From Actinomycetota bacterium (lineage in GTDB: Bacteria > Actinomycetota > Actinomycetes > Mycobacteriales > SCTD01): DNA of 44,516 bases. A model generated the notes under the pieces. It worked only from the letters and a program-made list of their open reading frames with translations, did no database searches and was not told where the DNA came from. The stretch is from assembly GCA_019348355.1 (NCBI GenBank), contig JAHWJP010000009.1:1-44516 (forward strand). Reading direction: 5' to 3'. The translations under genes were made by a program, and so were the position numbers. Of this stretch, positions 1 through 44,516 are shown in pieces; the stretch's first letter is position 1, and every line of letters begins with the position of its first letter.

Positions 1-395
1 CGGCGATCGCGCTGGGCACCATCCCGCTCGCGATCATCACCCGGATCACCCGGGCGGCCGTTCTCGAGACGAGCAACGAGGATTTCGTGCGGACGGCCGA
101 GGCGAAGGGGATGACCAGGCAGGTCGTCACCCGCCGGCACATCCTGCGCAACGCGCTGCTGCCGGTCGTCACCATCATCGGGCTGCAGACCGGGCTGCTG
201 CTGTCCGGTGCGATCCTCACCGAGACGGTCTTCGCCTTCGGCGGGATGGGCTCGTTCATGGCGGCTGCGCTGTTCAGTCGCGACTTCCCGGTGATCCAGG
301 GCGGGATCCTCTTCCTGGCTGTCGTGTTCGTCGTCGTCAACCTGCTGGTCGACATCTCCTACGGCTTCATCGACCCGAGGGTGCGTACGTCGTGA
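1..395 (+). CDS. Dpp/Opp-type ABC transporter permease (DppB-like), 5' truncated by window edge
   Basis: Open frame 3 runs from the window start (AIALGTIPLAIITRITRAAVLETSNEDFVRTAEAKGM...); EAA-loop EAKGMTRQVVTRRHILRNALLPVVT typical of DppB permeases. Confidence 0.9.
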   Translation, partial: AIALGTIPLAIITRITRAAVLETSNEDFVRTAEAKGMTRQVVTRRHILRNALLPVVTIIGLQTGLLLSGAILTETVFAFGGMGSFMAAALFSRDFPVIQGGILFLAVVFVVVNLLVDISYGFIDPRVRTS

Positions 396-405
396 GGCCG
401 CACCC

Positions 406-1317
406 ATGAGCCTGACAGCCGGGGTCGAGCTCGCCGCGGGCGAACGCCCCGAATCGGCCGGCGGCGGGCTCTACCGCGACGCCTTCCGGCGGCTGCGCCG
501 CAGCCCGACCGCGATCGTCGGCGCCGCGCTGGTGCTGCTGTTCGTGTTCGTTGCGGTCTTCGCGCCACTGCTCGCGCCGTACAGCCCGACCGCCGTCGAC
601 CTCACCGACATCCGGCCGGGAGTCTTCCCCGGACCGTCCGCCGAGCATCCGCTCGGGCTGGACCAGCTGGGGCGCGACGAGCTCAGCCGGATCATCTACG
701 GCGCGCGTTACTCGCTGCTGATCGGTGTCGTGTCGCTCTCGCTCGGCGCGGCCGTCGGGCTGACTCTCGGGCTGCTCGCCGGGGCGTTCGGCGGCTGGGT
801 CGACAGCCTGGTCATGCGGTTGGTCGACATCATGCTGGCCGTCCCGAGCCTGCTGCTGGCCATCGGCATCGCCGCCCTGCTGGGACCGCGGCTGATCTCG
901 GTGATGATCGCGATCGCCGTGGTCAACGTGCCGATATTCGCCCGGCTGCTCCGCGGCTCGATGCTCGCGCAGCGGCGCAGCGACTACGCGCTCGCAGCGC
1001 GATCGCTGGGCGTCACCCGGAGCCGGATCGTGCTGCAGCACGTCTTCCCGAACAGCCTCGCGCCGGTCATCGTGCAGGGGACGCTGGCGCTCGCCACCGC
1101 CATCATCGAGGCCGCTGGCCTGGCCTTCCTCGGCTTGGGCTCACCGGACCCGGCGATCCCGGAGTGGGGGCGGATGCTGGCCGAGACCAACGCCTTCCTG
1201 GCCAGCGCACCGCTGCTCGCGCTCTGGCCGGGTCTCGCGATCGTGCTGTCGGTCATGGGCTTCTACCTGCTCGGCGAGGCGCTGCGCGAGGCGCTCGACC
1301 CGAAGCTCCGCCGGTGA
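406..1317 (+). CDS. Dpp/Opp-type ABC transporter permease (DppC-like)
   Basis: 303 aa; [28 protein letters not shown] and [25 protein letters not shown] motifs. Confidence 0.93.
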
Positions 1318-2375
1318 CCGATCCGTCGGCCGGGCCCCTGACCACGACCTCGGTGCGCGAGGCGGTGCCCGGCCAGGTGCGCGCCGAGCCGCTGCTGAAG
1401 ATTCGCGACCTGACGGTCACCTTCGCCAGCCGTGGTCGCGCGGCCGTCCGGGCCGTCGACGGGGTGAACCTCGACGTGGCCGCCGGCTCGACCGTCGGCA
1501 TCGTCGGGGAGTCCGGCAGCGGCAAGAGCGTCACGTCGCTGGCCGCGATGGGGCTGCTCGGCCGGCGCGGTGTCGAGATCCGCGGCTCGGTCGACTTCGA
1601 CGGCTCGGACCTGCTGCACATGCCGGAGCAGGAGCTGCGGGCCGTCCGCGGCCGCGAGATCGCGATGATCTTCCAGGACCCGATGAGCTCGCTCAATCCG
1701 GTCCTGACCGTCGGCCGGCAGATCACCGAGATCCTCGTGCGACACCGGGGGCTGTCAGGAAGGCAGGCCCGCGACCGGGCCGCCGAGCTGCTGCAGAGCG
1801 TCGGGATCGGCGACAGCCTGCGCCGCCTCAAGTCCTTCCCGCACCAGCTGTCCGGCGGCATGCGCCAGCGGGTGATGATCGCCATGGCGCTGGCCTGCGA
1901 GCCCCGGCTGCTCATCGCCGACGAGCCGACGACCGCGCTCGACGTCACGATCTCTGCGCAGATCCTCGAGCTGCTGCGGCGGCTGGTCGCCGACACCCAG
2001 ACTGCGCTGGTGCTCATCACCCACGACCTCGGCGTGGTGGCCGGGCTCTGCGACACGGTGCACGTCATGTACTCCGGGCGCATCGTCGAGTCGGCGCCGC
2101 GACGGCCGCTGTTCGCCGACCCGCGCCACCCGTACACGACCGGTCTGCTCGCCTCGGTGCCGCGGCTGGACGCACCACGCGGGGTCCCACTGCTGCCGAT
2201 CCCCGGCTCGCCGTCGGACACGCTGCCCTGGGCGAGGGGCTGCGCCTTCTCGCCGCGCTGCACCCGGCAGGTCGACGCCTGCCTGGGCGCCCCGCCGGTG
2301 CTCGAGCCGCTCGCCCTGCCCAGCCATCTGTTGCGCTGCGTCAACCCGGTGCCGCCCCGGAAGCACCTCGGATGA
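1314..2375 (+). CDS. Peptide ABC transporter ATPase (DppD-like)
   Basis: GTG start at 1314 overlaps the previous stop (GTGA); Walker [10 protein letters not shown], signature LSGGMRQRV, Walker [14 protein letters not shown]-terminal oligopeptide-transporter Cys motif (CAFSPRC). Confidence 0.93.
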
Positions 2376-3463
2376 GCCTGCTCGAGGTGCGCGGTCTGAA
2401 GGTGCACTTCCCCATCAAGAAGGGCATCGTGCTGGACCGCACCGTCGGGCAGGTGCGGGCCGTCGACGGGGTCGACCTGTCGGTCGAGAAGGGCCGCACG
2501 CTCGGGGTGGTCGGTGAATCCGGCTGCGGCAAAAGCACACTCGGCCGGGCGGTCCTGCAGCTCGAGCCAATCACCGCCGGCACGGTCGTGTTCGACGGCG
2601 AGGACCTCAGCCGGCTGAGGGGCTCGGCCCTGCGGGCCATGCGGCGCCGGATGCAGATGGTGTTCCAAGACCCGCTCGCGAGCCTCGACCCTCGCCAGAG
2701 TGTGGCCTCGGTCCTCGCCGAGCCGCTTCGCACGCACGGCGTGAAGGGGCCGTACGAAAAGCGCGTGCGCGAACTGCTCGACCTGGTGGGGCTGCCGGGA
2801 TCCGCGGCGAACCGCTTCCCGCACGAGTTCTCCGGCGGTCAGCGCCAGCGCATCGGTATCGCCCGCGCCATCGCGCTGAACCCCGAGCTGATCATCGCCG
2901 ACGAGCCGGTGTCAGCGCTCGACGTGTCGATCCAGGCCCAGGTCGTCAACCTGCTCGAGGAGCTGCAGGAGCGGCTGGGCCTGACCTACCTCGTCATCGC
3001 CCACGATCTCGCCGTCGTGCGGCACATCAGCGACGACGTCGCGGTGATGTACCTGGGGTCGGTCGTCGAGATCGCCCGCGCCGACGAGCTCTACGCGCGG
3101 CCGCTTCATCCGTACACGATCGCGCTGCTGTCCGCGATCCCGATCCCCGACCCGGAGGTGGAGGACCGGCGCGAGCGGGTGCTGCTGACCGGTGAGCTGC
3201 CGTCGGCCGCGAACCCCCCGCCGGGCTGCCGCTTCCACAGCCGTTGCCCGTTCCGGCAGCCGACCCGCTGCGCGGACGAGGTGCCGGCTCTGCGGGTGCT
3301 CGAGGGCTTCCCGGGCTCGCAGGTCGCCTGCCACTTCGCGGAGCAGATCGCGGCGCGTGAGCTGAAACCGGTGCACGCCGAGGCCGCGGAGCCGGCCGCG
3401 ACCGCCCACGGCACCGACACCCCGCCCGATTCGAGAAGATCATCCGCAGGATCACCGTCCTAG
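2372..3463 (+). CDS. Peptide ABC transporter ATPase (DppF-like)
   Basis: ATGA overlap; Walker [45 protein letters not shown]. Confidence 0.93.
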
Positions 3464-3506
3464 GTAGGTCGCGCAGCTGTTGAGGGCGGCGAAGCTGCGG
3501 ATGATC
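3438..3506. repeat. GATC-bounded palindromic element A (12-bp perfect terminal inverted repeat GATCATCCGCAG/CTGCGGATGATC)
   Basis: Direct reading: 3438-3449 and 3495-3506 are exact reverse complements; the element supplies the last codons and stop of the upstream ATPase. Confidence 0.7.
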
Positions 3507-3545
3507 AACACATGGGGCAGGAGGGGTGACCAGGGCGCCAGGTGA

Positions 3546-4475
3546 TCAGGGAGAGGGACCGGGATCGGCGGGGAGCTCGCGCAGTGACACCTGGCAGAAC
3601 ATCGGGATCGGTTTTGCTTCCAGCGCGTCGCAGGTGAGGCGCTGCTCGCCGCCGCCGGAGCGGTCGTAACGCACGACCACCTCGATCCCTGGCCCGCCCG
3701 GACCGGCGAGCTGCACCGACCAGGTGTCCGGCCCGGTCCCCTCCTGCCGCAGCGGGAGCAGGTCGGCAACCCGCCACCGTCCGGTCGCCTCCCGGGCGAA
3801 CTGCTGCGCTGCCTGGGTCGGCAACGGCCGGCTGCTGCGCCCCCGCACCCGCCCCGCCGGCAGCAGACCAGCGGCCAGCTCGTCCATGACCCGCACCGAC
3901 TCCGCGGCCTCGATCCGGCCGAGGTAGAGGCCTTCGGGCAGCACGAGGACGTTGGCGGCGAAGCGGTCGCCGCCGATGTGCGTGCACTCCCAGGTCTGCT
4001 CCGGAAAGCGCTGCGAGAGGGCCTTGGCGACCGGCCGGCCGAGCAGCGCGCAGCACCGGTCGTGCCGGCCGTGCGTGCAGACCAGGTAGAGCGGCGAGCT
4101 CAGCGGCTCCCAGCCGGTCGGGTCCTGCACCCCGTACGGCGGTCTCAGGTCTGCCAACTCGGCGTCGTCGGTGACGTGGCGCCGCCACAGCTGCTCCCCG
4201 CCGGGCCGGCTGTCCACGGCGTAGACCTCGCGGCCGTCGGTGCGCGGCTGCCCGGCGGAACGGCGGATCAGCAGCAGCCGGGCCGAGGCTTCATTCGCAG
4301 TACGCGCCAGCGCCCGCGCGACGGTGACCGTCATCCGCCGGCTGGGCACCGGCTCCGGCCCCCACGCGCCGGGGTGCTCGACGAGCAGCCAGCGCGCCAC
4401 CCGGCTCGCGGTCGCGGCCATCGGCTCGGCGCGCTCCAGCGACGTCGCCGAGCACAGAGCACTCATCCGGCCCAC
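3546..4475 (-). CDS. Sucrase/ferredoxin-like (Suc_Fer-like, thioredoxin-fold Fe-S) protein
   Basis: CTHGRHDRCCALLGRPVA and ECTHIGGDRFAANVLVLPEGLYLGR motifs characteristic of the family. Confidence 0.85.
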   Translation of the reverse strand: MGRMSALCSATSLERAEPMAATASRVARWLLVEHPGAWGPEPVPSRRMTVTVARALARTANEASARLLLIRRSAGQPRTDGREVYAVDSRPGGEQLWRRHVTDDAELADLRPPYGVQDPTGWEPLSSPLYLVCTHGRHDRCCALLGRPVAKALSQRFPEQTWECTHIGGDRFAANVLVLPEGLYLGRIEAAESVRVMDELAAGLLPAGRVRGRSSRPLPTQAAQQFAREATGRWRVADLLPLRQEGTGPDTWSVQLAGPGGPGIEVVVRYDRSGGGEQRLTCDALEAKPIPMFCQVSLRELPADPGPSP

Positions 4476-4526
4476 CGTACGGTCCGTCGCTCCTGCCCGC
4501 CGATCCCCTGGTTGCGATGGACAACG

Positions 4527-4549
4527 AGGTAAGGTACACCTGCCCTTAC
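4527..4549. promoter_or_regulatory. Candidate DtxR/IdeR-type iron box in divergent intergenic region
   Basis: AGGTAAGGTACACCT (4527-4541) fits the AGGTnAGnnnnACCT core of iron boxes; overlapping perfect inverted repeat GTAAGG-N9-CCTTAC (4529-4534/4544-4549). Confidence 0.45.
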
Positions 4550-4601
4550 TTCACGGCCGAGAGGCAGCACGCCGGCTGCGCCGTGGCAAAAAGGAGCATC
4601 T

Positions 4602-6251
4602 ATGAACCGTCGCCTCATGCCCGCCCTGCTCACCTGCGTGCTGCTCGCCGGCTGCGCGGTCGGGTCGGGTGCGGCCGCGCCGGGGGCGGGGAGAGGGGAC
4701 GGGGGACAGACCGGCCCGGCGGCGGCCCAGCGCCTGACCATCGCCCTGGCCAAGGACAGCGGCCCGCTCAACATCTTCGCCGACCAGAGCCCGGCGATCG
4801 ACGAGCTGGTCTACGACAAGCTGCTGGCCCCCTCACCCTATGTCGACCAGCCCCGCCCGTGGCTGGCTACCGCAGTACGCCAGCTCGACCCGTCCACCTG
4901 GGAGGCCGACCTGCGCGACGACGTGCGCTGGCAGGACGGCGAGCGATTCGACGCCGATGACGTCGCGTTCAGCTTCGACTACTTCAAGAAGGCCCCGACC
5001 GGCACCTACACCCACCACGTCAGCGACGTCCCGACGATCGAGACCATCACCGCCCTGTCCCCCACCAAGGTCCGGTTCGTCTGCGCCTTCCCCTGTCCGG
5101 AGCTGGGCACCGTCACGCTGGCCGACCTGCCCGTGATCGCCGAGCACATCTGGGCCGGCGTGCCGCCGGACAAGGCAAAGCAGGTCACGTCTCTGCCGGT
5201 GGGCACCGGCCCGTACCGCCTGGTGTCCTACGACAGCGCCGCCGGCTACCGCTTCGAGGCCAACCCGGACTACTTCGCCGGCGCACCTGTTGTGCAGGAG
5301 CTGGTCATGCCGGTGATCAGCGACGCATCGGCGACGTTCCCCGCGCTGCGCTCCGGTGAGGTCGACGCCACCACCCGACCGCTGCCGCCCGAGCTGATCG
5401 ACCCGTTCACCAGCTCGAACGACGTGGGCGTGGTCAAGACCGCCCCGTTGCGGTTCCCCGAGCTGCGGGTGAACTACGACCGGGCGCCGTTCGACCAGCC
5501 TGCCTTCCGAGCCGCCTTGAGCCGGGCGATCGACCGGGACCAGCTGGTGGCGGTTGTCGGGCTCGGCAAGGGTCGGGCGGCTCTGCAGGGTTACCCGCAT
5601 CCGGACGCGCCGTTCGCGAACCCCACGCTGTCGACACCGTACGAGCCTGAGCAGGCCCGCGAGATGTTGGACCAGCTGGGTCTGGTCGATCGGGACGGCG
5701 ACGGGACGCGGGAGGGTCCGGCCGGGCCGCTGGCGTTCACGATCCTCGCGAATGGCGCAGCGCCGCAGGATGTCCGCTCCGCCGAGCTGATCGCCGAGGA
5801 CCTGCGCGAGGTCGGCCTCGGCGCCACTGCCCGGGGACTGGATGCCGGATCGGTGGCAGACGTGGCCAAGACGCGGGACTTCGACCTCGTCATCGGCGCG
5901 ATCGGCCCGCACGGCGCGGCGGACCCGACGCAGTTCATCATGTCGCACCGCTCGGGCTACCTGTGGCGCGCGCCGAAACTGCCCTATCCGGAGTGGGACG
6001 CGCTGTTCGCGGACTGGAAGGCCACCACCACCGTCGAGGACCGCCTCGCCGTGCTCGACCAGATGCAGGTCCTGTTCAACCGCCAGCCGACCTCGATCCC
6101 GCTGTACTACCCCGATGAGTACTGGGCCTTTCGCCCCGACCGCTTCGCGGGCTGGGTGGAGTCGCCCGGCTACGGGGTCGTGCACAAGTGGTCGTTGCTT
6201 CCGCCGCAGGTCGGCCGGGACGCCGGCGCCGTCGTCGCCGTCGGCCGCTGA
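4602..6251 (+). CDS. Peptide-type ABC transporter substrate-binding lipoprotein (SBP_bac_5)
   Basis: Lipobox LLAGCAVG; FSFDYFKKAPTGTY, VGTGPYRLVSY, DAPFANPTLSTPYEPEQAREMLDQLG typical of DppA/OppA; SD AAGGAG. Confidence 0.92.
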   Translation: MNRRLMPALLTCVLLAGCAVGSGAAAPGAGRGDGGQTGPAAAQRLTIALAKDSGPLNIFADQSPAIDELVYDKLLAPSPYVDQPRPWLATAVRQLDPSTWEADLRDDVRWQDGERFDADDVAFSFDYFKKAPTGTYTHHVSDVPTIETITALSPTKVRFVCAFPCPELGTVTLADLPVIAEHIWAGVPPDKAKQVTSLPVGTGPYRLVSYDSAAGYRFEANPDYFAGAPVVQELVMPVISDASATFPALRSGEVDATTRPLPPELIDPFTSSNDVGVVKTAPLRFPELRVNYDRAPFDQPAFRAALSRAIDRDQLVAVVGLGKGRAALQGYPHPDAPFANPTLSTPYEPEQAREMLDQLGLVDRDGDGTREGPAGPLAFTILANGAAPQDVRSAELIAEDLREVGLGATARGLDAGSVADVAKTRDFDLVIGAIGPHGAADPTQFIMSHRSGYLWRAPKLPYPEWDALFADWKATTTVEDRLAVLDQMQVLFNRQPTSIPLYYPDEYWAFRPDRFAGWVESPGYGVVHKWSLLPPQVGRDAGAVVAVGR

Positions 6252-6261
6252 CAGCGTTGCG

Positions 6262-7269
6262 GTGAGCCGGACCTGTGGGCGCATCGGGCAGTACGTCCTG
6301 GTGCTCTGGGTCGCCGGAACCTTGAACTTCGCGCTGCCCCGCCTGGCCCCCGGCGACCCGGTCGCCTACGTCTACGGCGGTGACGCGCAGGCGCTGTCCG
6401 AGCGCCAGCTCGCGGCACTGCGGGAGACCTTCGGACTGGACCGGTCCCTCGCCGAGCAGTACGCCGGCTTCTGGACCGGGCTGCTGCGCGGCGACCTGGG
6501 GACGTCGGTGCAGGACAGCCGCCCCGTGGTCGACGTGCTGGCCGAGCGCCTCCCCTGGACGGTGGCACTGGTCGGCACCGCCACTGCCCTGGCTTTCGTG
6601 CTGGGTTCCCTGCTCGGGGCCTGGGCTGCGTGGCGTCGCGGAAGCAAGCGGGACGCTGCCGTGACGAGCGCGGTGCTCGCCGTGGACGCGATGCCCGGCT
6701 TCTGGATCGCCATGGTGGCCGTCGCGGTGTTCGCCGTGCAGCTGGGCTGGTTCCCGTCGTACGGCGCGGTGGCGCTCGACGGGCAGGGCCTCGGCGCGGC
6801 CGGTGAGGTGGTGAGCCGGATGGTCCTGCCGGTAGCCACGCTGGCACTGGCCGGGATCGGCGGGTTCTTCCTGCTCGCCCGGGCCGCGATGGTCGGGGTG
6901 CTGGACGAGCCGTTCGTGCGCCTCGCCCGCGCCAAGGGGTTGCGCGAGAGCCGAGTCGCGGTGGTTCACGGGCTGCGCACTGCGCTGCTGCCGGTGTTCA
7001 CCAACCTGGCGTTGGCGATCGGTGCCCTGCTGTCCGGCGCTGTCGTCGTCGAGACCGTCTTCGCCTACCCGGGGCTCGGCTCGCTGATCTTCGAGGCGGT
7101 GACGGTCCGGGACTACCCGCTCCTGCAGGGCGCGTTCCTGCTCGTCACGGTCGGCATCGTCGGGGCGAACCTGCTGGCGGACCTGGCCTACCCGCTGCTG
7201 GACCCCCGCCTGCGCCGGGTCCGGGCGCCCCGCGGCACCCAGCTCCGCCAGGTGGTGGTCCGGGGATGA
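6262..7269 (+). CDS. Dpp/Opp-type ABC permease (DppB-like)
   Basis: GTG start in frame with track ORF 5842..7269; LPRLAPGDPVAYVYGG, LARAKGLRESRVAVVHGLRTALLPVFT. Confidence 0.9.
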   Translation: MSRTCGRIGQYVLVLWVAGTLNFALPRLAPGDPVAYVYGGDAQALSERQLAALRETFGLDRSLAEQYAGFWTGLLRGDLGTSVQDSRPVVDVLAERLPWTVALVGTATALAFVLGSLLGAWAAWRRGSKRDAAVTSAVLAVDAMPGFWIAMVAVAVFAVQLGWFPSYGAVALDGQGLGAAGEVVSRMVLPVATLALAGIGGFFLLARAAMVGVLDEPFVRLARAKGLRESRVAVVHGLRTALLPVFTNLALAIGALLSGAVVVETVFAYPGLGSLIFEAVTVRDYPLLQGAFLLVTVGIVGANLLADLAYPLLDPRLRRVRAPRGTQLRQVVVRG

Positions 7270-8933
7270 CCCGGCGCTCGCGACGCCTGGCCGGTCTCGG
7301 GCTCGGCCTGCTGTCCGCCTTGCTGCTGGTGGCCCTGACCGCACCGTGGTTGGCGCCGTACGACCCGACCGTCCGCGTCGGCGTCCCGTTCGCGCGACCG
7401 TCTGCCGCCCACCTGCTCGGCACCGACGACGTCGGCAAGGACCTGCTGTCCGGGCTGATCCACGGCGCGCGCGTCTCGCTGCTGGTCGGCGTCGTCGCGG
7501 CGCTGTCCGCGACCGTTCTCGGGTCAGGTGTGGGCATCGTCGCCGGTTACGCCCGGGGTGTCGTTGACACGGTGGCGATGCGCCTGGTCGACGTCGTGCT
7601 GTCGCTGCCCGTGCTGCCGCTGACGATCGTCGTCGGGGTGTTCGCCGGGCCCGGGCTGCGCACGCAGATCTTCGTGATCGCCGGGGTGCTCTGGGCCGGG
7701 ATGGCTCGGGAGCTGCGCGCGCAGGTGCTGTCACTGCGCGAGCGGGACCATCTCCAGGCGTTGCTCGCCATGGGGGCGCGGCCCTGGCATGTGCTGCCGC
7801 GCCATGTCCTGCCGGCGGTCGCTCCGCTGATCGGGCCGCAGTTCGTGCTGGCCACCAAGACCGCGATCCTGCTGGAGGCGTCGCTGGCCTTCCTCGGCCT
7901 CGGCGATCTCACCAGAGCGAGCTGGGGGACGATGCTGTCCCTGGCACACGCCCGCAGCGCCTTCCTCACCGACGCCTGGCTGTGGTGGGTGCTGCCTCCG
8001 GGGCTGGCCATCGCGACGACGGTCCTCGCGTTCGGGCTGCTCGGTCACGTCCTCGAGGAGCGCACCCGGCCCGGTCTGCGCGACCGGCCCGCCGCACCTC
8101 GCCGCGACGTGCCGGTGAGCGCACCGGTCGTGGACACCGTCGACGCTGCGCTCGTGATCTCGCAGCTGTCCGTGCGCTACGGCGACGTCCTTGTCGTGGA
8201 CGGGGTGAGCCTGACGGTGGCCGCCGGAGAACTGGTCGGGCTGGTCGGGGAGTCCGGCAGCGGGAAGTCCACGATCGCCGGCGCCGCGCTCGCGCTGCTG
8301 CCAGCGGGCGCCACCGTCAGCGGCGGCGGGGTGCGGGTGTGCGGACAGGACCTCACCAACGCCTCGCCGGCCGCGCTGCGAGCGCTGCGGGGCAACCGCG
8401 TGGCCCTGATCCCGCAGGAGGCGAACAGCGCCCTGAACCCGGTGCTGACGGTCGGCTTCCAGCTCGCCGAGACCGTACGCGCGCACCGGCCGGTCGGCCG
8501 AGCTGCCGTCCGGGCGCGAGCTCTCGAGCTGCTCGGGCAGGTCGGGCTGGACCCGGACCGGGTCGGCGACTACCCCCACCAGCTGTCCGGCGGGATGCGG
8601 CAGCGGGTGGTGATCGCGATGGCGCTGGCGGGGGACCCGGAGGTGCTTGTCGCCGACGAGCCGACCAGCGGCCTCGACGTGCTCGTGCAGGCCGATGTGC
8701 TGGACCTGCTCGACGGGCTGCGCACCCGCCTGGGCCTCGCGATGCTGGTGGTGTCGCACGACCTGCCGGTGATCGAGCGGGTCGCCGATCGGATCGCGGT
8801 CCTGCAGGCGGGCCGGCTGGTCGAGGTGGGTGACACCGCGACGATCACCACGGTGGCCGCCCACCCGTGCACCCAGGCGTTGCTGGCGTCCGCGCCCCGC
8901 CTGCGGCTGCCCGCCGGGCAGGTGCGGCGGTGA
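7266..8933 (+). CDS. Fused DppC-type permease and DppD-type ATPase
   Basis: N-half permease motifs (HLLGTDDVGKDLLSGLIHGARVSLLVGV); C-half Walker [31 protein letters not shown] in a single 555-aa ORF. Confidence 0.92.
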   Translation: MTRRSRRLAGLGLGLLSALLLVALTAPWLAPYDPTVRVGVPFARPSAAHLLGTDDVGKDLLSGLIHGARVSLLVGVVAALSATVLGSGVGIVAGYARGVVDTVAMRLVDVVLSLPVLPLTIVVGVFAGPGLRTQIFVIAGVLWAGMARELRAQVLSLRERDHLQALLAMGARPWHVLPRHVLPAVAPLIGPQFVLATKTAILLEASLAFLGLGDLTRASWGTMLSLAHARSAFLTDAWLWWVLPPGLAIATTVLAFGLLGHVLEERTRPGLRDRPAAPRRDVPVSAPVVDTVDAALVISQLSVRYGDVLVVDGVSLTVAAGELVGLVGESGSGKSTIAGAALALLPAGATVSGGGVRVCGQDLTNASPAALRALRGNRVALIPQEANSALNPVLTVGFQLAETVRAHRPVGRAAVRARALELLGQVGLDPDRVGDYPHQLSGGMRQRVVIAMALAGDPEVLVADEPTSGLDVLVQADVLDLLDGLRTRLGLAMLVVSHDLPVIERVADRIAVLQAGRLVEVGDTATITTVAAHPCTQALLASAPRLRLPAGQVRR

Positions 8934-9814
8934 GCCGCGCTGCCGGTGCGCCGGTGCCCGAGGTGCCGGTGCCCGAGGTGCCGGTGCCCGAGGTGCCGGT
9001 GCTCGAGGTCGAGGGGCTGACTGTGAGCTTCCGACAGCGGGGCAGCAGCCGCCGGCTGGTGGCGCTGGCCGACGTCGACCTCACGGTGGCCGCCGCCGAG
9101 TCGGTGGCCCTGGTCGGCGGCTCGGGCGCCGGCAAGTCGACGCTCGCGCGGACGGTAGCCGGCTTGGTGCAGGCCGACCGGGGGAGCATCCGACTCGACG
9201 GAACTGACCTCTCGGGGCTCTCCCGCGCCGACGCGCGCCGGCGACGGCGGGCGCTGCACCTGGTGTTCCAGAACCCGTACGCCTCACTGCCCCCCACCCT
9301 GCGGGTCGTCGACATCGTCGCCGAGCCACTCGTGATCCACCGGGTGGGGGACCGCGAGCAGCGGCGGGACCGGGTCGAGCACGCGCTTGCCGCCGTCCGC
9401 CTGGATCCGATCGGGCGCTACCTTCCGCGCTACCCGCACCAGCTGTCCGGTGGGCAGCGGCAGCGGGTGGCCCTGGCCCGGGCGCTGGTCACCCGACCGC
9501 GGCTGATTCTCGCGGACGAGCCGACCCAGATGCTCGACGCCTCGCTGCGGGTCCAGCTCAGCGAGCTGCTCGGCGAGCTCAGCGCCGACCACGGTCTCGC
9601 CGTCGTGCACATCACGCACGACCTGGCCCTCGCGCAGCGCAGCTGCACCCGGTTGGTCGTCATGCAGGCCGGTCGGGTCGTCGAGGACGGCGAGACCGCA
9701 CAGGTGCTCGGTGACCCGCAGCACCCCTACACCGCGGCGCTCGTGGCGGCCGCGGCTGCAACCCGAGAACAGTCGCCCGCTCCCAGGAGGACCGCATGCC
9801 CGACATCGCCGTGA
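8930..9814 (+). CDS. ABC transporter ATPase (DppF-like)
   Basis: GTG start overlaps previous stop; GGSGAGKST, LSGGQRQRVALARAL, LILADEPTQMLD. Confidence 0.9.
   Translation: MSRAAGAPVPEVPVPEVPVPEVPVLEVEGLTVSFRQRGSSRRLVALADVDLTVAAAESVALVGGSGAGKSTLARTVAGLVQADRGSIRLDGTDLSGLSRADARRRRRALHLVFQNPYASLPPTLRVVDIVAEPLVIHRVGDREQRRDRVEHALAAVRLDPIGRYLPRYPHQLSGGQRQRVALARALVTRPRLILADEPTQMLDASLRVQLSELLGELSADHGLAVVHITHDLALAQRSCTRLVVMQAGRVVEDGETAQVLGDPQHPYTAALVAAAAATREQSPAPRRTACPTSP
8951..9010 (+). repeat. 15-bp coding tandem repeat (three exact copies plus one degenerate), encoding (VPEVP)n
   Basis: ccggtgcccgaggtg x3 at 8951-8995 followed by ccggtgctcgaggtc. Confidence 0.95.
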
Positions 9815-11070
9815 TCAGCATGGACATCGCCGGGCCGGCCGGGCGCCTGGAGAGTGGAGCGCTCGGTCACCGGGTCCGGGCCGTCGACTGCTACTACCTG
9901 GCCCGGGCCGACCTGTCCGACGTGGCGGTGCTCGTGGTCCCGGCAGCGGTCGACCAGGAGCACCTGGCCCGCTGCCGCGGGGCGGTGCGCGGCTTTCTGG
10001 ACGGCGGCGGGGTGCTGGTCTTCGGCGGCCAGCTGCACCGGGACTGGCTGCCGGGCGGCTCGTCCTTCGTCCCGATCGACCCGCCGTCGCTGCAGGCCTA
10101 CCGGGTGACCGAGATCGCCGCGCACCCGATCTTCACCGGTGTCGAGGCCGACGACCTGACCTTTCGCCGCGGCGTGGCCGGCTTCTTCGCCCGGGGCCAC
10201 CACCCGCCGCCGCCCGGCGCCGAGGTGCTCGTCCGGCTGTCCGGCGGCGAGCCGGTGACCTACGTCGACCGCACCTCGACCGCCGGCACGATCGTGGTGC
10301 AGGCCACCGGCGACCTGCTGGGCTTCCAGGACGGTCAGGATCGCACGGCCGCCCGCATCCCCGGCCAGCTCCTCGACTGGGCGGTCGGCCAGGCCGCCGG
10401 GCCGGCGACCGCAAGCAGACCCGCCGGCGGGGGGCGTGGCATCGCCGCGGTGTACGGCGGCTCGGCTCCGCACCACCGCGCCCTCACGACGCCGAAGTAC
10501 GCCCGGCATCTGACCGGCGGGTTGGTCTACCTGCCCGAGCTCGCCGACACGGACCTCACCGGCTACGACGCGCTGCTACTGCCGGAGCGGCTGCATCGTG
10601 GCCAGCTGACCCGCGCCGCACCCGGCATCCTCGGGCTGCTCGAGGCCGGCGGCACGGTGATCGCGTTCACCGGCGGCGAGCCGCCCCCGGAATTCCTGCC
10701 AGGGGTGCGCTGGGAGCACCGGCCGACGAACTTCTGGTGGTGGCTGGAGCCGGGCGCCGATCTCGGCCTGGCGGCGCCGCACCCCGACCATCCGCTGTTC
10801 GAGCACCTCACGCTGCGCGACTGCACCTGGCACCACCACGGCGTCCTCGATCCGCCGGCGGGGGCGGAGGTCCTGGTCGCCCTGCCGACGGGCGAGGCGC
10901 TGCTCTACGTCGACCGGGTCAGTACCGGTGGCACCCTCGTCGTCTCGGCGCTCGATCCGCTCAGCCACTTTGGCAGCCACTTCATGCCGGCGACCGAGCG
11001 CTTCCTGGACGGCTTCCTGCCGTGGGCGGCCGGCGCCGTGGCCCGCGACCTGACCGGAGGGCGAGTGTGA
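9796..11070 (+). CDS. Tandem-duplicated GATase1/ThuA-like protein of unknown function
   Basis: SD AGGAGG with 5-nt spacing; two internally homologous halves (GAEVLVRLSGGEPVTYVDRTSTAGTIVVQATG vs GAEVLVALPTGEALLYVDRVSTGGTLVVSALD). Confidence 0.6.
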   Translation: MPDIAVISMDIAGPAGRLESGALGHRVRAVDCYYLARADLSDVAVLVVPAAVDQEHLARCRGAVRGFLDGGGVLVFGGQLHRDWLPGGSSFVPIDPPSLQAYRVTEIAAHPIFTGVEADDLTFRRGVAGFFARGHHPPPPGAEVLVRLSGGEPVTYVDRTSTAGTIVVQATGDLLGFQDGQDRTAARIPGQLLDWAVGQAAGPATASRPAGGGRGIAAVYGGSAPHHRALTTPKYARHLTGGLVYLPELADTDLTGYDALLLPERLHRGQLTRAAPGILGLLEAGGTVIAFTGGEPPPEFLPGVRWEHRPTNFWWWLEPGADLGLAAPHPDHPLFEHLTLRDCTWHHHGVLDPPAGAEVLVALPTGEALLYVDRVSTGGTLVVSALDPLSHFGSHFMPATERFLDGFLPWAAGAVARDLTGGRV

Positions 11071-11567
11071 CCAGCGTGCAGCTGATCGACCAGGGTGAGC
11101 TCCTCACGTACCGCTTCGAGGACCTGATGCGCTATCACGGTCCGCTGTTCCCCGGCGGGGTCGCCCACGCCTTCAAGGTCCTGGAGCGGGCGCTGCCGCT
11201 GTTGGGGCCCGACGGCCCGCCCGAGCGGCGGGCGATCCGGGTGGTCACCGCGTTCCGGGGCCCCGGCGCGCGGGATGCCTTCGAGCTGGTGACCCGGGCG
11301 GTGACCGAGGACCGCTACGTCGTCGACGCCGCCCTCGAACGACCCGACCGGGGGCGCGCGCTGGAGCGCTACGTCTTCGAGCTGGCCTGCCGGGACCGGA
11401 CGGTCACGCTGCTGCTGCGGGACGGGATCGTGCGGGACGAGTTCATCGAGCTGTCCCGGGCCCCGGACCGCACCGCCGATCAGGACCAGCGGCTCACCGT
11501 GCTCAAGCAGGAGATGGCCGAGCGGCTGCTGTCCCGTCCCGCCACCGAGGTCTACGACGTGGCCTGA
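11067..11567 (+). CDS. Conserved hypothetical, possibly FmdE-like fold
   Basis: GTG start overlaps previous stop; YHGPLFPGGVAHAFKVLERAL...DAFELVTRAV resembles the FmdE HG-x-CPG...DA-x-x-VTG pattern without the cysteines. Confidence 0.45.
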   Translation: MTSVQLIDQGELLTYRFEDLMRYHGPLFPGGVAHAFKVLERALPLLGPDGPPERRAIRVVTAFRGPGARDAFELVTRAVTEDRYVVDAALERPDRGRALERYVFELACRDRTVTLLLRDGIVRDEFIELSRAPDRTADQDQRLTVLKQEMAERLLSRPATEVYDVA

Positions 11568-11580
11568 CCGCAGCCGCCGG

Positions 11581-12774
11581 TCACTGCGGGACCACGACAC
11601 CCTCGCGCAGCATCCGGCGGGCCAGCACCAGCGCCCCCTCGGCGTCGAGGTCACCGACCTGCAGCTCCTCGGGGCAGGACGGGTCGGCGAGCAGCCGGCG
11701 CAGGGCCGGCTCGACGAGCAGCGGCAGGTCCACCTGCCGGTCCGGGAGCTGGAGCCGGACCCGGTCACCGTCGACGGTGAGAGTCGCCGCGACACCGCGC
11801 CGGGGGCGCAGCGCAGTGGTGGGACCGAGGTCGTGGATCGCCGCGGACTGAGCGAGCAGGGCCAGCGGCTCGGGCGGCACCGCTCGGGCGAGCCGGGCGG
11901 CCACGACAGTCTCGAGCTCGGCGGGGGGCAGCGCCTCCAGCCAGGCGGCGGCGCGGCGCAGCAGATCCGGCAGCGCCGCGCCGAGCCCGGCGGTCGGCTG
12001 CATCGGCAGGGCTTCGCGGAAGGCCGGCTCGTTGCCGGCGAGCGACACCGCGTCGCTCAGCACGTCGTACCAGGTCGTCGACAGCACCCCGACGGTCAGA
12101 TGCACGGAGTGCTCGTCGGTGGTCACGGCGGCGTGCACGTAGCCGCGCGGCAGGTAGAGGGCGTCGCCGGTCTCGAGCTCGATGTCGAGCAGCGGGTCGG
12201 CGCCCTCGGCGACGAGGTGGGCACCGGCCTCGGCTTGGGAGGCGAGCGGCAGGTGGAGCACCGGCTCGTGCACGATCCAGCGCTTGCGGCCGCTGACCTG
12301 CAGGACGAACACGTCGTGGGTGTCGTGGTGGAAGTCGAAGCCCTGGTGCTGGCCGCCGGGGGTGACGTAGGCGTTGCACTGGGTCGCGTGACCGAGCTCG
12401 GCGGCCAGCTCCCGGCAGAAGCGGGCGACCGGCGGATGCATGCGGTGCAGCGACTGCAGGACGAGGGTGGCGCCGCCGGCGTACTGCGTGGCCAGGCCGT
12501 CGCCGTCCACGACGTCCCCGATCCGGCGGCTGCCTGCGGTCACCGTTCGGGTGGGGGTGGGCAGCCCGCCGCCACCTGAGACGGTACGGAAGAAGGGCGT
12601 ACGCAGCGCCCGGTCCGCGACGAGCTCGTCGACGTCGTTGACCGACAACAGGTCCTCGAAGCTCGTCGGCAGTTGCTTGGCGCGGGACAGCAGAGGGGAG
12701 CGCGACCAGTGCTCGGCGGCGAAGGTCGCCGCGTCGAGATGGCTGCACCGGGCGAGCGAACTCGGGGACGGCAT
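11581..12774 (-). CDS. JmjC/cupin_4-family Fe(II)/2-oxoglutarate oxygenase-like protein
   Basis: AYVTPGGQHQGFDFHHDTHDVFVLQVSGRKRWIVHEP and DALYLPRGYVHAAVT (metal-binding HxD...H); GGAG upstream of ATG at 12774. Confidence 0.85.
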   Translation of the reverse strand: MPSPSSLARCSHLDAATFAAEHWSRSPLLSRAKQLPTSFEDLLSVNDVDELVADRALRTPFFRTVSGGGGLPTPTRTVTAGSRRIGDVVDGDGLATQYAGGATLVLQSLHRMHPPVARFCRELAAELGHATQCNAYVTPGGQHQGFDFHHDTHDVFVLQVSGRKRWIVHEPVLHLPLASQAEAGAHLVAEGADPLLDIELETGDALYLPRGYVHAAVTTDEHSVHLTVGVLSTTWYDVLSDAVSLAGNEPAFREALPMQPTAGLGAALPDLLRRAAAWLEALPPAELETVVAARLARAVPPEPLALLAQSAAIHDLGPTTALRPRRGVAATLTVDGDRVRLQLPDRQVDLPLLVEPALRRLLADPSCPEELQVGDLDAEGALVLARRMLREGVVVPQ

Positions 12775-12893
12775 CGGGCTCCAGGGATCGGCGCAGACCA
12801 GGATGTGGCGATCATGCCCGCCAGGCAGCGGGGGGTTGATCGCCACGTCCGGTCCGCGCGGCGACGGGTCGGGCTGCGAGGACCGTCCGGCCG

Positions 12894-13130
12894 CTAGGAG
12901 CTGTCGCTCTGGTCGGCGTCGCCGCCACCGCCGCTGTCGCTCTGGTCGGCGTCGCCCCCACCGCTGCTGTCGCCCTGGTCGGAGTCGCCGCCGCCGCCCG
13001 GGTCGCTGCCGGCCGGGTCGCTGCCGGCCGGGTCGACCTGCGTCTCGCTGCTGTCGCCCTGGTCGGCGTCGCCGCCGCCCGGGGTCGCGCTGGCTGTGGT
13101 GGTCATGTCCTCGTCGCGCAGCGTGCTCAC
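12894..13130 (-). CDS. Small acidic repeat protein (78 aa, Asp/Gly/Ser-rich), candidate modified-peptide precursor
   Basis: GGAGGTACGGC-GTG: strong SD with 6-nt spacer; repeated GGGDADQ(G/S)DSS units and DPAGS x2; synonymous codon variation between repeats. Confidence 0.6.
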   Translation of the reverse strand: MSTLRDEDMTTTASATPGGGDADQGDSSETQVDPAGSDPAGSDPGGGGDSDQGDSSGGGDADQSDSGGGGDADQSDSS

Positions 13131-13235
13131 GCCGTACCTCCGCTGGTCTCATCACTCCGACCGCGGGGCTCCGCGGTCGCGCTGCGAGCCCTGCCCCGTC
13201 TCGCGTCGGGCATTCCTCGCGGCCGCCCCTTCGCC

Positions 13236-13291
13236 GATCTTCGCCGGTTGGCGGTCCGCGTCGGCGTGTCGGCGACCATCTGACGAAGATC
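13236..13291. repeat. GATC-bounded palindromic element B (56 bp, GATCTTCG...CGAAGATC)
   Basis: Reverse complement matches the element at 40311-40366 at 48/56 positions. Confidence 0.85.
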
Positions 13292-13356
13292 ACCGCTGAA
13301 GGTTGGCTGGGAGCGCGCCGATCGGGGTCTCCCGCCGCCCTGGAAGACTGGGCCCC

Positions 13357-14088
13357 ATGACTCGCGCGACGCTCGACAAGGACCCGGCCGAGGTCGCCGC
13401 CATGTTCGATGCGGTGGCGGCCCGCTACGACCTCGCCAACACGGTGCTGTCGCTCGGCCAGGACCGCGGTTGGCGCCGGGCCGTCAACGGCGCGCTCGAC
13501 CTGCAGCCCGGCGAGCGGGTGCTCGACCTGGCCGCGGGCACGGCGACGAGCAGTGCGGCGCTGGCGCGTACCGGCGCCGATGTCGTCGGCTGCGACTTCT
13601 CCCTCGGCATGCTGCAGGTCGGCCGGGCGGCGCAGCACGAGGGGGTGGAGCTGGTCGCCGGGGACGCGCTGCACCTGCCCTTCGCCGACCAGAGCTTCGA
13701 TGCGGTGACGATCAGCTTCGGGCTGCGCAACACCAGCGACGTCGACCAGGCGCTCGCCGAGCTGCTGCGGGTCACCAAGCCGGGCGGGCGGCTGGTCGTG
13801 TGCGAGTTCAGCCACCCGACCTGGCAGCCGTTCCGCACCGTCTACGTCGAGTACCTTATGAAGGCCCTGCCCGCGGCGGCCCGCCGGGTCAGCAGCGACC
13901 CGGCGGCCTACGTCTACCTCGCCGAGTCGATCCGGGCCTGGCCGGAGCAGGCCGAGCTGGCCGGCCAGCTCACCAAGATCGGTTGGAGGAAGGTGGGCTG
14001 GCGGGACCTCACCGGCGGCATCGTCGCCCTGCACCGCGCCGTCCGGCCGGCGAACGCACCCACCCCCGGTGATCCACGGAGAGTTTGA
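13357..14088 (+). CDS. menG: Demethylmenaquinone methyltransferase (UbiE/MenG family)
   Basis: [75 protein letters not shown]. Confidence 0.93.
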
Positions 14089-14134
14089 GGTGGATTGCCG
14101 GAAAGAGAGCGCCTCGAAGTCCGCGTGGATCACC
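14068..14134. repeat. GATC-bounded palindromic element C (11-bp perfect terminal repeat GGTGATCCACG/CGTGGATCACC)
   Basis: Direct reading of 14068-14078 and 14124-14134; overlaps and supplies the 3' end of menG. Confidence 0.75.
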
Positions 14135-14281
14135 CGGGGGGCGGGGGGACACCGGGTGGGGGATCACCGGGTGGAGCCGCGCCGGGTGGGGGCGGGAGCC
14201 GGCCCGCGCAGCCGGATCCACCCCCCGCGGCCTACACTTGATCGTCAGAGCGTTCCGAAAGCGGCATCCGGGAGTACGACC

Positions 14282-15568
14282 GTGAGCACCCCCACCGTCG
14301 CCGGCGACGCGGATGTCATCGTCGTCGGCGCCGGCCCGGGCGGCAGCACCACCGCCGCGCAGCTGGCCTCGTCCGGGCTCGACGTCCTGCTGCTGGAGAA
14401 GTCCGGCTTCCCGCGCGAGAAGGTCTGCGGCGACGGGCTCACCCCTCGTGCGGTCCGCAGCCTCATCTCGCTCGGCATCGACGTCTCGACCGACAACGGC
14501 TTCATCCGCAACCGCGGCCTGCGCATCCTCGGCGGGGGCGTGCGGCTCGAGCTGCCCTGGCCGGAGCTGGCGAGCTTCCCGGACTACGGACTGGTCCGCC
14601 CCCGGCTGGACTTCGACGAGCTGCTCGCGCGCACGGCGCAGAAGGCCGGCGCCCGGCTGCAGGAGCAGACCACCGTCACCGGGCCGATGCTCGACGCCGC
14701 CGGGCGGGTCGTCGGCGTCACAGCGAAGCTCGGGCCCCAGGACGCGGGATCACAGCGTCTCGAGAAGTCCTACCGCGCACCGCTGGTCATCGCTGCGGAC
14801 GGCTCCAGCGCCCGGCTCGCCCTGAGCCTCGGCATCTCCAAGCGCGACGACCGGCCGATGGGGGTGGCGGTGCGGCGCTACTTCGAGAGCCCCCGCCACG
14901 ACGACGACATGCTCGAGTCGTGGCTCGAGCTGCGCAGCGAGAACGGTGACCTGCTGCCCGGCTACGGCTGGGTGTTCGGGGTCGGCGACGGCACCAGCAA
15001 CGTCGGGCTCGGCATCCTCAACACCACCAGGGCCTGGCAGAAGACCGACTACAAGGAGCTGCTCGCCCGCTGGACCGGTGCGATGCCGGAGCAGTGGCAG
15101 TTCGACGAGGCGCACGCGACCGGCCCGGTCCGCGGCGGCGCGCTGCCGATGGGCTTCAACCGCACACCGCACTACGCCCGAGGGCTGATGCTGGTCGGTG
15201 ACGCGGCCGGCGCGGTGAACCCGTTCAACGGCGAAGGGATCGCCTACGCCATGGAGTCGGGGCTGCTCGCCGCCGAGGTCGCGGCGCAGGCGCTGGCCCG
15301 CCCGGACGGCCCGGCGCGGGAGCGGGCGCTGCAGGCCTATCCGACGCAGATGAAGGCGGTCTACGGCGGCTACTTCACCCTCGGCCGGGTCTTCGTCTCC
15401 CTCATCGGCCACCCGCAGGTGATGGCCCTCGCGACCCGGCACGGGCTGCCCCGGCCGCTGCTGATGAAGTTCACCCTGAAGCTGCTGGCCAACCTGACCG
15501 ACCCCCGCGGCGGGGACAGCCTGGACCGCGTGATCAACGGTCTGTCCCGACTGGCGCCCGCTGCCTGA
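14282..15568 (+). CDS. Geranylgeranyl reductase family FAD-dependent oxidoreductase
   Basis: DVIVVGAGPGGSTTAAQLA, FPREKVCGDGLTPRAV, LMLVGDAAGAVNPFNGEGIAYAMESG. Confidence 0.92.
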   Translation: MSTPTVAGDADVIVVGAGPGGSTTAAQLASSGLDVLLLEKSGFPREKVCGDGLTPRAVRSLISLGIDVSTDNGFIRNRGLRILGGGVRLELPWPELASFPDYGLVRPRLDFDELLARTAQKAGARLQEQTTVTGPMLDAAGRVVGVTAKLGPQDAGSQRLEKSYRAPLVIAADGSSARLALSLGISKRDDRPMGVAVRRYFESPRHDDDMLESWLELRSENGDLLPGYGWVFGVGDGTSNVGLGILNTTRAWQKTDYKELLARWTGAMPEQWQFDEAHATGPVRGGALPMGFNRTPHYARGLMLVGDAAGAVNPFNGEGIAYAMESGLLAAEVAAQALARPDGPARERALQAYPTQMKAVYGGYFTLGRVFVSLIGHPQVMALATRHGLPRPLLMKFTLKLLANLTDPRGGDSLDRVINGLSRLAPAA

Positions 15569-15673
15569 GCCCCGCGACGCCCCGCCGATGCGCCAGGATG
15601 GCTAGGCTGCGCCGCAGTACAGACCGGTGCATGACCGGCACACCTACCGGCAGCGGGAGGAGGAGGTACGCAC

Positions 15674-16036
15674 GTGCTGAACAACTACGTGCCCATCCTG
15701 GTGATGTTCGTGCTCGCAAGCGGTTTCGTCGCGGTGTCGGTTGCGGGTGCGACGCTGATCGGCCCGAAGCGCTACAACCGGGCCAAGCTGGACGCCTACG
15801 AGTGCGGCATCGAGCCCACCCCGCAGCCGATGGGCGGCGGGCACTTCCCGGTGAAGTTCTATCTGACGGCCATGCTGTTCATCGTCTTCGACATCGAGAT
15901 GATCTTCCTGATCCCGTGGGCTGTCGCGTTCGACCAGCTCGGCCTGTTCGGCCTGATCGAGATGGCCCTGTTCATCGGCACCGTCTTCGTCGCGTACGCC
16001 TACGTCTGGCGGCGCGGCGGTCTGGAGTGGGACTAG
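15674..16036 (+). CDS. nuoA: NADH-quinone oxidoreductase subunit A
   Basis: YECGIEPTPQPMGGGHFPVKFYLTAMLFIVFDIEMIFLIPWA. Confidence 0.97.
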   Translation: MLNNYVPILVMFVLASGFVAVSVAGATLIGPKRYNRAKLDAYECGIEPTPQPMGGGHFPVKFYLTAMLFIVFDIEMIFLIPWAVAFDQLGLFGLIEMALFIGTVFVAYAYVWRRGGLEWD

Positions 16037-16039
16037 TCC

Positions 16040-16629
<590 letters not shown>

Positions 16630-16633
<4 letters not shown>

Positions 16634-17406
16634 GCGTGACCCCGCAGGGCTCCCCGCCCGCGCGCTCGAGCCCTGACGGCGAGGACGACACGACCGGGGT
16701 GGGCTCGGTCTCGAGCGCTCCCGAGCGGGCCGACGTGGTGAGCTCGGCGGTCGATGCCGCGCCGCCGCCCCGCCCCGCCGGCTCGGACATGTTCGGTGCG
16801 GCGCTCGGCGGCGACACGAGCGGTTACGGCGGTCTGGTCCGTAAGAAGGGTCCCGGCCTGTCGAGCGAGCGGCCCTACGGCGGCTGGTTCGACGAGGCCG
16901 TCGACGCGTTGGAGGAGTCCTATCGCGGCTTCGGCGACACGGTGACCCGCGTGGTCGTCGACCGCGGCGAGCTCACCCTGCATGTCCGGCGCCAGAGCGT
17001 GGCCGCGCTCTGCCGCTACCTGCGCGACAACGCCAACCACCGCTACGAGCTGCTGCTCGGCGTCTCCGGCGTGGACTTCCCCGACCAGGACGAGCGCCTG
17101 CACGTCGTCTACCACCTGCTGTCGATGACCTACCGTCGCCGGCTCCGCCTCGAGACCACCTGCAGCGTGGAGGATCCGCACGTCGCCAGCGTCGTGGGCG
17201 TCTATCCCACGGCCGACTTCCACGAGCGCGAGACCTGGGACATGTTCGGCGTGCAGTTCGACGGCCACCCGGGACTGACCCGGATCCTGATGCCGGACGA
17301 CTGGGACGGCCATCCGCAGCGCAAGGACTACCCGCTCGGTGGGGTGCCGGTCGAGTACAAGGGCGCGCAGATCCCACCGCCCGACGAGCGGAGGTCTTAC
17401 GCATGA
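16630..17406 (+). CDS. nuoC: NADH-quinone oxidoreductase subunit C
   Basis: [42 protein letters not shown]. Confidence 0.97.
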
Positions 17407-18734
17407 CGACGACGGACAGCCCGACCGAGGCCTACCAGGCCAGCTCCCGCGATACGACCGAGGGGACCGTCTACACCGTCACCGGTGGCGACTGGGACAC
17501 CGTGCTCGGGGCGAACCTCGACGAGGAGCGCATCGTCGTCAACATGGGGCCGCAGCACCCCTCGACGCACGGGGTGCTGCGCCTGGTGATGGAGCTCGAC
17601 GGCGAGACGGTCACCTCCGCGCGTACCGTCATCGGCTATCTGCACACCGGCATCGAGAAGAACCTCGAATACCGAAACTGGGTCCAGGGCGTCACCTTCG
17701 TGACCCGGATGGACTACCTGGCACCGATCTTCAACGAGACCGCTTACAGCCTGGCCGTCGAGAAGCTGCTCGGGGTCGAGCCGCCGGAGCGCGCCACGGT
17801 CATCCGGGTGCTGTGCATGGAGCTCAACCGCATCTCGAGCCACCTGGTGGCCTTCGCCACCGGCGGCCTCGAGCTCGGTGCGCTGACGGCCATGACGAAC
17901 GCCTTCCGCGAGCGCGAGCTCGTCCTCGACGTCCTCGAGATGATCACCGGCCTGCGGATGAACCACGCCTACATCCGCCCCGGCGGTGTCTCGCAGGACC
18001 TGCCGGCCGGCGCGGTCGAGAAGATCCGCGAGCTGCTCGAGATCCTGCCCGAGCGCTTCACGGGTCTTGACAAGATGCTCACCGGCAACCCGATCTGGCA
18101 GGCCCGCACCCAGAACGTCGCCCACCTGGACGTCCAGGGCTGCCTGGCCCTCGGCGTCACCGGCCCGATCCTGCGCTCGGCCGGCCTGGCCTGGGACCTG
18201 CGCAAGACCGATCCGTACTGCGGCTACGAGAACTACGACTTCGACGTGGCCGTCACCCCGGACGCCGACTGCTGGGGGCGGTTCCTGGTCCGCAAGCAGG
18301 AGTTGTACGAGTCGCTCAAGATCATCGAGCAGGCCCTCGACAAGCTGCGCCCCGGCCCGATCATGGTGGCGGACACCAAGATCGCCTGGCCGGCGCAGCT
18401 CGCGCTCGGGTCGGACGGGCTGGGACAGTCCCTCGACCACGTCAAGAAAATCATGGGTACGTCCATGGAGGCGCTGATCCACCACTTCAAGCTGGTCACC
18501 GAGGGCTTCCGGGTTCCGGCCGGGCAGGTCTACGTCGGGGTCGAGTCGCCCCGCGGCGAGCTCGGCGTCCACGCCGTCAGCGACGGCGGCACCCGGCCGT
18601 ACCGCGTGCACGTGCGCGATCCGTCGTTCACGAACCTGCAGGCCACGGCGGCGATGTGCGAGGGTGGCATGCTCTCCGACGCCATCGCGGCGGTCGCCTC
18701 GATCGACCCGGTCATGGGAGGCGTGGACCGTTGA
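17403..18734 (+). CDS. nuoD: NADH-quinone oxidoreductase subunit D
   Basis: [65 protein letters not shown]. Confidence 0.98.
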
Positions 18735-19443
18735 CCGACCTCACACCAGCGCCGTCCGAGCAGCCACTGGCTGTTGCGCCGCTGTCGGAGCAGACGCGGC
18801 GTGAGTTGCGCCAGATCATCGCGCGCTACCCGCAGCCCCGCTCGGCGCTGCTGCCGATGCTGCACCTCGTGCAGTCCGAGCAGGGCTACGTCACCGCCGA
18901 GGGCATCACGGTGTGCGCGCAGGAGCTCGGCCTGACGCACGCCGAGGTCGGCGCCGTCGCGACCTTCTACACGATGTACCGCCGGAAGCCGGTCGGCGAC
19001 TACCACGTCGGGATCTGCACCAACACGCTGTGCGCGGTGCTCGGCGGCGACGAGATCCTCGCGCGGGTCAAGGACCACCTCGGCATCGGTCACAACGAGA
19101 CGACCGGGGACGGCCGCGTCAGCCTCGAGCACATCGAGTGCAACGCCGCCTGTGACTACGCCCCGGTCGTGATGGTCAACTGGGAGTTCTACGACAACCA
19201 GACGCCGGCCTCGACCGTCGAGCTGGTCGACGCCTGCCGCGCGGGCAGCCCGCCGCCGCCCACCCGGGGTGCGGACAGCCTGTGCACCTTCCGGCAGGCG
19301 GCGCGGGTGCTGGCCGGCTTCCCGGACGGCCGGGCGGGCGAGGGACTGCAGGCCGGGCCTCCCACCCTGGCCGGGCTCGAGCTGGCCAAGCGGCGCGGCG
19401 ACTCGGCCCCCGCCTACCCCTCTGACACGTCTCCGGAGTCCTG

Positions 19444-19444
<1 letters not shown>
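18731..19444 (+). CDS. nuoE: NADH-quinone oxidoreductase subunit E
   Basis: TTG start overlapping nuoD stop; [48 protein letters not shown]. Confidence 0.94.
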
Positions 19445-20783
<1,339 letters not shown>

Positions 20784-20787
<4 letters not shown>

Positions 20788-23243
20788 CCGTGACCGCCGC
20801 CGGTGACACCGGCGTGACGCCCACCGACCTGGTCACCTGCACGATCGACGGCTTCGAGGTCTCGGTCCCGAAGGGCACCCTGGTCATCCGTGCCGCCGAG
20901 CTGGTCGGCCTGCAGATCCCGCGCTTCTGCGACCACCCGCTGCTCGACCCGGTCGGCGCGTGCCGGCAGTGCCTGGTCGAGGTGGAGGGTCAGCGCAAGC
21001 CGCTCGCCTCCTGCACCTCGACGGTGACCGACGGCATGGTGGTCAAGACCCAGCTGACCTCCCCCATCGCCGAGAAGGCCCAGCGCGGCAATCTCGAGAT
21101 GCTGCTGATCAACCACCCGCTCGACTGTCCGGTCTGCGACAAGGGCGGCGAGTGCCCGCTGCAGAACCAGACGATGACCAACGGCAACGCCGAGTCGCGC
21201 TTCCACGACGTGAAGCGCACCTACCCCAAGCCGATCGCCATCTCCAGCCAGGTGCTGCTCGACCGCGAGCGGTGCGTGCTGTGCGCCCGCTGCACCCGCT
21301 TCTCCCAGCAGATCGCCGGTGACCCGTTCATCGAGCTGTTCGAGCGGGGCGCGCTGCAGCAGGTCGCGATCTACACCGACCGGCCGTTCGAGAGCTACTT
21401 CTCGGGCAACACCGTGCAGATCTGCCCGGTCGGTGCGCTGACCGGCGCGGCCTACCGCTTCCGGGCCCGGCCCTTCGACCTGGTCTCCTCGCCGATGGTC
21501 TGCGAGCACTGCGCCTCCGGCTGCGCGCTGCGTACCGATCACCGCCGCGGCAAGGTGCTGCGCCGCCTGTCCGGGAACGACCCGCAGGTCAACGAGGAGT
21601 GGAACTGCGACAAGGGCCGCTGGGCGTTCACCTACGCCGAGCAGGGCGACCGGATCGCCAGCCCGCTCGTCCGCGACACCGACACCGGCGTGCTGCGCGA
21701 GGCGTCCTGGAGCGAGGCGCTCGACCGCGCCGCCCGCGGGCTCGCCGGAGCCAAGGCCGACGGCGGCGTCGGGGTGCTGCCAGGCGGGCGGCTGACCGTC
21801 GAGGACGCCTACGCCTACGCCAAGTTCGCCCGCGTCGTGCTCGGCACCAATGACGTGGACAGCCGGGTGCGGGCCCACTCGGGGGAGGAGCTCGCCTTCC
21901 TCGCCGGGTCGGTCGCGGGTCGTTACGCCGGCCAGGACGGTGTCGTCACCTACGCCGACATCGAGTCCGCACCTGCGGTGCTGCTCGCCGGCTTCGAGCC
22001 GGAGGAGGAGTCGCCGATCGTCTTCCTGCGTCTGCGCAAGGCGGTCCGCCACTCCGGCACCCGGGTCCTCACGATCGCGCCGTTCCGCTCACCGGGCTCG
22101 ATCAAGACCGCTGCGCGCCTGCTGCCGGCCGCTCCCGGGGCCGAGGCGACGATCCTCGCCGAGCTGAGCAACACCGACGGCGGCTCTGACAATTCACCCT
22201 ACGGCGAGGCGGCGAAGGCGCTGACCTGGCCGGGCGCACTCGTGCTCGTCGGCGAGCGGCTCGCCGCCGTGCCCGGTGCGCTGAGCGCCGTCGCCCGGCT
22301 GGCCGGCACGACTGGCGCCCGCGTCGCCTGGGTGCCCCGGCGCGCGGGCGAGCGTGGAGCCGTCGACGCCGGCGCCCTGCCGACCCTGCTGCCCGGCGGT
22401 CGCCTGCTGTCGGCCGAGGCGGACCGCGCCGCGGTCGCCGCGGTCTGGGGACCCGTCCCCGAGACGCCGGGTCGCGACCTCGACACGCTGCTCGCGGCCG
22501 CCGCCTCCGGGGCGCTCTCGGCGCTGGTCGTCGGAGCGCTCGACCCGGCCGACTGTCCCGACCCCGCGCTCGCCCTCGACGCCCTCGACAAGGTGCCGTT
22601 CCTGGTCAGCCTGGAGCTGCGCCGCACCCCGGTCACCGACCGGGCCGACGTCGTGTTCCCGGTCGCAGCGGCCGTCGAGAAGTCCGGCACCTACCTGGAC
22701 TGGGAGGGCCGGGCCCGCCCGTTCGAGCAGGTGCTCCGCGGCTCGGGCAAGCTGTCCGACGGCCGCGTGCTGCACACCCTCGCCGATGAGATGGACCTCC
22801 CGCTGGGCCTGCCGGACGTGCCGTCGGCCCGAGCCGAGATCGCCCGGCTGGGCGCCCGTGGGTCCCGACCGCCGCAACCGTCGTACGACGCGGTCGTCAC
22901 GGCGAATCCCGCCGCAGGGGAGGCGGTGCTCGCCTCCTGGCACTGGCTGCTCGACGACGGGTCGCTGCAGGACGGCGAGCCGTTCCTGGCCGGCACCGCT
23001 CGGCAGCCACGGCTGCACCTGTCCGCTGCGACCGCCGCCGAGATCGGCGCGGCCGAAGGCTTCGTCGTGACCGTCCGCTCTGATCGGGGCAGCCTGTCGC
23101 TGCCGCTGGTCGTCGCCGACCTGCCCGACCGCGTCGTGTGGGTGCCGATGCGGACAGCGGTCGCCGCCGTACGCCGTGATCTTCGTGTCGGACCCGGAGC
23201 GGTGGTCCAGATCTCCGTAGAGCCGGCCGGCGGCGCCGCATGA
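20784..23243 (+). CDS. nuoG: NADH-quinone oxidoreductase subunit G
   Basis: Internal ATG at 20784 of the longer track [57 protein letters not shown]. Confidence 0.96.
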
Positions 23244-24589
23244 GCGCGCTGTCCGTGCTGGCCCAGGAGGAGGGCACCCAACTGCCGCTGACCAGCTTCG
23301 GCAACGAGCCGTTCTGGCTGACGATCGCCAAGGCGCTGTTCGTCTTCGTCCTGCTCGTACTGATGACGCTGTTCACGATCGTGTTCGAGCGCAAGGTCGT
23401 CGCGCGCATGCAGCAGCGCAGCGGGCCGAACCGGGTCGGTCCGGGCGGCTGGGGCCAGTCGCTCGCCGACGGCCTGAAGCTGGCGTTCAAAGAGGACATC
23501 ATCCCCAAGCTCGCCGACCGACCGGTCTACCTGCTGGCGCCGGTGCTCTCGGCGGTGCCGGCCTTCCTCGCCTTCTCGGTCATCCCGTTCGGTCCGGCCG
23601 TCGACGTCGCGGGCACCCGCACCGCCCTGCAGCTCACCGATCTGTCGGTCGGCGTGCTGTGGGTGCTGGCCTGCGCGAGCCTCGGTGTCTTCGGCATCGT
23701 CCTGGCCGGCTGGTCCAGCGGCTCGGTCTATCCGCTGCTCGGCGGCCTGCGCTCGGCCGCGCAGGTCATCAGCTATGAGATCGCGATGGCGCTCGCGCTG
23801 ATCGCCGTCTTCCTCTACGCCGGCTCGCTGTCGACCAGTGAGATCGTCGCCGCGCAGGACAGCCGCTGGTTCGTGCTCACGCTGCCGGTCTCGTTCGTCA
23901 TCTACGTCATCGCGATCACCGGGGAGACCAACCGCGCCCCGTTCGACCTGCCCGAGGCCGAGAGCGAGCTGGTCGGCGGCTTCCACACCGAGTACACCTC
24001 GCTGAAGTTCGCCATGTTCTTCCTCGCCGAGTACATCAACATCGTCACGGTGTCGGCGCTCGCGACGACGCTGTTCTTCGGCGGCTGGCAGGCGCCGTTC
24101 CCCTTCTCGAGAGTGGAGTTCCTGTCCGAGGGCTGGTTCCCCATCGTGTGGTTCCTGACCAAGACGCTGGTGTTCATCTTCTTCTTCGTCTGGCTGCGCG
24201 GGGTGCTGCCCCGGATGCGCTACGACGCCTTCATGCGCTTCGGCTGGAAGGTGCTCGTCCCGGTCGGACTGGTCTGGATCCTGCTGGTGGCCGCCATCCG
24301 CACCGCGACGCTGGAGATTGAGGACCGCAGCACGCTGCTGCTGTCGGTCGGTGTGCTGTTCGCGGTCGTGCTGGTCGTGTTCTACCTGATCCCGGCCGGT
24401 GCGCCGGAGGACGACGAGCCCGATCATCCCGGGACCGACCTGACGCCGCTGTCGGACGGCGGCTTCCCGACCCCGCCGATGGATCTCAGCGTCCCGCCGA
24501 CGCCGCGTTCGCTGGCCAGCGTCAGTGCGCCGGCTGCTGCTGTCACACCCGCACCCGATTCCGCCCCCGACTCCCCGACGGAGGCCTGA
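23240..24589 (+). CDS. nuoH: NADH-quinone oxidoreductase subunit H
   Basis: [58 protein letters not shown]. Confidence 0.97.
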
Positions 24590-24590
24590 C

Positions 24591-25103
24591 ATGGCCGACA
24601 TGCTGAACCCGGTCCGCGGGTTCGGGCTCACCTTCGCGACGATGTTCAAGAAGGTGACCACCGAGCAGTACCCCGAGCAGGTCACCCCCACGGCGCCGCG
24701 CTACCACGGTCGGCACGTGCTCAACCGGCACCCCGACGGGCTCGAGAAGTGCATCGGCTGTGAGTTGTGCGCCTGGGCCTGCCCGGCCGATGCGATCTAC
24801 GTCGAAGGCGCCGACAACACCGACGGGCAGCGCTTCTCCCCGGGCGAGCGCTACGCCGCCGTCTACCAGATCAACTACCTGCGGTGCATCTTCTGCGGGC
24901 TGTGCATCGAGGCCTGCCCCACCCGATCGCTGACGATGACCAACGAGTACGAGCTGGCCGACGACAGCCGCCAGGACCTCATCTTCACCAAGACCCAGCT
25001 GCTCGCCCCCCTGCTGCCCGGCATGGACGAGCCGCCCCACCCGATGGCGCTCGGCACCACCGACGCCGACTACTACGTCGGCTCCCCGGGGGCGTCCGCG
25101 TGA
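24591..25103 (+). CDS. nuoI: NADH-quinone oxidoreductase subunit I
   Basis: [21 protein letters not shown] and [26 protein letters not shown]. Confidence 0.97.
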
Positions 25104-25900
25104 CGCCACAGCTTGCCGGCGCCGACGCGGTCCTGGCCGCCACGTCCACCGGCGAAGCCGTCACCTTCTGGATCCTGGGCCCGCTGGCGGTGATCGCGGC
25201 GCTGATGATGGTGCTGTCGAAGAATGCGGTGCACGCCGCGCTGTTCCTCGCCGCGGTGATGCTGTCGCTGGCCGGTCTCTACGCGGCGCAGGACGCGCCG
25301 TTCCTCGCCGCGGTGCAGGTCATCGTCTACACCGGCGCCATCCTCATGCTGTTCCTGTTCGTGCTCATGCTGGTCGGGGTGGACGCGAGCGACTCGCTGG
25401 TCGAGACGCTGCGCGGACAGCGGGTGGCGGCGGTCGTGGTCGGCCTGGGCTTCGCCGCCCTGCTCATGGGCACGATCGCGAGCGCGGTCCTGCAGGACGA
25501 CGGCACCGTCGCGGCGGTCGGGCTCGACCGGGCCAACGAGGAGGGCAACGTCGTCGGGATCGCCCGGCTGCTGTTCACCGACTACCTGTTCGCCTTCGAG
25601 ATCACCAGCGCCCTGCTGATCACGGCGGCGCTCGGAGCGATGGTGCTCGCCCACAAGGAGCGCACCGAGCCCAAGCTCGGTCAGCGCGAGCTGTCCCGGC
25701 GGCGCTTCGCCGGCGACTCGCCGATCGCCCTTCCCGGGCCGGGCGTGTTCGCCGGCACCAACTCCAGCGCGACCCGGGCGCTGCTGCCGGACGGCTCGGA
25801 GGCGGAGCAGAGCGTCAGTCCGATCCTCACGCCGACCTCGGGGAAGCGGGCAGCCGGCCCCGACAGCGAGGGCACGCAGAGCATCGAGCGACCCTCGTGA
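25100..25900 (+). CDS. nuoJ: NADH-quinone oxidoreductase subunit J
   Basis: [25 protein letters not shown]; overlaps nuoI stop. Confidence 0.95.
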
Positions 25901-26196
25901 ACGAGTCGTACTACCTGCTGCTCGCCGCGCTGCTGTTCACGATCGGCGGGCTCGGCGTGCTCCTGCGGCGCAACGCCATCCTGGTCTTCATGAGCGTCGA
26001 GCTGATGCTCAACTCGGTCAACCTCACCCTCGTGACGTTCAGCCGGACGACGGGCACCCTGGACGGCCAGGTCATGGCGTTCTTCGTCATGGTGGTGGCC
26101 GCCGCCGAGGTGGTCGTCGGCCTCGCGATCCTCATGAGCATCTTCCGCAGCCGCCGGTCGGCCTCGGTCGACGACGCCAGCCTGCTCAAGTTCTGA
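25897..26196 (+). CDS. nuoK: NADH-quinone oxidoreductase subunit K
   Basis: [41 protein letters not shown]. Confidence 0.97.
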
Positions 26197-26254
26197 CCGT
26201 GCAACCTGACGAGAACGAGGACCGACCCGTGCTGCCTGCCCGCCGAGCGATCGC

Positions 26255-28189
26255 GTGAGCCTCCCGCTCGCCACGGAGGCGCCGCCTGCCGGCCAGTACG
26301 CCGCAGCCACCGGGACGCTCGACCTGCTCTGGCTGCTGATCGCCCTCCCACTGCTCGGCGCGGCGATCCTGCTTCTCGGCGGCAGGCGCACCAACAGCTG
26401 GGGCCCGTACCTCGCGATCGGTGCCTGTGCCGCTTCTTTCCTGTACGCCGTGGTGGCCCTGTTCGCCCTGATCGGCCTGGAGGACCGCACCGCCGACCTG
26501 TTCCTCTACTCCTGGGTCCCGGTCGCGGAGCTCCAGGTCGACTTCGGGCTGCTGTTCGACCCGCTGTCCGCGACGTTCACGCTGCTCATCACCGGCGTCG
26601 GCCTGCTCATCCACATCTACTCGCTCGGCTACATGGACCACGACCCGCGGCGCCGGCTGTTCTTCGCCTACCTCAACCTGTTCGTCGCCGCGATGCTGAT
26701 CCTGGTGCTGAGCGACAGCTTCCTCGGGCTGTTCCTCGGCTGGGAGGGCGTGGGCCTCGCGTCGTACCTGCTGATCTCGTTCTGGTTCTACAAGCCCGAC
26801 GCGGCGACCGCGGCCAAGAAGGCGTTCATCGCCAACCGGGTCGGTGACGTCGGGCTGCTGATCGCGATCTTCCTGATGTTCGCGGCGCTGGGCACGACCT
26901 CGTTCGCCGGGGTGTTCTCCCAGGCCGAGCTGCTCACCGCCGGGACGGCGACGGTGCTGGGGCTGCTGCTGCTGCTCGGCGCCTGCGGCAAGTCCGGGCA
27001 GTTCCCGCTGCACACCTGGCTGCCGGACGCGATGGAGGGCCCGACGCCGGTCTCGGCGCTCATCCACGCCGCCACCATGGTGACGGCCGGTGTCTACCTC
27101 ATCGCGCGGGCGACGCCGATCTACGACGTCACGGACACCGCTCGGCTGGTCGTCGGCGTCATCGGCGTCATCACCATCCTCATCGGCGCGATCATCGGCT
27201 GCGCCTACGACGACATCAAGAAGGTTCTCGCCTACTCGACCGTCAGCCAGATCGGCTACATGTTCCTGGCCGTCAGCATCCCCGGCGCGGGCGCCATCGC
27301 GATCCTGCACCTGCTGACACACGGCTTCTTCAAGGCCTGCCTGTTCCTGTCGGCCGGGTCGGTCATGCACGGCATGAACGACCAGGTCGACATGCGCCGC
27401 TTCGGCGGGCTGCGCACGGTCATGCCGGTCACCTTTGGCTGCATGCTCGTGGGCTATCTCGCCATCATCGGCGCGCCGCCGTTCGCCGGGTTCTTCTCCA
27501 AGGACCTGGTGATAGAAGCGGCCTTCGACCAGGGCGGCGTGCGCGGCTGGGTCATGGGCTCGGTGGCGGTGCTCGCGGCCGGGCTGACCGCGTTCTACAT
27601 GACCCGTCTGATGCTCATGACGTTCTTCGGACAGAAGCGCTGGACCGACGACGTGCACCCGCACGAGTCACCAGCGGTGATGACCGGCCCGATGGTCCTG
27701 CTCGCGATCGGCTCGGTGGTCTCGGGGTTCGTGCTGCTGCACGTCGTCGACATCGAGGCCTGGCTCGAGCCGGTGACCGGCACCCACGAGGTGGAGCACG
27801 TGCTCGCGCCCATCGTCGTCAGCCTGCTGACCCTCGTGGTGGTCGCCGCCGGCGTGTTCGTCGCCTACACCAAGTACGCCAAGCAGGCCGTGCCGACCAC
27901 GGCGCCGGTCGCCGTGAGCCCGCTGACCGTGGCCGCCCGGCGCAACCTGTACTTCGACGCACTCAACGAGGGCGTGCTCATGCGACCCGGCCAGTACCTC
28001 ACCCGGGCGCTGGTGTTCGTCGACAACCGGGGCATCGACGGTGCGGTGAACAGCCTCGCGGCCGGGGTCGGCGGCGGGTCGGGCCGGCTGCGCCGCATCC
28101 AGAACGGCTTCGTGCGCTCCTATGCCCTGTCGATGTTCGGAGGAGCTGCCCTCGTGGTCGCCGCGATGCTCGTCGTGCGGGTCGCCTGA
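26255..28189 (+). CDS. nuoL: NADH-quinone oxidoreductase subunit L
   Basis: FLGWEGVGLASYLLISFW, LPDAMEGPTPVSALIHAATMVTAGVYL, THGFFKACLFLSAGSVMH. Confidence 0.98.
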   Translation: MSLPLATEAPPAGQYAAATGTLDLLWLLIALPLLGAAILLLGGRRTNSWGPYLAIGACAASFLYAVVALFALIGLEDRTADLFLYSWVPVAELQVDFGLLFDPLSATFTLLITGVGLLIHIYSLGYMDHDPRRRLFFAYLNLFVAAMLILVLSDSFLGLFLGWEGVGLASYLLISFWFYKPDAATAAKKAFIANRVGDVGLLIAIFLMFAALGTTSFAGVFSQAELLTAGTATVLGLLLLLGACGKSGQFPLHTWLPDAMEGPTPVSALIHAATMVTAGVYLIARATPIYDVTDTARLVVGVIGVITILIGAIIGCAYDDIKKVLAYSTVSQIGYMFLAVSIPGAGAIAILHLLTHGFFKACLFLSAGSVMHGMNDQVDMRRFGGLRTVMPVTFGCMLVGYLAIIGAPPFAGFFSKDLVIEAAFDQGGVRGWVMGSVAVLAAGLTAFYMTRLMLMTFFGQKRWTDDVHPHESPAVMTGPMVLLAIGSVVSGFVLLHVVDIEAWLEPVTGTHEVEHVLAPIVVSLLTLVVVAAGVFVAYTKYAKQAVPTTAPVAVSPLTVAARRNLYFDALNEGVLMRPGQYLTRALVFVDNRGIDGAVNSLAAGVGGGSGRLRRIQNGFVRSYALSMFGGAALVVAAMLVVRVA

Positions 28190-29832
28190 TGTCCTCGCTG
28201 CCCTGGCTGACCGTGATCGGCCTCGTGCCGCTGCTCGGCGCCCTCGTGCTGGCGGCCCTGCCGCGGGGCGCGCACTACCTGCACAAGATGGTGGCCCTCG
28301 GCACCTCGCTGGTCGTGCTCGTGCTGACCATTGCCATGTGCGCGGCCTTCGACCCGGCCGGTGACCGCTTCCAGTTCGTGCAGGCCTACGACTGGATCCC
28401 GGCCTTCGGCGTGCAGTACGCCGTCGGCGCCGACGGGATCGCTCTCGTGCTCATCGCGCTGATCGCCGTGCTCGTGCCCGTCGTGATCCTCGCGTCCTGG
28501 CACGACGCGGACGCTCCGCTCGCTGCCCACGTGGCGGGGGCGCCGGCGACGTCTGCGAGGGTGTCGTCGACAGCCGGTGGCGGCGCCGGCGCGGATGCCG
28601 AGCCGGCCCCTGCGCCCAAGCGCGGCGTACGCACCTTCTTCGCTCTGGTGCTCGTCCTCGAGACGATGATGATCGGCGTCTTCGCGGCCACCGACGTCTT
28701 CCTGTTCTACGTGTTCTTCGAGGCGATGCTCCTGCCGATGTACTTCCTCATCGGCCTCTACGGTGGGCCGCGCCGGTCCTACGCGGCGATGAAGTTCCTG
28801 CTCTACAGCCTGGCCGGCGGGCTGCTCATGCTCGCCGCCGTCATCGGGCTCTACGTCGTGTCGGCCAGCCAGGGCGAGGGCACCTTCGCCTTCGAGCGGC
28901 TCACCGAGCTCGAGATCAGCACGCCGGTGCAGATCGCGCTGTTCAGCGGCTTCTTCATCGCCTTCGCGATCAAGGCGCCGCTGTTCCCGTTCCACACCTG
29001 GCTGCCGGATGCGGGCGCCGAGTCGCCGGTCGGCGGCGCGGTGCTGCTCGTCGGCGTCCTGGACAAGGTCGGCACGTTCGGCTTCCTGCGCTACTGCCTG
29101 CCGCTGTTCCCCGAGGCCTCGCGCATCCTCGGCCCGTACATCATCGTGCTGTGCGTCATCGGCATCCTCTACGGCGCGCTGCTCGCGATGGGCCAGAAGG
29201 ACCTCAAACGGCTGATCAGCTACACCTCGGTCGCCCACTTCGGCTTCATCGGCCTCGGCATCTTCGCCTTCACCACGCAGGGCCAGACCGGCGCGGTGCT
29301 CTACATGGTCAACCACGGCCTGTCGACCGGCGCGCTGTTCCTGGTCGCGGGCTTCCTCATCGCCCGGGGCAGGAGCCGGCTCATCCCCGACTACTCCGGC
29401 GTCGCCGCGCTCGCCCCGATCCTCGCCGGGACGTTCCTGCTGGCGGGGCTGTCCTCGCTCGCGCTGCCGGGGCTGTCGACGTTCATCAGCGAGTTCCTGG
29501 TGCTGATCGGCACCTTCAGCCGCTACCCCGTCGCGGCGGTGCTCGCGGCGCTCGGGGTGATCCTGGCCGCGATCTACATCCTGCTGGCCTACCAGCGCAC
29601 GATGCAGGGCACGCTGCGCCTGCCGTCCGGTCTGACGACGATCAAGGACCTCCACCTGCGCGAGGTCCTCGCGGTCGCGCCGCTGCTCGCACTGATGATC
29701 TTCCTCGGCTTCTACCCCAAGCCGCTCACCGACGTGGTCAACCCGGCCGTCGACGCCACCATGCAGGACGCCGGCCGGAGCGACCCGGCCCCGACCCAGG
29801 GCCGGGGCGAGACCGCCGCCCCGGCCCGTTGA
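28189..29832 (+). CDS. nuoM: NADH-quinone oxidoreductase subunit M
   Basis: FFEAMLLPMYFLIGLYGG, FPFHTWLPDAGAESPVGGAVLLVGVLDKVG. Confidence 0.97.
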   Translation: MSSLPWLTVIGLVPLLGALVLAALPRGAHYLHKMVALGTSLVVLVLTIAMCAAFDPAGDRFQFVQAYDWIPAFGVQYAVGADGIALVLIALIAVLVPVVILASWHDADAPLAAHVAGAPATSARVSSTAGGGAGADAEPAPAPKRGVRTFFALVLVLETMMIGVFAATDVFLFYVFFEAMLLPMYFLIGLYGGPRRSYAAMKFLLYSLAGGLLMLAAVIGLYVVSASQGEGTFAFERLTELEISTPVQIALFSGFFIAFAIKAPLFPFHTWLPDAGAESPVGGAVLLVGVLDKVGTFGFLRYCLPLFPEASRILGPYIIVLCVIGILYGALLAMGQKDLKRLISYTSVAHFGFIGLGIFAFTTQGQTGAVLYMVNHGLSTGALFLVAGFLIARGRSRLIPDYSGVAALAPILAGTFLLAGLSSLALPGLSTFISEFLVLIGTFSRYPVAAVLAALGVILAAIYILLAYQRTMQGTLRLPSGLTTIKDLHLREVLAVAPLLALMIFLGFYPKPLTDVVNPAVDATMQDAGRSDPAPTQGRGETAAPAR

Positions 29833-29842
29833 GGACGCGCTC

Positions 29843-31381
29843 ATGCCTGTCGAGATCCAGTCCCCGGCGCTGGCCTACGCCCCGGTCGCGCCACTGCTGC
29901 TGGTGTTCGCCGCCGCTCTGATCTCGGTGCTCGTCGAGGCGTTCGTCCCCGCCTCCTCGCGCCGCGTCGTACAGATCTGGGTGTGCGCCGTCGGGCTGGT
30001 CCTCGCCCTCGCAGCGGTGATCCTGCTGGCCGGCACCGAGGAGCTGACCTTCAGCGGAGCCATCGCCGTCGACGGGCCGGCACTGTTCCTGCAGGGCACG
30101 CTCGCGGTGCTCGGCCTCGCCGCCATCCTGCTGCTGTCCGAGCGCTCGCTGGACAGCTCCGGCGGCGCCGTGGTCGCCCGCGCCGCGGTGCTGCCCGGCT
30201 CCCGTGAGGATGCCGTGCTCGCCGAGGCCACCGAGGTCCAGACCGAGATCTACCCGCTGGCGCTGTTCAGCCTCGGCGGGATGATGCTGTTCACGGCCTG
30301 CAACAACCTGCTGCTGATGTTCGTCGCGCTCGAGGTGCTGTCGTTGCCGCTCTACCTCATGGCCGGTCTCGCGCGCCGGCGCCGCCTGCTCTCGCAGGAA
30401 GCCGCCGTCAAGTACTTCCTGCTCGGCGCGTTCGCCTCCGCGTTCTTCATGTACGGCGTGGCGCTGCTCTACGGCTACGCCGGAAGCGTCGACCTGGGCG
30501 ACATCTTCGCGGCCACCGGCACGGCCGGGACCAACGACGCGCTGCTGTTCGTCGGCCTCGCGATGCTCGCCGTCGGCCTGCTGTTCAAGGTCGGCGCGGT
30601 GCCGTTCCAGGCCTGGACGCCGGATGTCTACCAGGGCTCACCCACCCCGGTCACCGCGCTCATGGCCGCCTGCACCAAGATCGCCGCCTTCGGCGCGTTG
30701 CTGCGCGTGCTCTACGTCGGCTTCGGCCGGACCGAGTGGGACTGGCGGCCGATGATGTGGGGCATCGCGATCCTCACGATGGTCGTCGGCGCGGTGCTGG
30801 CCGTGACGCAGACCGACGTCAAGCGGATGCTCGCCTACTCCTCGGTCGCCCACACCGGTTTCATCCTCGTCGGGGTCATCGCCCTGAGCCCGCAGGGCCT
30901 GTCCGGGACGCTGTTCTACCTGCTGGCCTACGGGTTCACGACGCTCGCGTCGTTCGCGGTCGTGACCCTGGTGCGGGACAGCAGCGGCGAGGCCACCCAT
31001 CTGTCGCAGTGGGCCGGGCTCGGGCGGAAAAGCCCGCTCGTCGCCGGCACCTTCGCCTTCTTCCTCGCCGCACTCGCCGGCATCCCGCTGACGAGCGGCT
31101 TCATGGCGAAGTTCGCGGTGTTCGCCGCCGGGGTCGACGGAGGAGCGACGGCGCTGGTCATCGTCGGAGTGGTGGCCAGCGCGGTCACGGCGTTCTTCTA
31201 CGCCCGGGTCGTCGTGCTGATGTTCTTCAGCGAGCCCCCGCTCGACGGGCCGACCGTCGCGGTGCCCAGCGGGTTCACGGCGGGGACCATCGCCCTCGGC
31301 CTGGCCGTCAGCGTCCTGCTCGGAGTGCTCCCGCAGCCGGTGCTGGACCTCGCCGACAACGCCGCACAGTTCATCTACTGA
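29843..31381 (+). CDS. nuoN: NADH-quinone oxidoreductase subunit N
   Basis: LMFVALEVLSLPLYLMAGL, PFQAWTPDVYQGSPTPVTALMAACTKIAAF. Confidence 0.97.
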   Translation: MPVEIQSPALAYAPVAPLLLVFAAALISVLVEAFVPASSRRVVQIWVCAVGLVLALAAVILLAGTEELTFSGAIAVDGPALFLQGTLAVLGLAAILLLSERSLDSSGGAVVARAAVLPGSREDAVLAEATEVQTEIYPLALFSLGGMMLFTACNNLLLMFVALEVLSLPLYLMAGLARRRRLLSQEAAVKYFLLGAFASAFFMYGVALLYGYAGSVDLGDIFAATGTAGTNDALLFVGLAMLAVGLLFKVGAVPFQAWTPDVYQGSPTPVTALMAACTKIAAFGALLRVLYVGFGRTEWDWRPMMWGIAILTMVVGAVLAVTQTDVKRMLAYSSVAHTGFILVGVIALSPQGLSGTLFYLLAYGFTTLASFAVVTLVRDSSGEATHLSQWAGLGRKSPLVAGTFAFFLAALAGIPLTSGFMAKFAVFAAGVDGGATALVIVGVVASAVTAFFYARVVVLMFFSEPPLDGPTVAVPSGFTAGTIALGLAVSVLLGVLPQPVLDLADNAAQFIY

Positions 31382-32385
31382 TGCAGGTCCGCAGTCGCGA
31401 AGGCGCGGTCTTCGAGGCCGCCGACCCTGCGCTGGCCACTGCGGTGCGGGCCGGCCTCGACACGGTGGAGGAGCGGCTGCGCGAGGTCGTCGCCAGCGCC
31501 CATCCGATGCTCTCGGAGGCGGCGAGCCATCTGGTGGCGGCGGGCGGCAAGCGCTTCCGGCCGCTCCTGGCGCTCCTGGCCGCCCACCTGGGTGACCCGG
31601 ATGCGCCGGGTGTTGTGGACGCTGCCGTCGTCGTCGAGCTCACCCACCTCGCGACGCTCTACCACGACGACGTCATGGACGAGGCGGACGTGCGCCGGGG
31701 CGCGCAGTCGGCCAACTCGCGCTGGACCAACACCGTCGCGATCCTCACCGGCGACTTCCTGTTCGCGCGCGCCTCCGACCTGACCGCCGGCCTCGGAACC
31801 GAGGCGACGCATCTGCAGGCGCAGACGTTCGCCCGGCTGGTCGAGGGTCAGATCGCCGAGACGGCCGGGCCGGGCGCCGGCGAGGAGCCGGTGGCGCACC
31901 ACCTGCAGGTCGTGGCGGACAAGACCGGCTCGCTCATCGCCACCTCCGCGCGGCTCGGCGCCCTGATCGCCGGGGCGCCGGCGGCGGACGTCGACACCGT
32001 GGCCCGCTTCGGTGAGGTGATCGGCGTCGCCTTCCAGCTGTCCGACGACCTCATCGACGTGCTGAGCGAGACCGGCGACTCCGGCAAGACGCCCGGCACC
32101 GACCTGCGTGAGGGGATCCACACCCTTCCGGTCCTGCTCGTTCTCGCGAGCGACGACGCCGCCTCCGCCCGGCTGCGTGAGCTGCTCGCCGGGGACCTTT
32201 CCGACGACGCGCTGCTGGCCGAGGCGCTCACCCTGCTGCGGGTCCACCCCGCGATGGCGCAGGCCCGTGAGCGGCTGAGCGCCTACGTCGGGCAGGCGCG
32301 CGACGTCGTCGCCGAGCTGCCCCCAGGGCCGGCCCGCGACGCCCTGGCGTCGCTGACCGACTTCGTGCTGGCCCGCACCGGCTGA
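31381..32385 (+). CDS. Polyprenyl (hepta/octaprenyl-type) diphosphate synthase
   Basis: GGKRFRPLL, LYHDDVMDEADVRRG, QLSDDLIDVLSE; start overlaps nuoN stop. Confidence 0.93.
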   Translation: MQVRSREGAVFEAADPALATAVRAGLDTVEERLREVVASAHPMLSEAASHLVAAGGKRFRPLLALLAAHLGDPDAPGVVDAAVVVELTHLATLYHDDVMDEADVRRGAQSANSRWTNTVAILTGDFLFARASDLTAGLGTEATHLQAQTFARLVEGQIAETAGPGAGEEPVAHHLQVVADKTGSLIATSARLGALIAGAPAADVDTVARFGEVIGVAFQLSDDLIDVLSETGDSGKTPGTDLREGIHTLPVLLVLASDDAASARLRELLAGDLSDDALLAEALTLLRVHPAMAQARERLSAYVGQARDVVAELPPGPARDALASLTDFVLARTG

Positions 32386-32388
32386 GCC

Positions 32389-33438
32389 GTGCCGCCGCCC
32401 CCGCCAGCCGCGCTCGTGATCGACCGGGGGCAGCGCTACGCCTTGACGGTGCTCAACGTGGGGCTGGCCTGCTGCGCCGTCGAGGCGATGGTCGCCTCCC
32501 TCGGGCAGTCCGACCCCCCCGGCGTCGTGCCGCTGGCCGGGCCGGACCGTACGGTCGAGGTGCTGATCGTGTCCGGCACGGTGACCGACAAGCTGGCGCC
32601 GCTGGTCCGGCGGCTGTACGACAGCCTGCCCGCACCGGTGAAGGTGCTGTCCTTCGGTGCGTGCGCCAACAGCGGCGGGCCCTACTGGGACTCCTACTGC
32701 GTCACGAAGGGGGTCGACCTGATCGTGCCGGTCGATGCCTACGTCCCGGGCTGTCCACCGCGGCCGGAGGCGCTGCTGGCGGCCCTCGCCGCGCTGACGG
32801 TGGCAGGCGTCGAGCCGGCACCGGCGCGCGCGAGCGACCTGCAGCAGCCACTCCTGCGTCCGGCTGCGGTGGTCGGGCCGCAGGAGCTGCGGGCCCGGCG
32901 GCTGCCGGTGACTGCGACCGCCCTTCGTCTGCAGCAGCTGCTCGGCGGACCGGTTCATTCTGCGTACGGCGTCGTGACCGCCGACGTGCCGGCCGAGCAG
33001 TGGGTGAGCGCCGCCCTGACCGCGCGCGACGACCCCGAGCTGGACGGGTCGTTCTTCGACCTGCTGACGGTGGTGGACGAGCATCCGCGCGGCTTCGACG
33101 TGGTCGTTCGGCTGTGGTCGGTGGCGCTGCGGCAGGGATTCCTGCTGCGCACCAGCTGTCCCCGTGATGCGCCGTCCGTGCCCTCGCTGCGAGGGGTGTT
33201 TGCTGGTGCCGCCTGGCACGAGCGTCAGGCGGCGGAGATGTTCGGGCTGGTCTTCGCCGGTCACCCCGACCCGGCGCCGCTGCTCCTGCCTCCCGGCGGG
33301 GTCTGGCACCCGCTGCGCAAGGAGCACCGGCTCGCTAGCCGCGAGGTCGCGTGGCCCGGTGCGGTCGACCCTGCCTACAGCGGCGAGGGGGGCCGGCCGC
33401 CGCGCCGGCCGCTCCGACCGCCGGGAGCGCCGACGTGA
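32389..33438 (+). CDS. NuoB-like / NuoC-like fusion protein (orphan complex-I-like subunit)
   Basis: N-half [40 protein letters not shown] (all four N2-type Cys); C-half [40 protein letters not shown] (NuoC motif). Confidence 0.88.
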
Positions 33439-33887
33439 GCGGCGGCGGAAGCGGGCCGCCGCCGCCACGCAGCCGCGGCACCATCGGCCTGCTCGAGGAG
33501 AACTGCACGGTGTGCATGCTGTGCGCCCGGGAGTGCCCGGACTGGTGCCTGCTTCTCGAGGGTCACACAGAGCTCGCGCCTGCGGCGAAGGCAGGCGGAC
33601 GACCTCGTACGGTCAATGTCCTGGACCGTTTCGCGATCGACTTCTCGCTGTGCATGTACTGCGGGATCTGCATCGAGGTCTGCCCCTTCGACGCGCTGTT
33701 CTGGGCGCCGGCGCTGGTCGAGGCCGAGCCGTCCCGGGACCGGCTGGTCGAGGAGCGCAGCGCCCTGCAGGACTGGATCTGCTCGGTGCCGCCGCCGCCC
33801 GCGCTGGAGGCCGGCGCCGAGCCGGCCGAGGAGGCGATGGCCGCCGCCCGCCTGGATGCTGTCGCCGCCCAGCGGGAACAGGTCTGA
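33435..33887 (+). CDS. NuoI-like 2x[4Fe-4S] ferredoxin protein (second copy)
   Basis: GTG start overlapping previous stop; [20 protein letters not shown] and [20 protein letters not shown]. Confidence 0.88.
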
Positions 33888-33958
33888 CGCCGGGCGGGAA
33901 CGAGCTCGTCCCGGGTGGCGTTGCACCGCATGCACGGCGCAGACCTGGCGAGGAGACG

Positions 33959-34828
33959 ATGCACCACCCCGGACGGCACCGCAACGGGCTCAAGACCGCC
34001 CTGCTGCTCGGGCTGCTGTCGGCCCTGATCCTGTTCGTCGGTTCCCTGTTCGGTCGCGGGGGCCTGCTGATCGCCCTGGCCGTCGCGTTCGGCGTCAACG
34101 GCTACTCCTACTTCTACAGCGACAAGCTGGCGCTGAAGAGCATGCGCGCCTACCCCGTCAGCCAGGTCCAGCAGCCGCAGCTGTACGCGATGGTCGCCGA
34201 GTTGGCCAGCTCGATGCGCATGCCGATGCCCCGCCTCTACCTCAGCCCGACCTCCGCACCCAATGCGTTCGCCACCGGCCGTAACCCGCAGAACGCCGCG
34301 GTGTGTGTCACCGCCGGCATCCTCGAGCTGCTCGACGAACGGGAGCTGCGCGGGGTGCTCGGCCACGAGCTGGCCCACGTCGGGAACCGCGACATCCTGA
34401 TCAGCTCGGTGGCGGCGGCCCTCGCCACCGTCATCACCTTTCTCGCGCAGTTCGCCCAGCTGTCGATGCTGTTCGGCGGTCGCGACCGCGAGGGCACCAA
34501 CGTCGTCTCGAGCCTGCTGTTGATCCTGCTCGGCCCGGTCGCGGCCGGGCTGATCCGGATGGCGATCAGCCGCAGCCGGGAGTACCAAGCTGACGTTACG
34601 GGCGCGCAGGTCACCGGCGACCCACTGGCGCTTGCGAGTGCGCTGCGTAAGCTCGAGCGCGGCACCGCGGCGCGACCGCTGATCGAGGACCCGCGGCTCG
34701 CGCCCACCAGTTCTCTCATGATTGCCAACCCGTTTCGCGGTGGCGGGCTGGGTAGGCTGTTCAGCACCCACCCGCCGATGACCGAGCGCATCGCACGGCT
34801 GGAGCAGCTGGCGGGTTACTCTCGGTAG
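33959..34828 (+). CDS. htpX: Zinc metalloprotease HtpX
   Basis: [21 protein letters not shown] (HExxH), [43 protein letters not shown]. Confidence 0.95.
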
Positions 34829-34839
34829 CATCGCGATCT

Positions 34840-34887
34840 CCGGCGGCCGGCCACCCGGGTCCCCCCCCCACGGGAGCCGGCCGCCGG
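34840..34887. terminator. Long GC hairpin between convergent htpX and yajQ, likely bidirectional terminator
   Basis: Perfect 12-bp stem CCGGCGGCCGGC (34840-34851) / GCCGGCCGCCGG (34876-34887); no U-tract. Confidence 0.55.
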
Positions 34888-34934
34888 TCAGCGGTAACCG
34901 CCCCACCCTCCCTGCCCGGGGGGCGAGGCAGCCG

Positions 34935-35438
34935 TCAGCGGTAGTTGGTGAACTGCACCGCGAAGTCGAACTCGGAGCCTTTGACCAAGGCGATGACGGC
35001 CTGCAGGTCGTCCTTCTTCTTCGCCGACACCCGCAGCTGCTCACCCTGGATCTGCGGCTGCACCCCCTTGGGGCCCTCGTCCCGGATGAGCTTCGCGACC
35101 TTCTTGGCGTTGTCCATCGAGATGCCCTCGTTGACCGTCGCCGTCAGGCGGTAGTCCTTGCCGGACTGCTGCGGCTCACCGGCGTCGAGGGTCTTGAGCG
35201 AGATCTGCCGCTTGACGAGCTTCTCCTTGAACACGTCCAGCAGCGCCTTGACCCGCTCCTCGCTGCCGGCACGCAGCAGGATCGTCTCGCCGGACCAGGA
35301 GATCTCCGCGCCCGTACCCTTGAAGTCGTATCGGGTCGCGGCCTCCTTGGCCGTCTGGTTCAGGGCGTTGTCCACCTCCTGCCGGTCGACCTTGCTGACG
35401 ATGTCGAACGAGGGATCTGCCACGGCTGCGGTCCTCAC
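34935..35438 (-). CDS. YajQ family nucleotide-binding protein
   Basis: [34 protein letters not shown]...[22 protein letters not shown]. Confidence 0.96.
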
Positions 35439-35491
35439 TTCCTTGCCTCGTCGGGGGGTACGGCGCGTCCGCTATCCTGCGTCACGCACCA

Positions 35492-35573
35492 GGCGGGTTG
35501 CCCGAGTGGTCAAAGGGAGCAGACTGTAAATCTGCCGGCTCAGCCTACGAAGGTTCGAACCCTTCACCCGCCA
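35492..35573 (+). tRNA. tRNA-Tyr (GTA)
   Basis: GGCGGGT/ACCCGCC acceptor, anticodon loop ..CTGTAAA.., long variable arm, GGTTCGAACCC T-arm. Confidence 0.95.
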
Positions 35574-35654
35574 CCCTGGTGCGGCCTTCGTCCAGCGCAG
35601 TCGGACGGAGGCTGCCTTGCGGTCGAATCGGGTAGGCTCCCCCGTGCTTGCGCC

Positions 35655-35727
35655 GCCCCCTTAGCTCAGTCGGCAGAGCGTCTCCATGGTAAGGAGAAGG
35701 TCTACGGTTCGATTCCGTAAGGGGGCT
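35655..35727 (+). tRNA. tRNA-Thr (GGT)
   Basis: GCCCCCT/AGGGGGC acceptor; anticodon loop ATGGTAA; CGGTTCGATTCCG T-arm. Confidence 0.95.
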
Positions 35728-35756
35728 CTGCTCCGTCCCTCCCGGGCGGGTCTTGC

Positions 35757-35829
35757 GGCGGTGTAGCTCAGTTGGCAGAGCAAGCGACTCATAATCGCTG
35801 TGTCACCGGTTCAAGTCCGGTCATCGCTA
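35757..35829 (+). tRNA. tRNA-Met (CAT)
   Basis: TAGCTCAGTTGG D-arm, GCGACTCATAATCGC anticodon arm, CCGGTTCAAGTCCGG T-arm. Confidence 0.93.
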
Positions 35830-35892
35830 CCGACCGGTCCACCGCCGGCAGCACCGAGCCGGCTGGCTCGGTGCTGCCGGATCGGGTCGGAC

Positions 35893-37017
35893 CTACCGCT
35901 TGGCGCGCCGGTTGGACTGGACGTAGCTGACGCACTGGCCCTGGTTCTTGAAGGACTCCGGCCGGAAGTAGGCCTTGTACCCCTGGTTCTTGCAGTCGGC
36001 CTTGGTCTGCGGCGGCCCGTCGATCAGGATCTGACCGGTGCCCCAGTCAGGCCGGAAGTCAGCCCGATCCTCGGTGAAGGTCAGCCGGGCGACGTCGCTG
36101 CCGTCGCCCGAGTCCATGGTGTAGATCTCGAAGTTGCCGTCGCGGTTGCTCGAGAACACGACCCGGGTGCCGTCGGGAGACCAGGCCGAGAAGGCATCGA
36201 AGACGCCCGGCGTGTTGGTGAGGTTGACCCGATCCGACCCGTCGGCGTCGATGCGGTAGACGTCGAAGCCGCCGCTGTCGCGGGAGTTGTAGGAGATCGT
36301 CGAGCAGTCGGGTGACCACTTGGGCCCGCTGTCGAGCAACGTGTTGTCCGTCACCTGGAAGACGTTGTTGCCGTCGATGTCCATGGTGAAGATCTCGAAG
36401 TCACCTGTGGGGTTCGTCCCGAGTGGGTCGCCGCTGCTGTTGAACACGATCGTCCCGGTCTCACTGTCCCCGCAGACGTAGGCGGCCGACCCGTTGGTGA
36501 AGATCTTGGTCTGGTCGCTGCCGTCCGGGTTCATGGTGAAGATGTCGAAGGCGTGCGTCTCGTCCCGGTCTCGCGAGCTGTGGAACACGATGCGCTCGCC
36601 GTCGCTGGTCCAGCTCGTCCCCCGGTCCTCACCAGGCGCGTTCGTCAGCCGGGTCACCCCCGTGCCGTCGGCGTTCATGAGGTAGACGTCGGCGTTGCGA
36701 GCCTCGGCTCGGTCGCTGCTGAAAGTGATCTGCGTGCTGTCGGGAGACCAGGCGGGGAACACGTCGCTGACGCCCGGGCTGTTGGTGAGGTTGAGCGGCA
36801 CCGAGCCGTCCGGGTTCATCGTGAAGATGTCACCGCCCGACTCGAAGACGATGCGGCCGTTGGGCCCGGGCACGATCGCCTCGGCCGGGGCCGCGGTGAT
36901 CGGCAGCGTGGTGGAGGTGGCGGCGACGCTCAGCAGGCCAGCCATCACCGCGCGCGCCCGGCGAGGTCTGGCGCCGTTGCCTTCACCGAGGCGGTCGAAG
37001 GGGACAACATTGGTCAT
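35893..37017 (-). CDS. Secreted TolB-like (PD40/WD40-like) beta-propeller protein
   Basis: Signal-like N-terminus; repeated DIFTMNPDGS.../AWSPDSTQITFSSDR; C-terminal CKNQGYKAYFRPESFKNQGQCVSYVQS motif. Confidence 0.85.
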   Translation of the reverse strand: MTNVVPFDRLGEGNGARPRRARAVMAGLLSVAATSTTLPITAAPAEAIVPGPNGRIVFESGGDIFTMNPDGSVPLNLTNSPGVSDVFPAWSPDSTQITFSSDRAEARNADVYLMNADGTGVTRLTNAPGEDRGTSWTSDGERIVFHSSRDRDETHAFDIFTMNPDGSDQTKIFTNGSAAYVCGDSETGTIVFNSSGDPLGTNPTGDFEIFTMDIDGNNVFQVTDNTLLDSGPKWSPDCSTISYNSRDSGGFDVYRIDADGSDRVNLTNTPGVFDAFSAWSPDGTRVVFSSNRDGNFEIYTMDSGDGSDVARLTFTEDRADFRPDWGTGQILIDGPPQTKADCKNQGYKAYFRPESFKNQGQCVSYVQSNRRAKR

Positions 37018-37189
37018 CGGAGAGCCCTTCGCAGATCTTCGCCAGGTGGCGTGGATCGCAGAAACTTAGGCAAACCGGGCATTTGCCGTAAGTGCCAGCC
37101 GCACCTACGCAGCGCGCACATCGTGCCGGGTGCGGGCGCGGGTAGTCTGGGCCGCACTGACGTCTTCGCAAGAGAGCAGGCACTCCCGC

Positions 37190-37354
37190 ATGGCAGCCAC
37201 CGATGTCCGTCCGAAGATCACGATGGCCTGCCAGGAGTGCAAGAACCGCAACTACATCACCAAGAAGAACCGGCGCAACGACCCCGACCGGCTCGACCTG
37301 AAGAAGTTCTGCCCCACCTGCCGCACGCATACGGGCCACCGCGAGACGCGCTAG
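37190..37354 (+). CDS. rpmG: 50S ribosomal protein L33
   Basis: [54 protein letters not shown], CxxC...CxxC form. Confidence 0.97.
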
Positions 37355-37363
37355 TCGCGCGCC

Positions 37364-37828
37364 GTGCCCCTCAACCGCGAGAGCATCGGTCGCGACTACC
37401 CGGCCTCAGCCAGCTTCGAGGTGGGTCGTGAGCAGATCCGGCGCTTCGCCGAGGCGATCGGCGACCTGCACCCGGCCTACCTCGACCCCGACGCCGCACG
37501 GGCGCTCGGTCATCCCGACGTCATCGCCCCCCCGACTTTCCTGACCGTCCTGAATTTCCGGTACGCCATGGAGGGCCCCCTCGCCGATCCCGCCCTCGGG
37601 TTGGACTACTCGCTCGTGGTGCACGGCGAGCAGAGCTTTGAGCTGCACCGCCCCGTCCGCGCGGGTGACGTGCTCAGCAGCACCCAGACCGTCACCGAGA
37701 TCAAGGACGTCGGGCGCAACGAGTTCCTCGTGACGGCGACCGAGGTGACCGCCGCGGACGGCGAGCGGGTCGCCACACTGAGCTCCACGATCGTCAGTCG
37801 CGGCACGGCCGCGCCGAAGGACGCCTGA
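37364..37828 (+). CDS. MaoC/HadA-like (3R)-hydroxyacyl dehydratase subunit
   Basis: FEVGREQIRRFAEAIGDLHPAYLDPDAARALGHPDVIAPPTF. Confidence 0.88.
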   Translation: MPLNRESIGRDYPASASFEVGREQIRRFAEAIGDLHPAYLDPDAARALGHPDVIAPPTFLTVLNFRYAMEGPLADPALGLDYSLVVHGEQSFELHRPVRAGDVLSSTQTVTEIKDVGRNEFLVTATEVTAADGERVATLSSTIVSRGTAAPKDA

Positions 37829-37830
37829 CG

Positions 37831-38250
37831 ATGCCCACGTATGCAGAGGTCGAGGTCGGTCACGAACTGCCCGCGCAGGAGTTCGCGCTGCAGCGGGCCG
37901 ACCTGGTGCGTTACTGCGGCGCCAGCGGTGACTTCAACGTCATCCACTGGAACCAGCGGATCGCGACCTCGGTCGGTCTGCCCGACGTCATCGCCCACGG
38001 CATGCTCACGATGGCCACCGCCGGGCGGGTCGCCACCGACTGGGTGGGCGATCCGGGCGCGGTGCTGGAGTACGGCGTGCGGTTCAGCCGCCCGGTCGTC
38101 GTGCCGGACGACGACGTGGGCGCGACGGTGACGGTCGCCGGTGTCGTCGAGGACAAGCTCGAGGGCAACCGCGTGGTCGTCGGTCTCACCGCGACGGTCG
38201 AGGGCCGCAAGGTGCTCATGGCGGCGCGGGCCACAGTGCGACTGCCCTGA
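37831..38250 (+). CDS. MaoC/HadB-like (3R)-hydroxyacyl dehydratase subunit
   Basis: YCGASGDFNVIHWNQRIATSVGLPDVIAHGMLTMA hydratase motif. Confidence 0.9.
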   Translation: MPTYAEVEVGHELPAQEFALQRADLVRYCGASGDFNVIHWNQRIATSVGLPDVIAHGMLTMATAGRVATDWVGDPGAVLEYGVRFSRPVVVPDDDVGATVTVAGVVEDKLEGNRVVVGLTATVEGRKVLMAARATVRLP

Positions 38251-38301
38251 CGGACTGATGGTGTATGCGGTGGTCCGAGCTTCCTCGCGGGTGATCGTGC
38301 T

Positions 38302-39228
38302 GTGACTGAGCCGACGGACGACGTCGTCGCCCTCGCCGAGCAGCGCGCCACCGCCCGCATCGAGAAGGATTTCGCCGCGAGCGACCGGCTCCGCGATGAG
38401 ATCGCGGCGGCCGGCTGGACGGTCCGCGACGGGCCGGACGGCTACGAGTTGGCCGCGCGTCCCCCGTACGACGTCCTGCCCTCGGTTTCCGACCTGCCCG
38501 ACCGCACGACCGAACCCGACGACCGCCGGTGCACGGTGGCCGTGCTCGTCGAGGGCTGGCCGGACGACGTCCGGACCTGTGTCGAGGCGCTGGTCCGACA
38601 CGCCCCACCGGACGTGGTCGTCGTCCTGCTGGAGAACGGCCCGACCGATGCGGGTGCGGCCGTGCACGAGCTGGCGCAGCAGTACCCCGGCCGGGTCGAG
38701 GAGGTGCACCTCGAGCGGGTCGCCGGCTGGAGCGCCGCCCGGCAGGCGCTGCTCGACGCCGACACCGCGACGGTGCACGTCCTGCTCGACCCGTCGACGG
38801 TGCTGGAGGGCGACGCGCTGGCCCCGGTGCTGGACGCCTTCGACGACCCGTCGGTCGCCGGCGCCGGCTGGCGGGGGGTGCGGGTGAAGGGCGGCTGGCG
38901 CGAGTTCGAGGACGCCGGTCCCGGTGAGGTGGAGGCCCTGCTCGGCTACCTGTTCGCAGTCCGGCGGAGTGCGGCCCGCCAGGTGCCGCTCCCGCCGAAG
39001 GCGCGGTTCTATCGCAACGCCGACATGGAGTGGTCGTTCCTGCTTCGCGAGGCCGGGGTCGGCCGGCTCGTGGTCCCGGCCGGGGAGCTGCCCGTCCGGC
39101 AGGACCGGCACCGTGGCTACCACGAGACGCCGGCGGACTATCGGGACAAGGAGTCCAAGAAGACCTACGACCGGTTCCTGCAGCGCTTCCGGGGTCGGGA
39201 GGACCTGCGGCTGGGGTCCCGGACGTGA
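38302..39228 (+). CDS. Glycosyltransferase family 2-like protein with N-terminal CysRS C-terminal-like domain
   Basis: N-term LAEQRATARIEKDFAASDRLRDEIAAAGWTVRDGPDGYEL (CysS-like); remainder resembles GT2 fold (DTATVHVLLDPSTVLEGDAL...RFYRNADMEWSFLLREAG). Confidence 0.7.
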   Translation: MTEPTDDVVALAEQRATARIEKDFAASDRLRDEIAAAGWTVRDGPDGYELAARPPYDVLPSVSDLPDRTTEPDDRRCTVAVLVEGWPDDVRTCVEALVRHAPPDVVVVLLENGPTDAGAAVHELAQQYPGRVEEVHLERVAGWSAARQALLDADTATVHVLLDPSTVLEGDALAPVLDAFDDPSVAGAGWRGVRVKGGWREFEDAGPGEVEALLGYLFAVRRSAARQVPLPPKARFYRNADMEWSFLLREAGVGRLVVPAGELPVRQDRHRGYHETPADYRDKESKKTYDRFLQRFRGREDLRLGSRT

Positions 39229-39270
39229 GCCGGCGCTAACCTGGCCTGCGACAACCACAGGGAGGCGCTC

Positions 39271-40287
39271 GTGCGCAGTCGGACCGCAGCAGCTCTGGCC
39301 CTCGCCGGCGCCGGTGGACTGGTCGCCGCCAAGCGCGCCGCTGACCGCCGCGCCGCCATCGTGGCGCCGGCGCCTCCACCGCTGTCGGGCCGTGAACGGC
39401 GGGTCCCGACCGAGGACGGCATCGAGCTGGCGGTGACCGAGCACGGTTCGGATGCCCCAGCAGCGACCGTCGTGTTGGCTCACGGCTACGTCCAGTCCTC
39501 CCAGCTGTGGGCCGGTCAGGTGCGCGACCTGTTGGCCGCCCGACCCGACCTGCGGGTCGTCACCTACGACCACCGCGGTCACGGGCAGTCCGACCGGACG
39601 GGCCGCGAGGGGGCGCGGCTCGAGCAGCTCGGCCGGGACATGGCGCGGGTGATCGACGCCGTGGCACCGACCGGGCCGGTGCTGGTGGCCGGCCACTCGA
39701 TGGGCGGCATGACCGTCATGGCGCTTGCTGAGCAGTTCCCCGAGCTGTTCGGGGGCCGCATCGTCGGGGTCGCCTTCGTGGGGACCTCCTCGGGTGGCCA
39801 GGCCGACGTGACGTACGGCTTGCCCAGGCCGGTGGCCCGCCTGGCGCTGCGGGTGCTGCCGGCCCTCTCCGAGCGGGCCGCCAAGGCCGAGCAGGCCGGG
39901 CGCCGTCGCCCCCCGACGGCGCTGATCGAGACCCGGCTGATCTTCGGCAAGGGCGCCGACCGGGCCGCCGTCGCGCAGGCGCTCGAGGTGCAGGCCGGCT
40001 GCTCGATCGAGACGTTCTCGTACTTCCTCGCAACCTTCTCCGATCACGACCGGGTGAAGGCGCTCGACGTGCTGACATCCGTGCCGGTCGTCATCCTGGG
40101 CGGTGAGAAGGACCGGATCTGTCCGATCGAGCACAGCCACGCCATCGCCGCAGCACTGCCGCAGGCCGAGCTGCACGTCTACCCGGGCGTCGGCCACATG
40201 GTGCAGCTCGAGTGCCGGGAGCAGGTCAGCGAGCAGCTGCTCACCCTGCTCGACCGTGCCCTGTCGCCCGCGCTCTCCCCCGCCTGA
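39271..40287 (+). CDS. Alpha/beta hydrolase
   Basis: VLAHGYVQSSQLW, YDHRGHGQSDR, VAGHSMGGMTVMAL nucleophile elbow. Confidence 0.93.
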   Translation: MRSRTAAALALAGAGGLVAAKRAADRRAAIVAPAPPPLSGRERRVPTEDGIELAVTEHGSDAPAATVVLAHGYVQSSQLWAGQVRDLLAARPDLRVVTYDHRGHGQSDRTGREGARLEQLGRDMARVIDAVAPTGPVLVAGHSMGGMTVMALAEQFPELFGGRIVGVAFVGTSSGGQADVTYGLPRPVARLALRVLPALSERAAKAEQAGRRRPPTALIETRLIFGKGADRAAVAQALEVQAGCSIETFSYFLATFSDHDRVKALDVLTSVPVVILGGEKDRICPIEHSHAIAAALPQAELHVYPGVGHMVQLECREQVSEQLLTLLDRALSPALSPA

Positions 40288-40310
40288 CGACTCCCCGGCC
40301 ACCTCGCGCT

Positions 40311-40366
40311 GATCTTCGTCATCTGGTGGCCGACACGCCGACGCGGGCGACCATTCGGCGAAGATC
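40311..40366. repeat. GATC-bounded palindromic element D (56 bp), inverted copy of element B
   Basis: GATCTTCGTCATCTGGTGGCCGACACGCCGACGCGGGCGACCATTCGGCGAAGATC; 48/56 identical to the reverse complement of 13236-13291. Confidence 0.88.
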
Positions 40367-40393
40367 GTTGTGGATGAGTGGGGCCCTGAGGAG

Positions 40394-41602
40394 CTACCGC
40401 GCCTCGGCCAGCAGGCCGGCGAGGCGGGTCAGCCCCTTCTCCAGGTCGGCATCGCTGAGGGCGTAGGACAGCCGGAAGTAGCCGGGGGTGCCGAACGCCT
40501 CGCCGGGCACCACCGCGACCCCGACCTCGTCCAGCGCCAGCTCGGCCAGCTCGGCGCTGCTGCCGGGCGTGCGCCCGCGCAGCGACCGGCCGAGCACCCC
40601 CTTCACCGACGGGTAGCAGTAGAAGGCGCCGTCGGGCTCCGGGCACGTGACACCGGCGATGGCGTTCAGCATCCGCACCATCGTGCGGCGCCTCCGGTCG
40701 AACGCCGTACGCATCGCCGCGACCGCCGACAGGTCACCGGAGACGGCGGCCAGCGCCGCCACCTGGGCCACGTTGTTGACGTTGGAGGTGGCGTGCGACT
40801 GCAGGTTGGTCGCCGCCCGCACCACGTCGGGGGCGCCGAGAAGCCAGCCGACCCGCCAGCCGGTCATCGCGTAGGTCTTGGCCACGCCGTTCACCACCAC
40901 GCAGGTGTCGGCGAGCTCGGGGACCGCGACCGGCATCGACACGTGCTCCGCCCCGCCGTAGACCAGATGCTCGTAGATCTCGTCGGCGACCACCCAGATC
41001 CCGTGCTCGAGCGCCCAGCGGCCGACCGCCTCCACCTCGGCGGGGGTGGCGACGGCGCCGGTCGGGTTGGCCGGTGAGCACCACAGCAACACCTTGGTAC
41101 GCGGGGTGCGGGCCGCCTCGAGCTGCTCGACGCTCACCCGGTAACCCCGCTGCTCGGTCGTCATCACGTCGACAGGCACGCCGCCGGCGAGCCGGACCGC
41201 CTCCGGGTAGGTCGTCCACCACGGCGCCGGAAGCAGCACCTCATCGCCCGGGTCGAGCAGCGTGGCGAAGGCCTCGTACACCGCCTGCTTGCCGCCGTTG
41301 GTGACCAGCACCTGCCCGGCCCCGACCTGGTAGCCGCTGTCACGGGCCGTCTTGGCCGCGATGGCCGCCCGCAGCTCGGGCAGCCCGGCGGCCGGTGTGT
41401 AGCGGTGGTTCTTCGGGTCCGCGCACGCCGCCGCGGCGGCCCGGACGATCGGCTCCGGGGTGGGGAAGTCCGGCTCCCCGGCGCCGAAGCCGACGACGTC
41501 CACCCCGGCGGCCTTCATCGCCTTGGCCTTCGCATCGACGGCGAGGGTCGCCGACTCGGCGATCCCGCCCACCCGCGCCGAGAGCCGTGCTGCGCTGGTC
41601 AT
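40394..41602 (-). CDS. aspC: Pyridoxal-phosphate-dependent aspartate aminotransferase
   Basis: [71 protein letters not shown]. Confidence 0.93.
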
Positions 41603-41754
41603 GCCCCCATCGTCCCGCTCCCTGTCGACCGCCTTTCGCGCGGGTGGGGACCTCGCGGTCCGGCGACGCCGTACACTCTGACGTCTGGGGGCCGAAGCAT
41701 GCCGCTCCGGCGTGCCTGTGCACCGGTGCGGAAGCTCCGCTCGCCGGCCTCCGG

Positions 41755-41828
41755 AGGGGTGTAGCTCAGTTGGCCAGAGCGCCGGTCTCCAAAACCGGAT
41801 GTCGCAGGTTCGACCCCTGTCACCCCTG
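41755..41828 (+). tRNA. tRNA-Trp (CCA)
   Basis: AGGGGTG/CACCCCT acceptor; CCGGT-CTCCAAA-ACCGG anticodon arm; upstream of secE as is common in actinobacteria. Confidence 0.96.
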
Positions 41829-41858
41829 CAGGCAGCCACCAACGAGTAAGGGACGGCG

Positions 41859-42134
41859 ATGAGTGACAACGCGGGGACCGGCACCGATCTCGCCACGCCT
41901 GACCGCGGTCGGTCCAGCGGCAAGTCCAAGGACCGGGCGCCTGGCCGGCTCAAGCGCCTCGTCATCTTCTACAAGCAGGTCGTCGCCGAGCTGCGCAAGG
42001 TCATCTGGCCGACCCGCCGCGAACTGCTCACCTACACCAGCGTGGTGCTGGTGTTCGTGTTCTTCATGGTGGCCGTCGTCAGCGCCTACGACTTCGTCTT
42101 CAGCCAGGGCGTCCTTCAGGTCTTCGGCGACTAG
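41859..42134 (+). CDS. secE: Preprotein translocase subunit SecE
   Basis: [31 protein letters not shown]. Confidence 0.97.
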
Positions 42135-42187
42135 CCGCCCCTGCCCCTTCGCCCGTCCCCGTACGACGACCAGAACAGGATGTATCC

Positions 42188-43009
42188 GTGCCCGAGCACA
42201 CGCTGCCCGCCGACTCGCTGCCGGTCGACGGCGCCCGGTCCGAGCAGGCCGAGGCTGTCGCCACGGCTTCCGAGGGCTACGCGAGCTCGACCGAGGCCGG
42301 TACGAGCGCCGCGAGCGTGGACGAGCTCGGTGCCGGCGGCGTCGAGGACGCTCCCAGCGGTTACCTCACCGACGCGGCGCCTGAGGGCGTCGGCCTGCCT
42401 GACGCCGAGGCTGCCCCCGACACGGTTCCCGCCGAGGACCTCGACCCGGCCGACCAGCTGCGCGCCGAGCTGTCCGGCCAGCAGGGCGACTGGTATGTCG
42501 TGCACTCCTACGCCGGCTATGAGAACAAGGTGAAGACCAACCTCGAGAGCCGCATCTCCTCGCTCAATATGGAGGACTACATCTACGCGATCGAGGTCCC
42601 CGTCGAGGAGGTGACCGAGATCAAGGGCGGCAAGCGGCAGCAGGTCATCCGCAAGAAGTTGCCCGGCTACCTGTTCGTCCGCATGGACCTCACCGACGAG
42701 TCGTGGTCGGTCGTGCGCAACACCCCCGGCGTCACCGGCTTCGTCGGCCAGACCTCCCGGCCCTCGCCGCTGTCCATCGACGAGGTGGTCAAGATGATCG
42801 CGCCGCCCAAGCAGAAGACGGTCGTCGCCCAGAAGGCCGTCGACTTCGAGGTCGGTGAGTCCATCACGGTCACCGACGGGCCCTTCGCCACGTTGCCGGC
42901 CACCATCAACGAGATCAACCTCGACAACCAGAAGCTCAAGGTGCTGGTGTCGATCTTCGGCCGCGAGACGCCGGTCGAGCTGTCCTTCAACCAGGTCGCC
43001 AAACTCTGA
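42188..43009 (+). CDS. nusG: Transcription termination/antitermination protein NusG
   Basis: [46 protein letters not shown], acidic N-terminal extension. Confidence 0.97.
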
Positions 43010-43037
43010 CGCGTCGGCCCTCCCAGAAAGAACTGAC

Positions 43038-43472
43038 ATGCCTCCCAAGAAGAAGAAGCTCACCGCCGTCATCAAGCTCCAGATCAAGGCCGGTGTCGCC
43101 ACACCGGCGCCGCCGGTCGGGCCCGCCCTCGGCCAGCACGGCGTCAACATCATGGAGTTCTGCAAGCAGTACAACGCGGCGACCGAGGCGCAGCGGGGCG
43201 ACATCGTCCCGGTCGAGATCTCGGTGTTCGAGGACCGCTCGTTCACCTTCATCACCAAGACCCCGCCGGCCGCGCGCCTGATCCTCAAGGCCGCCGGCGT
43301 CGACAAGGGCTCGCCGACGCCGCACACCAAGAAGGTCGCCACCATCTCGCAGGCGCAGGTCCGTGAGATCGCCAGCACCAAGCTGGCTGACCTCAACGCC
43401 AACGACGTCGACGCGGCCGCGAAGATCATCGCGGGCACGGCCCGGTCGATGGGGATCAACGTTACGGCCTGA
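43038..43472 (+). CDS. rplK: 50S ribosomal protein L11
   Basis: [41 protein letters not shown]. Confidence 0.98.
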
Positions 43473-43549
43473 CATACCTGTGGGAGGACCCGGATCGTCC
43501 GGGCCCGCCAGCACCACGGCTGCCCCGTTCGGGGCGAGAAGGAGCTCGT

Positions 43550-44263
43550 ATGAAGCGCAGCAAGGCCTACCGGGCCGCGGCCGACAAGGTCGATCTGACC
43601 AATCTCTACACCCCGCTCGAGGCGGTCCGCCTCGCCCAGCAGACCTCCGTCACCAAGTACGACGGGACCGTCGAGGTCGCCATGCGGCTCGGCGTCGACC
43701 CGCGCAAGGCCGACCAGATGGTGCGCGGCACGGTCAACCTGCCGCACGGCACCGGCAAGACTGCCCGCGTCATCGTCTTCGCGACCGGTGAGAAGGCCGA
43801 GCAGGCCCGGGCGGCCGGCGCGGACGAGGTCGGTGGCGACGAGCTCATCGAGAAGATCCAGAAGGGGTTTCTCGACTTCGACGCGGCCGTCGCGACGCCG
43901 GACCAGATGGGCAAGGTCGGCAAGATCGCCCGCATCCTCGGCCCGCGCGGCCTGATGCCGAACCCCAAGACCGGCACGGTGACCGCCGACGTCACCAAGG
44001 CGGTCTCGGAGATCAAGGGCGGAAAGGTCAACTTCCGGGTCGACAAGCAGGCCAACCTCCACCTGGTCATCGGCAAGGTCTCCTTCGACGAGAAGCAGCT
44101 GGTGGAGAACTACCGGGTGGCGCTGGACGAGGTGACCCGGGCCAAGCCGGCCAGTTCCAAGGGCACCTATCTGCGGAAGGTCGCCGTCTCGACGACGATG
44201 GGCCCCGGTATCCCGGTCGACCCCAAGCGGGCGCGCAACCTGCTCGAGGACGGTGCGGAGTAG
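43550..44263 (+). CDS. rplA: 50S ribosomal protein L1
   Basis: [48 protein letters not shown]-type core motif. Confidence 0.98.
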
Positions 44264-44297
44264 CTCAGTCCAGCGCGTTGCCGCGTGCTCAACCCAG

Positions 44298-44353
44298 CAA
44301 GATCTTCGTGGAGTTCACAGGGTGGCTACCCTGTGAACTCCCCGAAGATCTTG
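44298..44353. repeat. Near-perfect 26-bp hairpin palindrome (element E, GATCTTCG...CGAAGATC) downstream of rplA
   Basis: CAAGATCTTCGTGGAGTTCACAGGGT-GGCT-ACCCTGTGAACTCCCCGAAGATCTTG; arms pair at 25/26 positions. Confidence 0.9.
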
Positions 44354-44426
44354 GGGGCAAGCTCGGGCGTGGCACGGAGTAGCCGCCTGCTTGCGGAGAG
44401 GAACGGCCGGTGCTGTGCGGTGTCGC

Positions 44427-44516
44427 TCAGCGCGCCGCGGTGAGGTAGGCGGTCGACTCCCTCTGCCACATGAAGTACAGCAGGGCGGCGTACAGCGCCA
44501 GGGTGATCACGCCGAC
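44427..44516 (-). CDS. C-terminal end of an unidentified membrane protein (truncated by window edge)
   Basis: Reverse-strand open frame VGVITLALYAALLYFMWQRESTAYLTAAR* ending at 44427. Confidence 0.5.
   Translation of the reverse strand, partial: VGVITLALYAALLYFMWQRESTAYLTAAR

Follow-up and report, generated by a model that had tools for sequence, protein, structure and literature searches.

The window analyzed here, a 44,516-nt stretch of actinobacterial DNA, encodes a 78-aa repeat peptide directly upstream of a JmjC oxygenase, and the two genes have stayed adjacent in hundreds of actinobacterial species. Our preferred reading, to which we assign a probability of roughly 60%, is that the two constitute a RiPP-type precursor-enzyme module in which the core of the peptide is hydroxylated, most likely on Asp.

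The repeat peptide is under coding selection

The following features of the peptide gene were found (coordinates are those of the window).

12894..13130, minus strand: Asp/Gly/Ser repeat peptide of 78 aa, candidate precursor (ORF reading; every testable orthologue has a homologous peptide upstream)
13137..13141, minus strand: Shine-Dalgarno sequence GGAGG, 6 nt 5' of the GTG start (read directly)
13095..13130, minus strand: conserved leader MSTLRDEDMTTT, family motif [LIM]xD[DE]D[IM] (motif count; AlphaFold2 [AF2] read-through model)
12897..13094, minus strand: repeat core GGGDADQ(G/S)DS / DPAGS (tandem repeats; disorder predicted for the core of a congener)

The original prediction had singled out this ORF, and its sequence reads as quoted there: the Shine-Dalgarno sequence lies where it was claimed, the repeat copies differ chiefly by synonymous codons, and Cys, Phe, Tyr, and Trp are absent. 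The repeat unit can also be written GGGD(A/S)DQ(G/S)DS, and TRF detected a 33-nt array of 3 copies (12900-12998) and a 15-nt array of 3.1 copies (12989-13035) in the gene. The third-position GC content of the ORF was 96%. No second copy of the repeat motif was found in the source genome bin (2.97 Mb, 88% complete). Comparison with NCBIfam gave no matching model for either the peptide or the JmjC gene.

Tandem repeats easily arise in DNA of 73% GC, and the ORF might be an untranslated GC-rich repeat or an attenuator. However, when the repeats within single genes of the family were compared, 727 differences fell on the third codon position, 71 on the first, and 60 on the second. This strong third-position excess, the conserved Shine-Dalgarno sites, and the phylum-wide conservation of the protein motif all speak against an untranslated element, which is extremely improbable; a chance repeat in untranslated DNA is ruled out by the codon-position bias (727 versus 131) and by the linkage described below. 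We conclude that the peptide ORF is under coding selection.

The JmjC protein has an intact active site and a predicted RRE-like C-terminal domain

A JmjC gene follows on the same strand, as had been predicted, 119 nt from the peptide stop.

11581..12774, minus strand: JmjC_2 (PF08007) Fe(II)/2-oxoglutarate (2OG) oxygenase, 397 aa (Pfam, 2e-26; nearest solved structures NO66, MINA53, and YcfD)
12779-12782, minus strand: Shine-Dalgarno sequence GGAG of the JmjC gene, preceding the ATG
12322..12330, minus strand: HxD of the Fe(II) site, H149 and D151 (invariant; aligned with NO66)
12133-12135, minus strand: third Fe(II) ligand, H214 (invariant)
11605..11793, minus strand: C-terminal domain with RRE-like secondary-structure order (AF2/DSSP: E331-335, E338-342, E347-351, H352-363, H368-371, H378-390)

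The metal site proposed earlier was confirmed by the alignment, in which H149-x-D151...H214 is invariant among 23 orthologues; Lys164 and Asn134 are invariant as well. With this HxD...H triad and a cupin fold, the protein belongs to the JmjC_2 2OG oxygenases; the source genome bin (2.97 Mb, 88% complete) contains no further PF08007 protein. Its nearest solved structures, both by sequence and by fold, are NO66, MINA53, and YcfD, with which it shares the fold and the metal site. These three enzymes modify ribosomal proteins, and none of them comes with a precursor gene. The HYDDIE stretch of NO66, moreover, is replaced by an invariant HxDxHD in the family studied here.

The AF2 model of the JmjC protein had a mean pLDDT of 92.5, and its last domain runs strand-strand-strand-helix-helix-helix. 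According to PMC12710340 (2025), the strict definition of an RRE is the beta3-alpha3 order, i.e., three strands followed by three helices; that paper also reports PF08007 proteins with RRE-like domains, the bacterial homologues of which are said to sit in RiPP-like contexts. Judged by the secondary-structure order of the AF2 model, the C-terminal domain of the window protein is RRE-like and may be of the leader-binding type. It thereby resembles the proteins of PMC12710340, in which a beta3-alpha3 winged helix accompanies a PF08007 domain. For those proteins, the main text of PMC12710340 describes neither a precursor family or repeat peptide nor a leader motif or Suc_Fer partner.

The peptide and JmjC genes are linked across the phylum

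A JmjC search of 60 related genomes and the source genome gave matches in 34. At the 30 loci inspected, the peptide was missing only from L007, which is at a contig edge, and L012 shows only its last part. A second scan covered 84,980 genomes of named species and yielded at least 563 JmjC relatives, the best 80 of which were kept; the two samples overlap in part. Among the best 80 of these at least 563 relatives are Mycobacterium, Mycolicibacterium, Gordonia, Williamsia, Rhodococcus, Micromonospora, and Salinispora, as well as Actinoplanes, Cellulomonas, Agromyces, Leifsonia, Kineococcus, Modestobacter, and Frankiales bins.

Upstream DNA was present for 78 of the 80, the testable loci. All of these have, on the JmjC strand, an upstream gene for a short peptide with Asp-rich repeats, the end of which is no more than about 110 nt from the start of the JmjC match. 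A fixed detector, the criterion of which had been adjusted after the family was seen, scored 78/78. The first version, which required 18% Asp, had detected 46/78, because many mycobacterial and Micromonospora-type cores lie just under 18%; the threshold was then relaxed once and the null was rerun. In this null, 9/2578 random stretches from the same loci and 0/78 antisense strands were positive. The comparison with the random stretches excludes chance adjacency, and the expectation that a repeat ORF lies upstream of JmjC orthologues thus held phylum-wide. As in RiPP pathways, a short precursor-type gene adjoins a modifying-type enzyme gene, and this arrangement is conserved across taxa.

The JmjC family was detected at an E value below 1e-30 in 58/396 genomes drawn across Actinomycetota. 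In deep-branching lineages the upstream peptide is present in the form LTDEDIETV...DADGTDGDATD, and distant JmjC paralogues (L167-L176; 30 to 35% identity) have no such peptide upstream. In a tree of 70 JmjC proteins, all 60 peptide-linked ones group together, save for one nested peptide-less row, L171 (G425). This is a long branch, beside which no Asp-rich peptide was found; a loss or a change of substrate is possible. The distant paralogue L169 (G408) is preceded by a different small peptide ending in DEELEALSGGLEVI, which resembles a double-glycine RiPP leader. A plasmid search returned paralogues only (about 31% identity). A degenerate DNA pattern for DGGADG, meant for orphan peptides, was too short, and most high-GC genomes match it by chance.

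Since the nearest solved relatives are ribosomal oxygenases and no second PF08007 protein is found in the source genome bin, the JmjC protein could instead act on a ribosomal (or other) protein, with the acidic peptide as a regulator, inhibitor, or substrate mimic. However, a regulator would not need a variable repeat number, and many of the relatives scanned have neither the peptide nor the JmjC gene, which would be odd for an enzyme of the ribosome. The RRE order predicted for the C-terminal domain also argues against this explanation, which we consider quite unlikely.

Leader and core of the peptide family

By regex, the leader motif [LIM]xD[DE]D[IM] is present in 113 of the 121 unique peptides; among the remaining 8, several are near-variants or have a wrongly chosen start. 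The leader plus multirepeat core that the original prediction had described for the window is also found at orthologous loci, where the leader motif is conserved and the repeat number varies between peptides. A conserved leader with a variable core is typical of RiPP precursors; exceptions are L147 and L148, in which an EGPADGG core is retained and the leader motif is absent, and L149, in which the upstream acidic peptide has no repeats.

In some relatives the peptide and the JmjC protein are in one frame, with a single stop codon between them. We modeled such a natural read-through frame, that of L055 from the genus of the window, with AF2. Leader residues 1 to 10 had a mean pLDDT of 94 and a strand at 10 to 13, the core had a pLDDT of 35 to 38 and was predicted to be disordered, and the enzyme was at about 95. 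Since a strand formed in the model must pair with something, we infer that the leader would pair with the RRE-like C-terminal domain of the JmjC protein.

The cores of the 121 peptides are built almost wholly from Asp, Gly, Ala, Ser, Thr, and Pro, and Lys and aromatic residues are nearly absent from the family. Asp is present in every core (mean, 18%), with Asp-Asp pairs being avoided (28 observed versus 286 expected). Because Asp is the sole reactive residue found in every core, the composition of the family lends support to Asp as the probable modified residue. Counting against this argument, every core contains Gly and Ala too, although both are poor targets for hydroxylation. The unusual repeat cores of L159 and L177, ADGTDQGVxGGTYGPRDA and PTEDDENLDAPGEHSQDTGDE, are of use for telling which residue is modified.

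The enzyme-substrate pair might also perform chemistry other than making 3-hydroxyaspartate throughout, namely, cross-linking, backbone cleavage, or decarboxylation of the core or, in some lineages, hydroxylation of His, Asn, or a different residue. The nearest characterized relatives hydroxylate His (NO66 and MINA53) and Arg (YcfD), GHDGGADG is present in many cores, and His and Asn are common in the cores of some lineages. Furthermore, 2OG enzymes in RiPP pathways run several reactions, as illustrated by the 2OG macrocyclization (JACS 2025 147:26693) cited in PMC12710340. Nevertheless, in the genus of the window and in deep lineages the core has no conserved His or Asn, and Cys, Lys, and aromatic residues usable for cross-links are absent from the cores. 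Such alternative chemistry seems rather unlikely, and hydroxylation of Asp remains our preferred reading.

Genes and regulatory elements beside the pair

ORF clustering beside the pair in 26 diverse genomes revealed one further shared family, a Suc_Fer-like protein, encoded directly downstream in 19 of them.

3546..4466, minus strand: Suc_Fer-like (PF06999) [2Fe-2S] protein, probable third gene (Pfam, 5e-19)
12801..12850, minus strand: strong RNA hairpin between the peptide and JmjC genes, with 19-nt arms (fold z-score, -3.55)

The Suc_Fer-like protein of the window matched its Pfam model with 69.5 bits (cut-off, 34.9). Its gene is 7 kb from the JmjC gene on the same strand, with a plus-strand Opp-type ABC operon in between. 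Without correction for kinship, a Suc_Fer-like gene was present within 1.5 kb downstream of JmjC at 40/59 peptide-linked loci versus 0/10 peptide-less paralogues, and in 16/16 JmjC-positive versus 3/10 JmjC-negative relatives. The Opp transporter was dropped as a partner, since relatives have Suc_Fer directly after JmjC without Opp. At 7266-9814 of the window, one continuous frame encodes both an Opp-type permease and an ATPase; a second ATPase comes next, with the 15-nt tandem repeat (PVPEV)4 in its start region (8950-9009). The plus-strand ORFs between the Opp genes and JmjC (9796-11070 and 11046-11567) gave no Pfam or NCBIfam match.

No conserved protease or exporter gene was found within 5 kb of the pair in the 26 diverse genomes, unlike in most RiPP clusters, which counts against the RiPP reading; such proteins could be encoded elsewhere or be absent. 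An ATP-grasp ligase, as expected for a graspetide cluster, was not found either, the Suc_Fer-like family being the only other one conserved beside the pair.

The intergenic hairpin, which is of similar strength in L018 and weaker in L003 and L027, may set the precursor-to-enzyme ratio or tune expression. The divergent gene upstream of the peptide gene encodes a demethylmenaquinone methyltransferase. A SigF/SigB-like box, GTTT-N13-16-sGGsvA, lies 60 to 130 nt before the peptide start at 14/21 mycobacterial loci (e.g., L074, L084, L103, and L129), as counted in the very alignment from which the motif was derived.

This box, the Suc_Fer neighbor, and a composition like that of acidic metal-binding proteins would also fit an unmodified, disordered metal-binding or protectant protein, with JmjC coexpressed for the same stress or metal response. 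This explanation does not account for the strict one-to-one adjacency with JmjC, and AF2 is confident in its prediction that the leader folds onto the JmjC chain. We regard an unmodified protein as very improbable and return to the precursor-enzyme module.

Proposed mechanism and comparison with known systems

In the proposed mechanism, the acidic leader (LRDEDM/LDDDDI) would form a beta-strand and dock onto the RRE-like winged helix of the JmjC C terminus. The flexible repeat core would then pass through the Fe(II)/2-oxoglutarate site and be hydroxylated at many positions, most likely at the Asp C-beta. The product would be an extended acidic peptide that carries numerous 3-hydroxyaspartates and can bind metal ions. 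Given the lack of a conserved neighboring protease or exporter gene, it probably stays and acts inside the cell, with the Suc_Fer-like [2Fe-2S] protein probably giving redox or iron support. More tentatively, we consider it possible that the family represents a phylum-wide RiPP-like class in which a single JmjC-RRE enzyme makes a poly-3-hydroxyaspartyl chain that would ligate metal or iron inside the cell, jointly with Suc_Fer; such a class may have gone unnoticed because its peptides are without Lys, aromatic residues, and Cys.

In its supposed working the pair resembles a RiPP pathway and can be viewed as a candidate RiPP system. A precedent is the hydroxylation of ornithine in biphenomycin RiPP precursors by the JmjC/cupin enzymes BipG and PbsQ (PMC12707348 and PMC12257519). 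They are likewise JmjC/cupin-like 2OG oxygenases, and their target is a side chain in a ribosomally made precursor. However, they are single tailoring enzymes among an MNIO, a radical SAM enzyme, an arginase, and a protease, whereas JmjC is the only clear modifying-type enzyme here and the core consists of Asp-rich repeats. SmaO, an Asp beta-hydroxylase of a graspetide cluster, makes 3-hydroxyaspartate in a RiPP precursor (as cited in PMC13097080), the product proposed here. By its description there, on which our comparison is based, SmaO acts at the N terminus of a graspetide precursor and is clustered with an ATP-grasp ligase, which was not found beside the present pair. The large, repetitive corallotide precursor is hydroxylated by a 2OG oxygenase (PMC13097080), and the combination of repetitive precursor and 2OG oxygenase is similar to ours. 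In contrast, corallotide has Lys isopeptides made by a graspetide synthetase, and its oxygenase belongs to PF13640, not PF08007.

Implications

Full-text searches of the open-access literature turned up no account of these peptides or of their association with JmjC. Given its wide conservation, the pair is probably an undescribed peptide-modification system. Routine proteomics hardly detects peptides with cores almost without Lys or Arg and with no aromatic residues, which might explain why the family has been overlooked so far.

Mycobacteria, Salinispora, and Micromonospora are among the hundreds of actinobacterial species that have the pair. If the peptide is modified, it would represent a new precursor class with a JmjC oxygenase as its main enzyme. 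This would explain the role of a large group of bacterial JmjC_2 proteins and would provide a clean case of a JmjC protein carrying its own leader-binding domain.
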